Below are positions 1 through 64,000 of a stretch of 64,000 nucleotides of DNA, in pieces. Location of the stretch: positions 363,902-427,901 of the forward strand of contig NZ_AMSI01000002.1 in the NCBI RefSeq assembly GCF_000300515.1. The letters run 5' to 3'. The translations under genes and the position numbers were made by a program. The DNA is from Nitratireductor indicus C115 (GTDB lineage Bacteria > Pseudomonadota > Alphaproteobacteria > Rhizobiales > Rhizobiaceae). Within the stretch, counting starts at the first letter, position 1. Each line of letters begins with the position of its first letter. Under the pieces are notes generated by a model, which did not search any database, was not told where the DNA came from, and saw only the letters and a program-made list of their open reading frames with translations.

Positions 1-2
1 CC

Positions 3-716
3 ATGGTAATCGCCTCTCCGATGGGCGGGCCGGTCGTCGATTTCAGCGTCGACATGCAGGAGGAGACCAGCCGCCGCCACACCGTCATCCGCGCCCTTTT
101 CGAGGAACGCGCGCGAATTGAGGGTGTGGCCAATGAATGGCGCGGTTTTGACAGCGTTTCGGGAGATTCCGCCGTTTCCGGCATCGAAAGCGCGCGCAGC
201 GCCGATCTCGTTGTCGCACAGCAGACGGATCCCGATGCAAGTTCCGGCATGATCGCCAATATCGAGGCACTGCTTTTCGAAACCGGGCGCCCGCTCCTCC
301 TGGTACCCTATGTGCGCAAGGAACGGGCGGCGAGCTTCAAGAAGATCATCCTTGCCTGGAACGGCAGCAAGCAGGCCACTCGCGCGGCCTTCGATGCCCT
401 GCCCTTCATGAAGGAGGCCGAGAGCGTGGAGGTTCTTTGTGTCGATCCTCAGGACACACCCCGTCGCGACGCAGAAATGGCAGGAACGGCCATTGCCGCA
501 GCACTTGCCCGCCATGACATTGAGGTCACGATAAAGATCGAGAATTCGGGCGGCGTTGCGCATGGCGAGGTGATCGACAATCGCATTGCCGATACAGGCG
601 CTGACCTGCTGGTCATGGGAGCGTTCGGGCGCTCGCGCCTCAAGGAATTCGTTTTCGGCGGTGCCACCCGCACCCTGCTTCAGTCCATGACGATCCCGAC
701 CCTTCTGTCGCATTAG
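3..716 (+). CDS. Universal stress protein (UspA family), 5' end outside window
   Basis: This frame is open to the left edge, so the first ATG at position 3 is probably internal and the true start lies upstream. The 237 visible residues carry a C-terminal Usp domain. The nucleotide-binding loop is visible near the end as LLVMGAFGRSR followed by FVFGGATRTLL, which fits the G-x2-G-x9-G pattern of ATP-binding Usp proteins with Gly in place of the usual Ser/Thr. The N-terminal half looks like a second, degenerate Usp domain, so the complete protein is probably a tandem-domain Usp of about 270-280 residues. Such proteins are cytosolic and linked to stress and stationary phase. The partner or target cannot be read from the sequence. 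Confidence 0.85.
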   Translation: MVIASPMGGPVVDFSVDMQEETSRRHTVIRALFEERARIEGVANEWRGFDSVSGDSAVSGIESARSADLVVAQQTDPDASSGMIANIEALLFETGRPLLLVPYVRKERAASFKKIILAWNGSKQATRAAFDALPFMKEAESVEVLCVDPQDTPRRDAEMAGTAIAAALARHDIEVTIKIENSGGVAHGEVIDNRIADTGADLLVMGAFGRSRLKEFVFGGATRTLLQSMTIPTLLSH

Positions 717-748
717 GATCAGGCGTCGAACCGGCAGAGGTGATATAG

Positions 749-782
749 GGAGCGCCATATTTCATTGATGGAAGGGCGCTCC
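749..782. terminator. Hairpin between usp and gpt
   Basis: An 8-bp perfect stem (GGAGCGCC at 749-756 pairing with GGCGCTCC at 775-782) encloses an 18-base loop, 32 bases after the usp stop. No T-run follows it, so it could be a weak terminator or an mRNA-stabilising hairpin. Confidence 0.3.
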
Positions 783-908
783 TGCGGGAAAATGCGTGGA
801 AAGTGCCGGAAAACCGGCATCGGGCTTGCACGGAACCGCAATTTCCGGCTAATCCCCCGCGCATTCTGTTTTCCGCGCCTCAAAAGCGCTCAGTGGAGTG
901 CATGGACA

Positions 909-1406
909 ATGTCTCTTCCCGAAAAAGCCTTTCCCGTCTCCTGGGATCAGTTCCACCGCGATGCGCGCGCGCTCGCCTGGCGCCTCTCCGGCGTGAACGG
1001 GCAATGGAAAGCCATCGTCTGCATCACGCGTGGCGGGCTTGTTCCAGCTGCGGTCATTGCGCGCGAACTCGACATCCGCCTCATCGAGACAGTCTGCGTC
1101 GCCTCCTACCACGATTACACCGAACAGGGCGATCTCAGGATATTGAAGGAAGTCCACCCCTCGCTGATGGAAAATGACGGTGCGGATGTCCTCATCGTCG
1201 ATGACCTGACCGACACGGGCAAGACGGCGGCAATCGTGCGTGCCATGATGCCGCGCGCGCATTTCGCAACGGTCTACGCAAAGCCCAAGGGGCGCCCGCT
1301 GGTCGACACCTTCGTCACCGAAGTCTCACAGGACACCTGGATTTATTTTCCCTGGGATATGGGCTTTTCCTATCAGAAGCCCATCGCCGACGGCCAGCCG
1401 GACTGA
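909..1406 (+). CDS. gpt: Xanthine(-guanine) phosphoribosyltransferase
   Basis: The 165-residue product is a type I phosphoribosyltransferase of the Gpt type, which salvages xanthine and guanine to XMP and GMP using PRPP in the cytosol. The PRPP-binding signature [13 protein letters not shown] is at residues 94-106, and an N-terminal [10 protein letters not shown] segment (38-47) matches the pyrophosphate-binding loop region of Gpt enzymes. The ATG at 909 was chosen because the Gpt-type N terminus ([18 protein letters not shown]) begins there. An in-frame upstream extension to 765 has no Gpt-like content. The gene stands alone, between usp and a Nudix gene. Confidence 0.9.
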
Positions 1407-1706
1407 GCAGACGACCTCCCAAGGGCTCCCCTGGGCTCCTACGGCCTTCTGACGCCGGAAGATAAGAGACCCCTTTTAAGTATCCGCGCATAAGCGCGCG
1501 GATATGCATGGCCGCGCGCCCGCATGCGGCAATGCGGTTGATTATTCGCCAAGATCGATTATCTCTGTCACTCAGGGTTTGAGCGTTTGTAGAATCGCCG
1601 CCCATGCTGCGATGCAAATCCGCTTCGGGTAATCGCGTAAGCAGTCTATTCGGAACCAAGGGGCCTGTTGTGAATCCCGGATATGAAGCCGGGAAGAAGG
1701 AGAAGT
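1407..1706. other. Intergenic region with one strong hairpin
   Basis: About 300 bases lie between gpt and the Nudix gene. The one clear structure is a 9-bp perfect hairpin (TATCCGCGC at 1481-1489 pairing with GCGCGGATA at 1496-1504, 6-base loop), preceded by TTTTAAG and not followed by T residues. It may end gpt transcription. No RNA gene or further coding frame was convincing. Confidence 0.4.
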
Positions 1707-2204
1707 GTGATTATCAGTCACTGCACACGCATGCGGTTGACCGAAAGGGTCCGGCGTCTGTTCGGCGGCAATCCACGCCGCGTTCAGGCCGCAGCCCTGC
1801 CATGGCGTACATCCGCAAAGGACGGCTCCCTGGAAATCATGCTTGTGACGAGCCGCGACACGGGCCGCTGGGTGCTGCCGAAGGGCTGGCCCGAGGGGCC
1901 TGAGCGCCTGGGGCAGACCGCACAGCGAGAAGCGGTCGAGGAAGCCGGTATAGAGGGTGTGGCGGCGGACACCGAAATCGGTCGCTTTTATTACAAGAAG
2001 CTTCGCGGTTCCGGTGTCGAATGGCGCTGCGAGGTCGCGATCATCCCTCTTCGGGTGACGCGTGAGCTCAACAAATGGCCGGAACGGAAGAAGCGCACCC
2101 GCCGCTGGTTCTCGGCCCGCGATGCCGCGCGGCTGGTCGATGAGCCCGATCTGGCGGAAATGCTGCTGCGCTTCGCCGACAATCCACGGGAAATTGCTGC
2201 CTGA
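1707..2204 (+). CDS. Nudix hydrolase
   Basis: The product (165 residues from the GTG at 1707) is a Nudix hydrolase, an enzyme class that cleaves nucleoside diphosphates linked to another group. The complete Nudix box G-x5-E-x7-REAVEEAG-I is present at about residues 60-82 (GWPEGPE, then REAVEEAGI), so the metal-binding glutamates are intact. Its short form resembles the diadenosine-polyphosphate or diphosphoinositol-phosphate type Nudix proteins common in rhizobia, but the substrate cannot be fixed by sight. The GTG is preferred because AGAAGGAG lies just upstream. The ATG at 1683 and the ATG at 1731 are alternatives. Confidence 0.85.
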   Translation: MIISHCTRMRLTERVRRLFGGNPRRVQAAALPWRTSAKDGSLEIMLVTSRDTGRWVLPKGWPEGPERLGQTAQREAVEEAGIEGVAADTEIGRFYYKKLRGSGVEWRCEVAIIPLRVTRELNKWPERKKRTRRWFSARDAARLVDEPDLAEMLLRFADNPREIAA

Positions 2205-2334
2205 AGGCGTTCCATGGCCCGTGCCGGCTTGCCGTTGAGGCCGTTGTCTCCTAACCCGTTCCCAATCGGCCCGGACCGGGCGTGATGCCATGCGCAATCC
2301 TTGGGGATCGCTTGGCTCGAACACTGGATTTGGC

Positions 2335-3867
2335 ATGACCGAAACCGCCACGACCCCGCGCAAGCAGACGCTCGACAAGGATCTGGACAAACTCGTCCAT
2401 GTCGAGGAAGCCACAAGCACCGTCGCGCGTGGCCTCGTGGCGCCCGGTCTGGCGCTTCTCTTTCTCGCCCTCGCCGCCATTTTCGCCGGCACATACACGT
2501 TTGGCGAGCCGGGTGCCATCATCATCGTCGCTGCGGCGGCCATCGGCGCCTACATGGCGCTCAACATCGGCGCCAATGACGTGGCCAACAATGTCGGCCC
2601 TGCGGTCGGCGCCAAGGCGATGACACTGGGCGGAGCTCTTCTTATCGCAGCCGTCTTTGAAACGGCCGGCGCGCTCATCGCCGGCGGCGACGTGGTAAGC
2701 ACCATTTCAAAGGGCATCATCGACCCGGCTGCGGTGGGAACGCCGGAAGCCTTCGTGCGCGCCATGATGGCCGCCCTCATCTCCTCGGCGCTCTGGATCA
2801 ATCTTGCCACCTGGATCGGGGCTCCGGTTTCCACCACCCACTCGGTGGTGGGCGGCGTCGTGGGAGCGGGCGTGGCGGCAGCCGGCATCTCTTCTGTCGA
2901 TTGGCACACCATGGCGCAGATCGCGGCAAGCTGGGTTGTTTCCCCGGTAATCGGCGGTATCGTTGCGGCCATCTTCCTCGCCTTCATCAAGACCGCGATC
3001 ATCTACCAGGACGACAAGATCACTGCGGCGCGCCGCTGGGTGCCCGTTCTGATCGCCGTCATGGCCGGCGCCTTCGCCTCTTATCTGGCGACGAAGGGGT
3101 TGAACCATCTCATGAAGATCCGCCAGTCCGACGCGCTATTGATCGGGCTCGGTGTCTTCGCCGTCAGCTGGATCGGAGCGCATGTGCTTGTGCGCCGTCA
3201 GTCCGAAGGGATGGAGAACCGCAACCAGTCCCTGCGCCGGCTGTTTCATTTGCCGCTGGTCATTTCAGCCGCCCTGCTCTCCTTTGCCCATGGCGCAAAT
3301 GACGTCGCCAATGCCGTCGGACCGCTCGCGGCAATTGTTTTCACCGCCCAGCAACACACGGTCGATGCGACCGTTGCAATTCCGCTTTGGGTGATGATCA
3401 TCGGTGCCGCGGGCATTTCCCTGGGGCTCGTTCTGTTCGGCCCCAAGCTTATCCGCATGGTTGGCGAGCAGATCACCAAGCTCAACCCGATGCGCGCTTT
3501 CTGCGTTGCGCTGTCGGCGGCCATCACCGTGATCATCGCTTCAGGCCTCGGCCTTCCGATCAGTTCCACCCATACGGCCGTCGGCGCGATTTTCGGCGTC
3601 GGCTTCTTCCGCGAATGGTACACCGCCCATTCCAAGCGCCGTCGCGCCTATCTCGAGCGCAAGGGCATCGAGTTCAAGAGGAACGGCAATGGCGAGGCCG
3701 ATGAAGAGGAGCTGGAAATGCAAACCACCTCCCGCGAGGAAATCGCAAGGCGCAAGCTCGTGCGCCGCGTCCATGTCCGCACCATCGTTGCTGCCTGGGT
3801 AACAACGGTTCCTGCCGCGGCGGTCCTGTCGGCTGGCATTTTCCTGTTCCTGGATTTCATTGCCTGA
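2335..3867 (+). CDS. pit: PiT-family inorganic phosphate transporter
   Basis: The 510-residue polytopic protein is a low-affinity inorganic phosphate permease of the PiT family in the inner membrane. Both hallmark repeats are present: GANDVANNVGPAVGAKA with N81/D82, and GANDVANAVGPLAAIV with N322/D323. Each is followed by a PVSTTHS or PISSTHT motif. A hydrophilic, charged segment (about residues 435-480, with a run of Asp/Glu) precedes the last membrane helix. In many rhizobia pit follows a DUF47 gene, but none is next to it here. The start is uncertain: ATG 2335 was chosen over ATG 2290 because the family-like N terminus begins there. Confidence 0.93.
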   Translation: MTETATTPRKQTLDKDLDKLVHVEEATSTVARGLVAPGLALLFLALAAIFAGTYTFGEPGAIIIVAAAAIGAYMALNIGANDVANNVGPAVGAKAMTLGGALLIAAVFETAGALIAGGDVVSTISKGIIDPAAVGTPEAFVRAMMAALISSALWINLATWIGAPVSTTHSVVGGVVGAGVAAAGISSVDWHTMAQIAASWVVSPVIGGIVAAIFLAFIKTAIIYQDDKITAARRWVPVLIAVMAGAFASYLATKGLNHLMKIRQSDALLIGLGVFAVSWIGAHVLVRRQSEGMENRNQSLRRLFHLPLVISAALLSFAHGANDVANAVGPLAAIVFTAQQHTVDATVAIPLWVMIIGAAGISLGLVLFGPKLIRMVGEQITKLNPMRAFCVALSAAITVIIASGLGLPISSTHTAVGAIFGVGFFREWYTAHSKRRRAYLERKGIEFKRNGNGEADEEELEMQTTSREEIARRKLVRRVHVRTIVAAWVTTVPAAAVLSAGIFLFLDFIA

Positions 3868-4272
3868 CAAAGGCTGGCGACTGTGCCCCCTCGGCATCGC
3901 GTAGAAATTTTATCGCGGGGCGCGAAGACCAGCAGGCCCATGCGAAAGAAAATTAGCCGCCTTCTCGCAAGCCCCGGAAATCAAGGCTTCCCGCAGAAGC
4001 AAGCACCGACAACCGACTTCCCCAGTATTCACATACTCACACACAACATCTAGCGGTTTGCCGATATCCGGAAACGACTGCTTGACGGCCCGCCACGAGT
4101 CGCCTTTTATGAAAATCTAGTCTGCGTCTCACGGCGTGGTTGGCTGCTTACCGAGTTGGCCGATTTTCCGGATTGTGTTGCGTTTTCCTGAGGTTTGCCC
4201 GACGTTTGCACGGGGTCAGACCTGGGGATTTTTGCGCCTTGAGGCAAGCAGGTGAGAGCTGCGTGCTGGCTC
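3868..4272. other. Intergenic region after pit
   Basis: This is the first part of a 708-base gap before nrdJ. I see only weak inverted repeats such as GCTTC/GAAGC near 3986-4002, no T-rich terminator, and no frame with coding character. Position 4273 onward is described under the NrdR boxes and the nrdJ leader. Confidence 0.4.
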
Positions 4273-4290
4273 TTGTTAAGAAAGCTGTTA

Positions 4291-4336
4291 ACACTACATT
4301 TAGTGTATCCAGGTATGCTTTCATACTAGATAGTGC
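4291..4336 (+). promoter_or_regulatory. Paired NrdR-box-like palindromes upstream of nrdJ
   Basis: Positions 4291-4306 read ACACTACATTTAGTGT, close to the palindromic NrdR box (ACACwATATATwGTGT). A second, weaker match TCATACTAGATAGTGC sits at 4321-4336, 30 bases further on, about three helical turns. Paired boxes at this spacing are the known arrangement for NrdR, the zinc/ATP-cone repressor of ribonucleotide reductase genes. The first box overlaps a plausible -10 (TACATT, 4295-4300) with a -35-like TTGTTA at 4273-4278, which fits repression by occlusion. The regulator gene is not in the window. Confidence 0.7.
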
Positions 4337-4575
4337 GGGTGTTATGTCGCAGCATGATCGCTTGTTGCGTCAGGTTGGGGGCGGTTCTGCGCCATGCGGA
4401 ACAATGGCTTTGGCGGTCCGAAAACGCGGTTGCGCGCAAGGCACCAACCTTCAAGAACGGAGAGCCGCTTCGGGTATTGGCGGCAGTCGGCGGACCAGGA
4501 GCTTCGCCCGGCAAAATGTGATGAGGCATTTGTCGGCGCGGGTACTATATTTAGGACGGGGGCAAAGAGGACGAA
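4337..4575 (+). other. Long untranslated leader of nrdJ
   Basis: If transcription starts near the NrdR boxes, nrdJ has a leader of roughly 250-270 bases. I looked for a cobalamin riboswitch core (B12 box) and did not find one. A further NrdR-like core (ACTATATTTAG within 4542-4557) lies 18 bases before the start codon and may be fortuitous or an extra operator. No convincing small gene with a ribosome binding site is present. Confidence 0.4.
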
Positions 4576-7500
4576 ATGCGCATCGAACGTCGCTTCACGA
4601 AGGAAGGTAAGAGCCCTTATGCGGAGATTGCCTTCCGCAAGGCCACCAGCGAAATCAAGAACCCGGATGGCTCCATCGTCTTCCGGCTGGAAAACATCGA
4701 CGTGCCTGCGCAGTTCTCTCAGGTAGCGAGCGACATTCTGGCGCAGAAATATTTCCGCAAGGCCGGCGTTCCTGCGCGCCTGAAGAAGGTCGAAGAAAAC
4801 GACGTCCCCTCTTTCCTGTGGCGGTCTGTGGCCGATGAGGATGCGCTGAAGGCACTTCCCGAAGATGAGCGCTATGGCTCCGAGACGAGCGCTGCGCAGG
4901 TCTTCAACCGTCTTGCCGGCACCTGGACTTACTGGGGCTGGAAGGGTGGATATTTCAATTCGGAAGCCGATGCGCAGGCTTTCATGGACGAATTGTGCTA
5001 TATGCTCGCCACCCAGCGCGTGGCGCCCAACTCCCCGCAATGGTTCAACACCGGCCTGCACTGGGCCTATGGCATCGACGGTCCCGGCCAGGGCCATCAT
5101 TATGTCGACCCCTTCACCGGCAAGCTCACCAAATCCAAATCGGCCTATGAGCACCCGCAGCCCCATGCCTGCTTCATCCAGTCCGTCGGCGACGATCTGG
5201 TGAATGAAGGCGGCATCATGGACCTTTGGGTTCGCGAGGCGCGTCTGTTCAAATATGGCTCCGGCACCGGCTCCAACTTCTCGCATCTGCGCGGCGAAGG
5301 TGAAAAACTCTCCGGCGGTGGCAAGTCTTCCGGCCTGATGTCGTTCCTCAAGATCGGCGACCGGGCAGCCGGCGCCATCAAGTCCGGCGGCACGACGCGC
5401 CGCGCGGCCAAGATGGTCGTCGTCGACATCGACCATCCCGATATCGAGGCCTATATCGACTGGAAGGTGAAGGAAGAGCAGAAGGTTGCCGCTCTCGTCA
5501 CCGGCTCCAAGATCGTCAAGAAGCACCTCGAAGCCATCATGAAGGCCTGCGTCAATTGCGAAGGCGACAATGGCGACTGCTTCGACCCGGCCAAGAACCC
5601 TGCCCTCAAGCGCGAGGTCCGCGCGGCCAAGCGCAATGCGGTTCCCGAGAACTACGTCAAGCGTGTGATCCAGTTCGCGCGCCAGGGCTACACCGATATC
5701 GAGTTCAAGACCTATGACACGGACTGGGATTCGGAAGCCTATCTGACGGTGTCCGGCCAGAACTCGAACAATTCCGTCTCCTTGAAGGACGACTTCCTGC
5801 GCGCTGTGGAGACCGATGGCGACTGGAGCCTGATCAATCGCATCGACGGCAAGGTTGCCCGCACGCTGAAGGCGCGCGACCTTTGGGAGAAGATCGGCTA
5901 TGCCGCCTGGGCCTCCGCCGATCCCGGCCTCCATTTCAACAGCACGATGAACGACTGGCACACTTCGCCGGCCGCCGGTCCGATTCGCGCCTCCAATCCG
6001 TGCTCGGAATACATGTTCCTGGACGATACGGCCTGCAACCTGGCCTCCATGAACCTTCTCCAGTACCGCAACAAGGACGGCTCCATCGACATTGCCGCCT
6101 ATGAGCACACGGTGCGCCTGTGGACGGTGGTTCTGGAAATTTCAGTGATGATGGCGCAGTTCCCGTCCAAGGAAATCGCGCGTCTTTCCTACGAATACCG
6201 CACGCTCGGCCTCGGCTATGCCAATATTGGCGGCCTGCTGATGACCTCGGGCATTCCCTACGATTCAGCCGAAGGCCGCGCCATCTGCGGCGCACTGACG
6301 GCCATCATGACCGGCGTTTCCTATGCCACCTCCGCGGAGATGGCGGGTGAGCTCGGCGCATTCCAGGATTACGAGCGCAATGCCGGGCACATGCTGCGCG
6401 TCATCCGCAATCATCGCCGCGCCGCCCATGGCTTGAGCGAGGGCTATGAGGGCCTTTCCGTCGATCCCGTGCCGCTGAAGGCGGAAGACTGTCCGCAGCC
6501 CGCCCTCATCGAGCACGCCAAGCGCGCCTGGGACCGGGCGCTCGAACTCGGCGAGAAGAACGGCTATCGCAATGCCCAGTCGACCGTCATCGCGCCCACC
6601 GGCACGATCGGCCTCGTCATGGATTGCGACACCACAGGCATCGAGCCCGACTTCGCTCTGGTGAAGTTCAAGAAGCTGGCCGGCGGCGGCTACTTCAAGA
6701 TCATCAACCGCGCCGTGCCGGAAGCCCTGCGCACGCTCGGCTATTCCGAGGCCCAGATCGCCGAGATCGAGGCCTATGCGGTTGGCCATGGCAATCTCGA
6801 CCAGGCGCCCGGCATCAATCCCTCGACGCTGAAGGCCAAGGGCTTCGACGACGAGAAGGTTGCCGCCCTCAATACCGCTCTGAAATCGGCTTTCGATATC
6901 AAGTTCGCCTTCAACAAGTGGACGCTCGGCGAGGAATTCTGCAAGACCGCGCTCGGCTTCACGCAGGAACAGCTCGACGATTTCTCCTTCGAGATGCTGC
7001 CGGCCCTCGGCTTCACGAAGAAGGAGATCGAGGCCGCGAACATCCACATCTGCGGCGCGATGACGCTCGAGGAGGCGCCGCATCTCAAGGAAGAGCACCT
7101 GCCCGTCTTTGATTGCGCCAATCCGTGCGGCAAGATCGGCAAGCGCTACCTGTCGGTGGAGAGCCATATCCGTATGATGGCGGCGGCCCAGCCTTTCATC
7201 TCGGGCGCCATCTCCAAGACGATCAACATGCCCAATGACGCGACAGTGGAGGACTGCAAGGAAGCCTATATGCTGTCCTGGAAGCTCGCGCTGAAGGCCA
7301 ACGCCCTCTACCGCGACGGCTCCAAGCTCTCGCAGCCGCTGAACGCGTCCCTCCTGTCGGACGACGAGGAAGAAGCCGACGATCTGGTCGAGGAACTGGT
7401 CGCAGCTCCCACGGCAGCGCAGGCGGCAATCGTCACCGAGAAGATTGTCGAACGTGTCATCGAAAAGGTGGTGCGCGAGCGCGAGAAACTGCCCAACCGC

Positions 7501-8328
7501 CGCAAGGGCTACACCCAGAAGGCGGTCGTAGGCGGGCACAAGGTCTATCTTCGCACCGGCGAATTCGACGATGGTCGCCTCGGCGAGATTTTCATCGACA
7601 TGCACAAGGAAGGCGCTGCCTTCCGCGCCATGATGAACAATTTCGCCATCGCCATCTCGCTCGGCCTGCAATATGGCGTGCCGCTCGAGGAATATGTGGA
7701 GGCCTTCACCTTCACCAAGTTCGAGCCGGCCGGCATGGTCCAGGGCAATGACGCCATCAAGAATGCCACGTCGATCCTCGACTATGTGTTCCGCGAGCTC
7801 GCCGTTTCCTATCTGGGCCGTTCGGACCTCGCCCATGTGGACACCTCCGACTTCACCAACACCGCACTCGGTCGCGGCATCAACGAAGGCAAGGCCCTTC
7901 CCTTCTCCAAGGGCCTGACGCGCGGCGCCACCCCCTTCAAGGTGGTCTCCGGCAAGACCAGCGAGCCGAAGGGCGAAGGCAGCGCGCCTGCCGTGCGTGC
8001 GGTTTCCTCCGGCGCGACCGTCCATGCGCTGAAGCCGGCTGTGGCCGGCCTCCAGGAAGAAGCGACGGCCTTCCGCCGCGACTATGAGGAGCGCGCCCGC
8101 GAGCTTGCTGAGGAAGTGGCGCAGGAAGACGTGACCGAGGCGCTCTTCACGGATGAGGCCGCCCAGGAGGCAGCCGACGCCAAGAAGGTCGAGAGCCACC
8201 GCCGCCAGCAGGCGATCATGCAGGGCTACACCGGCAACATGTGCTCGGAGTGCCAGAACTTCACGATGGTGCGCAACGGCACCTGCGAAAAGTGCGACAC
8301 CTGCGGCGCCACAAGCGGGTGCAGCTGA
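4576..8328 (+). CDS. nrdJ: Vitamin B12-dependent (class II) ribonucleoside-diphosphate reductase
   Basis: The 1250-residue enzyme reduces ribonucleotides to deoxyribonucleotides using adenosylcobalamin to make its thiyl radical, so DNA synthesis does not need oxygen. Active-site elements are visible: a first redox cysteine C199 (ACFIQSVGD), the NPCSE motif with N474, C476 and E478, and the partner redox cysteine C487 (ACNLASMNL). The C terminus carries a Cys-rich tail with C1223 and C1226 (CSEC) and further Cys pairs, as in alphaproteobacterial NrdJ, where it passes electrons from thioredoxin and may bind zinc. The length is normal for rhizobial NrdJ. AGAGG precedes the ATG. Paired NrdR boxes lie upstream and a strong terminator follows. 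Confidence 0.97.
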
Positions 8329-8370
8329 GGCTTTTGTCGAAGCTCATCCCTTGAACGGATAAGAGACGAT

Positions 8371-8400
8371 AAAGCCCGGGTCGAAAGGCCCGGGCTTTCT
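8371..8400 (+). terminator. Rho-independent terminator of nrdJ
   Basis: A perfect 10-bp stem (AAAGCCCGGG at 8371-8380 with CCCGGGCTTT at 8389-8398) and an 8-base loop sit 43 bases after the nrdJ stop. It runs directly into the 103-bp repeat at 8400. Confidence 0.85.
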
Positions 8401-8502
8401 AGATGGGTTCACCGTTTCACGGAAACCCTGAACCGATCTATCTCTTTGTTTTTCCGCATTTACGCAGACGTCAGGTGATTCCACCTGACTGCAAAATGCT
8501 CT
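8400..8502 (+). repeat. 103-bp palindromic intergenic repeat, copy 1
   Basis: This 103-base element recurs in opposite orientation at 12096-12198. By eye 98 of 103 positions agree. It has two nested hairpins: an outer one with arms around GATCGGTTCA / TGAACCGATC enclosing GTTTC/GAAAC, and an inner one with GTCAGGTG / CACCTGAC. This resembles short palindromic elements common between genes in rhizobial genomes. It begins immediately after the nrdJ terminator. Confidence 0.85.
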
Positions 8503-8648
8503 AATTCAGACAGCCACCATCATCCTGAACTCTCGCCGGTGATGCCGGCTCCGGCTCTTGCAAAAGACCTCCCGGCACGTTTTGTCTGTCTGGAGATGCC
8601 CCACCCAGGGCAACATGTCGATTTTGATCCTGTTTGGAGCAACCCGAA

Positions 8649-9287
8649 ATGAAGCGCTGCCTGATGCTGGATGTCGATGGCGTCCTGATCAATGGCCGAC
8701 CGGAAGACGGCCGTTCATGGGCGACGGATATTGAGCGTGATCTCGGCATACCACTTGAGAAACTAAGCTCCGTCTTCTTTGCCCCACATTGGGAAGACAT
8801 CGTGTCGGGCAGGAAAAATCTTCTCGACACAGTCGAAGCCTGCCTGCCGCTTCTCGCACCAGGCCTGACGGCCATAGAGCTCATTGATTATTGGTTTTCA
8901 AGGGATTCCCGCATAGACGAATCCCTGCTTCAGGAATGCGACGAGCTTCGCCGGCGCGACACACACATCTTCCTCGCCACCAATCAGGAACACATGCGTG
9001 CCGAACACCTGATGGAACGGCTTGCGCTTGAGAAGCATGTCGACGGCATCATCTACTCGGCAAAGATCGGTGCCCGCAAACCCCAGCCGGCGTTTTTCGA
9101 AGCCGCTTCCAGGCTGAGCGGCTTTGCGCCAGCAAACATTCTGCTGGTGGACGATACGAAAGCGAATGTCGAGGCAGCGGTTCAAGCCGGCTGGCGGGCT
9201 GAGCACTGGTTTGGAAACGGCAGCCTTCTGAGCCTGGTGGATCGCGCCTACGAACCGGCGGAAGAAATCCCAAGCCCGGAGAGTTGA
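8649..9287 (+). CDS. HAD-superfamily hydrolase
   Basis: The 212-residue protein has the HAD motif I LDVDGVLI with nucleophile D8 and acid/base D10, a GARKPQPAFF segment that supplies the motif III lysine, and motif IV LLVDDTKANVEAA. These are the signs of an active phosphohydrolase of the epoxide-hydrolase/haloacid-dehalogenase-like group (subfamily IA). The substrate is unknown. ATG 8649 is favoured because GGAG lies 9 bases upstream. An in-frame TTG at 8634 is an unlikely alternative. The gene is isolated, between the repeat and a convergent small gene, and needs its own promoter within 8503-8648. Confidence 0.8.
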   Translation: MKRCLMLDVDGVLINGRPEDGRSWATDIERDLGIPLEKLSSVFFAPHWEDIVSGRKNLLDTVEACLPLLAPGLTAIELIDYWFSRDSRIDESLLQECDELRRRDTHIFLATNQEHMRAEHLMERLALEKHVDGIIYSAKIGARKPQPAFFEAASRLSGFAPANILLVDDTKANVEAAVQAGWRAEHWFGNGSLLSLVDRAYEPAEEIPSPES

Positions 9288-9366
9288 TCAACACCAGGAG
9301 TAACAACCTTCTCGCCCGGCATTCATGCGAGGCCGCGTAAGAAGATGCAGTAATTGGGGCCTTCTC

Positions 9367-9774
9367 CTACTCCGCGCGAGCAAGGCAGGGATCGAGCATC
9401 ACTCTGGTTTCATCCACACGCGAATAGCCACCCGCAAAAAGGACGACATCGCCGGGCTGCATGCCGTTGGTGGAATAGGTCACGCACAACACCTGCACGC
9501 CGGGCGCCTCGCACATCACGAGATAGGCGAGCGTACCGTCCGTCTCGACCGCTGACAGCGGTCCTTGGGTCGTCATGGTTATGCGCCCATCATAGGCCGG
9601 CGCGCGCTCTATCCAGTCAGCAATGGTTTTGCAGGTGGCCGGCTGGTCCGCATAGGCTTCGCCCTTGCGAAATGGCCCTGCCGGATCACAGCACTCCTGC
9701 GCAGGCGCTCCCATAGTGAACATGGTGAGCATCGCTGCAAAAAACGGGGTGCGCATGCGATGTCCGCCCATCAT
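9367..9774 (-). CDS. Small secreted protein of unknown function
   Basis: I do not recognise this family. The frame encodes a short protein with an N-terminal signal peptide (RTPFFAAMLTMFTMGAPAQ, cleavage likely after APA) and a mature part of about 110 residues with five or six cysteines, including an early CC pair and a near-terminal cysteine, suggesting periplasmic disulphides. The start is ambiguous among the ATGs at 9783, 9774 and 9756. I chose 9774, which has GGATG 8 bases upstream. It lies 136 bases downstream of the GH25 lipoprotein gene on the same strand and could be co-transcribed. Confidence 0.6.
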   Translation of the reverse strand: MMGGHRMRTPFFAAMLTMFTMGAPAQECCDPAGPFRKGEAYADQPATCKTIADWIERAPAYDGRITMTTQGPLSAVETDGTLAYLVMCEAPGVQVLCVTYSTNGMQPGDVVLFAGGYSRVDETRVMLDPCLARAE

Positions 9775-9910
9775 ACTCAACATCCAATCGATTTCTAAGC
9801 AGGTTCCGCCTACCAACCCGCTGGAACCAGGGCACACCGGTCCAAGGCGCAGCATTGATATCCACTACAAGCCCTGGGTTCCTGTAGATGAAGGCGTTTT
9901 GTCTCGCCCC

Positions 9911-10909
9911 TCACCCACCCGTCTTGCCGAGCCAATGCCACCATTCCTGCTCGTCGCCGGCGAATACGTTGAGATCGATGCGCCCGTCCACGCCCTTGGA
10001 AAGACCCGACCCCGAATATTGCCAGAACACCCAGTTGCGGCCCGGATAGACCTTGGAGGGGTGGGCCGCCACCGAGCGCAGCCAGAAGGGATGGTTCGGG
10101 AATGCGCCCTTCAGATTGTCGGCGTAGAAATCGGGCGCGGTATAGATGATTGGCCGCTGGCCGTAATGGCGCTCCAAACGGTCGAGGAAGACCTGCATCT
10201 TCTCGATGATCTCCGCGCGGGAGGGACGCCACTTACAGCTCGACTGATGGTTCCACTCCACATCGAGAACCGGCGGCAGGGCACCCTTCACCTTCGGCAC
10301 GTTGCGGATGAACCATTCCGCCTGGTCCGAGGCCCGGCGGCACCAGAAGAAGAAGTGATAGGCCCCGCGCCGGATACCCGCCCGATGGGCGCCGTCCCAG
10401 TTCTTGCGGAACATCGGATCCATGTGATCGATGCCGTCGGTAGCCTTGATATAGGCGAAGTTCGCGCCGTGCTCGCGCAGCTTCGACCAGTTGATTTCAC
10501 CCTGCCAGCGCGAAACATCCACGCCGTGCACGGCGTGATGCTTGGGCGTGACCTTGCCGAAGCTCACCGGCTTGGCATCGCTGAAGCGGCTGCGGTAGAC
10601 CTGCCCTCGACGCGGCGCGGAAGGCCGCAGTGTGGGTTTTGGCGGCGTCACCATAGCGACTTTTTCGAAGGCGGGCGCCGGCAGGCGATCCGGCTCGGCA
10701 ATCGCCGTCATGCCCGCATCCGTCGCATACTCCGAAGCGCTCTCTCCCACCGGAACATCGGGGACCGCCACATTCGGCCGCACCACGGAGGCCGTCGTCT
10801 CCATGGAGGGCTTGGAGATCTGGAGGGCCGTTTCGAGGTTGGACGTTCCCGTGCAGCCGGCAATGCCAAGGCTGACGAGACCGACAAGGGTTAACGCGAG
10901 AGAACGCAT
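9911..10909 (-). CDS. GH25-family (lysozyme-like) lipoprotein
   Basis: The 332-residue product starts with a lipoprotein signal (LTLVGLVSLGIAGC), followed by about 100 residues of low-complexity linker and a glycoside hydrolase family 25 domain. Family features seen are HGVDVSRWQGEINW at the start of the barrel, YIKATDG, GAYHFF, LDVEW with the Asp-x-Glu catalytic pair, IYTAPDF and FWQYSGSG near the end. GH25 enzymes cleave peptidoglycan N-acetylmuramyl bonds. Here the anchor suggests action in the periplasm or at the outer membrane during wall remodelling. ATG 10909 is chosen because the lipoprotein signal begins there and GAAGG precedes it. Confidence 0.9.
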   Translation of the reverse strand: MRSLALTLVGLVSLGIAGCTGTSNLETALQISKPSMETTASVVRPNVAVPDVPVGESASEYATDAGMTAIAEPDRLPAPAFEKVAMVTPPKPTLRPSAPRRGQVYRSRFSDAKPVSFGKVTPKHHAVHGVDVSRWQGEINWSKLREHGANFAYIKATDGIDHMDPMFRKNWDGAHRAGIRRGAYHFFFWCRRASDQAEWFIRNVPKVKGALPPVLDVEWNHQSSCKWRPSRAEIIEKMQVFLDRLERHYGQRPIIYTAPDFYADNLKGAFPNHPFWLRSVAAHPSKVYPGRNWVFWQYSGSGLSKGVDGRIDLNVFAGDEQEWWHWLGKTGG

Positions 10910-11142
10910 GGCGACCTTCGGCGACACAAGGACAGGACGAGGACGCCGTGAGCGCCCCAACGAAACACGACAAGCCGCAACATCTATCCGAGAGTCGACA
11001 ATAAAGTTTGAATCATCGTGTTAACCAAACCGTAAACCAGTTGGACAGCGCGATGAGTCGCTCCTGGCCTTTTCCCCCTGGAAGGCGCAGGGGCCGGCAA
11101 ATCCCCTATACATCCTCGAAAGCGCGTTTATATGGTGGTTTC

Positions 11143-12063
11143 ATGCGCACCCTGGACATGAAAACCTTTGTCGCGCTCGCGCGGAACCGCCATTTCGGGC
11201 GCACCGCCGAGGAGCTGAACACCACACAGCCGGCCATTTCCAGCCGCCTGGCCGCGCTTGAATCCGAGCTGAAAAGCCGGCTCATAAACCGGGGCGACGG
11301 CAGCTTCTCCCTCACCGCCGACGGCGAGGAAGTGCTGCACCGCTTCGAGGCCATTCTGGCCGATATAGACAGGCTCAAGGGATCGCTTCAGGGAGAGGCC
11401 GCGCCGGCGTTGGAGCCGTTGCGCATCGGCGCCATCGACTCGATTTCCTCGACCTGGATGCCGCACCTGATCGATTCCCTCCACCAGACCTTCCCAAACC
11501 TGAAGATCGAGCTGACGGTGGACGGGACCAAGCATCTGGTACAGGGCATGGGCAAGGGCGAGTTCGATGTCATCTTCTCGCTGCATCCTGTCCTTGACGA
11601 CGGTTTCCGCTCCTTCACCTCCTGCATCCTGCAGATGGTCTGGGCCGGTTCCCCGAAACTGATCGATCCGCACAAGACCTACAGTGTGGCCGAGCTGGCC
11701 GACCTGCCGATCATCAGTTTCCCGCGCAACTCACCGCCCTATCAGATGATCGCGCCCTATTTCCATGACGAGCAGGCGCTCGCCTCGAAGCTCACGAGTT
11801 GCAACTCGCTTTATGCCATCATCAATCTTCTGATCGACGGCTTCGGCGTCGGCGCCATTCCTGCGGTAACGATCCGGCGGGAGTTGAAGATGGGGCTGTT
11901 GCATCAGGTGCGCGTGGCCAAGCGCTTTCCGCCAATGCACATCGTGGCGACCTACCAGGCCTCCACGCATCAGGATTTCATCCGCAAGGTCATCAACCAG
12001 GCCCGCATCAGCGCTGCCCGCTTCTGCGCCAGCGTCGAACCGGAAATGGCCTGGATGGACTGA
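11143..12063 (+). CDS. LysR-family transcriptional regulator
   Basis: The 306-residue protein has an N-terminal winged helix-turn-helix (FVALARNRHFGRTAEELN, then TTQPAISSRLAALE) and a LysR-type effector domain from about residue 90 (LRIGAIDSISSTWMPHL). The start ATG 11143 places the helix-turn-helix at the usual distance from the N terminus. It is transcribed convergently with the polyamine-type operon that ends just downstream, so it is a candidate regulator of that operon, but LysR genes more often lie divergent to their targets. It could equally act on the GH25 gene, from which it diverges. Confidence 0.88.
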   Translation: MRTLDMKTFVALARNRHFGRTAEELNTTQPAISSRLAALESELKSRLINRGDGSFSLTADGEEVLHRFEAILADIDRLKGSLQGEAAPALEPLRIGAIDSISSTWMPHLIDSLHQTFPNLKIELTVDGTKHLVQGMGKGEFDVIFSLHPVLDDGFRSFTSCILQMVWAGSPKLIDPHKTYSVAELADLPIISFPRNSPPYQMIAPYFHDEQALASKLTSCNSLYAIINLLIDGFGVGAIPAVTIRRELKMGLLHQVRVAKRFPPMHIVATYQASTHQDFIRKVINQARISAARFCASVEPEMAWMD

Positions 12064-12095
12064 CGGCGGGAACGCCGCACACGGCAAAATTCACG

Positions 12096-12198
12096 AGAGC
12101 ATTTTGCAGTCAGGTGAAATCACCTGACGTCTGCATAAATGCGGAAAAACAAAGAGATTGATCGGTTCAGGGTTTCCGCGAAACGGTGAACCGATCTA
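12096..12198 (-). repeat. 103-bp palindromic intergenic repeat, copy 2 (inverted)
   Basis: This is the reverse-complement copy of the element at 8400-8502, with five differences in 103 bases. Its minus-strand first bases TAG are the stop codon of the aldehyde dehydrogenase gene (12196-12198), so the element begins exactly at the end of that reading frame. The two conserved hairpins are intact and may serve as the 3' end of the operon transcript. Confidence 0.85.
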
Positions 12199-13626
12199 AG
12201 CCATCATCACGTGCCGCACCTGGGTGTAGTCGAGCAGCGACTGCATGGAGAGGTCGGATCCGTATCCGGAATTCTTCATGCCGCCATGGGGCATTTCTGT
12301 AGCGAAGACCCCGTGGGTATTGACCCAGGTCACGCCATATTCGAGATCGTTGGCAAGCCGCAACGCAGCACCCGCATCGCGCGACCAGACGGACGAAGCA
12401 AGCCCGTATTCCGAGGCATTGGCCCAGGCAAGCGCGGTTTCAGGCCTGTCGAAATCCGTCACCGTCACCACCGGTCCGAAGACCTCTTTCTGCACGATCT
12501 CAGCCCGGACCGGCGCCCGCACCAGCGTCGGCGTATGAAAGAAGCCCGGACCCTCCGGCGTCTTGCCACCGCTCACGATGTCAGCTCCCTCCGCTCGTGC
12601 GCGCTCGACGAAACCCGCAACACGCTCCTGCTGGCGCGCGCTGATCAGCGGCCCGAACTCCACATCGTCGCGCTCAGGCGCGCCATAAACCAGACTGTCG
12701 ACCATGGCGCCAAGCTTGTCAGTGAGTTCGTCGGCGATTGCCGCATCGGCGAAGACACGGCATGCGGCCGTGCAATCCTGCCCGGCATTGTAAAAGCTGG
12801 CCTCGCGCAGTGTGTTCACGACCGCGTCAAGGTCGGCATCCTTCAGCACGATGACCGGCGCCTTGCCGCCCAATTCCAGATGCGTGCGCTTGATATGCTC
12901 GCCGGCTGCCGCCTTAAGGATGGCGCGCCCCGTGCGCACATCGCCCGTCAGCGAGATCATGCGTACCAATGGGTGCGAGATCAGCGCCTGGCCGACATCC
13001 GGCCCGTTTCCACAAATGATGTTGATCACCCCCTCCGGCAGCACCTCGTTCAGGATCGGGGCAAGGCGCAGAAGGCTGAGAGGCGTATTCTCGGACGGCT
13101 TGATCACGACCGTGTTTCCGGCAGCCAGCGCCGGCGCGATCTTCCATGCCGCCATGAGAAGCGGATAGTTCCACGGAGCGATGGAAGCGACCACGCCGAT
13201 GGGATCGCGGCGCACCATGCTGGTCATGTTGTGGGCGCGGTATCCGTCGGCCGCAATCCCCGGCATGTTGCGCACGGCGGTGGCGAAGAAGCGGAAGACA
13301 TCGGCCACATTGGCAAGCTCGCCCGCCTCGACGAAGCGGCGCGGCTTGCCGGCATTGACCGATTCCACCTGGGCAAGCGCAGCCGCGTTTTCCTCAACCT
13401 TGTCGGCAATGGCCCAGAGCATACGGCTGCGCTCCTTGGGCGTGGTGCGCCGCCAGCGCTGGAATGCCGTATGCGCGGCATTGATCGCGCCATCGACCTG
13501 CGCTGCACTGGCGGAAGCCACACGGGCAAGCTCCGCGCCGCGCGCCGGGTCGAATGCTGCTTCTTCCGCGCCCTCACCCGCCACGAATGCACCATTGATG
13601 AAAAGACGTGTTTCAAGACTGCTCAT
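12196..13626 (-). CDS. Aminobutyraldehyde/betaine-aldehyde-type dehydrogenase
   Basis: The 476-residue enzyme belongs to the NAD(P)-dependent aldehyde dehydrogenase superfamily. The catalytic cysteine C285 (NAGQDCTA) and general base E251 (LELGGK) are present, with NAD-binding signatures [12 protein letters not shown] and [10 protein letters not shown]. Sequence style and context point to gamma-aminobutyraldehyde dehydrogenase, which turns the aldehyde from putrescine into GABA. Betaine-aldehyde or gamma-glutamyl-aminobutyraldehyde dehydrogenase activity is possible. It is the last gene of the polyamine-type operon, 46 bases after potA. GGAG precedes ATG 13626. The stop codon is supplied by the edge of the intergenic repeat. 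Confidence 0.85.
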
Positions 13627-13672
13627 GGCGTGTCTCCGTTCGCACAAGGGCGATTGTATTGAAGAAAAGGAA

Positions 13673-14731
13673 TCAGGGCCGCTCATCGCGCGAAAGGACG
13701 CGGATCCGGGCGGGATCGATAGTGACCCGAACGGCATCGCCCCGCTCGAATTCAAGATCGTGCGGAGCCAGAATACGTACCTCGCCACCGCCGAGCCGGA
13801 TCACATAGCGATTGCGTGCGCCGAGATAGACGCGCGTGCGCACGCTCCCCTTGAGGCCCGCACCCTCGCCACCCGAAAGCGCCAGATCTTCCTGGCGAAG
13901 AGCAAGCGTTACGGGTCCGCGCAGCTTTTCCTCCACGGGCAGGTTGAGCTCCTGCCCGTCTTCAAGGCGCGCGACGGGCCCTTCCGCTCCATCGAAAATC
14001 TCGGCGGCGACAAGATTGGCCGCCCCAAGGAAGCCAGAGGCGTAACCGGTGGCCGGATGCGTATAGATTTCGCGTGGTCCTCCCTCCTGCTCGACTGCAC
14101 CCTTGTTCAGAAGCACGATACGATCCGAAAGGCTGAGCGCCTCTTCCTGATCGTGGGTGACGAACAATGTGGTCAGGCCAAGCCGCTTGTGGATCTCGAT
14201 AAGCTCCACCTGCATATCCTCGCGCAACCGTGCGTCGAGATTGGACAAGGGCTCGTCGAGAAGCAGGATTTCGGGTCGCGAAACGATGGCGCGCGCCAGC
14301 GCCACGCGCTGCTGCTGGCCGCCGGAAAGCTGGTTCGGCCGGCGCTCAGCGAGATGGCCGAGCTGCACCGTCTCCAGAGCATCCCGCACTTTCTCACGTT
14401 GCTCTTCAAGCGTGCCGATGCGCCGCATACGCAGGGGAAACCGCACATTCTCCGCAACGCTCAGATGCGGCAGCAAGGCATAGGACTGGAACATCATGGC
14501 AATGTCGCGCTTTTCGGGCGGCAGCGCCGTCACATCACGACCGCCGATCTCGACGGAGCCCGAAGTGACGCTTTCCAGCCCTGCAACAATGCGCAGGAGC
14601 GTGGTCTTGCCGCAGCCCGAGGCACCCAGCAGGCTCACGAATTCGCCTGAAGCGATATCAAGTGAGATGCCGTGCAGGACTTCGACGGGGCCAAAGGCTT
14701 TCTTGATGGCGTTGAGGCGGACTTCGGCCAT
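13673..14731 (-). CDS. potA: Spermidine/putrescine-type ABC transporter ATP-binding protein
   Basis: The 352-residue ATPase has Walker [10 protein letters not shown] (36-44), signature LSGGQ (135-139), Walker B ILLLDE (155-160), and a C-terminal TOBE-like domain typical of the PotA/MalK group. It energises import through the two permeases encoded just upstream. The gene lies 3 bases after the PotC-like gene and 46 bases before the dehydrogenase. Family and neighbours support polyamine or a related cation as substrate, but sequence alone does not prove which. Confidence 0.92.
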
Positions 14732-14734
14732 GGA

Positions 14735-15538
14735 TCAGGTGCTCGCGAAACGTTGCAGGCCAAGCATCCGGTCGATCAGGAAGATCAGGAGGACGGTAAG
14801 GCCGATCATGATGGTGGAAACAGCGGCGACGGTCGGGTCGGGACTGAACTCGAGCTGTCCATAGATCTGGACAGGAAGCGTCGTCATCCCCGGCTTGCGC
14901 AGGAAGAGCGCCAGAACCGCCTCGTCGAAGGAAATGTTGAAGGCGAAGAACGTGCCCGCTGCCAGGCCCGGCAGGCACTGCGGCAATACCACGAGCCTCA
15001 GCCGCTGAAAGCGGTTGGCACCCATGGTCTGGGCCGCCTCTTCCAGAAACGGGTTGGATTCCGAAAGCACGGCCAGTGTCGTGCGGATCACATAAGGCGT
15101 CGTCACGATGGTGTGGCTGACCCACAATGTGAGGATCGAAACAGGCCCGAACAGCGCACTCCATAGCATAAGCATGCCGATGGCATAAATGATGGTGGGC
15201 AGCACCAGCGGCGACAGGAACAGCGTGGACAATGCGCCCGAGAACGGCAGCTTGCGCCGATGCAGCGCAATCGCCGCCGCCCCGCCGATCAGGCAGGATG
15301 TGACCGTGACGAGAAGCGCCACGCGCAAGCTGATCCATGCGGCGGAAAGATAGGCATCCGATGAAAACACCGCCTCATACCAGCGCAGCGAAAACCCGGT
15401 CGGCGGAAAGGCGATGAACTGGCTCTCCGAAACGGACACACCGGCAATGACCACAAGTGGCGCCAGGAGGAAAACCCCGGTCAGGATCACAAACAGGATC
15501 GCGGCAACCCGGATCGGCGTGGGAACGGCTTTAACCAT
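14735..15538 (-). CDS. potC: ABC transporter permease, PotC-like
   Basis: The 267-residue inner-membrane protein has about six hydrophobic segments and the permease coupling loop EEAAQTMGANRFQRLRLVVLP, which contacts the ATPase. This is the binding-protein-dependent transport permease fold of the PotC type. ATG 15538 overlaps the end of the PotB-like gene by 8 bases, indicating translational coupling. Confidence 0.9.
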   Translation of the reverse strand: MVKAVPTPIRVAAILFVILTGVFLLAPLVVIAGVSVSESQFIAFPPTGFSLRWYEAVFSSDAYLSAAWISLRVALLVTVTSCLIGGAAAIALHRRKLPFSGALSTLFLSPLVLPTIIYAIGMLMLWSALFGPVSILTLWVSHTIVTTPYVIRTTLAVLSESNPFLEEAAQTMGANRFQRLRLVVLPQCLPGLAAGTFFAFNISFDEAVLALFLRKPGMTTLPVQIYGQLEFSPDPTVAAVSTIMIGLTVLLIFLIDRMLGLQRFAST

Positions 15539-16358
15539 TGGTGCGCCCCGACAATCTGGCATAGGGCATCAGGAGAACCAGAATGCCCACGAAGAGAATG
15601 ACGGCCTGCGCTGCTGCGAAGGGCCAGTCGAGCGTCTGTGTGACAGAACGGTAGATCGAGGCGGCAAGCACCTGGATGCGCGAACCGCCAAGCAGGTTCG
15701 GCGTCACGAAGGAACTGGCCGACAGCGTGAAGACGAGGAGAGAACCCGCGACAATGCCCGGCGCAGAAAGCGGCAGGACCACGGTCCGCAAAGTCTGGAG
15801 AAAGCCACAGCCCATGGTGCGCGCCGCTTCTTCGAGCCGCCGGTCGATGCGCGTCACCACGCCGAGGATTGAAAGGGTCATGAAAGGCAAAAGCACCTGC
15901 ACCATGCCGACGACGATGGCCGTCTCGGTTTGCATCAGGCTGAAATTCCGCCCCACCAGCCCCATGTCGCGCAGGACCTCGGGGATGAGCCCGCTGCGGC
16001 TCAGAAGCACCATCCAGCCGAATGTGCGCACCACAACGCTCGTCATCAGAGGCAGGATCACCATGATCACGAGCCAGAGTCTGGCCCGCGCGCTCACATG
16101 CGCCATGATATAGGCAAGCGGGAAGCCGATCAGCGCGCAGATCAGCGTGATGATCGCTGAAAGCCGCACCGTGCGCCACAGAACGTTCAGATAATAGGGA
16201 TCGCTCAGGAAGCGCTGGAAATGCGCCAATGTCGGGCCGTTCTCGCCGGCAACCGACAATACCAGCATCTGCGCGATAGGCACGAAGAACGCCAGCACCA
16301 GAAGCACGAGGCCCGGCAGGATCAGCAGCGTATTTTCCGCGCGGTCTGTCATCGTCAT
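15531..16358 (-). CDS. potB: ABC transporter permease, PotB-like
   Basis: This 275-residue permease is the partner of the PotC-like subunit. It has about six membrane segments and the coupling loop LEEAARTMGCGFLQTLRTVVLP. The start is either ATG 16358 or ATG 16352. AGGAAA upstream fits 16358 better than the more distal TTG at 16367. The gene is separated from the binding-protein gene by a 175-base spacer with two strong hairpins, which may lower permease expression relative to the binding protein. Confidence 0.9.
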   Translation of the reverse strand: MTMTDRAENTLLILPGLVLLVLAFFVPIAQMLVLSVAGENGPTLAHFQRFLSDPYYLNVLWRTVRLSAIITLICALIGFPLAYIMAHVSARARLWLVIMVILPLMTSVVVRTFGWMVLLSRSGLIPEVLRDMGLVGRNFSLMQTETAIVVGMVQVLLPFMTLSILGVVTRIDRRLEEAARTMGCGFLQTLRTVVLPLSAPGIVAGSLLVFTLSASSFVTPNLLGGSRIQVLAASIYRSVTQTLDWPFAAAQAVILFVGILVLLMPYARLSGRTNG

Positions 16359-16412
16359 ATTGTCCAATTTCCTGTCCGGGGACGACGCCCGCCCCTCATC
16401 CCCCTGCCGGGA

Positions 16413-16498
16413 CCTTCTCCCCGTTTACGGGGAGAAGGAGGACGGCCGCAATGCCAGCGCCTGCATCAAGCCTCCCTCTCCCCTTCAGCGGGGAGAGG
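16413..16498. repeat. Two rhizobial-type palindromic hairpins between potD and potB
   Basis: Two related perfect hairpins sit in the spacer. The first spans 16413-16438 with arms CCTTCTCCCCG / CGGGGAGAAGG. The second spans 16475-16498 with arms CCTCTCCCC.. / ..GGGGAGAGG. The arms match the abundant CCTTCTCCCC-type palindromes of rhizobial genomes. Position inside the operon suggests an attenuator or 3' end stabiliser for the binding-protein mRNA. Confidence 0.75.
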
Positions 16499-16533
16499 TT
16501 AAGTTGTGCGGCGCACGCCAGGTTTCAAAAGGC

Positions 16534-17568
16534 CTAGCGGGCGATAGTCCGGTTCCAGGCGTCGACCCAGGCCGCGCGATTGGCCTCGATCTTGACCGGA
16601 TCGAAGCGGATAAGCCCCTTCACGCCTTCCTCGCCATAGGCAACGTCGGCTGCGACTTCATCGGAAAGCTCGACCTTGGAATTGGTCGGCGAGTAGCGCA
16701 GCTTCTCGGCAAAGCAGGCCTGCGCCTCCGGAGAGATCGACATGTCGATGAACTGGAGCGCCAGATCCTGGTTCGGACGACCGGCGACCAGATTGGTCGT
16801 GATAAAGCTTGCCGGCGTGCCTTCCTGCCCCTGCACAAAAGCGACCGGCAGGCCGGCCTTGCGCAGCGTATAGGCATAATCGGAAGCGTAGGCAGCGATC
16901 CAGGCATCGTTCTGGGCAAATTCCTGCTGAATTTCCGGCGAGGTCGAAACCACGATGGCCCCGTTGTCGAGCAGTGTCTTGATCGCATCGAGACCGGGCT
17001 GGATATTGTCCAGATCACCGCCACTCACCTGGTTGAGCATCAGGAAACCGAGCATGCCATAACCGTTCGAAATGTCCGTCAGGACGATATGATCGGAATA
17101 GGCTTCGCTCAGAAGGTCCTTCCAGCTCGTCGGCTTGGGATCGGCCGTCTGCGAATTGTAGACAAGGCCGATGGCCGCGATCGAATAAGCCGGACCTTCG
17201 CCCTTGGCCAGATTGGCCTTGGCAAAATCATAGACATCGCCCGCATTGGAAAGCTTCGATGCGTCGATGGGCGACAACAGCCCTTCCTGCGCGGCGACGA
17301 TCTCCTGACCGCCGGAGAAATGGATGACATCGAACTGCGGCGCTTCCTTCTGGGCGCGAAGCTGCGCGAAGGCATCGGCCGAATAGGCGGTCACGACCTG
17401 CACGCTGGCCCCGGTCTTCTTCTCGAAGGGGGTGATGATGCATTCGCGATGCGCTTCTTCATAGGCGCCGCCGAAAGAGTTGATGGTGATGGTCTCGGCC
17501 TGCGCAAGCGCGGTGCTGACCATCAGCGCCGAAAGGCCTGCAATGTAAAATTTTGCTGAAGTCTTCAT
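16534..17568 (-). CDS. potD: Periplasmic polyamine-type substrate-binding protein
   Basis: The 344-residue protein begins with a signal peptide (KFYIAGLSALMVSTALAQA, cleavage after AQA) and continues as a bacterial extracellular solute-binding protein of the PotD/PotF group (ETITINSFGGAYEEAHRE, later WKDLLS and GYGMLGF). It would capture the substrate in the periplasm and deliver it to PotB/PotC. Alternatives within the family include other cationic or amino-acid-derived compounds. ATG 17568 has AGGGAA upstream and starts exactly at the signal peptide. It is followed by the hairpin-bearing spacer and the permease genes. Confidence 0.9.
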   Translation of the reverse strand: MKTSAKFYIAGLSALMVSTALAQAETITINSFGGAYEEAHRECIITPFEKKTGASVQVVTAYSADAFAQLRAQKEAPQFDVIHFSGGQEIVAAQEGLLSPIDASKLSNAGDVYDFAKANLAKGEGPAYSIAAIGLVYNSQTADPKPTSWKDLLSEAYSDHIVLTDISNGYGMLGFLMLNQVSGGDLDNIQPGLDAIKTLLDNGAIVVSTSPEIQQEFAQNDAWIAAYASDYAYTLRKAGLPVAFVQGQEGTPASFITTNLVAGRPNQDLALQFIDMSISPEAQACFAEKLRYSPTNSKVELSDEVAADVAYGEEGVKGLIRFDPVKIEANRAAWVDAWNRTIAR

Positions 17569-17641
17569 GTGCGTTCCCTTGCTATCTTTATCGTTGCCAC
17601 AAACAAGCGGCCCGCCCGGATGCCGGACGGGCCGAAATTCG

Positions 17642-18118
17642 TCAGGCGAGACGGCCAAGCTCGACCGTCTTGATGCCTTCCTTGCGGATCAGGCGGCACT
17701 GGTTGGCGACGGCGTCCAGGCCTTCCGTCATCCGTGCGAAATAGGTGCAGGAAATCCAGCCCGTTGGGCCGAAAGTGCGGCCGCCCTCGCCGTAGAACAT
17801 GCCAACTTCCCAGAACTCGTCCGGGTCGATCTTGAAGAAGTTCTTCGGCTGATAGAACCAGAGCATTTCGCCCGGCTGAGGCAGCACGGTCTGGTTTTCC
17901 GGCGGCAGCGCCAGCGGATCGAAATTGCGCGCTTCCTCGGGCAGGCCCATCATGATCTCGGGGCCGGAGAAGATCGCATGGCTGGCGGGAATCTGGATTG
18001 GCTTTTCGAGCGCACCCCAGATGGCCTTGCAGGTCTCCGGAGCCGTTTCCCAATAAAGAGAAATAATGCCCGTAACGTCTGCCTCGACAAATTTCAGATA
18101 CAGTTTCTTCTCAGTCAT
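17642..18118 (-). CDS. DUF3830 family protein
   Basis: The 158-residue protein matches my recollection of the DUF3830 family, small cyclophilin-like-fold proteins often encoded beside solute transport and catabolic genes. No enzymatic motif can be named with certainty. Conserved-looking features are SHAIFSGPEIMMGLP, GEMLWFYQPKNFF and a GGRTFGPTGW segment. It has no signal peptide and is therefore cytosolic. It lies inside the polyamine-type operon, 73 bases before potD, so it probably acts in the same pathway. AGGTGTAGGTCC precedes the ATG. Confidence 0.75.
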   Translation of the reverse strand: MTEKKLYLKFVEADVTGIISLYWETAPETCKAIWGALEKPIQIPASHAIFSGPEIMMGLPEEARNFDPLALPPENQTVLPQPGEMLWFYQPKNFFKIDPDEFWEVGMFYGEGGRTFGPTGWISCTYFARMTEGLDAVANQCRLIRKEGIKTVELGRLA

Positions 18119-18241
18119 GGACCTACACCTGTTTAAGATGCGGCAATTTCAAGGCAAGCTTGGGCCTCTGTCCAATCGCAATGCAGAATTGATCCGATAA
18201 AATTATTTTATATGCCTTACTGGTTCGCGCTCATGCTTTTT

Positions 18242-18988
18242 TTAGCCAGCTTCTCCGCGCGCAACGCGTCCGAGATAGTGCCAGAACGCGAGGTCGTGCG
18301 GACGTTCCTCCGGGCGCCATTCGGGATGCCATTGAACGGCAAAGACCGGAGCCTTCGAACCGGTGGCCGCCACACCTTCAACAACGCCATCCAGGGATTT
18401 TACCGTTGCCGAGAGGCCTTGGCCAAGCTTGCCGATACGCTGGAAATGCACGCTATTGACGTCAATCCGACCGCTGGTGCCGATTGCCTTCGCATAGGCC
18501 CCGCCATCGACAACCTGCGCAGCATGCCCGTAACCGAACATTGCCTCAAGGTCGGCATCTTCGGGAGCATGGTGCGAAATCCCGGGCTGGCCGTTCTCGC
18601 GTTCATCCTCGATGGTTCCGCCAAACGCCACGTTGATTTCCTGAAGGCCGCGGCAAATTCCAAATAGCGGCTTGCCACCCTTCACCGCCGCTTCGATCAA
18701 TCCTGCGCTCGTGTCGTCGCGCGCACCGTCGGCCAGGCCCCGCCGGGCAAGCGGCGATCCATAACGGGACGGCTCAATATTCGAGTTGCTGCCGGTCAGA
18801 AGCACGGCATCGATCCGCGGCAGAATGCCGCCCACATCGCCGGGCTGCAGATTGCTCGGCAGAATCACCGGCAAGGCCTCGGCATGTTGCCGCACCGCAC
18901 GCAGATAGCGTTCCTTGACGATCTGGGCGGCTTCGCCCTCCACCGGACGCGTACAGGCGATGACGCCCACAACAGGCAGGAAAGCCAT
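18242..18988 (-). CDS. Gamma-glutamyl-GABA hydrolase family protein (PuuD-like)
   Basis: The 248-residue product is a class I glutamine-amidotransferase-fold hydrolase of the PuuD type. The triad is visible: C112 in FGICRGLQEIN, H221 and E223 in VQWHPEW. PuuD cleaves gamma-glutamyl-GABA to GABA and glutamate at the end of the gamma-glutamylated putrescine route. The glutamine-synthetase-like PuuA and oxidase PuuB of that route are not in the window. It is the first gene of the operon. ATG 18988 has GAGAGGA upstream and is preferred to the in-frame TTG at 19003. Confidence 0.88.
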   Translation of the reverse strand: MAFLPVVGVIACTRPVEGEAAQIVKERYLRAVRQHAEALPVILPSNLQPGDVGGILPRIDAVLLTGSNSNIEPSRYGSPLARRGLADGARDDTSAGLIEAAVKGGKPLFGICRGLQEINVAFGGTIEDERENGQPGISHHAPEDADLEAMFGYGHAAQVVDGGAYAKAIGTSGRIDVNSVHFQRIGKLGQGLSATVKSLDGVVEGVAATGSKAPVFAVQWHPEWRPEERPHDLAFWHYLGRVARGEAG

Positions 18989-19322
18989 GAAAATTCCTCT
19001 CAAAAGCGGTTTGCGCGGCCCGGGCTTCCACGCCCTTTCGCCAGCCGAAGCAATAGGACAAGCATTTCAAGAAACTGGCCCAGCAAGGGCGATCCCGCCT
19101 GAAGAAAGCGCCGCAACCCCTTCGCACCGCCGCAGATCCATTCACTGTGTCTTTTGAAATACAGTCTTATCTTTTCAGGCGCATACTGGCTTGCAGAGCC
19201 ACCTCTGCGCCACATTTAACCCCGAAGCGTCACGCACGAGTTGGCCAAATCCATTGGCAACACTGCCTATTCCGCTCTGTTTTCCCACGGAACGGAAGCG
19301 TCGTGAAGAGAGTTTTGTAGGA
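18989..19322. other. Divergent intergenic region
   Basis: These 334 bases separate the divergent PuuD-like and L,D-transpeptidase genes and must hold promoters for both the polyamine-type operon and the transpeptidase. I could not identify a clear -35/-10 pair or operator by eye, and there is no convincing small gene. Confidence 0.4.
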
Positions 19323-20057
19323 ATGAACCGCCCAGCCCCCTCCCCGAAAGATATGCCCGGCGCCGACCGCCCCCTGCCCCTGCGGCGCCTCTTGGTCGTC
19401 GGCCTTCTACCGGCATTCGCAGCCGCCTGCACCACCACAGGCTCCATGCAGATGGCCGAGCAGCCCGAGCCCATGTCGCCTCAACTGGCCTATTATTCGG
19501 ACCTCTACAGCGAGATTGACGACAACGGTACCATCATCCCGGCCGTGGACGTCGCCAAATTCGACAGGAAATATCTGCGTCAGGTTGTCGATTATCCGAC
19601 AAATGAACGGGTGGGCACGATCATCGTAGACCCCTACAACCGCTTCCTCTATCTGGTCATGGAAGGCGGACAGGCGATGCGCTACGGTGTTGGCGTGGCG
19701 AAGGCCGGTCTTGAATATGAGGGTGACGCCACCATCGGCCGCAAGGCCCGCTGGCCCTATTGGCGGCCGACCCCTGCAATGATTGCACGTGAGCCAGACC
19801 GCTACGGAAAGCTCGCCGACGGCATGGAAGGCGGCCTCACCAACCCGCTTGGTTCGCGCGCCCTCTATCTTTACCGCAACGGCGAAGACACGCTCTACCG
19901 CCTGCACGGCACCAATGAACAATGGTCCATCGGCAAGTCGGTCTCCTCGGGCTGCATCCGCATGCTCAATCAGGACATCATGGATCTTTACAATCGGGTG
20001 CCGACCGGCTCGCGCGTCGTGGTGCTCGGCCCAAATGATGCTCGCCCTGCCGTCTAA
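19323..20057 (+). CDS. L,D-transpeptidase, probable lipoprotein
   Basis: The 244-residue protein has an N-terminal hydrophobic signal ([14 protein letters not shown], possible lipidation at C36) and a YkuD-type L,D-transpeptidase domain. The catalytic motif [20 protein letters not shown] spans residues 195-214 with H195, C211 and R213. Such enzymes make 3-3 crosslinks in peptidoglycan or attach outer-membrane proteins to it, working in the periplasm. ATG 19323 was chosen; ATG 19353 is possible because the signal peptide starts shortly after it. A strong terminator follows. Confidence 0.9.
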
Positions 20058-20078
20058 AGATAGGACAGCGGATGGTGC

Positions 20079-20113
20079 AAAAAGCTGCGCGGGCGACCGC
20101 GCAGCTTTTTTCT
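20079..20113 (+). terminator. Rho-independent terminator of the L,D-transpeptidase gene
   Basis: A 12-bp stem (AAAAAGCTGCGC at 20079-20090 with GCGCAGCTTTTT at 20099-20110), an 8-base loop and a following T-tract lie 21 bases after the stop. The A-rich left arm could also serve the convergent gene. Confidence 0.9.
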
Positions 20114-20138
20114 TTACGTCCCTGGTATCTCTTTGGGG

Positions 20139-21188
20139 TCAGAAAGCCGGATTGCCCACTTTCTGATGCAGCCCATCCACGGCCTCCTGCATGGCAGAGG
20201 ACCAGACCACATCGAGCGCATCCAGAGCTTCGCCAAGCTGCTCGGTGCTGGTGGCGCCCACGATATTGGACGTCACGAAAGGCCTAGAATTGACGAAGGC
20301 ATTTGCAAAACAGGCAGGCGTCAGGCCGAAATCGCGCGCCATGGCGTTGTAGGCAGCGATAGCCTCCGATGCACCCGGCTTTTCATAACGCTGAAGCCGG
20401 TTGAAGAGCGCCTTGCGCGAGCCTTCGGGAAGCGCACCGCCGTCATATTTTCCGCTGAGATACCCCTGCGCCAGCGGCGAATATGCCAGAAGCCCCACAT
20501 CCTCGCGCCGGCAGGTCTCGGCGAGGTTCACTTCAAACGTGCGGTTGAGCAGATTATAGGCGTTCTGCAGCGAGACCGGTCGCGGTCCGGTTTCGCGGTC
20601 GGACTCCGCGATATAGCGCATCACCCCCCACGAGCTTTCATTGGACAGGCCAAGATAGCGAATCTTGCCCGCTTTCACCAACTCGTCGAAAACGGCGAGC
20701 GTTTCCGCAATCGGCGTTTCATCAGGCAGAGGCTCGACATTTTCCGGAACCCGGGTGGGATTGGAGCCGAAAGGCACGTTCCTGTCCGGCCAGTGGATTT
20801 GGTAGAGATCGATATGCTCCATGCCGAGCCTTGCCAACGACTTGTCGATGGCATCCATGATATCGGCACGCACCAGTTTCGAGGGCCGCCCACCCCGGAA
20901 CCATTCATTCGCCGAGCGTCCCACAACCTTCGAAGCGATGATCACCTTGTCGCGATTACCTCGCGCCTTGACCCAGCTTCCCACGATCTTTTCAGTGCAC
21001 CCCTGCGTCTCGGCCTTGGGCGGTATGGGGTAAAGCTCGGCCATATCGAGAAAATTGACACCCCGCTCGAAAGCCATGTCCATCTGGGCATGCCCTTCTT
21101 CCTGCGTGTTCTGCTCGCCAAACGTCATGGTTCCAAGGCAGATTTGCGAAACGACGAGGTCGCTGCGTCCAAGGCGGCGCATTTTCAT
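20139..21188 (-). CDS. Aldo/keto reductase (Tas-like)
   Basis: The 349-residue enzyme is an NADP(H)-dependent aldo/keto reductase. The catalytic tetrad is visible as D48 and Y53 (FLDMAELYP), K87 (IIASKVVG) and H132 (YQIHWPD). The insertion between the Asp and Tyr region and the long form resemble the Tas/MocA-like AKR group, whose natural substrates are largely undefined. ATG 21188 has GGAGAATCCC upstream. The gene is monocistronic and convergent with the L,D-transpeptidase gene. Confidence 0.88.
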   Translation of the reverse strand: MKMRRLGRSDLVVSQICLGTMTFGEQNTQEEGHAQMDMAFERGVNFLDMAELYPIPPKAETQGCTEKIVGSWVKARGNRDKVIIASKVVGRSANEWFRGGRPSKLVRADIMDAIDKSLARLGMEHIDLYQIHWPDRNVPFGSNPTRVPENVEPLPDETPIAETLAVFDELVKAGKIRYLGLSNESSWGVMRYIAESDRETGPRPVSLQNAYNLLNRTFEVNLAETCRREDVGLLAYSPLAQGYLSGKYDGGALPEGSRKALFNRLQRYEKPGASEAIAAYNAMARDFGLTPACFANAFVNSRPFVTSNIVGATSTEQLGEALDALDVVWSSAMQEAVDGLHQKVGNPAF

Positions 21189-21343
21189 GGGATTCTCCGG
21201 ATGCTGAAAGCGCGGTCGAACGACCGCTTCCAGCATCATATGCCCGGGAACGAAACTGGCAAGTGCAGCAAATCGAATGAGCAGCCGGAGATCATTGGTC
21301 CATCCGGCTAAACTGCCCCGTGCAGGGTAAGAAACAGGAAGAA

Positions 21344-21381
21344 GGAGCGCTCATCCACAATGAAGCCAGAATGAGCGCTCC
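21344..21381 (-). terminator. Terminator at the end of the pilin-like locus
   Basis: An 11-bp perfect stem (GGAGCGCTCAT at 21344-21354 with ATGAGCGCTCC at 21371-21381) lies 7 bases after the stop of the last gene of the locus. On the minus strand it is followed by the T-rich TTCTTCCTGTTTCTT, which supports minus-strand termination. Confidence 0.75.
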
Positions 21382-21388
21382 GGCCTCG

Positions 21389-21859
21389 TCATTGGCCCTT
21401 GTGGGTCCATTCAGGACCATCGGCCCACCCGCCCGAGGAGGACGAGCCCCCGCCACCACGCGGATCAAGCCCGCGTTCGAGCATCTTCACCTCCAGCTCG
21501 AGACGACGCAGTTCGAGTTGATAGAGGCGATCGCAGTTGAGACGCGTCGGCGATCTCCCCAGAGGAACGACAATGCGCCCATAGGCCGAGACAGAACGCG
21601 TATCTTCGTTGAGCCCCCCACCGATAACGCCGGAATCGAGATAGGCTCCCGATCCCCCCATGGCCGCGCGGCAAGTGGTACCGTCCGCCGCGCGGACCTC
21701 ATCAAAACCTCCCGGCATGCTGACACCCGGAAGCGTAAAGCTCTTCTGGTCGTAACGACCGATCCCCTGCCCGCGACTGCCCGCAAAACTGTGTTGCGGC
21801 AGGAATGCGGAAGCAGACGCAAGGGTTAGGATAATCGACGAGCGATAAAACGACCGCAT
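21389..21859 (-). CDS. Secreted protein X2 of the pilin-like module (unknown family)
   Basis: I do not recognise this family. The 156-residue protein has a signal peptide (SIILTLASASAFLPQHSFA) and is a paralogue of the protein at 23335-23802. The shared core runs GFDEVRAADGTTCR, GAYLDSG.IGGGL, SVSAYGR.VVPLG and RLNCDRLYQLEL.RLELEV, with cysteines at identical positions (C63, C109). The last part (about 109-131) is a Leu-rich amphipathic helix that could form a coiled coil, followed by a Gly/Ser-rich tail. Its start overlaps the end of the chaperone-like gene by 34 bases, exactly as in the other module. Secretion and context suggest a structural or assembly role. Confidence 0.7.
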   Translation of the reverse strand: MRSFYRSSIILTLASASAFLPQHSFAGSRGQGIGRYDQKSFTLPGVSMPGGFDEVRAADGTTCRAAMGGSGAYLDSGVIGGGLNEDTRSVSAYGRIVVPLGRSPTRLNCDRLYQLELRRLELEVKMLERGLDPRGGGGSSSSGGWADGPEWTHKGQ

Positions 21860-22212
21860 ACCTTCGCCCTTACATTCATCTCTTTGTCTTCGAAAGGAAC
21901 GCTCTCTGTGCAGATACGAACCCGCCGTTCACGCTTTCCCTCAAAACTGATCACCACCACCACAGACCTGGCGCTACCCGCTCCAAGCCAGAAATCTGAC
22001 GGCGTGATGCGCGCAGGAATGGGGTTGAAATCCTGATCGTAGACACGCACCGTCGCCTTGATGCGGTGCGTATATGGATTGCGCGGATAGACCCGGACAG
22101 CAAATTCGTCGGAGTAGCTGGTGACTTCCCCACGCATAGGGCTCATGGATTGAGCATGCGCACATGGTGCCAGGCACACCAGCAGGCCGGAAACAAGGAA
22201 CGCAGGCTTCAT
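21826..22212 (-). CDS. Periplasmic chaperone-like protein B2 (single Ig-like domain)
   Basis: The 128-residue protein has a signal peptide (LVSGLLVCLAPCAHA) and a short beta-rich domain with FAVRVYPRNPYTHRIKATVRVYD-type strands, then ARSVVVVISF and RRVRICTESVPF. The pattern is reminiscent of the N-terminal immunoglobulin-like domain of PapD-type pilus chaperones, but there is no second domain. That reading is an inference from strand pattern and position beside pilin-like genes. It has exactly the length and cysteine positions (C101, C119) of its paralogue at 23769-24155. ATG 22212 is chosen for an excellent AAGGAGG 6 bases upstream. An upstream in-frame ATG exists at 22251. Confidence 0.65.
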   Translation of the reverse strand: MKPAFLVSGLLVCLAPCAHAQSMSPMRGEVTSYSDEFAVRVYPRNPYTHRIKATVRVYDQDFNPIPARITPSDFWLGAGSARSVVVVISFEGKRERRVRICTESVPFEDKEMNVRAKVCGRFIARRLS

Positions 22213-22262
22213 GACAAGCCTCCTTCGCGATAAGAAGCGATACATATTCATGGCTTTGAAAA

Positions 22263-22730
22263 TTACTCGCAGACGATAATCGTCTCGGCTCGGTAAGCAC
22301 CGTGCGGAAAGGCGCCATCTTGCAAGACAGCCTTGAGGTCGACCGTCACATTGCTTTCGCCAGGCTTCAATCGGGATTTTGCTGTTCCAGGAATGCCGCG
22401 AAGATTGGTCGAGCCAGAAGCGTTGTACTCGGTTGCGAACTCGGCGCGTCCAACCCCGGACGGCGCCTTGTCAAATGCTTTAGGAGCCTTGACCAGCAGA
22501 TAAAATTCACCCGCATTGGTCGAGACCGTCGCGCGTCCCGGGCTGCCGCCGCTCAACTTGGAATCGAGGCGTTTTCCCGAAACATCCGCAACCATGACAC
22601 CCGGGGAATTGATAACAATAGAGCAATAATATCCAATACTTGCCTCAAACGGTAGAATATTAGACGATGAATTTGCTGAAAAACACGCCGAAAAGAATAT
22701 TAAAAAACAATAAAAAATCTTAAAATTCAT
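22263..22730 (-). CDS. Secreted pilin-like subunit A3
   Basis: The 155-residue protein begins with an AT-rich-coded signal peptide (FKIFYCFLIFFSACFSA) and a mature beta-rich domain in which C36 (YYCSIVI) and the penultimate C154 (IVCE) probably form a disulphide. The pattern of early Cys-x-Ile, a central FA..YNASGSTN and a terminal VxCE is shared with A2 and A1 and recalls spore-coat-U/Csu-type pilins. Family placement is tentative. Codon and base use is much more AT-rich at the 5' end than in neighbouring genes. ATG 22730 has AGGTTG upstream. It lies 25 bases after the stop of A2 and 50 bases before B2. Confidence 0.65.
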   Translation of the reverse strand: MNFKIFYCFLIFFSACFSANSSSNILPFEASIGYYCSIVINSPGVMVADVSGKRLDSKLSGGSPGRATVSTNAGEFYLLVKAPKAFDKAPSGVGRAEFATEYNASGSTNLRGIPGTAKSRLKPGESNVTVDLKAVLQDGAFPHGAYRAETIIVCE

Positions 22731-22755
22731 AATACAACCTGATAAAATTACTTTT

Positions 22756-23244
22756 TTATTCACAGATAACCGTTACATCGGCTGAGTAATGGCCGTTCGG
22801 AAACACGAACCCAGAAGCCTCTGCATTGAGATCGATCGAGATATTGCTAACACCAAGTCCCAACTTCAGGGCATCATTGCCAGCCACCCCACTGGCATGC
22901 GTTGCCCCCGAAGAACTGTATGAAGCGTTAAACATCACAGATCCAACCCCTGCCGGAGACACTCGAAAACGCTCAGGTGCATTCAAAAAGACACGAAAAT
23001 CCGTGCCTGTCGTGAAAATATCCACTTCGGCAGACCGCCCACCATTGGCACCGGAGCTCAAAAGAGAAAATCCATTCAAAACCATAAGACCGGGACTGCG
23101 CATATTTATAGTGCATGAGGACTCCACATCAGAATCGAAGGGAACCAACACTTCAGAGAAAGCAAAACTAGGAAAAATAAAAATAACAAATAAAATAAAT
23201 CTAGAAAAAAACATACAAAACCTCATGTATATAAAAAAATCCAT
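22756..23244 (-). CDS. Secreted pilin-like subunit A2
   Basis: The 162-residue product has a long, very hydrophobic signal peptide rich in Phe (MFFSRFILFVIFIFPSFAFS) and a mature domain with C44 (SSCTINM) and C161 (VICE), 117 residues apart as in A1 and A3. It shares with A1 and A3 the features F.ASYSSSGAT, a GVGS-type turn and the GHYSADVTVICE ending. The start may be ATG 23244, GTG 23250 or ATG 23226; AGGA at the right distance favours one of the first two. The gene is strikingly AT-rich at its 5' end, unlike the genome around it. It has only about 30 bases between a terminator and its start. Confidence 0.65.
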   Translation of the reverse strand: MDFFIYMRFCMFFSRFILFVIFIFPSFAFSEVLVPFDSDVESSCTINMRSPGLMVLNGFSLLSSGANGGRSAEVDIFTTGTDFRVFLNAPERFRVSPAGVGSVMFNASYSSSGATHASGVAGNDALKLGLGVSNISIDLNAEASGFVFPNGHYSADVTVICE

Positions 23245-23272
23245 GTACACATGAATCCTGCAAAATACAAAT

Positions 23273-23305
23273 GAAAAAAGCCGCCAATGTAAAATTGACA
23301 GCTTT
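23273..23305 (-). terminator. Minus-strand terminator between the two modules
   Basis: On the minus strand AAAGCTGTCAA (23305-23295) pairs with TTGGCGGCTTT (23287-23277) through 11 pairs including two G-T wobbles, with a 7-base loop and a run of T. It lies 30 bases after module 1 (stop at 23335) and just upstream of A2. It may fully end module 1 transcription or attenuate it. Confidence 0.75.
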
Positions 23306-23334
23306 ATAATAATGTAATTACGTAAAAATACTTC

Positions 23335-23802
23335 TTATCGCCGGCTCGTAGTCTTCCAGCTCGCGTCATTAGCCCATGCACCGCCGCGGTTGTTCGTTGC
23401 GCGCGGATCAAGCCCTTGCTTCAAAAGCCGGACCTCCAGTTCGAGGCGTTCCAACTCAAGCTGATACAATCGGTCACAATTGAGCCTGGCGGGCTTTTCA
23501 CCAAGGGGGACAACAAGGCGCCCATAGGCAGAAACCGAGCTTGAGCCGCTATCCAATCCCCCTCCGATCAATCCGGAATCAAGATAGGCTCCCGATCCTG
23601 CCATGGAGGAACGACACGTCGTACCATCCGCTGCCCGCACTTCATCGAAACCGTTGGGCATCACCACGCCGGGTAAGGTCATCCCGGATTGGTTCTGATT
23701 GATGATGTATTGAGTTTCTCCGGCGAATGTCGCCGAAACCGCAAACACCGTTATGAATAAGGCCGCGCTTAACGTGCACGGCGCGCGATAAATCGTCCGC
23801 AT
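23335..23802 (-). CDS. Secreted protein X1 of the pilin-like module (unknown family)
   Basis: The 155-residue paralogue of the protein at 21389-21859 has a signal peptide (TLSAALFITVFAVSATFA), the shared GFDEVRAADGTTCRSSM core, GAYLDSGLIGGGL, SVSAYGRLVVPLG, and a C-terminal helix RLYQLELERLELEVRLLKQ that could be a coiled coil. C63 and C109 are at the same positions as in X2. I cannot name a characterised homologue. The start ATG 23802 overlaps the chaperone-like gene by 34 bases. No good ribosome binding site lies close to the ATG, which suggests translational coupling. Confidence 0.7.
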   Translation of the reverse strand: MRTIYRAPCTLSAALFITVFAVSATFAGETQYIINQNQSGMTLPGVVMPNGFDEVRAADGTTCRSSMAGSGAYLDSGLIGGGLDSGSSSVSAYGRLVVPLGEKPARLNCDRLYQLELERLELEVRLLKQGLDPRATNNRGGAWANDASWKTTSRR

Positions 23803-24155
23803 ATCTGTGCCATTATCCTCGTTTTCTGATCCGGGAATGGGATGCTCTCCGTACACACGCGAACGCGCCGCATCTTGCTGTCGCCAAAACCGACGGAGAC
23901 GATCACCGATCGTGAAGCATTGCTCCCGAGCACCATGGTCTGCGGCGTCACTCGTGCCGCAACCGGTTTGAAATTCTCGTCATAGACCCTCACCGACACC
24001 TCGATCCGATGCCGGTAAGGATTGTGCGGATAGACCCTGACGGCGAAATCCTCCGAAAAGCTTGTGATTTCTCCACGCATCGGAGTCATCGATTGGGCAA
24101 AGGCCGGAGATGCGAAGACCGCGCAAAGGATCGCTGGAATGAGTTTCGCCGTCAT
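23769..24155 (-). CDS. Periplasmic chaperone-like protein B1 (single Ig-like domain)
   Basis: The 128-residue protein has a signal peptide (KLIPAILCAVFASPAFA) and the same short beta-rich domain as B2: QSMTPMRGEITSFSEDFAVR, then YRHRIEVSVRVYDENFKP, SRSVIVSVGF and RRVRVCTESIPFP, with C101 and C119 conserved. By eye roughly half of the positions agree with B2. The likely role is holding or capping pilin-like subunits in the periplasm, inferred from its position between a pilin-like gene and X1. The ATG has AGGTGATCCC upstream and follows the A1 stop by 8 bases. Confidence 0.65.
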   Translation of the reverse strand: MTAKLIPAILCAVFASPAFAQSMTPMRGEITSFSEDFAVRVYPHNPYRHRIEVSVRVYDENFKPVAARVTPQTMVLGSNASRSVIVSVGFGDSKMRRVRVCTESIPFPDQKTRIMAQICGRFIARRAR

Positions 24156-24163
24156 GGGATCAC

Positions 24164-24631
24164 CTATTCGCAGGTCACAATCACGTCGGCCGCATAGGTG
24201 CCGGACTGAAAGACGCCGCTCGACTTGGTTGCAGTCAAGTCGACACTGAGATCGGTCAACCCCGACACCAGCGGCGTCATGGTGGTACCAGGCACATTGA
24301 GCGCCGTCGTCGCGCCGCTAGCGCTATAGATCGAGGCAAACGTCACGTGGCTGTTTCCAGTGGGAGGCGCAGAAGAGAAGGAAGCCGGGGCCGACGTGGA
24401 AACGGAATAGCCAACACCGGAGGCCAGGATTGAAACCTGCCCCGCCATTCCACCAGATTGGGTCGAGCTCAGGATGGTGTAATCGGGACTGATGGCCAGC
24501 GTTCCCGCCCTATCGACGGTGATCGCACAGGTCGACATCACTTCTCCGCGAAAGGGGACGATGCCGCTTGCCGAATATGCAAAGGAAGGAACCAACGCCA
24601 GGATGGCGCCGATCATAAGGGGCTTACGCAT
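24164..24631 (-). CDS. Secreted pilin-like subunit A1
   Basis: The 155-residue protein has a signal peptide (PLMIGAILALVPSFAYS) and a Ser/Thr/Gly-rich beta domain with C35 (STCAITV) and C154 (VTCE), a probable disulphide pair. The motifs FASIYSASGATT, VPGTT and GTYAADVIVTCE link it to A2 and A3. It resembles spore-coat-U/Csu-type fimbrial subunits in length, signal and terminal strand, but lacks any feature that proves assembly into a fibre. It is the first gene of module 1, with an AGGAG-containing ribosome binding site 8 bases before ATG 24631 and base composition like the genome, unlike A2 and A3. Confidence 0.68.
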   Translation of the reverse strand: MRKPLMIGAILALVPSFAYSASGIVPFRGEVMSTCAITVDRAGTLAISPDYTILSSTQSGGMAGQVSILASGVGYSVSTSAPASFSSAPPTGNSHVTFASIYSASGATTALNVPGTTMTPLVSGLTDLSVDLTATKSSGVFQSGTYAADVIVTCE

Positions 24632-24774
24632 GGACTACTCCTACTCGATGCGATGATCGCCCCGTGACATCACACTACCACAAAGCAGTATCTTGAGTAG
24701 AAAAATATAACTTAAGGTTGTAAAATACCAATCGTATGGTTAATGAATTCAAAAGTCAGCAATACAACATTTAT

Positions 24775-24802
24775 GGCCCTGCTCAAGAAACAGAACAGGG
24801 CC
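24775..24802 (-). terminator. Hairpin after the entericidin-like gene
   Basis: A GGCCCTG / CAGGGCC stem (24775-24781 and 24796-24802) lies 37 bases after the entericidin-like stop on the minus strand. The following minus-strand sequence is AT-rich but has no clean T-run. Confidence 0.5.
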
Positions 24803-24838
24803 TGATGCGATCCCTACAGGATCAATCGCATTACTAAA

Positions 24839-24997
24839 TTATTCGGCAGCGCGCGAAATGTTGCGGCCGGCGTTCTGCGTGGCATCCACGGCATTAGCCG
24901 TGTCCCGCCCGACACCACGGATCGTATTGGCACAGCCGGCGATCAGAGCCCCGACGACAATCACCGCGGCAAGGCGCGAAAGAACGGAAACCTTCAT
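24839..24997 (-). CDS. Entericidin A/B family lipoprotein
   Basis: The 52-residue product has a lipoprotein signal ending VVGALIAGC (lipidated C22) followed by ANTIRGVGRDTANAVDATQN, the characteristic GxGxD core of entericidin-type small lipoproteins. These are envelope proteins of uncertain role, originally described as a toxin/antidote pair in enterobacteria. Only one member is present here. GGGAGATTG lies just before ATG 24997. A longer upstream frame to 25150 is not supported. Confidence 0.85.
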   Translation of the reverse strand: MKVSVLSRLAAVIVVGALIAGCANTIRGVGRDTANAVDATQNAGRNISRAAE

Positions 24998-25332
24998 TTC
25001 AATCTCCCTCACAAAAGCCCCAAACAGCCGATAGAAACCGGGGCAACAACATTCAGAACGCGCGACGGGAAAAAAAGTTCTCACGCATATCTGTTTTTTA
25101 CGCAAGCGCACCCGGAAACGATACCGACGTTCCAAAACGGCTCGGACCACGACCCATCATCCCACAATGAAATTTCGATGAAACCGCTCAAGGGCCTATC
25201 CCTTCCCATCGGCAGGCAACACGTTTCGTGCAAGACAACCCGCTTGCGGCTTCTGTCATCAAGGCTTAATCGCTTTTTTGGAAAACTCCCGTCCGGATCG
25301 GTTGAGATTCGTCCGGCAGCGGGGGTGGCGCA
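24998..25332. other. Divergent intergenic region
   Basis: These 335 bases separate the entericidin-like gene and exoD and must contain both promoters. I see no clear promoter, operator or RNA structure by eye. Confidence 0.4.
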
Positions 25333-25980
25333 GTGAAAGTGGAGGGGATGGAATTGGACACGGTGTCAGGCGCCTCGCCTGCTGAACACCCTCCCCGCCG
25401 TCTGTCCTGCATCTTTCAGGAACTTGCTGACCGCGCCGGTGAAAAGGTCACGGTTGCCGAAATCAGACAGGCGCTCGGCGACCGGAGCTTTGCCGCACTT
25501 CTCGTCTTTTTCGCGTCGCTGAACCTGCTTCCCTTTCCTCCCGGCAGCACAATCGTCCTTGGCCCCCCGATCGTCATCATCGCCATGCAGATGGTGCTGG
25601 GCAACAAGACGGTCTGGCTTCCCCGCTTCATTCTCAGCAAGTCCATCGGTGCGGACAAGTTCCGGCACATGAGCCAGAAGGTCATCCCGCGCCTTGTCTG
25701 GCTGGAACAGTTCATCAAGCCCCGCTATTGGCCTTTCGGCCGTAGTCAGGCCGACCGTATCATCGGCGTAATAGAACTGGTGCTGGCCATCGCTGTCACC
25801 TTGCCGATTCCGCTCGGCAACTGGTTTCCGGCATTCTCATGTGTCTTGATCGGCCTTGCACTATCAGAGCGTGACGGCATCCTTCTGAGCTTCGGGATAT
25901 TCTGCGGCACCCTGTCGCTTCTGGTGATTGCTGCGGTGGTCGGCGCGGCCGGAGCCCTCGCGGGTTTTCTCATCCACTGA
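25333..25980 (+). CDS. exoD: Exopolysaccharide synthesis protein ExoD
   Basis: The 215-residue membrane protein matches the ExoD family: a cytosolic N-terminal segment (LSCIFQELADRAGEKVTVAEIRQALGDRSFAALLVFF), an LNLLPFPPGSTIVLGPP region, and several membrane helices in the C-terminal half. ExoD was described in Sinorhizobium as needed for normal exopolysaccharide production and alkali tolerance. The molecular activity is not known. The start is GTG 25333; ATG 25348 is too close to the GGAGGGG sequence to use it. Its 3' end overlaps the convergent LigD-type polymerase gene by 11 bases. Confidence 0.88.
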   Translation: MKVEGMELDTVSGASPAEHPPRRLSCIFQELADRAGEKVTVAEIRQALGDRSFAALLVFFASLNLLPFPPGSTIVLGPPIVIIAMQMVLGNKTVWLPRFILSKSIGADKFRHMSQKVIPRLVWLEQFIKPRYWPFGRSQADRIIGVIELVLAIAVTLPIPLGNWFPAFSCVLIGLALSERDGILLSFGIFCGTLSLLVIAAVVGAAGALAGFLIH

Positions 25981-26872
25981 CCGCGCTCAGCATGTTCGGC
26001 CGCACCGATTGACGCCAGCGCCCGGCCTCGATCCAGGGATCGCGCGCCGCCAGCCTCTGCTCCATATCCTCCATGTGGAAAGCGTTGGCAGCCTCGATTT
26101 GCGGCAACTCCTCCCACGAAACAGGCGTCGCGACAGGTCCGCCTGCCCGCGCACGTATCGAATAAGGCGCAATCGCCGTGGCGGATCGCTCATTGCGCAG
26201 CCAGTCGATGAAGATGCGCCCCGTCCGCTTGGCCTTGGAGGCTTCCGCGACGAAACGCTTCGGCTCGGCCTTTGCCAACGCGTCTGCGAACCCCTTGGCA
26301 AAGGTTTTCACGGCGGGCCACTCCGTGCGCGCCTCCATAGTCACGACGACATGCATCCCCTTTCCACCGGTCAGCAACGGCAAGGACTTCAAACCAGCCG
26401 CTTCAAGCCTGTCACGCACGTCAAATGCGGCAGCGCGCACATCGGCGAAATCGAGCTCTTCGTCGGGATCCAGGTCGAAGACGAGCCGATCCGGCTTCTC
26501 AAGCTTGTCTATCCGTGATCCCCATATGTGGAATTCGAGCGACCCCATCTGCACGGCGGCAATCAGGCCAGCCAGGTCTTCGATATGAAGATAATCCTCC
26601 CGCCCGCCATCCTTCTCCTCGATTTCCATGCGTTTGATCGCTCCGGGAAATCCCTTCGCGCCATGACGCTGGAAAAAGCACTGCCCTTCAACACCGTCGG
26701 GACAGCGCAACAGACTGATCAGACGCTTTTTTACGAAGGGCAACATACGGTCTGAGACACGTTGAAAATGCCGCGCTACATCGAGCTTCGTCAGCCCGGC
26801 CTCAGCAAACATCGGCTTTTGCGGGCTGGAAAGTGCAATACCGGCGATCTCGATGTGCTCGTCCTTGCTCAA
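25970..26872 (-). CDS. Stand-alone LigD-type polymerase/primase domain protein
   Basis: The 300-residue protein corresponds to the polymerase (primase-like, archaeo-eukaryotic primase fold) domain of the end-joining protein LigD. The three catalytic aspartates are visible: D133 and D135 in VFDLDPDEEL, and D223 in RIFIDWLRN. The TGGKGMHVVV motif (168-177) is also present. Such enzymes add nucleotides, often ribonucleotides, at breaks joined with Ku and a ligase. No ligase, nuclease domain or ku gene is nearby, so partners must be elsewhere. The start is TTG 26872, supported by GGAG 7 bases upstream. No in-frame ATG lies near a sensible N terminus. Confidence 0.88.
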   Translation of the reverse strand: MSKDEHIEIAGIALSSPQKPMFAEAGLTKLDVARHFQRVSDRMLPFVKKRLISLLRCPDGVEGQCFFQRHGAKGFPGAIKRMEIEEKDGGREDYLHIEDLAGLIAAVQMGSLEFHIWGSRIDKLEKPDRLVFDLDPDEELDFADVRAAAFDVRDRLEAAGLKSLPLLTGGKGMHVVVTMEARTEWPAVKTFAKGFADALAKAEPKRFVAEASKAKRTGRIFIDWLRNERSATAIAPYSIRARAGGPVATPVSWEELPQIEAANAFHMEDMEQRLAARDPWIEAGRWRQSVRPNMLSAVSG

Positions 26873-26952
26873 AAGCCTTCTCCAGCTTCGCCCCTAGGGT
26901 GTTCAAGCAGAATGATCGAGCGTCGGGCGCGCCTCCAAAAGAACACGGTTCC

Positions 26953-27852
26953 CTAAGGCCGACCAGATTTGCACAACATCTCGAACGCGGCACGAATATG
27001 CTCTGCCGCCGCTTGCACAGGTGCCGACGCCTCAGGCGCAACAATCATACCGATATGGTAGTTCCCCATTTCCGGCAGACCATCTTCAACACCGAGTTCC
27101 ACCAGATCGTCGCGCAAAAAGGATTTCGGCAGCGGCGCGATGGCGAGATCGGAAAGGATGGCGGATCGCTGTCCTGTCGCATGTGCGCTCATATAAGCTA
27201 TACGATAATCACGCCCATCCCGCTCCATGGCCTTGAGCGCGCCGGCGCGCCAGGCGCATCCCTCTTCCCAGATGGAAAGTGGCAAGGGCTCGCGCAGATG
27301 GGCGCCACCGCCCTTTGCACCCGCCCACACGATCGGTTCTGTAAAGATGACCTGCACATTGGTCTCGTCCATACCGTCGGTGCAGGTGAGAAGGGTGAGA
27401 TCGAGCTGCCGGTTGGCCATGCGCTTGCGCAGATTGGAACTCTGGTCGATGACCACGTCGACCGCGATGGAAGGATGGGTCTGGGCAAAGCGTCGTAAGA
27501 CTGCTGGAAGAATGCGTTCTCCGAAATCGTCAGGCGATCCTAATCGCACAACGCCGCTGATATCCGGCATCACGAACTTCGAAACGGCCTCCCGGTTAAG
27601 CGCCAGAAGCCGCCGCGCATAATCGAGCAATAACTCTCCGTCGGCCGTCAACGAAACCGAGCGCGCATCGCGCTCGAACACCGAACAGCCCAGGAGCTCC
27701 TCCAGCTTCTTGATCTGCATGGAAACAGCAGAAGGCGTGCGGAAGACGGCATTCGCCGCGGCAGTAAAACTGCCAGTTTCGGCAATGGCCACAAAGGTGC
27801 GCAAAACATCGAGTTCCAGCAGGGGTAAGGGGTGGTTGAGCGGAGCGTTCAT
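26953..27852 (-). CDS. LysR-family transcriptional regulator
   Basis: The 299-residue protein has a LysR winged helix-turn-helix (FVAIAETGSFTAAANAVFR, then TPSAVSMQIKKLEELLG) and an effector domain (VVRLGSPDDFGERILP onward). It resembles the LrhA-like subgroup. It is divergent from the DUF1127 gene, a common rhizobial pairing, and a perfect TTATT-N11-AATAA inverted repeat lies between them. The small DUF1127 gene and autoregulation are the most likely nearby targets. Confidence 0.9.
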   Translation of the reverse strand: MNAPLNHPLPLLELDVLRTFVAIAETGSFTAAANAVFRTPSAVSMQIKKLEELLGCSVFERDARSVSLTADGELLLDYARRLLALNREAVSKFVMPDISGVVRLGSPDDFGERILPAVLRRFAQTHPSIAVDVVIDQSSNLRKRMANRQLDLTLLTCTDGMDETNVQVIFTEPIVWAGAKGGGAHLREPLPLSIWEEGCAWRAGALKAMERDGRDYRIAYMSAHATGQRSAILSDLAIAPLPKSFLRDDLVELGVEDGLPEMGNYHIGMIVAPEASAPVQAAAEHIRAAFEMLCKSGRP

Positions 27853-27890
27853 ATCTGGTAAATTCAGTTTTTCTGATCGGAACGATGATT

Positions 27891-27911
27891 TTATTTAGTT
27901 TGATTGAATAA
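27891..27911. promoter_or_regulatory. Candidate LysR operator (T-N11-A palindrome)
   Basis: TTATT (27891-27895) and AATAA (27907-27911) form a perfect 5+5 inverted repeat with 11 bases between, matching the T-N11-A rule for LysR boxes. It is located between the divergent LysR and DUF1127 genes. AT-rich palindromes can arise by chance, so this is moderate evidence. Confidence 0.45.
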
Positions 27912-27978
27912 CAGATCTTTCTCATAGTCAAGGGCATTCAATACCGAACGAGGCTGAGATAACGCACAGGAGGTCAAA

Positions 27979-28173
27979 ATGACTGTGTTGAGCCGTTTCA
28001 ATGAATATGTCCGCAACTATCGCAATGCCATGAGCCGCCGCCGCACCCAGCGTGTGATCGGCACCCTGCCCCCCGAAATCTTGAAGGACATCGGCTGGCC
28101 GAGTCAGTTCGGTGCCAACCATTATGCCTCCCGCGTGGACGGACAGGAGCATCGCGGCATTTCCCGCTTCTGA
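27979..28173 (+). CDS. DUF1127 small protein
   Basis: The 64-residue Arg-rich protein has the DUF1127 (YjiS-like) core: NYRNAMSRRRTQRVIGTLPPEILKDIGWP is split around the LPPEILKDIGWP signature at residues 30-41. In alphaproteobacteria some DUF1127 proteins influence RNA turnover and stress or phosphate responses. Whether this one does is unknown. It has a canonical AGGAGG 6 bases before ATG 27979 and sits divergent to a LysR regulator. Confidence 0.88.
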   Translation: MTVLSRFNEYVRNYRNAMSRRRTQRVIGTLPPEILKDIGWPSQFGANHYASRVDGQEHRGISRF

Positions 28174-28194
28174 AATTCGGAGCAGGAGATACGG

Positions 28195-28386
28195 ATGACA
28201 GAGCTTCTGAAATCTATCTGGTTCAAATCCGGCAGGCCCAAACCCATCAGGCCCAAACCCATCAGGCTTGAGCCTGTCTGGACGGCCCTGCGTGACTTCG
28301 TCATCGAATTCGATGCGATGATGCACCACGCCACGCATGGCCGCCCTTTAACCGACAGAAATGAGAACCGGCGCCGCAAGCGATAA
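28195..28386 (+). CDS. Small protein of unknown function with PKPIR repeats
   Basis: A 63-residue frame starts 21 bases after the DUF1127 stop with a good AGGAGA ribosome binding site, suggesting a real gene co-transcribed with it. The protein contains a short tandem repeat (GRPKPIRPKPIRLEP, residues 13-27) encoded by a 15-base direct repeat of CCCAAACCCATCAGG type. The rest, FVIEFDAMMHHATHGRPLTDRNENRRRKR, has a basic C terminus. I recognise no family. The repeat could expand or contract by slippage. Confidence 0.55.
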   Translation: MTELLKSIWFKSGRPKPIRPKPIRLEPVWTALRDFVIEFDAMMHHATHGRPLTDRNENRRRKR

Positions 28387-28531
28387 TGCCGGCGCCGGCC
28401 TCTCCGGCGATTTCGACCTGTACGCAAAAATGATTATCTACATCCGGGCGCCAGGGAATAGTATGGCACTTCGGTCGGTGGGGCATGTACGGCCTGCAAA
28501 CGGCAACAGCCGAAGCGGGTGGAGAAATGCC

Positions 28532-29017
28532 ATGGCCACTCCGATCGATTTGAAACCCGGTTCTGACCGCGAACTCGTCCTCGCCCGCATATTGGACGCT
28601 CCACGCAATAATGTTTTTCGCGCCTGGACGGACCCCGAGATTCTTCCCCGGTGGTTTGCACCGATCCCATGGTCGACCCCGAGGGCTGAACTGGACGTGC
28701 GCCCTGGTGGCGCGAGCCTTATCGTCATGGCCGACCCCGACGGAAAGGAATATCCCAACGCGGGCGTTTATTTGGAAGTGATCGAAAACCGCAGGATCGT
28801 CACGACGGATGCCTATGTGTCGGCTTGGGAGCCATCCGACAAACCTTTCATGACCCTCGTCCTGACGCTTGAGGACTCGGACGAAGGCCGGACACGTTAT
28901 ATTGCAAGGGTTCTGCACTGGAGCGTGGAGGACCGGAACATGCACCGAAAGATGGGCTTTTACGAAGGATGGGGGCAATGCGCCGAACAGCTGGAGAGCG
29001 TTGCCTCAGCTCTGTAA
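28532..29017 (+). CDS. SRPBCC (AHSA1/START-like) family protein
   Basis: The 161-residue protein has the AHSA1/CalC-type START-like fold signature: LARILDAPRNNVFRAWTDPE, LPRWFAP, LDVRPGGASLIVM, and a C-terminal MGFYEGWGQCAEQL helix. These single-domain proteins bind hydrophobic ligands or act as minor chaperones or enzymes, and specificity cannot be read here. ATG 28532 has GGAG about 8 bases upstream. The longer in-frame extension to 28361 overlaps the preceding gene and has no family content. It converges on the DUF1194 gene 3 bases downstream. Confidence 0.85.
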   Translation: MATPIDLKPGSDRELVLARILDAPRNNVFRAWTDPEILPRWFAPIPWSTPRAELDVRPGGASLIVMADPDGKEYPNAGVYLEVIENRRIVTTDAYVSAWEPSDKPFMTLVLTLEDSDEGRTRYIARVLHWSVEDRNMHRKMGFYEGWGQCAEQLESVASAL

Positions 29018-29020
29018 AAT

Positions 29021-29857
29021 CTACGGATCGCGCCAGATCCAGGAGCGGTCCTGCCACATCTTCTCACCGATCAGGCAATCATAGGCTTCCGCCTGCGCGA
29101 GAATGATCGGCGGTTTGCCCGTTCCGGCATCCGCCAGTTCCAGCACCAGTTTGCGGCGGATCGCTTCGGGAAACTGGGGCCAATCATTGACCGGGATCAT
29201 GAAAGCGCCCGGCCCGCCGATGACGCAATTGCGATAATAGATGTCGAGATCAGGGACATCGAACCCGCCTCCCGACCCTCCGCTCGTCATGAGGGGCAGG
29301 CCATTGACGGTAATTCCCTTTTCAATCAGCGCATCGCGCGCGCCCACAACCGGCGCTCCCTGATTGTTCGGCCCGTCGCCAGAGACATCCACCACACGGC
29401 GCAGGCCGCGAAAACCGCTCTCGGCAAACAGGTCGCCTGCAAACTGCAACGCACCCGAAATGGAGGTTCGGCGCGCGCTCGCAGGCACGCTGGCCGATAG
29501 CCTGTCTGCCATCCGGCGCGCATCCTCCGCAGAAGCGATGACGGTCCACGGCACCACGACATACTGGGAGAAAGACCCCGCCCACTCGAAATAGGTGACG
29601 GCAATCTTGCCATATGCCCCGTTCAGGATCGCGTTGACGACATCCTTGTGAACCAGCGCTTCCGCATAACCGCGGCGCTGTATCTCCAGTTCCCCTGCGG
29701 ACATGGAAAGCGAAACATCGACGGCAAGGACGAGTTCCACATCCACCGCCTCCTGCGCCTTTGCCACCGCGCCGGAAAAAACGAGGCTGCAAAACAAAGC
29801 CCCCGCGGCAACAGCGCCACGCCCCGGAATGCGCGATATTGCGATGAACCCGGACAT
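29021..29857 (-). CDS. DUF1194 (von Willebrand factor A-like) secreted protein
   Basis: The 278-residue protein has a signal peptide (AAGALFCSLVFSGAVAKAQ) and a VWA-like fold with a MIDAS metal site, DVSLSM (D47-x-S-x-S). Later features VVDVSGDGPNNQG and GLPLM fit the DUF1194 family of alphaproteobacteria. It is probably periplasmic and metal-binding. Its partner is unknown. ATG 29857 is chosen over 29890 because it directly precedes the signal peptide. Confidence 0.85.
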   Translation of the reverse strand: MSGFIAISRIPGRGAVAAGALFCSLVFSGAVAKAQEAVDVELVLAVDVSLSMSAGELEIQRRGYAEALVHKDVVNAILNGAYGKIAVTYFEWAGSFSQYVVVPWTVIASAEDARRMADRLSASVPASARRTSISGALQFAGDLFAESGFRGLRRVVDVSGDGPNNQGAPVVGARDALIEKGITVNGLPLMTSGGSGGGFDVPDLDIYYRNCVIGGPGAFMIPVNDWPQFPEAIRRKLVLELADAGTGKPPIILAQAEAYDCLIGEKMWQDRSWIWRDP

Positions 29858-29986
29858 GCCTGAACTATACCCCAAGCGAAATGCCCGCAAAACAGGCTTC
29901 GGCCGGATGTGCGATTAACTTCTTGTGATCGCCGATCCTGTAGAAAGAAGCACGTCAAGCTTGCGAATGGACTGGGGGCGAGGATC

Positions 29987-31717
29987 ATGGCGGACACAGC
30001 GCGCGAAGAAGCGGCACATAAAGGCACGATTCTGTTCAGCCCCGCTTTTGTCCTTGCTGTCGTGGCGCTTGTGCTGGCTGCAATTCTCCTTCTCCCGGTG
30101 AATGTGCCCATCGGGTCCATGTATTGGGACCTCTTCATCTATTTCGATGCAGCCAACCGGCTTTTTTCCGGCCAGATACCTGCAACCGATTTCTTCGCGC
30201 CCGTCGGCCCGCTTGGCTATTATCTCTTTGCCGGAGGGCTGAAGCTCTTTGCGAAAGCGCAGCCCCTGCTTCTCGTTCACTGGTCTCTGTTCGTCATCAC
30301 CGCTCCCTTGATGGCGCTCGGCCTCGCGGAAATCAGCCGCACATCGCGAAAAACGGCGTTCGCGATCCTCGTTCCCTTCCTGATTTTCGCAGTGCTACCC
30401 TTCAACACGCGCGAGTTCTTTCCTTTTCCCGGATCCGACGGCTTCGGCATCTACAACCGGCAGGTCTGCCAGCTTCTCTATGCGCTGACCGTCTCGCTGA
30501 TCTATCTGCGCAGCCAGCGACTGCTATTTATCGCCATCCTCGCAGGTATGACGGCGTTGTTCCTCACCAAGATCACAGGCTTTGCAGCCGGCGGGCTCTT
30601 GTGCCTTTTTGCTTTTCTCGCCGGGCGCGTCACCTTCAAGACAGCGCTTGCGACTGCAATCGGCTTCCTTCTGGTCCTCTGCCTCCTTCAGCTTTGGAAC
30701 GGCTTCGCACTGAATTACATCGGCGATATCCTCGCCCTTGTCGCACTCAATGAAGACAGCCTCGCTCCCCGCTTCCTGCAGGCGGCATCGCTCACCTTCG
30801 GTATCGTGCTTCCGGCGACCGCGCTCATCCTGTTCCTCCTCTATGAAGACCGCACTGCGCTGATCCGGGACTTGCGCGCACTGGGCGGACTTCGACCGGC
30901 AGCGGTCGCCCGGTTCCTCGACCGCGATGCATTCTGGATCGGTGCGGTCCTCACCATCGGTATCTTCTTCGAAACCCAGAATACCGGAAGCCAGGCGCTC
31001 ATCTTCCTGTGGCCGGCCATCCTTCCGGCGCTCATCAGCCTGTGGAAAGAACATGGACCAGACAGGGTGTTCGCAACGGCTGCCCTGCTTGCTGCCGCCG
31101 CGGCCCTGCCCCCTGTCGTCAACACCGCAGAGCGGGCTGCACGCACCTATGTGGGCGCGGTCAAGAATGTTGCGCTGCCTTCCCGGAACCTGAAAACGCT
31201 CGGTCGCGTCAACATGCGTCCTGAAATTCTGGCGCGCGCGCAAAAGATGCTGGATTTCTACGCCGACCACCGTGCCACCTATGCCGATTTCATCCGCATT
31301 CAGGAGCTGCCGGCCTATATGTTCTATTCCGAGTTCGACTTTCAGGCTGCGCACCTGATGGCCATCGACCGCGCCATCACCGATATCGAGACGCTGGAGG
31401 CCGAAAAGGGCGTCCGCTTCGAAACCATCCTCAACCTGAACTTCGTCAACCCCTTCCCCTGGCTTCTCGACCGGCAGGCGCCCGAACATGTGGCGATTGG
31501 CGCCGATCCCACCCGCGCCGTCCCGCAACCCGGCGAGGAAGCGCTCGAAGCGGTGCGCGAAACGGATCTGATCCTGCACCCGACTTGCCCGCTGACGACG
31601 GCCAATGCCGATCTTCTGAAGCTCTACGAGCCCGCCATGCGCAACCACAAGCGCGTCGAACTGGACAAGTGCTTTGACGCTTATGTGAGCCCCCGGCTGG
31701 CCGATCTAGTCGAGTAA
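29987..31717 (+). CDS. Polytopic membrane protein, probable GT-C-type glycosyltransferase
   Basis: The 576-residue protein has about ten membrane segments in its first 400 residues and a soluble C-terminal domain. After the first helix comes MYWDLFIYFDAANRLFSGQIPATDFFAPVG (described in parts: an acidic YWD, then DFFAPVGPLGY), a loop arrangement typical of GT-C enzymes that use polyprenyl-phosphate sugars on the periplasmic face, where the acidic residue after helix 1 is catalytic. This assignment is an inference from topology and motif style. Donor and acceptor are unknown. It lies near, but on the opposite strand from, the lipid-linked pentose operon at 33-39 kb. ATG 29987 has GAGGATC upstream. 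Confidence 0.65.
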   Translation: MADTAREEAAHKGTILFSPAFVLAVVALVLAAILLLPVNVPIGSMYWDLFIYFDAANRLFSGQIPATDFFAPVGPLGYYLFAGGLKLFAKAQPLLLVHWSLFVITAPLMALGLAEISRTSRKTAFAILVPFLIFAVLPFNTREFFPFPGSDGFGIYNRQVCQLLYALTVSLIYLRSQRLLFIAILAGMTALFLTKITGFAAGGLLCLFAFLAGRVTFKTALATAIGFLLVLCLLQLWNGFALNYIGDILALVALNEDSLAPRFLQAASLTFGIVLPATALILFLLYEDRTALIRDLRALGGLRPAAVARFLDRDAFWIGAVLTIGIFFETQNTGSQALIFLWPAILPALISLWKEHGPDRVFATAALLAAAAALPPVVNTAERAARTYVGAVKNVALPSRNLKTLGRVNMRPEILARAQKMLDFYADHRATYADFIRIQELPAYMFYSEFDFQAAHLMAIDRAITDIETLEAEKGVRFETILNLNFVNPFPWLLDRQAPEHVAIGADPTRAVPQPGEEALEAVRETDLILHPTCPLTTANADLLKLYEPAMRNHKRVELDKCFDAYVSPRLADLVE

Positions 31718-32006
31718 TCGGTACATCCGGCAAAGCCGGGCGAACGTCGTTCGACCGCCGCTTACATACTCGAAACAGGAAGATGAAGGTCCCGTCTTGT
31801 GCCTGAGGCACAGGTTCATGGGTGACCGAAAAATCCGGATTGCAGAAGACTGCGATGGCCCGGGTTACGCCACTGCCTTCATCCAAGATCAGCATGACGT
31901 AAATTACTCATCTCCGTGAGCAAGACCAGCCAAAGCAGCTGACATACCCCCTTTATATTCGGCGGATATGGGACTTCCAGATCGTCACGCCAGTAAAGGG
32001 CAAGAG

Positions 32007-32981
32007 ATGGACTTAACAGCAATTTTCATGATCGTCGGTTTTTCGCTGGCGGCCTATTCCATTGTCGCCAATGACGCTATCCAGACGCTCGGCACATTCC
32101 TGTCGTCGAACGCACATCGGCCCTGGTGGGTATTGTGGCTCTTCGCCTGCAGCATCCTCGCAATCGTGCTGATCTATGGCTGGGTCAGCTCTGGCGGAGA
32201 TCCGGCCTACGGACGGCTGGACAAGTTCCCGATGCCCGATGGCGGCATCTCGTTGATGTATCTGATCCCGCCCTTCATCATCCTGATCCTGACGCATTTC
32301 GGTGTACCCGTATCGACCACCTTTCTGGTGCTGTCGGTCTTTGCCATCGGATCGGGAGCATCGCAAAACATCGGCGACATGCTGATCAAGTCGGGACTGG
32401 GCTACGCCGTCGCGTTCATCGCCTCGATTGTCCTTTATTACACGGTGTTTCGCCGCACCACCGAGTATTTCGACAAGACCTATGGCGAACCGATCCCCGC
32501 CTATTGGACGGCGCTGCAATGGTGTTCGACCGGGTTTCTCTGGAGCCAATGGCTCATACAGGACCTTGCCAATATTTTCGCCTACCTGCCCCGCCAGCTC
32601 ACCGCCTGGGAGCTGGGGCTGGCATTGGTCTGGCTGTTTGCGCTGCATGCCTGGATATTCAAGAACAACGGCGGCGCGATACAGAAGATCGTGACAACCA
32701 AGACCGGAACCGTCGATATTCGCGCGGCAACGATAATCGACTTCATGTACGGGATCATTCTGTTCGTCTTCAAGGAGATGAGCGACATCCCCATGTCCAC
32801 CACCTGGGTGTTTCTTGGGCTTCTCGCCGGTCGGGAATTCGCGATTTCCTTCCATATGTACAAGCCCTCGGCGCGGGAAACCTCACGCATCGTCGGGCAG
32901 GACGCCGCCAAGGCCATGCTCGGGCTGGCGGTCAGCCTGTTGCTTGCCTTCGGTCTGCCCGTGGTATTTGGCCTGCGGTAG
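32007..32981 (+). CDS. Short PiT-like integral membrane protein
   Basis: The 324-residue polytopic protein carries two copies of motifs that mark PiT phosphate transporters, in degenerate form: VANDAIQTLGTF (20-31) and IQDLANIF (184-191) in place of GANDVAN, and PVSTT (101-105) and PMSTT (262-266) in place of PVSTT/PISST. The order and spacing of each half match the PiT repeat. It is much shorter than the 510-residue Pit in this window. It may transport phosphate or another oxyanion. The substrate is not known. AAAGGGCAAGAG precedes ATG 32007. The 289 bases upstream contain only small hairpins such as CCGGC/GCCGG near 31728. Confidence 0.72.
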   Translation: MDLTAIFMIVGFSLAAYSIVANDAIQTLGTFLSSNAHRPWWVLWLFACSILAIVLIYGWVSSGGDPAYGRLDKFPMPDGGISLMYLIPPFIILILTHFGVPVSTTFLVLSVFAIGSGASQNIGDMLIKSGLGYAVAFIASIVLYYTVFRRTTEYFDKTYGEPIPAYWTALQWCSTGFLWSQWLIQDLANIFAYLPRQLTAWELGLALVWLFALHAWIFKNNGGAIQKIVTTKTGTVDIRAATIIDFMYGIILFVFKEMSDIPMSTTWVFLGLLAGREFAISFHMYKPSARETSRIVGQDAAKAMLGLAVSLLLAFGLPVVFGLR

Positions 32982-33057
32982 AGTATTTGCCGGCGTCGGG
33001 TGGGGTCACCCGGCGCCCGCAACGATGCGCAAAGCGGGAGGACAAGGCTCCGCATGC

Positions 33058-33083
33058 AAAAAAAGGCCGGGACAAGCCCGGCC
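33058..33083 (-). terminator. Terminator of the lipid-linked pentose operon
   Basis: On the minus strand a GGCCGGG / CCCGGCC stem (33083-33065) is followed by a run of seven T residues (33064-33058). It lies about 80 bases after the aminotransferase stop. A second hairpin, AGAGCC/GGCTCT at 33121-33141, precedes it without a T-run. Confidence 0.85.
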
Positions 33084-33164
33084 AATTGTTATGCGAGAGA
33101 CAAAATTTCCAAGATATTTCAGAGCCTTGAAAAGAGGCTCTGACTCATCTTGTCAAAGCACGAA

Positions 33165-34637
33165 CTACTTCACCTGGCTTTTCACAAAGTCCTTCACGAT
33201 GGCCACGACACCCCGCCCAAGCAGGTCATCAAGCGAATCCACCAGCTTGTCGACATGTTCGCGCTGCATAATGAGCGGCGGCAGGAGACGCACAACATTG
33301 CGGTTGTATTCCGTGAAGGCCACCAGAACATCGTAGTCCCTGAGGAGCAGCGCGCCGACGAAGCCCGACAGCGAACCTTTCAGCTTGTCGTCGAGCATGC
33401 CGACCACCGGGCGCATCACAGCCGGAAGCGTCTGCGAGAAATCCTGGAACTCCAGACCCATCATGCAACCGCGCCCGCGCACGTCCTTGATGATGCGCGG
33501 ATACTTCTCCTTTAGCGCCTGGAGCCGCTGAAGCAGATAGGCGCCGGTGCTCTCGGCGTTTTCCATCAGCCCTTCGTCATAGAGGGTGTTGATGCCCTCA
33601 ATGGCCGTGGCACAGGCCTCACCGATGCCACCAAACGTTGCCATCGCGTGAATCATCGCCGTTTTCGGAGAACCATAGGCCTTCATGTAGATGTCGCGTT
33701 TGGCGATCATCGCAGCCATGGCCGCCTTGCCCGCGCCCAGCGATTTGGCAAGTGCGGTGATATCCGGCACCACATCGTAATGTTCGAAGGCATAGAAGCG
33801 GCCCGTACGACCGAAACCGCATTGCACCTCATCGGCAACCCAGATGACGCCATACTGATCGCAGAGCTGGCGCAGCTTCTGCCAGAATTCGCGTGGCGCC
33901 TCATTGATGCCGCCGCCGCCCTGAACGGTTTCAAGAACGATGGTCCCGATCTCCGGATCGGTGCGGAATGCTTGCTCGATAGCGTCGATATCGCCAAAAG
34001 GCACGCGCACCGTGTTGTCGGTGAGGCGGAACTCGGCACGGTAGAGATTACCGTCCGTGATCGTCAGCACGCCCTTCGTCTTTCCGTGGAAGGAATTTTC
34101 GGCATAGACGATCTTCGGACGCTTCGGGCCCGCGGCGCGCTCGGCGAGCTTTACCGCCGATTCCATGGCCTCCGAGCCCGAGGATCCGAGAAACACCATG
34201 TCGAGATCGCCCGGCGAGCAGGCGGCAAGGTTGGCCGCCAGTGCCGTTGCATATTGCGACATGAAGGCAATGGCGATTTCCTGCCGCTTCTCGTCCTGGA
34301 ACGTCTTGCGGGCCTCCAGAATGCGCGGATGATTGTGGCCAAAGGCGAGCGAACCGAAACCACCGAAGAAATCCAGAATCCTGCGGCCGTTCTGATCGAT
34401 GTAGTACATGCCCTCGGCGCGCTCGATCTTCACCTTGTGGAAGCCGAGCAGCTTCATGAAGTGCAACTGCCCGGGATTGAGGTGCGCCTTGAAGAGCTCC
34501 GTCATCTGATCGACGCTAAGCGCCTTCGCCTGATCCAGCGTCAGGAGATCGGGGCGCGCAATGGTGCGCGGGGCGAGTTCCGGTGCATTCGTCACGAGCC
34601 TTGCTCCTGTCGTATCGGTCTTGGTCACAACGGTCAT
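33165..34637 (-). CDS. Class III PLP-dependent aminotransferase
   Basis: The 490-residue enzyme has the class III aminotransferase fold: FFGGFGSLAFGHNHP, FLGSSGSEAMESAVKLA (phosphate-binding region), WVADEVQCGFGRTG with the PLP-contacting Asp, and K298 in ALAKSLGAGK as the probable Schiff-base lysine. Relatives act on ornithine, omega-amino acids, hopanoid side chains (HpnO) and similar aldehydes. The length is greater than for ornithine or acetylornithine aminotransferases. It is the last gene of a five-gene operon for a lipid-linked pentose, 11 bases after the epimerase gene, suggesting a role in amination of a sugar or lipid product. Confidence 0.85.
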   Translation of the reverse strand: MTVVTKTDTTGARLVTNAPELAPRTIARPDLLTLDQAKALSVDQMTELFKAHLNPGQLHFMKLLGFHKVKIERAEGMYYIDQNGRRILDFFGGFGSLAFGHNHPRILEARKTFQDEKRQEIAIAFMSQYATALAANLAACSPGDLDMVFLGSSGSEAMESAVKLAERAAGPKRPKIVYAENSFHGKTKGVLTITDGNLYRAEFRLTDNTVRVPFGDIDAIEQAFRTDPEIGTIVLETVQGGGGINEAPREFWQKLRQLCDQYGVIWVADEVQCGFGRTGRFYAFEHYDVVPDITALAKSLGAGKAAMAAMIAKRDIYMKAYGSPKTAMIHAMATFGGIGEACATAIEGINTLYDEGLMENAESTGAYLLQRLQALKEKYPRIIKDVRGRGCMMGLEFQDFSQTLPAVMRPVVGMLDDKLKGSLSGFVGALLLRDYDVLVAFTEYNRNVVRLLPPLIMQREHVDKLVDSLDDLLGRGVVAIVKDFVKSQVK

Positions 34638-34648
34638 GGAAACCTCCC

Positions 34649-35656
34649 CTACTCAGCCGCGATCTGATGCGCGCCAAGCGACTGCCCGGCCTTCTTGGCG
34701 CGGTATTCGTCGTAAGCGGCAATCAGCATGTCTTCATCGCGATACTGCGGCACCCAGCCGAGGTCGCGTTCACCCTTGGAGACGTCGAGAACGCACATCT
34801 CATCGGCAATCAAATATTGCTCCGGATCCATGATCGGCATGTTCACGGCATCGAGCAGGTCGAGCGTGCGCTTGACCGCCCATCCCGGTGTCGGCAGCAG
34901 GAAGGAGCGCGACCCCGCATGCTTGACGAGATCGCCAAGAAGCTTGCGCACCGGCGGCGGATTGAGCGAACCGAGATTGTAGGCCTCGTTCGGCAAACCT
35001 GCTTCATAGGCAAGGCGCGCAGCTTCAGCACAGTCGAAAACCGAGATGAACTGATAAGGGTTCTTGCCCGATCCGATCATGGGAACCGGCAGGTTCATAT
35101 CGATCAGCTTGAACAGCTTTTCGAGAATACCGAGGCGTCCCGGCCCGATGATCAGACGCGGGCGGAACAGGGAAATGCGCATGCCGCGCTTGCGCCATTC
35201 AGCGGCCAGCACTTCCGTATCGAGCTTGGACTGGCCATATTCGCCAAGCGGCGAAACAGGGTGATCTTCCGTCATCGGATAGGTGACCGTGTGGCCGTAG
35301 ATCATGTCGGTGGTAAAATGGACGAGCTTCGACGCTCCGGCCTTGTCCATGGCCTCGATGATGTTCACCGTGCCGTGGTAATTGACCGGATAGAAGAAGT
35401 CGTGCCGCTTGGCGCGCACCTGGATCGGCGACAGCATCTTGGCCGACAGGTTGTAGACCATGTCGTCAGCCTTCATGCCAAGCTTGGCCACGGCAGCCGG
35501 GTCGGTCACGTCGCAATGGACGAACGCGACATTGCGGTAATGCGGCAGATCGCTCTTCACGATATCGGCGACGATAACGTCCTTGCCATCCGCGATGAGT
35601 TTGAGGGCGAGATGACGGCCGACAAAGCCGTCGCCGCCGAAAATGATGTGTCTCAT
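34649..35656 (-). CDS. NAD-dependent epimerase/dehydratase (extended SDR)
   Basis: The 335-residue protein has the Rossmann motif GGDGFVG (7-13) and the catalytic Y140-x3-K144 (EYGQSK) with FTTDMIYG supplying the Ser/Thr region. It is an extended SDR of the NDP-sugar epimerase/dehydratase type. In the operon it could act on an activated or lipid-linked pentose, possibly taking the place of the DprE2 reductase, although DprE2 itself is a shorter classical SDR. Its ATG overlaps the stop of the SMR-type gene by 4 bases, indicating translational coupling. Confidence 0.88.
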   Translation of the reverse strand: MRHIIFGGDGFVGRHLALKLIADGKDVIVADIVKSDLPHYRNVAFVHCDVTDPAAVAKLGMKADDMVYNLSAKMLSPIQVRAKRHDFFYPVNYHGTVNIIEAMDKAGASKLVHFTTDMIYGHTVTYPMTEDHPVSPLGEYGQSKLDTEVLAAEWRKRGMRISLFRPRLIIGPGRLGILEKLFKLIDMNLPVPMIGSGKNPYQFISVFDCAEAARLAYEAGLPNEAYNLGSLNPPPVRKLLGDLVKHAGSRSFLLPTPGWAVKRTLDLLDAVNMPIMDPEQYLIADEMCVLDVSKGERDLGWVPQYRDEDMLIAAYDEYRAKKAGQSLGAHQIAAE

Positions 35657-36090
35657 TGGATGATCGACCTTTCGGACTGGAGTTTTTCGGTAGATAGCGC
35701 GGCTTCCTTGTCATGCGTCTCTCGCCCGCTCTGGGCGATCAGCACGGTTCCCACGCAGATGAGCGCAATGCCCCCGATGCGGTAGGCGTTCAGGTCTTCC
35801 TTGAAGAGGAAGTAGGCGAATACCGCCACCGCGACATAGGCAAGGCTCAGAAACGGATAGGCGAACGAGAGATCCACCTTGGACAGGACGTAGAGATGTG
35901 ACGCCATCGAGATGACGAACACGCAAAGTCCCGCAAAAATCCACGGGCTGAAGACGATCTGAAGAATCTTCAAGATCGGATTGACGCCGGCGAAAGTGAG
36001 CGGGCCAAGCGTCATCATGCCGTATTTCAGCATGAGCTGCGCAGCCGCGTTCGTCATCACCGTGAAGAGTATGAAGGGAATATATTTCAT
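35653..36090 (-). CDS. SMR/EamA-type four-helix membrane protein, flippase candidate
   Basis: The 145-residue protein has four membrane helices in the pattern of small multidrug resistance proteins and of ArnE/ArnF, the subunits that flip undecaprenyl-phosphate-aminoarabinose: FILFVMT-like first helix with MLKYG, a second helix at WIFAGLCVFVISM, then KVDLSFAYPFLSLAYV and IGGIALICVGTVLIA. A charged tail of about 25 residues follows. Context with polyprenyl-phosphate sugar enzymes favours a lipid-linked sugar flippase over drug export. The start ATG 36090 has GGGAC upstream. A much longer in-frame extension has no family content. Confidence 0.8.
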   Translation of the reverse strand: MKYIPFILFTVMTNAAAQLMLKYGMMTLGPLTFAGVNPILKILQIVFSPWIFAGLCVFVISMASHLYVLSKVDLSFAYPFLSLAYVAVAVFAYFLFKEDLNAYRIGGIALICVGTVLIAQSGRETHDKEAALSTEKLQSERSIIQ

Positions 36091-36200
36091 CTTGTCCCAC
36101 CCGTGCCCGTCATAACCGCCACGCGCAAACAAAGCGTGAAGCGTTGCGGGAAAATTGCATCCATTGCATGAATTTCCGGCCTGAAGCCGTTGTTTCGACT

Positions 36201-37550
36201 CTATTCGGCCGCATGTCGGCCTCCCTCGCCAGCAGCATCGAGGCACATCGCCGTCCGCCGCCAGAAATCGGAGAGAAAACTTGGATCGCGCAGTCGCTCC
36301 ACCTCCCGCCAATGCGGAAAGGAAGCCGCAAAAAGCGCCGCGCCCATGCGCGCATCCTTGTAGGGATTGACCGCACCACCCGCATCGACCGTCATGCGAT
36401 CGAGCCGTTCGAACAACCGTTCCGTAACATCGCCGGCATTCGAGAAATCGAGCGTCAACGTATAGCCCGGGCGCGGAAAGGACAGGATTCCGGGCGACGC
36501 CATCTCTCCGAAACGCTTCAACACTGTCAGGAACGAGGCTTGCCCCGCCTCGCGTGCCGCCGTCAGCATCGCAGGGATGACGGTGCGTGCGGCTTCGAAC
36601 GGGATGACGCTTTGATGCTGCAAAAGCCCGCGCGGTCCATAAAGACGGTTCCAATGTCCCACCGCATCGAGCGGAAAGAAGTAGCTGCCATAGGAGGAGC
36701 GCCGCACGCCTTCGGCACGGCCTTTCGACCATGCAAAAGCACGATTGAACAATGCAAGAGACCAACGGTTGATGAGGTTCACCGGTGGCCTGAAGGGAAC
36801 CGTCAGGCGGGGCAAGGGTGCTGCCCGGAACGGCGCGCCCTCGCCCGCATGGTTGGCCGTCAGAAGAAAACCGCGCCCTGCCCTTCTGCCGGAAGCAAGC
36901 TGATCGATCCACGCAACCGCATATTCATTTTCCGCGTCGGCCGGCTCGGCCAGGTCGAAATATTCATCGAGACCGGAGAAGCCCTGCACCCGCTCGTCCA
37001 CATCGGCAGCAGCGACTTTCATCAGGCGAATTGTGGCATTGAGGATGAGACCCGTAAGCCCCATTCCGCCAATCGTCGCACGAAATAGCTCGGCATTCTC
37101 CGTGGCGCTGCACCGGCTGACCGAGCCATCGGAGCGCAACAGCGTAAGGGACACCACATGGCAACCGAACGTTCCCCGGCGATGATGGTTCTTGCCATGA
37201 ACATCGTTGGCGATAGCCCCGCCAAGCGTCACGAATTTCGTGCCTGGCACCACGGCGGGAAACCAGCCGCGCGGCGCCACATAAGCGATGAGATCGGACA
37301 GCATGAGGCCCGTTTCGGCACTCAGAAGACCGCTGCCGGCATCGAAGGCAAGGATGCGCGACATGGAACGCATGTCGATCAGCGCACCCGCATCGTTCAG
37401 ACAGGTATCGCCATAGGACCGCCCGTTGCCATAGGGCAAAACGGTCTCGGGAAAGCGCTTGCCTGCACTCAGCGCCTCGACGGCCTCACCTGCCTCAAGG
37501 ACCCGTGTCCTGCCACGGCGCACCAACCCGAATGCGGAATGATCGGTCAT
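36201..37550 (-). CDS. FAD-linked oxidase, DprE1-like
   Basis: The 449-residue protein matches DprE1, the flavoenzyme that oxidises decaprenyl-phosphoryl-ribose to the 2-keto intermediate. The FAD-binding loop LPYGNGRSYGDTC (38-50), PGTKFVTLGGAIANDVHGKNHH and the catalytic-type lysine K398 in NPYKDARM, equivalent to the YKDSR-type lysine of DprE1, are all visible. It should bind FAD in the cytosol at the membrane face. It starts 4 bases after the HAD-UbiA stop. ATG 37550 was preferred to in-frame starts inside the upstream gene. Confidence 0.88.
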   Translation of the reverse strand: MTDHSAFGLVRRGRTRVLEAGEAVEALSAGKRFPETVLPYGNGRSYGDTCLNDAGALIDMRSMSRILAFDAGSGLLSAETGLMLSDLIAYVAPRGWFPAVVPGTKFVTLGGAIANDVHGKNHHRRGTFGCHVVSLTLLRSDGSVSRCSATENAELFRATIGGMGLTGLILNATIRLMKVAAADVDERVQGFSGLDEYFDLAEPADAENEYAVAWIDQLASGRRAGRGFLLTANHAGEGAPFRAAPLPRLTVPFRPPVNLINRWSLALFNRAFAWSKGRAEGVRRSSYGSYFFPLDAVGHWNRLYGPRGLLQHQSVIPFEAARTVIPAMLTAAREAGQASFLTVLKRFGEMASPGILSFPRPGYTLTLDFSNAGDVTERLFERLDRMTVDAGGAVNPYKDARMGAALFAASFPHWREVERLRDPSFLSDFWRRTAMCLDAAGEGGRHAAE

Positions 37551-37554
37551 GCCT

Positions 37555-38988
37555 TCACGTCCCCGCATAGAAGAGAAGAAACGCACCGAAGGCACCGACC
37601 AACTGGCTGCGCCAGTCACTGATTATGAAGACGATCGGATCATCATGCATCTCGTCGCGGCGCGCCAGCACCCAGATCCGGATCGTGATGTAAAGCACGA
37701 TCGGGCAAAGCGGCCAAATAAGCCAGGGCATGGAATAGAGCTCGCGCACAGCGCTGCTCTGGATATAGAGCGCCAGAACCATCGCGGAGGAAAAGGCCGA
37801 TGCCATACCCGCCTGCGAAATGACTTCCTGATCCTCGATCCGATAGCCGCGCCCGGCAATGCGCTCGCCCGCCTGCAACGAAGTGCCGCGCAGCTCCACA
37901 TACCGCTTCACCAGCGCCAGCGACAGGAAGAAGAAGACGGAGAAGGCCAGAAGCCAGAAGGAGACGCCGCTGCCCGTAGCCGCGCTGCCTGCCAGGATGC
38001 GGACCGTATAGAGACCGGCCAGCATCAGGACATCGAGAAGGAGCATGCGCTTGATGGCAAGCGAATAGGCTGTGGTCGCGACCAGATAGGCGGCAAGGAC
38101 CATCCCATAAAGCGGCGGCAGCAGAAACGCGATACCGACGCTGATCGCCAGAAGCCCGATCATGGCAACAAAGCCGAACGGAATCGACAGCACACCGCTG
38201 GCGAAAGGACGGTTGCGCTTGGTCGGGTGCCGGCGATCCAGCGAAAGGTCGAAGAAATCGTTGAGAATGTAGATCGCCGAAGCCGCCGCCGAAAACGAGA
38301 TGAAGGCGAGCACGGCCGGAATGAACATATCCGAATTGAAGTATTCGTGGCTCAGGATCATCGGAACGAAGATCAGCGCATTCTTCAGCCATTGGTGCGC
38401 GCGCAGCATCTTCACATAGGTGCGCGGGCTCGGCTTGTCGCCTTCGATCAGTTCGCCGCCATTGCGGGCGTGCCAGCGCGCCGCAGCGCCGTCGGGAGCC
38501 ACCACCAGCGCGGTTCGCGCGGCATCGAACACCGCGATGTCGGCCCGGCTATTGCCCGCATAGTCGAAACCGCCGTCCCCGAAGGCCTCGATCAACGCGT
38601 CGCGTTTCACCCTGGACGCCATGTTGCGCCCGGGTTCACTGGAAATCACCGCATCGAAAACGCCCAGATGCCTGGCAATCGCCTCTGCGAACTTTCGCGG
38701 CGCCGCCGTGGCAAGAACGATATGGCGCCCTGCTGCGCGATCCTCGGCAAGCTGGTTCAGAAGATTCTGCCGATAGGGTAAGCCGCCCGCGTCAATCTCC
38801 ACGCGTTCGGCGATCTCGCATTTGAGCCGGGCCTTGCCGCCCAGAAGCCAGAATGGAAGAAGAAAAAGACAAAGAGGCCGCTGCCGCAGAAGAAGAAACA
38901 AACTCTCCCACAGCAAGTCGGTCGCAATCAGCGTACCATCCAGATCGACAGCAAGCGGTACTGCAGTGCGTTCTGTCCGCGCGTCCAT
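37555..38988 (-). CDS. HAD phosphatase fused to UbiA-family polyprenyl-phosphate phosphoribosyltransferase
   Basis: The 477-residue protein has an N-terminal HAD domain (LAVDLDGTL with D15 and D17; about residues 1-185) and a C-terminal UbiA-type prenyltransferase (about 195-477). The UbiA part carries LRAHQWLKNALIF, NDFFDLSLDRRHPTKRNRP (N243, D244, D247, D251) and LALVKRYVELRG, as in mycobacterial Rv3806c, which makes decaprenyl-phosphoryl-5-phosphoribose. The HAD half would remove the 5-phosphate, the job of a separate enzyme in mycobacteria. Fusions of this kind are known in rhizobia and elsewhere. ATG 38988 is the first gene start of the operon; the TTG just before is ignored. Confidence 0.88.
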   Translation of the reverse strand: MDARTERTAVPLAVDLDGTLIATDLLWESLFLLLRQRPLCLFLLPFWLLGGKARLKCEIAERVEIDAGGLPYRQNLLNQLAEDRAAGRHIVLATAAPRKFAEAIARHLGVFDAVISSEPGRNMASRVKRDALIEAFGDGGFDYAGNSRADIAVFDAARTALVVAPDGAAARWHARNGGELIEGDKPSPRTYVKMLRAHQWLKNALIFVPMILSHEYFNSDMFIPAVLAFISFSAAASAIYILNDFFDLSLDRRHPTKRNRPFASGVLSIPFGFVAMIGLLAISVGIAFLLPPLYGMVLAAYLVATTAYSLAIKRMLLLDVLMLAGLYTVRILAGSAATGSGVSFWLLAFSVFFFLSLALVKRYVELRGTSLQAGERIAGRGYRIEDQEVISQAGMASAFSSAMVLALYIQSSAVRELYSMPWLIWPLCPIVLYITIRIWVLARRDEMHDDPIVFIISDWRSQLVGAFGAFLLFYAGT

Positions 38989-39125
38989 CAAAGCCCCCTT
39001 TCATTCCCACCGTAGAAACGGGCATAGGCGAAATGGACTTCGGAATTCTGAACTCTGGCCTTTCGGCAACCGCCGGAAAGACGAAATCGGCAATCAGGCT
39101 TAATAACTGTCTAATACAGCAAATA

Positions 39126-39150
39126 AAAGGCCGCGTCTGACGCGGCCTTT
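39126..39150 (-). terminator. Terminator of the small periplasmic protein gene
   Basis: A perfect 10-bp stem (AAAGGCCGCG / CGCGGCCTTT) with a 5-base loop lies 40 bases after the stop of the gene at 39190-39453 and is followed on the minus strand by TTATTTGC. Confidence 0.85.
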
Positions 39151-39189
39151 CCTTGGCGGGACAGGAATATCCCGCAACGGGCAGAAAAA

Positions 39190-39453
39190 TCAGCGAATGC
39201 GGCCGGTTCCGCCCGAAATCTCGATCCGCTCGGAACCCGTCAGCACTTCGCGGTCGCCATTCGGCATGGTCACGAAGCAACCGGAGCTGCAGAACTCGAC
39301 AGTCTCGCCCGGGCCGACAATCAGTTCCGACTGGCTGCCACCTTCCGTAACCACCAGTGTCCGCGGCTCGCTGTCCCGGTTCACGGCGCTGGCCGCAATC
39401 GCGGCACCACCAGCCATGAGCAGCGCAGCCGCCGCCAGGATAAATTTTTTCAT
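39190..39453 (-). CDS. Small periplasmic protein of unknown function
   Basis: The 87-residue product has a signal peptide (KKFILAAAALLMAGGAAIAA) and a short mature part with two cysteines four residues apart (FCSSGC) next to a VTMPNGDREVL beta turn. I recognise no named family. Start choice between ATG 39453 and ATG 39462 is open: GGAG sits very close to the first, GGTGG 9 bases before the second. A further in-frame ATG at 39528 is also possible. It lies between the terminator above and the MscS gene on the same strand. Confidence 0.6.
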   Translation of the reverse strand: MKKFILAAAALLMAGGAAIAASAVNRDSEPRTLVVTEGGSQSELIVGPGETVEFCSSGCFVTMPNGDREVLTGSERIEISGGTGRIR

Positions 39454-39577
39454 AGGCTCCATCGGTGTTGCCACCGCCCCTGTTTTCAGCGAGGCCTTTG
39501 CCTCTTTTCGCTTGAACTTATAGGGCATTCAACGTGAACGGCAACTGAACGCCCGGTTCAGAAAGTGCTTTTTCAGC

Positions 39578-42052
39578 CTATTCGGGATCGATCTTGCGAC
39601 GGCGCCGTTTGCCGGCTTCGGACGGCTGCGGTTCGACGGCATGCTCATTCGCGACCGGCTTTGCCGTTTCCTTCGCGGCCTGAGCGCCCGTGTCGATCTC
39701 CAACCTGCCCGACCGCACATGCACATCTTGCTGCGGAAACGGAATTTCGATTCCTTCTTCTGCAAAGGCTTCAAGAATTGCAAAGCGGATGTCGTTCTGA
39801 ACGGTCACCTGCGTCGTGATGTCGGAGAGGTAGACGCGAACCTCAAAGTCGAGCGAGGACGCGCCGAAACCGGCAAACAGCACGAAGGGCTCCGGGTTCC
39901 TGAGAACCATCGGATGGCTTTTCGCGATATCGAGAAGTATCTGGTGAACGCGCCTTGCATCGGAGGCATACCCCACCCCGATGGGTATCTCGACACGCCC
40001 GAGTTTGTTTCTGTGTGTCCAGTTTCCGACAGCGGCGTTGATCAGTTCCGAATTCGGAAGAATGACCGTCTGCCGCTGGAAAGTCTCGATCTCGGTTGCC
40101 CGAACCGAAATCTTGCGCACCGTGCCGGAAACGCCGCCCGCCACGATCCAGTCACCCGCTTTGAAGGGCCGTTCGGCGAGCAGAATCAGGCCGGAAACGA
40201 AGTTCGACACGATATTCTGGAGGCCGAAACCGATACCGAGCGAAAGTGCACCGGCCACCAGCGCCAGGTTGGACAGGTTAATGCCGGCGGCGGAAACGCC
40301 GATCAACCCCGCAAGCACAAGCCCCACATAGCCAACGCCCGTGCGGATGGAGTTGCGCACGCCCGAATCCATGCGGCTTCGTGACATGACCGAACCGTCA
40401 AGCCACCCCTGGAACCAGCGCGTGAAGAAATAGCCAAGGATGAAGACCAGAATGCCCGTCAGGATACCGATGACCGAAAAGGACAGGGATCCGATCTGGA
40501 TCGGTCCCGCCATCCGGTAGCCCCACGCCGTCAGGTCGGCCCAGCGAAAGCCCCATTGCAGGAGGATCAGAGGCACGCCCATCACCACCACCAGGACATT
40601 GATGAGCATTCCAAGCCCGAGCCCGATCTGGTCAAGCGTGGTGTCATCGAACGCCGAATAGCGTTCGAGCTTGCGCGCAAGCCACGACTTGGCGAAGGCC
40701 CCCTCCGTGGTGATCGCGCCGGAAGTGAGGAAACCGATATACATTGTCGCGACGATGGCGCCGGTTACGACAACCTGCTGCGAGATGAACCGTGCAAAGC
40801 CGATATAGCCAAGCAACGCCGCCGCGATGATGACCCCACCCATCAAAAACAGCAGATAACGGAATTTCATTGGCCAGTGCCGCGGCCTGCCCTCCACGTC
40901 GTTCAGCGGTCTCACGCCGCCGATCAGCATTACGAGGAGGCCCACCACGACGGTCGCGACAAGGCTGGAGGCCACGGTCAGGGACAGCTGGGAGTTCAGC
41001 TGCAGATAGACCTGGTCCATGAAATGGTCGAAGCCGGTAACTGCGGCCGTCAGCGTTGCAAGCACCACCAGCCATCGTGCCGCATCCGTACGCACCGGCA
41101 ACAGGCGCCAGTTTGCCATGCGTGGCGCGAGAATGGCACGTGCCAGCTTGTAGACGAAATAGACAAGGATGATGACGGTGAAGAATGCCCAAAGCAGCGG
41201 AGCAATATCGACCCTCAGCAACCGGAAATAATCGAGGAAATAATAGGACGACGCCAGAAACACGGCGAAGGAGGCCGAGGGAACGAGCGTCGAGAACAGG
41301 GCCACCGAAAGGCGGCTGAGATAAGTCGGGTTCTCGTCGGCAAGATCGGGTTTGACGAAATCCCCAAACAGGCGGCGTCCGCCGAACTGCAGGCAGAGCG
41401 CGGCCAGAACCGCCAGGAAACCCGCCCCCAGAAGAGGCTTCAGCCGGTATTTGACCGTGAAACTGACCCAGGCAGATACTGTCTTGTAGACCTTGCCCAG
41501 TTCCTGTGTGAATTCGCCAAGCACGTCTGTGCCAAGGGCTGCGGTGATATCGTAGCGGCGCGAGAGCGTGCGCGCGAACAGATCGCGCCGCATCTGTGCG
41601 ATCTTGTCGATCACGCCCGATATCCGGACGGAAAGCCGTTCGGCATCCCCGATCAGAACATTGAAGCTCGCCTTCTCATCCAGAAGCCGCGTCCGCTCCG
41701 CCGTCACTTCCTCCGGTTCGGCAGGTTCCCCCTCCCCGCGCGGAGCACCGAGCTGTTCGAGCCTTGTGTTGACTTCGGTAAGACGTGGACGGAAGGCAAG
41801 GCTAGCATCGAAGAGTTCGCGAGCCAGGCGCTCAAGCTCGACACGAACATCCACCAGCTTGGCGTCATCCGTCACCTGGTCGTTCACCTGAGCGGCGAGC
41901 TTGTCCACCTGCTGCTCGACCGAGGTGATAACCTCACGCTGGCTGGCGACCAGGTTCTGAACGTCCTGCGCAAATGCAGAAACGCTCAGAAACAACCCGA
42001 GCACAATGGCGAGGAATGCGGAAAACGGAGAAACTGAAATAAAGCGTGTCAC
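39578..42052 (-). CDS. Large MscS-family mechanosensitive channel with DUF3772 domain
   Basis: The 824-residue protein starts with a signal peptide (LAIVLGLFLSVSAFA) and an alpha-helical periplasmic domain of the DUF3772 type with coiled-coil character (about residues 30-190). Many membrane helices follow, then the MscS pore helix and beta domain: NLALVAGALSLGIGFGLQNIVSNFVSGL in parts, then KAGDWIVAGGVSGTVRKISVRATEIET. It should release osmolytes on hypo-osmotic shock from the inner membrane. The GTG at 42052 is chosen because the signal peptide begins there. An upstream ATG at 42163 adds 37 residues without a signal. Confidence 0.9.
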   Translation of the reverse strand: MTRFISVSPFSAFLAIVLGLFLSVSAFAQDVQNLVASQREVITSVEQQVDKLAAQVNDQVTDDAKLVDVRVELERLARELFDASLAFRPRLTEVNTRLEQLGAPRGEGEPAEPEEVTAERTRLLDEKASFNVLIGDAERLSVRISGVIDKIAQMRRDLFARTLSRRYDITAALGTDVLGEFTQELGKVYKTVSAWVSFTVKYRLKPLLGAGFLAVLAALCLQFGGRRLFGDFVKPDLADENPTYLSRLSVALFSTLVPSASFAVFLASSYYFLDYFRLLRVDIAPLLWAFFTVIILVYFVYKLARAILAPRMANWRLLPVRTDAARWLVVLATLTAAVTGFDHFMDQVYLQLNSQLSLTVASSLVATVVVGLLVMLIGGVRPLNDVEGRPRHWPMKFRYLLFLMGGVIIAAALLGYIGFARFISQQVVVTGAIVATMYIGFLTSGAITTEGAFAKSWLARKLERYSAFDDTTLDQIGLGLGMLINVLVVVMGVPLILLQWGFRWADLTAWGYRMAGPIQIGSLSFSVIGILTGILVFILGYFFTRWFQGWLDGSVMSRSRMDSGVRNSIRTGVGYVGLVLAGLIGVSAAGINLSNLALVAGALSLGIGFGLQNIVSNFVSGLILLAERPFKAGDWIVAGGVSGTVRKISVRATEIETFQRQTVILPNSELINAAVGNWTHRNKLGRVEIPIGVGYASDARRVHQILLDIAKSHPMVLRNPEPFVLFAGFGASSLDFEVRVYLSDITTQVTVQNDIRFAILEAFAEEGIEIPFPQQDVHVRSGRLEIDTGAQAAKETAKPVANEHAVEPQPSEAGKRRRRKIDPE

Positions 42053-42235
42053 GATGTCGGCGGTTTCTGAAAGAAAGGGTCGACTGTAAACCGCCGCGCG
42101 GTTCGTCGCCGTGACATTGCCCGAGCGCGGCCCGCACGGCAAGCACTTCCCGCAACCCTCCACATGCCTGTCCGCAATTCAAGTAAAATCGCCCGCAGAC
42201 ACGTCCTCTATCCCCGAAACAACCTCCGTAATAGA

Positions 42236-42269
42236 GAACGGGCCACCATTGGGGGACGGTGGCCCGTTC
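42236..42269 (-). terminator. Terminator after the EF-hand gene
   Basis: A perfect 12-bp stem (GAACGGGCCACC at 42236-42247, GGTGGCCCGTTC at 42258-42269) with a 10-base loop lies 84 bases after the EF-hand stop on the minus strand. Only short T-rich stretches follow on either side, so it could be bidirectional or a processing hairpin. Confidence 0.7.
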
Positions 42270-42352
42270 TTACCCGGGGTCTTGGTCCGGGACCGGGAGA
42301 AACCCGCCGAAACTCGAGGCAGGTTTCCCGGATTTCTGGAAGGTCGCAGATC

Positions 42353-43021
42353 CTACTGGTTGGATGTGCCCGTTTCGGCGTCGGGAGCAGCCTGGTTCAT
42401 GCCGCGGCCCTGGCCACCGCCATGCTTTCCGCCACGCCAGTCACCACCCCAGCGGCCGCCTTTCTGGTGCATTTCGCGACCTTCACCACGCATTCCGTGG
42501 CCATCGCGGCCGCCGCGCGCATCCGCCATCATCCGGAAACCGCGACGCATCTCGTCCTGCTCGATCTTGCCGTCATTGTTGGCATCCATCAGAGCGAAAC
42601 GCTTTTTCTGCAACCCTTCGATCTCGGCGATCGTCACCTTGCCGTCGCCATCAACATCCAGACGGCGTGCCGCGTGCCGGGCCTTGCGTTCCAACTCACG
42701 CTGCTGGACATGGTCCTGAAGCTCTGCCTCGGAAAGCACGCCGTCGCCATCCTTGTCGGCAGCCTTCAGCTGCTCAAGGCGCATGCTGGAGAACTCCTCG
42801 AGCGAAATCGCACCATCGCCATCGCTATCGAGATGAGCCATCCGGCCACCGCCCTTGCCATTCATCTGGCCATTCATCTGGCCGCCCATGGGGCCTTTCA
42901 TCGGGCCACCCTGTTCCGCCGCAGCCGGCGGAGTGGCGTTTCCAGGTCCGTTCTGGGCAACAGCCGCAGAGCCGGCGATGAGCGTCGCAGCGAGTGCCGA
43001 GAGCAGGATCTTGGTCTTCAT
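42353..43021 (-). CDS. Secreted four-EF-hand calcium-binding protein
   Basis: The 222-residue protein has a signal peptide (ILLSALAATLIAGSAAVAQ), a Gly/Met-rich segment (MKGPMGGQMNGQMNG), and four EF-hand loops: DSDGDGAISLEE, DKDGDGVLSEAE, DVDGDGKVTIAE and DANNDGKIEQDE. All carry the acidic residues at loop positions 1, 3, 5 and 12 or a close equivalent. A Gly/Arg/His-rich tail follows. It probably binds calcium in the periplasm, possibly sensing or buffering it. GAGGAGAC lies just upstream of ATG 43021. Confidence 0.92.
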   Translation of the reverse strand: MKTKILLSALAATLIAGSAAVAQNGPGNATPPAAAEQGGPMKGPMGGQMNGQMNGKGGGRMAHLDSDGDGAISLEEFSSMRLEQLKAADKDGDGVLSEAELQDHVQQRELERKARHAARRLDVDGDGKVTIAEIEGLQKKRFALMDANNDGKIEQDEMRRGFRMMADARGGRDGHGMRGEGREMHQKGGRWGGDWRGGKHGGGQGRGMNQAAPDAETGTSNQ

Positions 43022-43225
43022 GTCAGTCTCCTCGTAAAGGGGAGCCGCCTTGGATGAGCGGCAGGGAATGAACGGAGAATGACAGGATCAACATTACGGC
43101 AATCTTGCCGGGAAATTACATTTTTGTAAGCAAGCGAGACGTGCCGCAACAAGGGGCAAACGCTGCGAAGCATCTCGCAATCGCAGGATCATTCATCGTC
43201 GACGTCCGAATGAATGTGCGGAATT

Positions 43226-43903
43226 CTAGCGAACGAAAGAGACGAACTCCTCCAGCGCCGCCCGCTCGCTGCGCAGTGCATTTTCGGGCTTGCTCGTATC
43301 CTCATGCCCGAGCGCCATGCCGCAAACCACGATCTCTTCATCGGGAATGTTCAATAACGGCCTGATTTCACGATGATAAGGCGCAAAGGCGGCCTGCGGA
43401 CACGTGTGAAGATCACGCGCCCGGGCGGCAATCATCACCGATTGAACGAACATGCCGAGATCGAGCCACGAACCGACATTGAGACGGCGGTCGATGGTAA
43501 AGATCAGGCCGACAGGCGCATCGAAGAAAGTGAAGTTGCGGTCATGTTGCGCGCGCATGCGCTCCACCTCCCGCCGCCCGATTCCAAGAAGCGTATAAAG
43601 GGCGTAACCAACGGCGCGGCGACGCGCGAGATATGGCTCAAAGAACTTGTCAGGATAGTATTTGTATTCGTCCCACTCGATCTTCTCCGGCCGCACCCCA
43701 CTGGCGAGAATGGCTTGCGAAAGCGCTTCCTTGCGCTCTCCTGAAACCACATAGACCTTCCACGGCTGCATGTTCGTACCGGAGGGAGCCCGCGCTGCAA
43801 CCTGCATGATCTCGCCGATGGTCTCGTCATCCACCGGGTCCGGCAAAAAGGCGCGCACGGACCGGCGAGAGGTGAGAGCCTCGTCCACCGCTTCCCTATT
43901 CAT
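43226..43903 (-). CDS. Nitroreductase family protein
   Basis: The 225-residue flavoprotein belongs to the nitroreductase (NfsB/FRP-like) family of FMN-dependent NAD(P)H oxidoreductases: RRSVRAFLPDPVDDETI near the N terminus with FMN-contacting Arg/Ser/Arg, then ARAPSGTNMQPWKVYVV, and a C-terminal VVCGMALGHED. The physiological substrate is unknown. ATG 43903 is preferred by family length and has GGTGG upstream. ATG 43933 also has a good AGGAA sequence, adding ten residues. It is divergent from the aminotransferase gene. Confidence 0.88.
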   Translation of the reverse strand: MNREAVDEALTSRRSVRAFLPDPVDDETIGEIMQVAARAPSGTNMQPWKVYVVSGERKEALSQAILASGVRPEKIEWDEYKYYPDKFFEPYLARRRAVGYALYTLLGIGRREVERMRAQHDRNFTFFDAPVGLIFTIDRRLNVGSWLDLGMFVQSVMIAARARDLHTCPQAAFAPYHREIRPLLNIPDEEIVVCGMALGHEDTSKPENALRSERAALEEFVSFVR

Positions 43904-44214
43904 TGCGCCACCATTCCCCTTCCGGGCCAGCATGGCTGTTCCTTTCGCTCGATCCACAGGATGAAACGGCCTGCAATATTGCCACACCGGGCTTGTTGCA
44001 AGCGGCAGTTTGCAAGGAAATCACCTATCCGCGCTTCGCTAATAAGGAGGAATGAAGCGAAAAAATGGTTTCAGCAAATGGTCGTATACCCGGCTGGCAA
44101 TAGCAGCTACCGCCTCTCCGGCTCCTTTGATAGAACCCACACTCAAGAAGTTTCCGACGCCAAAACCGTCGCCTCCCGGCAATATTTGACGGATCATATT
44201 TGCAAGAGTGTCCC
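43904..44214. other. Divergent intergenic region
   Basis: These 311 bases separate the nitroreductase and class I aminotransferase genes and should contain both promoters. I could not single out a promoter or operator. No coding frame with a ribosome binding site is apparent. Confidence 0.4.
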
Positions 44215-45396
44215 ATGCCCCAGCCTTCAGCACGCATTTCCCATATCGTTCCCTCCGGCAAGAATGGCTGGGAGGTTCATTTCGCAGCGCTTGCGCGCAA
44301 GGAAGCCGGCGACAAGATCATCATGTTATCGGTCGGCGATCATGATTTTGATACGCCGGAGGGAACCGTCGAGGCCTGTGTGGAGGCCGTACGTGCGGGT
44401 TATCACCACTACACCCAGCTGCCCGGCCTTCCCCGCCTGCGTGAAGGCTTCGCGAAATTATCTCAGGAATGCACGGGCGTGGAAACGAGCGCCGACGAAG
44501 TCCTCGTCACCATTGGTGGTCAGGGCGCCTTGTATGCGGCCTTCCAAGGCATTCTCGATCCGGGTTCGCATGCGGTGATCGTCTCTCCCTATTATGCGAC
44601 CTACCCCGGAACGGTTCGCGCTGCCGGCGGACGCTACACCGAAATCGAAACCTATGCAGAAAACGGTTTCGAGCCGCGGCTCGAAGAGATCGAAGCGGCC
44701 CTCGAACCCGACACACGCGCCATCCTCATCAACTCGCCGAACAATCCCACGGGCGCGATCTACTCGCGCAGCACCATGGAGCAGATCGCGGAAATCTGCC
44801 GTCAGCGCGATCTGTGGCTTCTCTCAGACGAGGTTTATTGGACCATCCGTGCCGACGTGGACCATGTTTCGCCCCGCTCCCTGCCCGGCATGAAGGATCG
44901 TACGCTGGTCATCAACTCCCTGTCGAAAAGCCACGGCATGACCGGTTGGCGCATAGGATGGTTGACGGGACCTGCCGAAATGATCGCGGTCATGACAAAC
45001 CTGAACCTGGTCGCCACCTACGGCATCCCCGATTTCGTGTCGCGTGCGGCCATCGCAGCCGTGGAAAACGGCTTTGGCGTGAAGGAAATTGCAGAACGCT
45101 ATAAAAGGCGCAGAGACGCATTCCTCGATGCTATACACGGCATGAACGGCGTCATCGTCCGTGGCTCACAAGGCGGTATGTATGTGATGCTCGACATCCG
45201 CGCGGTGGAGGAAGACAGCGAAAAATTCGCCTGGGACCTTCTGGCAGCCGAGAATGTTGCCGTAATGCCGGGCGCAAGTTTCGGCGAAGCGGCCAACGGT
45301 CATATCCGCATCTCGCTTTGCCAGGAAGAAGAGGTACTGCGTGAGGCAGCTCAACGCATACGCAGGTTCGCAGGCGAAAAATTGGCCACCCGCTGA
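44215..45396 (+). CDS. Class I/II PLP-dependent aminotransferase
   Basis: The 393-residue enzyme is a fold-type I aspartate-aminotransferase-like protein. Seen are YTQLPGLPRLREGFA (substrate region), NSPNNPTGAI, LLSDEVYW (PLP-pyridine Asp), and the Schiff-base lysine K238 in NSLSKSHGMTGWRIGW. It probably transfers amino groups between an amino acid and a 2-oxo acid in the cytosol. The precise amino acid cannot be predicted. ATG 44215 is preferred to TTG 44200; AAGAG precedes it. Confidence 0.9.
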   Translation: MPQPSARISHIVPSGKNGWEVHFAALARKEAGDKIIMLSVGDHDFDTPEGTVEACVEAVRAGYHHYTQLPGLPRLREGFAKLSQECTGVETSADEVLVTIGGQGALYAAFQGILDPGSHAVIVSPYYATYPGTVRAAGGRYTEIETYAENGFEPRLEEIEAALEPDTRAILINSPNNPTGAIYSRSTMEQIAEICRQRDLWLLSDEVYWTIRADVDHVSPRSLPGMKDRTLVINSLSKSHGMTGWRIGWLTGPAEMIAVMTNLNLVATYGIPDFVSRAAIAAVENGFGVKEIAERYKRRRDAFLDAIHGMNGVIVRGSQGGMYVMLDIRAVEEDSEKFAWDLLAAENVAVMPGASFGEAANGHIRISLCQEEEVLREAAQRIRRFAGEKLATR

Positions 45397-45497
45397 AGCC
45401 ACCAGCCCCCCGAATCGGCAACTCCAGGACCACAGGAATTGGAATCGGGTCGTTCCCGCTTTTCTCGCTGAGAAGGAGAAACGATCCGATCCTCAAT

Positions 45498-45683
45498 TCA
45501 ATCGCTTTTATGCTCGGGAAGACCCTGGCGTTTGCTTTCAGCCAACTCCTCGAGTTCCTTCTCGCTCATAGTGTTAAACATCTCCAGCGACGCGCCTTTC
45601 AGCTTTGACTTTGCGCGTTCCCCGCGTTTTGCGGCGAGTGCTGTTCCCGCTGCTTTTTGCTGGGCTTTCGACCTTGCGGGCAT
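45498..45683 (-). CDS. DUF3008 small basic protein
   Basis: The 61-residue Lys/Ala-rich protein matches the DUF3008 family (PARSKAQQKAAGTALAAKRG, SLEMFNTMSEKELEELA), small cytosolic proteins of unknown role. An ideal AGGAGG lies before ATG 45683. The first 110 bases of the gene overlap, in another frame of the same strand, the 3' end of the FadB-like gene (stop at 45574), which is an unusually long same-strand overlap. Confidence 0.8.
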   Translation of the reverse strand: MPARSKAQQKAAGTALAAKRGERAKSKLKGASLEMFNTMSEKELEELAESKRQGLPEHKSD

Positions 45684-47871
45684 TTGTACCTCCTGCTTCT
45701 TCCGTCTTTGCTGTAAGAAAAAGCGTGGAGATGCTGTCAGGTTCCAGAAGAAGCAGGTCCTGCGGCCTGCTTCCGCCGATACCGAGCCTGATCCAGCCTG
45801 GATCGGGCGCAAACCGGTCGCCATATTTGTGTTGCAGGCGTTCGAGTTCGGAAATGACCGCGGCAAGACCGCGTGCCCGCGCATAATGCAGCGGCCCACC
45901 CCGGAAGGGAGCGAATCCCAATCCCGACACGACGGCTATGTCGAGAACTTCCTCTTCCGCCACCACCCCTTCGCGCAGACAGGCAACGCAGGCATTGACC
46001 ATCGGCAGGATAAGACGGTCGATAACGGCGGGGTGCGTGTCGGTGGTTACCTTCTTGCGCACGGGTTCTGCGGTCTTGTCGTAGCGATAAAACCCTTGGC
46101 CCGCCGCCATGCCCGTTTCCCCTTTCGAAACCATTTCCGCCAGCGCGACCGGGATCTGTGACTCGCTCGGGCCGCCTTCATCCATCGCCCTTATCGCCTC
46201 CAGACAGACGTCAAGACCGATCCAGTCAGCAAACTCGATCGGCCCCATCGTCATACCGAATTCCCTGGCGGCCTTGTCGATCAGTTCCCGGCTGACACCT
46301 TGCTCTTGCATGATCATGGCTTCCAGGAAATAGGGCATGAACACACGGTTGATGAGAAAACCAGGCGAACTTTTCACCTGGGCCGGCAGACGATCAAGGC
46401 TCCCGCAGAATGCTTGTGCTATTTCCAGCGCCTCGAAGGAGGCTCGCTTGTGCACGATGATCTCCGTCAGTTCCGTCTGCAGAACGGGTACGAGAAAATG
46501 AACACCCACAAGCCGGTTGGCCCGCGGCAATCCCTCTGAGAGAAGTTCAAGGGGAATACCTGCCGTTGTGGTGGCAACAAGCGCGCTTTGTTTCAAGCCC
46601 GAAACAACGCTTTGAAGAACGGCTTTCTTGGTTTCGAGGTCTTCCGGCAGGGCTTCGATGACGAGATCGGCCTTGGCGAGCCCGCTGCCGGAAAAGTCCG
46701 GCATCAACCTGTCGAAGGACCTTTCCCGCTCCGCTTTGTCACCAAAAGTATTTTCAAAATGGTGACTTGCCCGACCGATGGCGTCAGCAATCGCGCGAGG
46801 GTTCTGATCATTCAAAGTGACATCATATCCGTGTGCAGCGCACAGGGCGGCAATATCGCCACCGACTGCGCCAGCCCCGATCACATGCACCCGCTGTATG
46901 CCTGAAGCTCCCTTTCCGCTTTCTACCAGCCCATCCCGCAGCAGCGAATTGCGGATCAGATTGCGAGCTGTGCCACCGTCCAAAAGCCTCGCAAAGGACT
47001 GGATCTCCGCCTTTTGCATGCCCTTTTGCCGCGAAGAACGGCTCTGCCACAGGTCGATCAACCTGTAAGGTGCGGGATAGCTCTTCTCCGGTTTTCCTGC
47101 ACTCAGTTTCGAGCGTATCTGATGCGCTGTCAGCGTACGCATCCCCGGAAATAACGAGGCCTGTGAGACACGCCGCGCGTGACGGGCTCCACCCTCTGCG
47201 ACAACAGTCGAAATCGCATTTTCCACATGGCGTTCCTCGATGACGGCATCGACCAGCCCCGCATCGAGCGCGGCCCTTGCATTCAAAAGTTCGCCTTCGA
47301 GCATCATCGTCAGGGCTTCGGATGTTCCGACCACCATCGGCAGGCGTACCGTACCTCCAAGTCCGGGATGAAGCCCCAGATGGATATCGGGAAAGCCCAA
47401 TCTGGCGCCTTCGATGGCAATGCGGCTCTTGCAGGCAAGTGCAATCTCCAACCCGGCGCCAAGACAGTGCCCGTGTACAACCGCCACCGTAGGCATCTGA
47501 AGTGCCGCCAACCGGTCGAGCACTTCATGCCCGCGCATCGCCATGGCCTCTATTTCTGCTATTCCGCCCAGATCTCGCAGTTCAGCGATATCGAGGCCTT
47601 CCGCAAATCCGCTCTTCTTGGCCGACCGCAGCACGAGCCCTGCGGGCCGGATAGCTTCGATCTTGGCCAGGCAAAGATCGAGATCGGCAAGAACAGCATC
47701 CGAAACCCGGTTCGTTTCGGCCCCGTGAAAATCGAAGAGAAGCCAGACGATCTGGTTGGCATCCTGAACCAGGCGCCAGTGCCGGCTTGCCAGAACAGAT
47801 TTGCCTTGCGGACCAAGCGCCAGAGTGCGGACGTCCGTATAGATTTTCATGGCCGTATCTGCAGAAATCAT
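45574..47871 (-). CDS. FadB-like bifunctional enoyl-CoA hydratase / 3-hydroxyacyl-CoA dehydrogenase
   Basis: The 765-residue protein has an N-terminal crotonase domain (HGHCLGAGLEIALACKSRIA, E142 at the first catalytic Glu position) and a C-terminal 3-hydroxyacyl-CoA dehydrogenase with NAD motif GAGAVGGD (332-339) and HFLVPVLQTELTEII. The second crotonase catalytic Glu seems replaced by Asp (D162 in FPDIHLGLHPGLGG). A basic, low-complexity tail of about 65 residues follows the normal end (near FAPDPGWIRLG), and its last 35 residues are encoded within the DUF3008 gene. The start ATG 47871 shares one base with the thiolase-like stop, with GGAGG upstream, so the two are co-translated. Confidence 0.88.
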   Translation of the reverse strand: MISADTAMKIYTDVRTLALGPQGKSVLASRHWRLVQDANQIVWLLFDFHGAETNRVSDAVLADLDLCLAKIEAIRPAGLVLRSAKKSGFAEGLDIAELRDLGGIAEIEAMAMRGHEVLDRLAALQMPTVAVVHGHCLGAGLEIALACKSRIAIEGARLGFPDIHLGLHPGLGGTVRLPMVVGTSEALTMMLEGELLNARAALDAGLVDAVIEERHVENAISTVVAEGGARHARRVSQASLFPGMRTLTAHQIRSKLSAGKPEKSYPAPYRLIDLWQSRSSRQKGMQKAEIQSFARLLDGGTARNLIRNSLLRDGLVESGKGASGIQRVHVIGAGAVGGDIAALCAAHGYDVTLNDQNPRAIADAIGRASHHFENTFGDKAERERSFDRLMPDFSGSGLAKADLVIEALPEDLETKKAVLQSVVSGLKQSALVATTTAGIPLELLSEGLPRANRLVGVHFLVPVLQTELTEIIVHKRASFEALEIAQAFCGSLDRLPAQVKSSPGFLINRVFMPYFLEAMIMQEQGVSRELIDKAAREFGMTMGPIEFADWIGLDVCLEAIRAMDEGGPSESQIPVALAEMVSKGETGMAAGQGFYRYDKTAEPVRKKVTTDTHPAVIDRLILPMVNACVACLREGVVAEEEVLDIAVVSGLGFAPFRGGPLHYARARGLAAVISELERLQHKYGDRFAPDPGWIRLGIGGSRPQDLLLLEPDSISTLFLTAKTEEAGGTNARKVESPAKSSGNSTRRKTRGTRKVKAERRVAGDV

Positions 47872-49157
47872 CACACTGCCTCCAAAAGAATGGCGCCCGC
47901 CTGACCGTCGCTGATAGCCTCGGCAGCAAGCCCACGTTTTACACCACGTTGCCGAATGGCATTCGCGAGATGAAGAACGACGCGACTGCTGCTGGCGGCA
48001 AACGGGTGTCCAAGGCCGATGGCCCCACCATCCACATTGAGCTTCTTCCGGTCGATGCGACCGAACGCAGTCTTGAGGCCCAGCGTTTCCCTGCAGAAAT
48101 CCTTGTCTTCCCACGCGGCAAGGCACGCCAATATCTGAGCCGAGAACATCTCGTTCATTTCCCACAGATCGACATCGCTCCCCGAAAGATCGCGTTTGCG
48201 CAACAGGGCATTCACGCAAACCGTCGGTGCGATCGTTGCGTTTGCGGGCTGCAAAGCGAGCCATTCGCTGTCCACGATCCGCGCAAGTGGGCTCAATTTA
48301 TGCGCCTTGACCGCCTGGGCCGACGCCAGAATCAGCCAGCAGGCGCCGTCCGCGAGCGGAGCAGCATTGCCGCGCGTCACCCGCCCATAGGGGTTCTCAA
48401 AATCGGGAGGCAAAGCGGCCAGCGCTTCCACGGAACCGTCATATTGAACCGTCTCGTCCGCCTCATAGAGATTGCCGCTGCGGTCGACTGCGGGCACAAG
48501 TTCGCCTTCAAGAGCGTTGCTCTTTGCAGCCTTCGCACACCGGCGGTGACTTTCGAGCGCAAACGCATCGGCAGCTTCCCTTGAAATCCCAAAGAAATAA
48601 GCCGCATCCTCCACCCGATGCCCCATGGCATGTGCCTCGGCAATTTCCGCGGAGCTCGGCGCTGGTTCTCTTAAAAGACAGTGTGAGGGGGCATCCGCTC
48701 CCCCCGCCAGCACCAGATCGGCCCTCCCCGCCTCGATTGCCCGAAACGCAAGGTCGATGGCCCGCATGCCGGATCCGCCATTGGCCTTGACGGTAAAGGC
48801 GGACATCGTTTCCCCCATGCCCAAGCGCAGCGCCACATTGCGGGCAGGATTGCTGTCATCCGGCATGGTATTCGCGCACCCCATGACGACCTCGTCGAAA
48901 TCCTCCGGCGAGAACCCTTGCCTCAACAGCAAAGGCCGCCCGCACTGGACGGCAAGGTCGCTGGGAGTAAAAGGGCCCGGTTTCCCATAGAGCCTCAGGA
49001 ATGGTGTGCGTGCTCCATCGACAAGATAAACGGTCCGTCCCTGACGCGCGGCATAACGCTCGGCCTGCCCTGCATCCTGGGACGGATTTGCCCTTTTGCG
49101 TGGCACCCGCTTTTCCGCTGCTTGCCCGGCTTCAACCGCGGCAGTTTCTTCTTTCAT
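47871..49157 (-). CDS. Thiolase-like protein lacking both catalytic cysteines
   Basis: The 428-residue protein has the thiolase fold and is paired with the FadB-like gene. The usual nucleophile motif (…VNxLCGSGM…) reads FTVKANGGSGM, so the cysteine is Gly127. The second catalytic cysteine (GLATLCIGGGMG in canonical enzymes) corresponds to Ala414 in GLAAEAISDGQAG. The oxyanion-hole Asn335 (MNEMFSAQ) and His384 (GGAIGLGHPF) are retained. The nucleotide sequence is clear and in frame. By known chemistry it cannot cleave 3-ketoacyl-CoA by the standard route. It may bind acyl-CoA, act as a partner subunit, or use other chemistry. The N-terminal 35 residues are a basic extension. Confidence 0.85.
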   Translation of the reverse strand: MKEETAAVEAGQAAEKRVPRKRANPSQDAGQAERYAARQGRTVYLVDGARTPFLRLYGKPGPFTPSDLAVQCGRPLLLRQGFSPEDFDEVVMGCANTMPDDSNPARNVALRLGMGETMSAFTVKANGGSGMRAIDLAFRAIEAGRADLVLAGGADAPSHCLLREPAPSSAEIAEAHAMGHRVEDAAYFFGISREAADAFALESHRRCAKAAKSNALEGELVPAVDRSGNLYEADETVQYDGSVEALAALPPDFENPYGRVTRGNAAPLADGACWLILASAQAVKAHKLSPLARIVDSEWLALQPANATIAPTVCVNALLRKRDLSGSDVDLWEMNEMFSAQILACLAAWEDKDFCRETLGLKTAFGRIDRKKLNVDGGAIGLGHPFAASSSRVVLHLANAIRQRGVKRGLAAEAISDGQAGAILLEAV

Positions 49158-49455
49158 CGAATCGCTTCCCTGCCCTGCAAAAGGCTTTGCTGTTGCCGCG
49201 TGCAGCCAGACCCGTTCGGATCTCTCACGGCGTTGATTTCATCTTCCAAAAGGTCTGCAGGGACCGGGCTAGGGCCATTTGCGCGTTTATTTCCAATAAC
49301 ACCCCCATTAGGCCACATTTCTCATACTGAGCTGGCAAGGGATTGGAGCCATGGCACCTTTGTGTTTTAAAGCAGGCGTGTACCCGGATTTTATCGTTAA
49401 CGTCACGTCAACGCTCATGACCGAAGATGCGGCTTAGGTTGGCAAGGAGAGTGTA

Positions 49456-51387
49456 TTGAGTGGGAATGCCGCCAGAGCGACGGTGCGCACAATTGCGAGC
49501 GCGGCTTTGGCAGCTGCGCTGCTTGTTGTCACCCATCAGCCTCCCGCCAATGCTTTCGAACTCTTTGGCCTGAAACTCTTCGGTCGCGACAAGGCCGCCG
49601 AGCAGGAAGACACGATCGGCGAACCGTGGAACTACACGATCGACTTCGTGCTGCCCGAAGAGGCTGACAAGGCTGAGAAATCCCTCAAAGGGACCTCAAC
49701 CTTGTGGGCGGACCGCGAAAAGCCGGCATCTGGCGCGGCAGGCCTTATCGTCAAGGCGCGCGGGGATTACAGCCGCCTCCTGAACACGCTCTATGCGGAT
49801 GCACGTTATGGCGGGTCGATAAGCATCACCATCGACGGGCGTGAGGCATCCGATCTGCCGATAGATGCGAACCTCGCCAATCCCGCCACGATCCTCATAA
49901 ATGTCAATCCGGGGCCGACATTCAACTTTCGCCAGGCTGAGATCGTCAACAAGGCTCCGCCTGCCTCAAGCAGGAACGACCGCGTCGACGATCCGGCTGA
50001 TGAAGGCTTCGCTCCTGGGAAGCCGGCGCCTTCGGGCACGATCCTGCAGGCAGGAAGACTGGCGGTCGAGGCATGGCGGCAGCAAGGCCATGCGAAAGCC
50101 GAAGTCATAGAGCGCCGCGTCACCGCCGCCCATGACAGCGATACGATTGACGCCGTCCTGACCGTCGAACCCGGTCGCAAGGCCTATTATGGCGGCGTGA
50201 CCGTCAGCGGCACCGAGCGGATGGACCCCGAATTCGTGGCCCGCCAGACAGGCCTCGTTCCCGGTCGCGAATACGACCCCGACGACATCGCCCGCGCGCG
50301 CGAACGTTTGTCGAAGCTCGAAGTGTTCCGCTCCGCCCGAATCGAGGAGGCCGACGAGATCGGCCCTGACGGAATGCTGCCCCTTTCCCTCGTCGTGCAG
50401 GAACGCCTGCCCCGCCGCTTCGGCGTTGGCGGCACCTATTCGACGCTCGACGGGCTCGGCATGGAAGCTTACTGGATGCACCGCAACCTGTTCGGGCGAG
50501 CGGAACGGTTACGTTTCGAAGGCAAGGTTTCTGGCCTCGTCAACACATTCAAGCCGGAAGACCTGACCTATCGCGTCGGCGCCACCTTCCTGAAGCCTGG
50601 CGTCTACACGCCGGACACCGATTTCCAGGCCTCAATATTCGGTGACCGAGAGGTCCTGGAGCGCTACACCCGCACCGGTGTTACGGCAGAGGCTGGCTTC
50701 CGCCATGAATTCTCGAAGGAATTTTCGGGTAGTCTTTTTGTGAACGCAGGTCGAGCCCGCTTCGAAGACGATTTCGGAACCCGTGACTTCACCACGATAG
50801 GGCTTGCCGGAACAGTCACCTACGACAGCCGTGACAACCCGGCCGACGCAACCACCGGCTTCCTGGCCGAGATCACGGCCGAACCGTTCTATGAAATGGA
50901 ATATGGCAATCTCGCCGCCCGCATGATGCTTGAAGGCCGCGCCTATGAGGATTTCGGCAGCGATGGGCGCTTCGTGCTTGCCGGACGTGCCAAGATCGGC
51001 GCGTTGGTGGGAGCACCGATTGACGAAACACCGCCAGACAAACTCTTCTTTGCCGGCGGCGGCGGTTCCGTACGTGGCTATGCCTATCGCAATATCGGTG
51101 TGGAAACACCTTCAGGCATTGCCGGCGGACGTTCGCTGGTTGAAGCTTCCGCCGAGCTACGCGCACGCGTGACGGACAGTATCGGGGTTGTGGCCTTCAT
51201 CGACGCCGGCGCGGTGAGCGCCGAGCCCTATCCAGACTTCTCCGAGGATGTGCGGATCGGTGTTGGCGGCGGTTTGCGCTACCTCACCCCGCTTGGTCCC
51301 ATCCGCCTTGATGTCGCCGTCCCCCTCGATCGCCGATCGGGAGATCCGAGCGTCGCCTTCTATGTCGGGATAGGACAAGCGTTTTGA
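49456..51387 (+). CDS. tamA: Outer-membrane assembly protein TamA
   Basis: The 643-residue protein is an Omp85-family outer-membrane beta-barrel of the TamA type. It has a signal peptide (LAAALLVVTHQPPANA), POTRA domains (about residues 60-310, ending ARERLSKLEVFRSARIEE), and a C-terminal barrel with the VRGYAYR-type motif (GGGSVRGYAYRNIG) near residue 535 and terminal F (GIGQAF). With TamB it helps insert outer-membrane and autotransporter proteins. The start is TTG 49456, with AAGGAG 6 bases upstream. It overlaps tamB by 4 bases. Confidence 0.95.
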   Translation: MSGNAARATVRTIASAALAAALLVVTHQPPANAFELFGLKLFGRDKAAEQEDTIGEPWNYTIDFVLPEEADKAEKSLKGTSTLWADREKPASGAAGLIVKARGDYSRLLNTLYADARYGGSISITIDGREASDLPIDANLANPATILINVNPGPTFNFRQAEIVNKAPPASSRNDRVDDPADEGFAPGKPAPSGTILQAGRLAVEAWRQQGHAKAEVIERRVTAAHDSDTIDAVLTVEPGRKAYYGGVTVSGTERMDPEFVARQTGLVPGREYDPDDIARARERLSKLEVFRSARIEEADEIGPDGMLPLSLVVQERLPRRFGVGGTYSTLDGLGMEAYWMHRNLFGRAERLRFEGKVSGLVNTFKPEDLTYRVGATFLKPGVYTPDTDFQASIFGDREVLERYTRTGVTAEAGFRHEFSKEFSGSLFVNAGRARFEDDFGTRDFTTIGLAGTVTYDSRDNPADATTGFLAEITAEPFYEMEYGNLAARMMLEGRAYEDFGSDGRFVLAGRAKIGALVGAPIDETPPDKLFFAGGGGSVRGYAYRNIGVETPSGIAGGRSLVEASAELRARVTDSIGVVAFIDAGAVSAEPYPDFSEDVRIGVGGGLRYLTPLGPIRLDVAVPLDRRSGDPSVAFYVGIGQAF

Positions 51388-54300
51388 CCCGGATTCTTGC
51401 AGCACTCGCTCTTTTCGTCCTGCTCCTGCCGGCCATGGCGCAGGACAGTGCTCCCGCAAGCGATGCCTCTCCCGAGGAGGAACGCTCCTTCTTCACGCGT
51501 CTTCTGGAAGACCAGCTTTCCACCCCCAACCGCCAGATCAGGATTTCAGGCATTCAGGGGGTTCTGTCTTCGCAGGCCGTGATCGGCGAAATCACCATCG
51601 CCGACCGCGAGGGCGTATGGCTGCGTATCCGCAATGCGGCCATCGACTGGAGCCGTTCGACACTGATCCTTCGCCAGAGGCTGGACGTGCAGCGCCTTGC
51701 GGCTGAACAGATCGAGGTCCTGCGTCGCCCCCTGCCCGATGAAGGTCTACCCGCACCCGAATCGAGGGCGTTCGAAATCCCTGAATTGCCGCTCGCCATC
51801 GATCTCCAGCAATTGGAAATCGCCTCAGCAACGTTTGGCGAAAGCGTTTTCGGCCTCGCCGCGGAACTGAGCCTTGGCGGCAAATTGAAACTTGAAAGCG
51901 GCAATCTCGACACGACGCTCGATATCAAGCGTCTGGATGGCCCCGGCGGGAACTTCCAGCTCGCAACCGCATTCTCCAATGAGACCCGCGTCCTTGCCCT
52001 CGACCTGACCCTGAACGAGCCGGCCGATGGCGTGGTCGCCAACCTGCTCAACATCGAGGGACGCCCTCCTCTGAGATTGACGCTTTCGGGCAACGGGCCG
52101 CTTGACACGCTCGACTTGAATCTCGCGCTTGAAACGGCTGGAAACCAGACGGTGACCGGCCTTGCCCAGCTTCGCGGACGCGACGAGGGTCTGGGTTTTT
52201 CGGCGCGCCTGGAAGGCGACATCGCCCGCCTGATGCCCACCGAGTTCCGCAGTTTCTTCGGCGACGAAACCACGCTTTCGGCAAACGGCGTCTCCAAGGA
52301 GACTGGTGGACTTCTCATCGAAAACCTCGAGCTCTCCAGCGCAGCCATGCGCCTTGAAGCGGCCTCCGAGACCGATGGAGACGGCTTCCTCACCGCACTG
52401 TCGCTGAGCGCGCGCATCGCCGATCCGCGGGGCGGACGGGTTCTTCTGCCGGTCGCAGGCGGCAATACATCCCTCAATACAGCCGATCTCAACGTCACAT
52501 TCGGTGAGGCCGGCTCGCAACGCTGGAGCGGCCGTCTCGATATCGACGCTCTTCAAACCACAGACTTCGCGGCGGGCAAGGCGCAACTCACCATGGGTGG
52601 CCTCGCCCAAAACCTGCATGCACCGGCAGATCGGCGCATCAGTTTCGAGCTCGATGGCGCTATCTCGCAGATAAAGGCCCGCCGCCCGGAAATCGGCGAG
52701 GCTCTTGGCGAAACACTGACGCTCGACGCGCGCGGAGACTGGCACGCCGGCTCGCCGGTCGACATCGAACAGGCTCGCCTTGCTGCCAATGGGCTGGCGC
52801 TTGCGCTCAAGGGCAAGGTGGACGATTTCGCGTTCAACGGAGACATAGACGTCAAGGCTGCAAGTCTTGTCCCCTTCTCCGCCCTTGCCGGACAAGCGCT
52901 CGCCGGCGCTGTCGATCTGGCCGCAAGCGGCTCGGTAAAGCCAATCAGCGGCAGCTTCGATCTGATGCTCGACGGAACGGCAACAGACCTCATCATCGAA
53001 AACGAGGCTGCAGGCAATCTGCTTGCCGGCGTGACCCGCATCGACGGCGGGATCGCCCGCAGCCCGGAGGGCATCACAGCCCGCAAGCTTAAGCTCGCCA
53101 ATGAGCAGCTCACGCTCGAAGCCGACGGTACATTCGCAAGCGACACCGCCAACTTCCAGTTCGACGCCGCCCTTGCCGACATGGCAGATCTTTCGCCCCG
53201 CGCCAGCGGCCCGCTGACGGCGGTCGGCCGCGCCGAAGGCGCTGAAGGACGCATCAATCTCACCTTCAGCGCCAAGGCACCGCGCGCCACCCTCTCCAGC
53301 CGCGACCTCACAGACGGTCTCCTGGGCTTCGATGGCCAGCTCGAAAAGGGAACGTTGACGGGCAAGATTGCCGGCGATGGCTTCCTGTCGGGCGAGCGGG
53401 TCGAGCTGGCAGGTGACGTTTTGCTCGACAGCAAGAAAAAGCAGCTGACCGGCTTTTCCTTCCGCGCAGGCGGGGCAGCGGCCAGCGGCGATATCGGTCA
53501 GGACGCCAACGGCATGTTGGATGGCGCAGTGCGCATCGATGCAGCAGATATCTCCACCGCAGCCGCCCTTTTCCTCCAGGATGCAAGGGGCGCCGTGAAG
53601 GCCGATATCAGGCTCGCCCCGGAAAACGGGCGCCAGACCGCAACCGCGACTGCCGGGATCGAGGGGCTTTCCATCAACGAAACGGCGATCTCCAGCGCCG
53701 ACCTTTCCGCCACCGTCGACGATCTCTTCGGCATCCCCGTCGTGGCCGGCGAAATCGCCGGGCGCGGCATCAAGGCCGCCAATCTCGATATTTCCGCTTT
53801 TGAAGCAAAAGCAGACCACAGCGGTCAGAAGACGAATTTCTCCGGCACCGCCGTTCTTGCGCAGGGAACGAGGCTTGAAACGGACGGCTCGCTGTCACCC
53901 GAAGGCGAAGGTTATCGCATCGGGCTTTCATCCCTTTCCCTCAAGCAGGGACAGCTCGAGGCCCACCTCGTCGACCCCGCTTCCATGCTCGTCGAAGGCA
54001 ACAATTTCACCCTTGACCCGCTAGCGCTCGACATAGCCGGCGGGCGGTTGAATGCAGCCGGGCGCGTCACCGAAACGCTCGATCTGACGGTTGCCCTTGA
54101 ACGCATCCCCCTGTCCATCGCCAATGCAATCCGCCCCGATCTCTCTATGGGTGGCATGCTCAACGGCAATGCCCGCGTCGAAGGCACCCGGGAAAGCCCG
54201 CAGATCTCATTCGATATGACGGGCCGCGAAATCGCATCTGCATTGCTTCGTCAGGCCGGTCTGAGCACGCTCAACGTGGATGCCCGTGGCAGCACCACGA

Positions 54301-56006
54301 ATGAACGGCTCGCCATCGACGCGAACGTCGTCAGCCCTGAGGGCCTGCGCGCCAGCGCGCGCGGGGGCGTGCCCCTGGACAACGGCGACTTGTCGCTCAA
54401 CATAGCGCTCGAAGCTTTTCCACTTGCTGTTCTCAACCGGGTTGCCAAAGGGCAGAACCTTTCGGGTCAGTTGACCGGCACGGCCGATGTGCGCGGCAAA
54501 CTCTCCTCCCCTAAGGCGGAATTTGACCTGCGTGCGACAGGGCTTGGTGCAGCAGCTTTGTCGGGCGCCGGTGTCGGCCCTCTTCAGATGGCTGCAAACG
54601 GCCGCTTCGCGGATAACCGCGTGACGCTGTCCAACCTGACGGCGAGCGGACCTTCCGGGCTGAACGTTACGGCAAGCGGCACGCTTCCGCTCAACGGTCC
54701 AGGCCTTGCCCTCAATGTTGCAGGAACGGCCCCCCTGTCCATCGCCAATCGCGCCCTGGCCGACCGTGGCACGCAGCTTTCGGGTACCGTTTCCGCCAAC
54801 GCAACGGTGAATGGCAGCCTCGACAAACCGATCATCAACGGCACCGTTACCACCACGAACGCTGCTGCGGTCGATCCCCTGACGAACCTGCGCATCAACG
54901 ACGTTCGCCTTGCCGCCAGCATTGCCGGCGACAGCATATCGATCAGCGAAGGTTCGGCAGCGTTGGCGGCCGGCGGTCGCATCTCGGTTTCGGGCAATGT
55001 GTCGACGAACGCTGCATCCGGGTTCCCGGCGGACCTGCGCATCCAGCTGGATGGCGCTCGCCACACCGATGGCGAAATGGTCACCGCCACGGTGAATGGC
55101 GCATTGTCACTAACGGGTCCCCTCACCCTCGACCCGCTTCTGTCGGGCAATATCGACATTGCGCGCGCCGAGATCGTCGTACCTGAAAACCTGTCTGGCG
55201 GTGCGGCCTCCATCCAGGTGCGGCACATCAATCCGCCGCCGGCCGTGAAACGCACATTGGAGCGCGCACGCGCCGATGATGGAACACCGATGCCCTCCGC
55301 CCGACCAAGTGTCATGCAGATGAATGTGACGGTCAGCGCGCCGGCACGCATCTTCGTGCGCGGTCGCGGCCTCGATGCCGAACTCGGCGGCACGGTCCGC
55401 CTCACCGGCCCGGTGACCAACATCCAGCCGGTCGGTGGCTTCAAGATGATCCGCGGCCGCCTTTCCATTATCGGCCAGCGCATCACCTTCGACGAGGGCG
55501 AGGTCACTCTGGTCGGCGATCTCGATCCGCAACTCGATTTCGTGGCGCGCTCGCAAGGCAACGACATCATCGTATTCATTATGGTGAAGGGCCGCGTTTC
55601 GGATCTGAACATCAGCTTCAGCTCGCAACCGGAGCTGCCCGAAGACGAGGTTCTTGCCCGCCTGATCTTCAATCGCGGCATCGATGAGCTTTCCGCGATC
55701 CAGATTGCTCAGCTGGCTGCTGCTGCTGCCGAGCTGGCGGGCGGTTCCAACACCTCCCTCCTCGGCTCCCTGCGCAGCGCCGCCGGCCTCGATGACCTGG
55801 ACGTCGTTACCGACAGCGAGGGCAATGCAGCCGTTCGCGCCGGCCGCTACATTCAGGACAACATCTATCTGGGTGTGGAGGCCGGAGCCAAGGGCACGAC
55901 CCGCGGCACGATCAACCTCGACATCACGGATAATCTCAAGGCTCGCGGCAGCGTCGGCTCGAATGGGGATTCGAGCCTCGGCGTGTTCTTCGAAAAAGAC
56001 TACTGA
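51384..56006 (+). CDS. tamB: Translocation and assembly module protein TamB
   Basis: The 1540-residue protein has an N-terminal signal anchor (LAALALFVLLLPAMAQ) and a long beta-helical groove of repeated strands, and ends in a TamB_C (DUF490) domain (about residues 1300-1540: FKMIRGRLSIIGQRITFDEGEV and LIFNRGIDELSAIQIAQL visible). TamB spans the periplasm between the inner membrane and TamA and is linked to outer-membrane protein assembly and phospholipid transport. The start is TTG 51384, whose TG overlaps the tamA stop, implying translational coupling. Length is normal to slightly long for alphaproteobacteria. Confidence 0.95.
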   Translation: MTRILAALALFVLLLPAMAQDSAPASDASPEEERSFFTRLLEDQLSTPNRQIRISGIQGVLSSQAVIGEITIADREGVWLRIRNAAIDWSRSTLILRQRLDVQRLAAEQIEVLRRPLPDEGLPAPESRAFEIPELPLAIDLQQLEIASATFGESVFGLAAELSLGGKLKLESGNLDTTLDIKRLDGPGGNFQLATAFSNETRVLALDLTLNEPADGVVANLLNIEGRPPLRLTLSGNGPLDTLDLNLALETAGNQTVTGLAQLRGRDEGLGFSARLEGDIARLMPTEFRSFFGDETTLSANGVSKETGGLLIENLELSSAAMRLEAASETDGDGFLTALSLSARIADPRGGRVLLPVAGGNTSLNTADLNVTFGEAGSQRWSGRLDIDALQTTDFAAGKAQLTMGGLAQNLHAPADRRISFELDGAISQIKARRPEIGEALGETLTLDARGDWHAGSPVDIEQARLAANGLALALKGKVDDFAFNGDIDVKAASLVPFSALAGQALAGAVDLAASGSVKPISGSFDLMLDGTATDLIIENEAAGNLLAGVTRIDGGIARSPEGITARKLKLANEQLTLEADGTFASDTANFQFDAALADMADLSPRASGPLTAVGRAEGAEGRINLTFSAKAPRATLSSRDLTDGLLGFDGQLEKGTLTGKIAGDGFLSGERVELAGDVLLDSKKKQLTGFSFRAGGAAASGDIGQDANGMLDGAVRIDAADISTAAALFLQDARGAVKADIRLAPENGRQTATATAGIEGLSINETAISSADLSATVDDLFGIPVVAGEIAGRGIKAANLDISAFEAKADHSGQKTNFSGTAVLAQGTRLETDGSLSPEGEGYRIGLSSLSLKQGQLEAHLVDPASMLVEGNNFTLDPLALDIAGGRLNAAGRVTETLDLTVALERIPLSIANAIRPDLSMGGMLNGNARVEGTRESPQISFDMTGREIASALLRQAGLSTLNVDARGSTTNERLAIDANVVSPEGLRASARGGVPLDNGDLSLNIALEAFPLAVLNRVAKGQNLSGQLTGTADVRGKLSSPKAEFDLRATGLGAAALSGAGVGPLQMAANGRFADNRVTLSNLTASGPSGLNVTASGTLPLNGPGLALNVAGTAPLSIANRALADRGTQLSGTVSANATVNGSLDKPIINGTVTTTNAAAVDPLTNLRINDVRLAASIAGDSISISEGSAALAAGGRISVSGNVSTNAASGFPADLRIQLDGARHTDGEMVTATVNGALSLTGPLTLDPLLSGNIDIARAEIVVPENLSGGAASIQVRHINPPPAVKRTLERARADDGTPMPSARPSVMQMNVTVSAPARIFVRGRGLDAELGGTVRLTGPVTNIQPVGGFKMIRGRLSIIGQRITFDEGEVTLVGDLDPQLDFVARSQGNDIIVFIMVKGRVSDLNISFSSQPELPEDEVLARLIFNRGIDELSAIQIAQLAAAAAELAGGSNTSLLGSLRSAAGLDDLDVVTDSEGNAAVRAGRYIQDNIYLGVEAGAKGTTRGTINLDITDNLKARGSVGSNGDSSLGVFFEKDY

Positions 56007-56016
56007 TCTTTCTTGA

Positions 56017-56050
56017 TAAAAAAGAAGGCCGACCGGAAAACCGGCCGGCC
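56017..56050 (-). terminator. Terminator between tamB and pcm (convergent)
   Basis: A GGCCGaCCGG / CCGGcCGGCC hairpin (56027-56050, nine of ten pairs, AAAA loop) has a T-rich run on the minus strand (56026-56017), so it best serves the minus-strand pcm. On the plus strand it follows tamB by 20 bases. Confidence 0.75.
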
Positions 56051-56067
56051 AATGGCGCGCGCTGTTC

Positions 56068-56086
56068 GGGTCGGGGGGGGTGGGGG
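56068..56086 (+). other. Clustered G-run between convergent genes
   Basis: GGG (56068-56070), eight G (56073-56080) and five G (56082-56086) occur within 19 bases in the gap between tamB and pcm. This could fold as a G-quadruplex on the plus strand and is prone to length variation. It has no other annotated role. Confidence 0.4.
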
Positions 56087-56207
56087 AAGCGCGCCTGCTC
56101 CAACAACAATCGAAAGCGCGATAGGTTCCAGCATCGAACCGAAAAAATTCACGTCCCATAAGAGACATGAAACTTCCAGACATAGCCTGCCTGCCAATTA
56201 ACCTATT

Positions 56208-56873
56208 TCAGCGGGGAAAGCCCTGGGCGCCGATCAACGGTACGAAGGAGACCTGGACAAGCGTCTCGGTTTCGTATTCCCCGGCACTCTTTCGGATAAC
56301 ACGCGTGAGAAGTTGAGCCCCGGCGGCCTGTCCGACCGGCATGACAAGCCTGCCACCAATGGCGAGCTGTGCTTTCAGAGCATCGGGAATTCTGGGACCG
56401 GCCGCCGCAACGATAATGGCATCGAAAGGCGCCTTGTCCGGCCATCCCAACGTCCCGTCACCGACGCGAATGAAGACGTTTTGCGCGAACCCGGTTGCTT
56501 CAAGCCGTTCCCGCGCTGCTTCTGCCAACACTTCATGACGCTCGATAGAGTATACGGTCCCGGAGACGGCAGAAAGGATCGCCGTGGAATAGCCGGAGCC
56601 TGTGCCCACCTCCAGAACCCGGCTTTCGCGCCCCGGGCTGGCCGCCTCGGTCATCAAAGCAACCATATAAGGTTGGGAAATGGTTTGCCCTTCCCCCACC
56701 GGCAAGGCACCGTCCTCATAGGCAAGATCGATCAGATGCTTGGGAACGAAGGCGTGTCGGGGAACCTGTCCCATGGCTTCAAGGACGTCCGCAGAACGGA
56801 TACCGCGCCTTTGAAGAAGCGCCACCATCTCGCGGCGGTGCTTGCCGGTCTGGTTGTCCTGCGTGTCTTTCAA
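56208..56873 (-). CDS. pcm: Protein-L-isoaspartate O-methyltransferase
   Basis: The 221-residue enzyme uses S-adenosylmethionine to repair isoaspartyl residues in aged proteins. The PCMT features are QTISQPYMVALMTE, the SAM-binding VLEVGTGSGYSTAIL (about residues 86-100), YSIERHEVL and LVMPVG. The likely start is TTG 56873 (AAGG 5 bases upstream). The next in-frame ATG would remove 15 residues and is possible. It faces tamB and has no operon partner. Confidence 0.9.
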   Translation of the reverse strand: MKDTQDNQTGKHRREMVALLQRRGIRSADVLEAMGQVPRHAFVPKHLIDLAYEDGALPVGEGQTISQPYMVALMTEAASPGRESRVLEVGTGSGYSTAILSAVSGTVYSIERHEVLAEAARERLEATGFAQNVFIRVGDGTLGWPDKAPFDAIIVAAAGPRIPDALKAQLAIGGRLVMPVGQAAGAQLLTRVIRKSAGEYETETLVQVSFVPLIGAQGFPR

Positions 56874-56985
56874 TCCAGCCTTGCCAACGGTTACACGGCC
56901 AGCGGTTACGCGGCGCTAAAATTTTTGTCATTGTGACTCCAAATGCCCACCTCTGTCCATCGTCCTCGATAAAACGCGCCCCAGC

Positions 56986-57486
56986 CTAACGCCCAAATGG
57001 CGAACTGCACCGCCTGCGCGCGCCCTTCAGGGGCTGAAACGTATTGTCCCGCGCGCGATAGGAGCGGTAACGCTTCCCACACCAATCAAGATGCGATGCC
57101 CATTGGCTCTGGCTCGGAACCATCCGCGTTTCAGCCTCCCGGTAGACCGGCACGAGCACGTAGCGCGTCTGCGTCCGTGGACGGAGAGCGCCAAACAGAT
57201 AATCCCTGCCATGAAAATAGCTGCTTGCGCCGCGCGCGCGGAACCAAGGATCGTCAAGGAACGGGTCCCAGAGCGGCCAACGCCTGCCGGGCCACCTCCG
57301 ATCCCGGCCAACCAGCCCCAGCGTGACCCGCATACGCCCCTGAAACAGGCAATCGATCGGCCGGTCGCGATACCAGGGATCGGGCGAGCCCCAGGGACCG
57401 GGGCGCACGAGGCAGCCAGCCTGTGCGGCTTCGGCAGCGCTCAGTGAAAAAAACAGGAAAAGAACCAGACGAACAAAGGAAAACAT
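56986..57486 (-). CDS. BA14K family protein
   Basis: The 166-residue protein has a signal peptide ([20 protein letters not shown]) and ends with the BA14K signature [21 protein letters not shown] followed by RRRCSSPF (split around the conserved W-C and paired Cys). BA14K proteins are exported proteins of Rhizobiales first described as a Brucella immunoreactive protein. A lectin-like role has been suggested. The middle is rich in Arg, Trp and Pro. ATG 57486 directly precedes the signal peptide. Confidence 0.88.
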
Positions 57487-57596
57487 GACGCGACTCCTGG
57501 TGGAATGCGCCCTGAATAAAGCGGGGCAGAATGCATAAAAAGTCAGCTTTTCCGCGAATTTACGAGCAGTTCGAGGGAAATTCGCCTCAAAATAAG

Positions 57597-57620
57597 AGGC
57601 GCGAGCCGAAGCCCGCGCCT
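57597..57620 (-). terminator. Terminator of the downstream BA14K gene
   Basis: An AGGCGCG...CGCGCCT hairpin lies 23 bases after the BA14K stop at 57644 on the minus strand and is followed by CTTATTTT. Confidence 0.7.
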
Positions 57621-57643
57621 TTCTTCATTTCAAGGTTCAGCCC

Positions 57644-58069
57644 TTAGCGGTAGTAGGGCGAAATGCACTGGCGGCGTGGGCCGTTATAGGGCTGCCAGGA
57701 ATTGTCATAGACCTGATAGGACCGATAGCGGTTGTGGCACCAGTTCACATGAGCCCGGGAAAGGGCTACCCGCGGCCTGTAATACGGGCGCGCATAGCGC
57801 GGCGCAGGCTGGCCGAAGTGGAAATAAATGCCCGAGCGCGGTGCCGAGCGGCGCCAGTGCCGGCGCGGATTATGGTGACGTCTGTTGTGCCAATGGCCCC
57901 GGCGATGATCGACCTTGACCACCGGTGCATTGGAACCTGTCTTGTCAACCAGTTGCGTCAAGCTGCCGCCAGCCGTTCCGGCCGTCATTGCGTTTGCAGG
58001 CGCTGCGGCAAAGGCAAAGCCGAGGGCAATCAGCCCCGATACGGCAAGCGAAGTCAGTTTGTGTTTCAT
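57644..58069 (-). CDS. BA14K family protein
   Basis: The 141-residue protein has a signal peptide (LAVSGLIALGFAFAAAPANA), a His/Arg-rich central stretch (HRRGHWHNRRHHNPRRHW), and the BA14K C terminus HVNWCHNRYRSYQVYDNSWQP with RRQCISPYYR. It is a paralogue of the protein at 56986-57486, the two lying 157 bases apart on the same strand. The His-rich stretch might bind metal. ATG 58069 has AGGAGATT upstream. Confidence 0.88.
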   Translation of the reverse strand: MKHKLTSLAVSGLIALGFAFAAAPANAMTAGTAGGSLTQLVDKTGSNAPVVKVDHRRGHWHNRRHHNPRRHWRRSAPRSGIYFHFGQPAPRYARPYYRPRVALSRAHVNWCHNRYRSYQVYDNSWQPYNGPRRQCISPYYR

Positions 58070-58255
58070 CACAATCTCCTGTTTCTCCAGCCCCCTTCGG
58101 ATCCCTTCCGCCAAAAATCCGATCCGTTATAACTGTATAATAGTAAAAACGATTGCTAATGAACGCGCGATGAATGCATCGGTTGCAGCCAGACAGGCAC
58201 AAACTTTCCCCCTTCGAGCTTGTAATCGACGCCGGGCTGGGTAAACGTGCCGGCC

Positions 58256-59368
58256 ATGTCGCTTCGCATTGCCACATTCAATCTCGAAAACCTGATGAAT
58301 CGCTTCGATTTCTCGGGATTCCGCAACGAACTGAACCAGGACCGCGCGCTCGCTCTCTTCGAGATCGCCGATGAGAAGCAGTATCGCGCGCTCGAACAGG
58401 CGCGTGCCATCGCGCTCACGGACGATGCCCGTCAGCTGACCGCGCTCGCGATTGCCGCAACCCGCGCCGATATTCTGTGCCTGCAGGAAGTGGATAATCT
58501 GGCTGCCCTTAAAGCCTTCGAATATGGCTATCTTTTCAAGATGATAGGCCATGGCTACCAGGACAAGTACTCGGCCTCCGGCAATGATTCGCGCGGCATC
58601 GACGTAGCGGTCATGATGCGGCGTGAGACCGCTCACGGGCAGCCCATAGAATTCGTGCGCATGACAAGCCATGCGCATCACACCTTCGCGGATTTCGGCC
58701 TGCATACGCCGGAGCTGGCGGCGCTCGGCATAGAACCCCATGACCGTATTTTCCGGCGCGACTGCCTGGAGATCGACTTGAAGGTGGATGGCCGTCCCCT
58801 CACCCTCTACATCGTGCATTTCAAGGCCATGAGCCCGCCGCGCAACGGCATGGACGGTCGCGAGGCTTCCATGCCCGTGCGCATGGCGGAGGCCAAGGCG
58901 GTGCGCCATATCATCGAAAGCCGCTTCGGGGTCGAAAAAGCGGCATCCAAGCGCTGGGTGATCTGTGGCGACCTGAACGACTATCGGGAACGGGTGATCA
59001 TCGAGGGTGATTCCCATGCTGGCTATCGCTTCACTCCCGCTCAGGAAGCCGTATCGAGCCTGAATGTGCTGACGGCAGGCGGCTTTTGCGAGAATGTCGT
59101 TGAACGCAGGCCCGAGCTCGACCGCTGGACGCTCTATCACACACGCGGTCCGCAGGAGCGTCACCTGTGCCAGCTCGATTATATCCTGCTGTCCGAAGGG
59201 CTGGCCCGGCACAATGCGCGAGCCGTGCCGGAAATTGTCCGCGCGGGACAACCCTGGCGCACCGTTTTTCCTCCCGGCCAGGAGATCGACCGCTATCCCC
59301 GCACCGGTTGGGACCGCCCCAAGGCATCCGATCATTGCCCGGTAGCGGTAACCCTCGACATGCTCTGA
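58256..59368 (+). CDS. Endonuclease/exonuclease/phosphatase (EEP) family protein
   Basis: The 370-residue protein has the EEP superfamily fold, shared by nucleases, sphingomyelinases and inositol phosphatases: LRIATFNLENL (metal/substrate Asn), ILCLQEVDN (metal Glu), VICGDLNDY (Asp/Asn pair) and a C-terminal KASDHCPV with the catalytic Asp-His. No signal peptide is seen, suggesting a cytosolic hydrolase. The phosphoester substrate is unknown. ATG 58256 is chosen over GTG 58247 by fit to the family N terminus; neither has a strong ribosome binding site. Confidence 0.85.
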   Translation: MSLRIATFNLENLMNRFDFSGFRNELNQDRALALFEIADEKQYRALEQARAIALTDDARQLTALAIAATRADILCLQEVDNLAALKAFEYGYLFKMIGHGYQDKYSASGNDSRGIDVAVMMRRETAHGQPIEFVRMTSHAHHTFADFGLHTPELAALGIEPHDRIFRRDCLEIDLKVDGRPLTLYIVHFKAMSPPRNGMDGREASMPVRMAEAKAVRHIIESRFGVEKAASKRWVICGDLNDYRERVIIEGDSHAGYRFTPAQEAVSSLNVLTAGGFCENVVERRPELDRWTLYHTRGPQERHLCQLDYILLSEGLARHNARAVPEIVRAGQPWRTVFPPGQEIDRYPRTGWDRPKASDHCPVAVTLDML

Positions 59369-59467
59369 AGCGGCCGCCGGCTTGCCGCCTGACACGCCTT
59401 GCATGAAAAGCGAGAGAACTCGATCACCGTGCGTCCGAAAGAACGCCCAGCGATCGCATCAACCGCT

Positions 59468-60676
59468 CTACTCGTGCCGCAACGCCTCGATCGGATCGAG
59501 GCGCGCGCCCCGCAACGCCGGAAAAAATCCGAAAACCAGCCCGATCAGCATGGATAGAAGCGCAATCGCCGCAATCGAAACCGCATCCGGCGCAAAGGGC
59601 AGGTCGATGAGCGCAGTCGTGATGAAGGCGATCAGAAGGCCAAGGCCGATTCCGATTGCCCCGCCCAAAAGCGCCATCGCCGAAGCCTCGACGATAAACT
59701 GAAGCAGAATATCCGAAGGCCGCGCGCCGATTGCCATACGCACTCCGATTTCACGCGTTCGCTCGGCAACTGAAACCAGCATGATGTTCATGATGCCGAT
59801 ACCGCCGACCAGAAGGCTGATGCCGGCGACCGACCCCAGAAATGCCGTGAGAATTCCCGCCAGTCGGGAGGCATGGCGGATCAATTCCGCATTATCCTCC
59901 ACCATGAAATCGTCATTCTGGTCGCCAACGATACGTCTTGTGAGCCTCAGGCTTTCCTTCGCGCGACTCATGACCTCACCGGCCGAAACGCCTTCCCGAA
60001 CCATGATCAGTATGCTGCTGAGGTTGCGACTGCCCTCGATCCGCGCCTGCAGGTTTTCGAGCGGCAACAAAACCGTCTTGTCCTCACTCCCCCCCAGCGT
60101 CGCTCCTCTCGAAGCGAGCACGCCAACCACAGTGCAGGCAGCCGGCCCGATGCGAATGCGCGCCCGTAGGGGGCTCTCGCCGGCAAACAACGTTTTGGCG
60201 GCCTGCGCGCCAATCAGACAGACCCCTGCCCCGCTCGCAATCTCCCAGCGTTCGAGAGGCCTGCCTTCCGTAACCCGCCAGTTCCTGATGACTGCATAAG
60301 CTTCCGAGACCCCGATGATCGTGACATCGGCGGAACGCGGCCCGAAGATAGCTTGCCCGCTGGTTTCGGATATGGCGATGACATCGGCGCTGTCGCGCAG
60401 ATTGCGCATCAACGGCTCGAAATCGCGCATCCGCAGAGCCGGCGCCTGCCTCGGCACGAAAGAGCCGTCCCCGGTGACATATTGCGCCCAGACAGATATC
60501 AGGTTGCCTCCAAGCTCGGCCACTTCACCGGTGATCCGGTCGCGTGCGCCATTTCCCACGGTCAGCATCGCGATGACCGCGGCAACGCCGATGATGACGC
60601 CAAGAAGCGTCAGCAGGGAGCGCAGCTTGTGACGCGCAATCGAGGCAAGGGCGAGAATTATGTTCTGCAGGAGCAT
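59468..60676 (-). CDS. MacB-type ABC exporter permease
   Basis: The 402-residue permease has one N-terminal membrane helix (LTLLGVIIGVAAVIAML), a MacB-type periplasmic core domain (about residues 45-270), and three C-terminal helices with ISLLVGGIGIMNIMLVSVAERTREIGVRMA (in part), the FtsX-like signature. It would work with the adjacent ATPase and membrane fusion protein. In E. coli MacB the ATPase and permease are one chain, whereas here they are split. It overlaps the ATPase gene by 19 bases. Confidence 0.9.
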   Translation of the reverse strand: MLLQNIILALASIARHKLRSLLTLLGVIIGVAAVIAMLTVGNGARDRITGEVAELGGNLISVWAQYVTGDGSFVPRQAPALRMRDFEPLMRNLRDSADVIAISETSGQAIFGPRSADVTIIGVSEAYAVIRNWRVTEGRPLERWEIASGAGVCLIGAQAAKTLFAGESPLRARIRIGPAACTVVGVLASRGATLGGSEDKTVLLPLENLQARIEGSRNLSSILIMVREGVSAGEVMSRAKESLRLTRRIVGDQNDDFMVEDNAELIRHASRLAGILTAFLGSVAGISLLVGGIGIMNIMLVSVAERTREIGVRMAIGARPSDILLQFIVEASAMALLGGAIGIGLGLLIAFITTALIDLPFAPDAVSIAAIALLSMLIGLVFGFFPALRGARLDPIEALRHE

Positions 60677-61389
60677 TGGCCACCTGCTTGAAGTGCACTG
60701 TCATGAACGATTTGCCCATCGCTGAAACCAATCCGTCGGCTGGCAAAGGAAGCGATATCTTCTTCATGGGTCACCACCACGATGCACATGCCCACCGATC
60801 GGTTCAGATCGACCAGGAGCCCCATGATTTCGTGGCTTCGCGCGGTGTCGAGATTGCCCGTCGGTTCATCCGCAAGCAAAAGCGTAGGTGTCGAGACAAT
60901 TGCACGCGCAATTGCAACGCGTTGCTGCTGCCCACCGGAAAGCTGATGCGGCATGTGTCTTTCGCGCCCCGCAAGCCCCACCTTTTCCAAGGCCTCCAGC
61001 GCAAGCTCCCTGCGCTTCTTGAAAGGCATTCCCCGATAGGTCAAAGGCAGCTCGACATTCTCGAGCGCTGTTGTACGCGGCAGAAGATTGTATCCCTGAA
61101 AGACGAAACCGATATGGGTATTGCGCAAATCCGCCCGCGCATCCCGGTCAAGCTCCCCGGCATCCGTCTCAAGAAACCGGTGAATGCCGGAAGTCGGGCG
61201 ATCCAGGCACCCCAAAATGTTCATCGCCGTCGACTTTCCAGAACCGGACGGGCCGGTGATGGCAACGAACTCGCCCTTCGATATCGAGAAGTCGGCACCG
61301 GCAAGCGCATCGACGCGCGCCTCCCCCTCGCCATAGCTCCGCCATATGTTTTCAAAGCGCAGAAATGTCTGTCCGGATGGATGGCTCAT
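60658..61389 (-). CDS. MacB-type ABC exporter ATP-binding protein
   Basis: The 243-residue ATPase has Walker A GPSGSGKST, signature [14 protein letters not shown], and Walker B LLLADEPTGNLD, typical of the LolD/MacB-like group that moves substrates from the periplasm or outer leaflet rather than across the inner membrane. It is translationally coupled to the MacA-like gene by a 4-base overlap and to the permease by a 19-base overlap. Confidence 0.93.
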   Translation of the reverse strand: MSHPSGQTFLRFENIWRSYGEGEARVDALAGADFSISKGEFVAITGPSGSGKSTAMNILGCLDRPTSGIHRFLETDAGELDRDARADLRNTHIGFVFQGYNLLPRTTALENVELPLTYRGMPFKKRRELALEALEKVGLAGRERHMPHQLSGGQQQRVAIARAIVSTPTLLLADEPTGNLDTARSHEIMGLLVDLNRSVGMCIVVVTHEEDIASFASRRIGFSDGQIVHDSALQAGGQCSCRT

Positions 61390-62621
61390 CGCGCGCCCTC
61401 CGCTACACCCGTTATAATGACATCGCCTTCGGAAAGCCCCGAGACGATCTGCGTCTTGTCCCAGTCGCTGATACCGATTTCGACCGCGACGGGTTCGGGC
61501 GCGCCGTTCTTGAGGCGATAAAGCAAAGCGCGCGCTCCATCAGCCCCGGCCTGATCCCCTGCAGGTTCCGCATCCTTCCCGTCATCGGGACGAAACCGCA
61601 GCGCACTGGAATTTACGAGAAGTGTGTCCCGCGCCTCTCCCGTGGTGATCGAAACCGACGCCGTCATGCCTGGGCGCAGCAAAAGCTCGCCATTATCCAC
61701 ATCGAGCCTTGCCTCATAGGTCACGACGTTATTTTCCGACTTGTGAGCAAAGGAAACATCACGCAGCCGCGCCTGGAAGCTCCTGCCGGGAAAAGCATCC
61801 ACGGTAAAAACCGCCTTCTGACCTTCCGTCACCTCTCCGATATCAGCCTCATTGATCCGCGCGATCAATTCCATGCGCTGCAGGTCTTCAGCCAGCGTGA
61901 AGAGTGCGGGCGCCTCGGCAGCGGCAATCACTGTCTGACCGGGGTCCGCCTTGCGCGCCAGAACGATACCATCTATCGGCGAGCGCAGTTCTACGCGGGA
62001 AAGATCATATTGGCGCAGCTTCAAGGTCGCGCGCCGCATAGCCATCTCAGCTTCTGCCACCTCAACCCGATTGAAGGCCCTGTTGCGTTCCGCCTCAGCC
62101 TCCTCCTTCTGCCGATCCGTGATCGCCTGGCCAGCGCTAAGAGCAAGCGCCCGTTGCAGGCGCCTTTCACCCTCCTCAAGCGTTGTCCGGGCGGCCGACA
62201 ATTGCGCCTCCGCCACTTTCATCGCCGCTTCCGCGCTCTGGACCTCGAATTCCCAGGCACGGGCATCGAGCCTGATGAGCACATCGCCGCGTTTGACGCG
62301 GTGGTTCTCGCGGACAGGAACATCCTTGACCGTGCCGCTCAGACCACTGGCAATACTGACTTCGGTCAATGGGCGCAAAGTCGCAGTGGTCGCGATGCGG
62401 GCAGTCAGCTCTCCACGATAAGCCTGCATGGTCCGATAGGTCGCAGGCGCCTCATCGATCTTGTAGGGATAAAGTAGAAACGCCACGCCAAGCGCGGCCG
62501 AGATGAAAAGAATCGTCGCAAACCACCAGCGAATTCGCTTTCGCCTTCTGCGAATAGATGCGTAAGATTGAACATCGGATACGGTCGAAGGGCCGGCCCC
62601 ATGGGCAGAATCGTGTCTCAT
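61386..62621 (-). CDS. MacA/HlyD-family membrane fusion protein
   Basis: The 411-residue periplasmic adaptor has one N-terminal membrane anchor (WWFATILFISAALGVAFLLYPY), a lipoyl-like and barrel-sandwich region (VRENHRVKRGDVLIRLDARAWE, later LRSPIDGIVLARKADPGQ), and a long coiled-coil hairpin between them. It would link the MacB-like ATPase/permease to an outer-membrane channel not encoded here. Substrates of such exporters include peptides, siderophores and lipids. The cargo cannot be predicted from the sequence. Confidence 0.9.
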   Translation of the reverse strand: MRHDSAHGAGPSTVSDVQSYASIRRRRKRIRWWFATILFISAALGVAFLLYPYKIDEAPATYRTMQAYRGELTARIATTATLRPLTEVSIASGLSGTVKDVPVRENHRVKRGDVLIRLDARAWEFEVQSAEAAMKVAEAQLSAARTTLEEGERRLQRALALSAGQAITDRQKEEAEAERNRAFNRVEVAEAEMAMRRATLKLRQYDLSRVELRSPIDGIVLARKADPGQTVIAAAEAPALFTLAEDLQRMELIARINEADIGEVTEGQKAVFTVDAFPGRSFQARLRDVSFAHKSENNVVTYEARLDVDNGELLLRPGMTASVSITTGEARDTLLVNSSALRFRPDDGKDAEPAGDQAGADGARALLYRLKNGAPEPVAVEIGISDWDKTQIVSGLSEGDVIITGVAEGAR

Positions 62622-62720
62622 ATAACTACTTAAAAAAACAAACGTCCTAGATATAAAAACAAAAAAATAAGAAGTCGGAACTGTGGCTCAAAATATCTTC
62701 TAATAGATTAAGAGAAATAT

Positions 62721-63638
62721 ATGACAAATAGAAACTATTATATATATGACGTCTTTACGTCCAAAAAACTTTCTGGAAATCCACTGGCCGTTGTCACCGA
62801 TTGTGAAGGCCTGGAAAATTCTGACATGCAGAAAATCGCCGGCGAATTCAACTTGTCCGAGACCGCTTTTGTTTTCAAGCCGCAGCATCCCGGTCATACG
62901 GCGAAGATTAGAATATTCACGCCACGCCAGGAACTTCCCTTTGCAGGCCATCCGACAGTCGGCACGGCAGTAGCGCTCGCCCAGCACAGGAACAAATCTG
63001 AGGGCGAGCAGGCAGCAATTCTGGTGCTGGAAGAAGGCGTCGGCCCCGTGCGCTGTGCGGTCAAGATCGACGGCGACAGGCCCGGCTTCGCCGAATTTGA
63101 CTTGCCGAGACTACCCGAACCAGTTGCATTCTCAGGCACACAGGAAGCCGTTGCCGCAGCCCTCGGCGTCGGCCACCACGAAATTGGCTTTGAAAACCAC
63201 ACCATCACCGGCTGGAGCGCCGGCGTTCCATTCATCTGTATTCCGCTGGCCAATCTCGATACGGCCCTGCGCGCACGACTGGACGGCCGCCTCTGGGCCG
63301 AATTCGCACCGAGCGTGAAAGGCATTCTCGCGGACGCCTATGTCTATTGTCGCGAAACGGTGCATCACGACCACGCCTTTCATGTGCGAATGTTCGCACC
63401 AGGTGCCGGAATACCGGAGGATCCGGCCACGGGTTCAGCAGCGGCCGCCTTCGCGGGCGCCATCGTAATGCACGACACGCCGGTCGACGGCTCCCATCCT
63501 ATCCTCATAGAACAGGGTATCGAGATGGGGCGGCCTTCGAGCATTCGTCTTGAGCTGGATGTAAAAGGCGGCAGCCTGGAGTCTGCCCGCATCGGCGGGC
63601 ATGCCGTGAAAATTGCCGAAGGCAAATTGTTTGTCTGA
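62721..63638 (+). CDS. PhzF-family isomerase
   Basis: The 305-residue enzyme is a PhzF/diaminopimelate-epimerase-fold protein. The catalytic Glu is E47 in FNLSETAFV, and FPFAGHPTVGTA-type and EDPATGSAAAAFAG motifs are present. PhzF isomerises dihydrohydroxyanthranilate in phenazine synthesis, but most family members are in species without phenazine genes, and no phenazine genes are in this window. The upstream 99 bases are strikingly AT-rich and separate it from the divergent MacA-like gene. AGAGA lies before ATG 62721. Confidence 0.85.
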   Translation: MTNRNYYIYDVFTSKKLSGNPLAVVTDCEGLENSDMQKIAGEFNLSETAFVFKPQHPGHTAKIRIFTPRQELPFAGHPTVGTAVALAQHRNKSEGEQAAILVLEEGVGPVRCAVKIDGDRPGFAEFDLPRLPEPVAFSGTQEAVAAALGVGHHEIGFENHTITGWSAGVPFICIPLANLDTALRARLDGRLWAEFAPSVKGILADAYVYCRETVHHDHAFHVRMFAPGAGIPEDPATGSAAAAFAGAIVMHDTPVDGSHPILIEQGIEMGRPSSIRLELDVKGGSLESARIGGHAVKIAEGKLFV

Positions 63639-63946
63639 ACATCCCCTCGTCCAAACACCTGACGGGGCACATCTACATCTCGGATGACAATGCCCCCAAC
63701 CAATGACGACAATGACATGAACGGGGTCGCCACCTTTATCGGCAGCGCCGCTTCCCGCTTCCATTTTCCTTCACAGCAAAGCGAACGGAAACAATCGGAT
63801 GGCGGTATTTTGCGAAGACAAAAAGAACTTTACCCAGCAAATTTCAGGACCGTGCAATAAAGTGCATCCAGGCGCTTGCATGCCGAACCGAAACCGTTTA
63901 ATGAGCCGGTCATTCGGTTGGCAGCGGACTTGTCGGCCGGAGGGTT
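63639..63946. other. Intergenic region before the tRNA
   Basis: These 308 bases between phzF-like and tRNA-Lys hold no convincing coding frame. No strong terminator for the PhzF gene and no clear tRNA promoter could be picked out. Confidence 0.4.

Positions 63947-64000
<54 letters not shown>

Follow-up and report, generated by a model that had tools for sequence, protein, structure and literature searches.

A linked A-B-X gene module in Nitratireductor indicus C115, with relatives on Vibrio phages and plasmids: a possible usher-independent variant of chaperone/pilin logic

Chaperone/usher assembly is taught as requiring a two-domain chaperone and an usher. The locus described here raises the question of whether pilin-like subunits may be handled with half of such a chaperone and no adjacent usher. 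It lies in the window (the whole analysed stretch of 64,000 nucleotides of N. indicus C115), where seven small genes are arranged on the minus strand, from 24631 to 21389, in the order A1-B1-X1-A2-A3-B2-X2. All seven ORFs were found where an earlier note on this DNA had placed them:

24164..24631, minus strand: A1, putative pilin-like secreted subunit of module 1, 155 aa (VPF N-terminal extension, C35/C154, CE end)
23769..24155, minus strand: B1, predicted single-domain PapD-type chaperone of module 1, 128 aa (R27, C101/C119, R121)
23335..23802, minus strand: X1, putatively secreted protein, 155 aa (C63/C109, C-terminal helix, phrog_37374 match)
23277..23305, minus strand: terminator-like hairpin 3' of module 1 (z -6.0)
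22756..23244, minus strand: A2, second A-family subunit, 162 aa
22263..22730, minus strand: A3, third A-family subunit, 155 aa
21826..22212, minus strand: B2, predicted single-domain PapD-type chaperone of module 2, 128 aa (C101/C119)
21389..21859, minus strand: X2 of module 2, 156 aa (C63/C109)
21344..21381, minus strand: terminator-like hairpin 3' of module 2 (z -4.0)

The cysteine positions reported previously were also confirmed (C35-C154 in A1, C101/C119 in B1 and B2, C63/C109 in X1 and X2), and A1-A3 all end in CE. The reading frames of B and X differ and overlap, and X1 and X2 are each followed by a terminator-like hairpin. Since such a hairpin closes each module, A1-B1-X1 and A2-A3-B2-X2 are the likely transcription units, as judged from the sequence; a simple terminator pattern scan of the whole region gave 7 sites against 5.2 expected, which is not clearly above chance. 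The starts of A2 and A3 (22600-23300) are very AT-rich, the GC content falling to 0.31-0.33 against 0.5-0.6 around them. None of A1-A3, B1-B2 and X1-X2 matched a Pfam or NCBIfam family above its cut-off, and for a larger set of 23 B, 20 X and 29 A proteins (those of the window included) Pfam matches were never better than E 0.012.

The association of the three genes is more than a chance arrangement. With B1 as the query, matches were obtained in 16 of 61 genomes (its own included), with two or three in each of 11 genomes of the same genus. A B profile scan of the genome collection identified 118 encoding stretches, the best 80 of which were kept and represent 78 distinct loci (L048-L125). In every one of these 78 loci the A, B and X profiles match neighbouring ORFs of the same strand, and because the loci were picked by B alone, the co-occurrence of A and X is independent of the selection. 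The titles of these records include Nitratireductor, Chelativorans, Aminobacter, Mesorhizobium, Aureimonas, Consotaella and Fulvimarina, and by eye the printed neighbour families resemble ordinary chromosome.

The printed orders in the 78 loci (best 80 of the 118 stretches) were A-B-X-A (61), ABX (7), ABXAB (4), ABXABX (3), three modules (1) and a shuffled order (2), the last of these resulting from over-long ORF starts. Once ORF starts were trimmed, A-B-X-A accounted for 63 of the 78 loci. An additional A is therefore the rule, and A2, which the earlier note had singled out as an extra gene, is indeed present but not odd. The duplication, too, is real but not private to this genome: the B tree groups the module-2 copies together (one change, support 95/77). 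N. soli (L050) carries three modules and N. luteus (L057) one at its locus. In module 2 of five genomes of the same genus (L036, L037, L038, L040 and L042) A and B are kept and X was not seen. A lone, distant B-like secreted protein (L046, 9361-9828, minus strand; 30% identity to B1) has no adjoining A or X matches.

Among farther relatives the module is rare. Counting the genome of origin, X was found in 2 of 385 genomes of the class and 6 of 297 of the order, and B in 1 of the 385. Four outgroup stretches (L131, L137, L138 and L168) match all three profiles in the order A-B-X; for L131, the genome that supplied X is 10% contaminated. The protein lists used for alignment excluded near-identical sequences and those of odd length.

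The A proteins seem, from their sequences, to behave like a subunit family. Most of the 78 loci (best 80 of the 118 stretches) hold at least two of them, and in this set 143 of 150 A proteins end in CE, while 149 of 150 have a cysteine within the last four residues. In the A-B-X-A loci, the first A carries a strand-like [V]xF stretch 4-7 residues before its first cysteine (63/63), and the last A (A') lacks the strand-like N-terminal stretch in 60 of 63 cases. Tip subunits of chaperone/usher pili have no N-terminal extension, and the difference between A and A' resembles the pairing of subunits with and without an extension that is typical of those systems. According to PMC5700814, strand exchange takes place through the N-terminal extension, and a minor subunit acts as a cap. 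The predicted fold of an A1 orthologue (in L048, on the same contig as L031; 64% identical) is all-beta, with the N-terminal residues outside the fold; 18 of 24 in-frame A-B pairs were used as input for the fold predictions. On this model the C35-C154 pair would staple together the first and last strands of A. Sequence comparison pointed to no known family. Matches of A to PDB profiles were at chance level (best E 0.03, a nanobody), and 29 A proteins searched against Pfam at E 1 matched 13 families, SCPU (PF05229) not among them; one reached CsgH (PF21112) at E 0.2 only. An hhalign comparison of A with spore-coat-U gave a probability of 0.76%.

The predicted fold of the B1 orthologue in L048 matches domain 1 of PapD-like chaperones over the whole domain, which agrees with the proposal that this protein of 128 aa is a single-domain, chaperone-like one; matches to MSP domains are nearly as good as those to chaperones. 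The positions R27 and R/K121 are probable domain-1 carboxylate anchors, and basic residues occupy them in 87/87 and 86/87 B proteins of the 78 loci (best 80 of the 118 stretches). In a more diverse set the values are 20/28 and 24/28, and the first anchor Arg is missing in 5 of 6 phage B. The mapping of the anchors rests on the ends of the match range, with a pLDDT of 65 at the first position. The expected kinship with PapD domains is supported by the predicted fold and was not seen in sequence profiles: B has no PapD_N (PF00345) match, its PDB profile matches are at chance level (best E 0.27), and 23 B proteins searched against Pfam at E 1 matched three families, CsgH (PF21112) not included. 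When B was compared by hhalign with two-domain chaperones from the genus and its relatives, the probability was only 14% over 44 columns, higher than for the other eight pairs (0.7 to 7.3%); this was counted as no evidence.

X combines a small beta-sheet with a C-terminal helix, both of its cysteines are invariant, and its PDB profile matches were at chance level (best E 0.12). The X of the window matches phrog_37374 at 2e-8, as do four Vibrio-type X proteins, while phage A and phage B match PHROG families 25895 and 25455. All three families are listed as of unknown function, and PHROG output records no association among them.

A wider X profile detected 10 of 398 genomes of the phylum (its own included), four of them outside the class. 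One of these (G726, X at E 3e-4) was discounted, as its stretch contains no A, B or X match. The others (L164, L165 and L166) carry B-X-A, with a further A in L166, a Vibrio-like stretch whose X shares 93% identity with an X of Vibrio sp. THAF190c. On Vibrio plasmids the gene orders are B-X-A (L169), A-x-B-X (L170) and A-B-X (L172), and one of the plasmids opened is typed as conjugative. Here B in L164, L169 and L172, A in L169 and L170, and the first A of L166 were identified from size, position and cysteines rather than by profile. Large lipoprotein-like proteins are encoded near the module in L172 (11268-15950; annotated SslE/AcfD, matching Peptidase_M60) and in the Vibrio-type genome L164 (10381-15732; Ig-like domains). 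The protein between A and B on the conjugative plasmid (L170, 6769-7563) is secreted, has 264 residues and gave no Pfam or PHROG match.

In a collection of 50,697 phage records (E 1e-3), phage A, B and X matched 179, 179 and 190 records, respectively. All A and B records are Vibrio phages, as are 180 of the 190 X records, the remainder being Klebsiella (6), Erwinia (3) and Stenotrophomonas (1) phages; X queries from a Vibrio plasmid and a Vibrio-type genome matched 87 and 45 records. Eight of ten opened phage records (L173, L176-L182) contain A-B-X, confirmed by profile for all three except B in L178, with weak B scores (E 6e-7 to 2e-4). The other two (L174 and L175) contain B-X-A. A in L174 and L175 and B in L175 and L178 were assigned by size, position and cysteines. 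Among the opened phages are Demerecviridae (T5-like), Straboviridae (T4-like) and Vequintavirinae, which are considered lytic groups. In all five phages tested (L173, L176, L177, L179 and L182) the large gene directly upstream of A-B-X matches the C-terminal part of phrog_10818, a family without known function, and in Ceto and pVp-1 a holin and an M15 peptidase (endolysin) lie slightly downstream. The X frame of Ceto (L173, 4935-5312) is missing from the annotation, which places gp147 in another frame. A scan of viral contigs yielded 25 loci, 24 with A-B-X and one with A-B cut by the contig end. In four of these contigs (L185, L188, L189 and L204, at about 500-2050) A-B-X is preceded by two more genes whose products have signal-like N-termini and which showed no clear Pfam family where tested. 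A GH19-type endolysin guessed by eye beside A-B-X in L189 was dropped, having no Pfam match.

Ushers are absent from most module-bearing genomes tested. The usher (PF00577) was found in 7 of 22 such genomes, and PF00345 in the same 7; neither matched in the other 15. Of the 19 genomes with a completeness of 90% or more and a contamination of 5% or less, 13 had no usher. The genome of N. indicus C115 is among the exceptions: contig 13 (L047, 8846-13407) bears a separate operon with SCPU-like proteins, a two-domain chaperone and an usher. By eye, nothing resembling an usher occurs among the 30 most frequent neighbour families of the 78 loci (best 80 of the 118 stretches). The description of the module as usher-less is supported, the usher of this organism being on another contig.

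Our tentative reading, to which we assign a probability of roughly 0.42, is that A-B-X is an usher-independent relative of chaperone/pilin logic, with chaperone-held, strand-exchanging subunits. We infer binding, polymerisation, location and the role of X as follows. A, B and X, whose N-termini look like signal peptides by inspection rather than by a predictor and in which no lipobox was seen by eye, would be exported to the periplasm. There B would play the part of chaperone domain 1 of the PapD type and hold the last strand and the C-terminal carboxylate (CE end) of A with its edge strand and the basic residues R27 and R/K121. A would polymerise when the N-terminal extension of the next A replaces B, the extension-less A' would occupy the tip, and the product would be a short fibre or coat. 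X might be an envelope partner to which B passes A and by which the product is fixed or exported. Gene linkage, the predicted B fold, the difference between A and A' and the lack of ushers in most of the module-bearing genomes tested are shown, and the original interpretation of a reduced fibre or coat system is partly supported.

Several other explanations have to be weighed. That a canonical usher, encoded at another place in the genome, serves the module is very improbable: the contig 13 operon, with its SCPU-like protein, two-domain chaperone and usher, would suit such a role, but the 15 of 22 module-bearing genomes with neither usher nor PapD_N match largely refute it. The same 15 genomes, together with the one-domain nature of B, fit an unlikely alternative in which B only stabilises A, A being a secreted or surface monomer, or a coat formed without strand exchange, that is tethered by X. 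The putative C35-C154 staple would suit this as well; the N-terminal extension, however, constant in the first A and mostly missing from the last, has no reason in a monomer. It is decidedly unlikely that B is a structural PapD-like domain rather than a chaperone, with A, B and X forming one stoichiometric envelope complex. The MSP matches and the loss of the first anchor Arg in phage B speak for it, but almost every B of L048-L125 retains the two anchor positions, and B stays with A in the five genomes that show no second X.

The phages and plasmids suggest a further explanation, which we consider somewhat unlikely: an A:B:X complex alters or masks the envelope and blocks further phages or plasmids, polymerisation not being required, so that mobile elements carry the module for exclusion and bacteria have retained copies. 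The occurrence of the module in several groups of tailed phages, including T5-like and T4-like ones, and on Vibrio plasmids, one of those opened being typed as conjugative, is consistent with this, as are the position after the phrog_10818 gene in the five phages tested and the location ahead of the lysis genes in the T5-like Ceto and pVp-1. PMC9586334 places the gene of the T5 exclusion lipoprotein Llp next to, and downstream of, the receptor-binding gene. On the other hand, phrog_10818 has no known function, PADLOC defence models matched 0 of 6 proteins, the bacterial flanks look by eye like ordinary chromosome, and genes beside the lysis genes may come on too late for exclusion. That phages and plasmids carry the module points to an envelope action that helps the mobile element, perhaps exclusion, and this is compatible with assembly; the two are not mutually exclusive.

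Compared with the classical systems (PapD/FimC/Caf1M), the module shares the predicted domain-1 fold, probably both domain-1 carboxylate-anchor positions, a subunit gene adjoining the chaperone gene, and subunits with and without an N-terminal extension. It differs in having no second chaperone domain and no usher gene, in the additional gene X, in an A undetectable as a pilin by sequence whose cysteine pair would join its ends, and in being phage-borne. CsgC and CsgH are small single-domain periplasmic proteins, the latter occurring in Alphaproteobacteria; B is alike in size and architecture but gave no CsgH match at E 1. With archaic pili and SCPU (Csu), which this genome encodes in a separate operon, the module has in common small secreted beta proteins and, by eye, a C-terminal GTY-type strand, but A has no SCPU match. 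Archaic chaperones anchor the subunit partly via domain 2, according to PMC4654587, whereas B has no domain 2. The resemblance to T5 Llp is by analogy only, a small envelope protein beside a tail gene in a T5-like phage; Llp is a lipoprotein, and A, B and X are not recognisably so. No description of the module was recognised among the open-licence PubMed Central papers listed.

A bolder possibility, to which we give little credence, is that A-B-X is at once a distinct minimal system for export and assembly, with X forming or recruiting an outer-membrane passage instead of an usher, and a surface-exclusion device that moves between bacteria, plasmids and phages, so that infected or plasmid-bearing cells covered with A would shut out competitors. 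Bacteria of soil and sea, plasmids and phages keep the three genes together and lack, in the module, the membrane gate that pili of this kind normally require, which suggests an undescribed way of building something at the cell surface. Half a chaperone in genomes that mostly, where tested, have no usher raises the question of how little assembly needs, and A-B-X is small enough to be rebuilt in a test strain. Its carriage by phages offers a direct handle, namely what a phage gains from a secreted pilin-like protein and its chaperone. Moreover, three PHROG families of unknown function, and genes annotated as hypothetical, or not annotated at all, in the opened phage and plasmid records, thereby gain partners.
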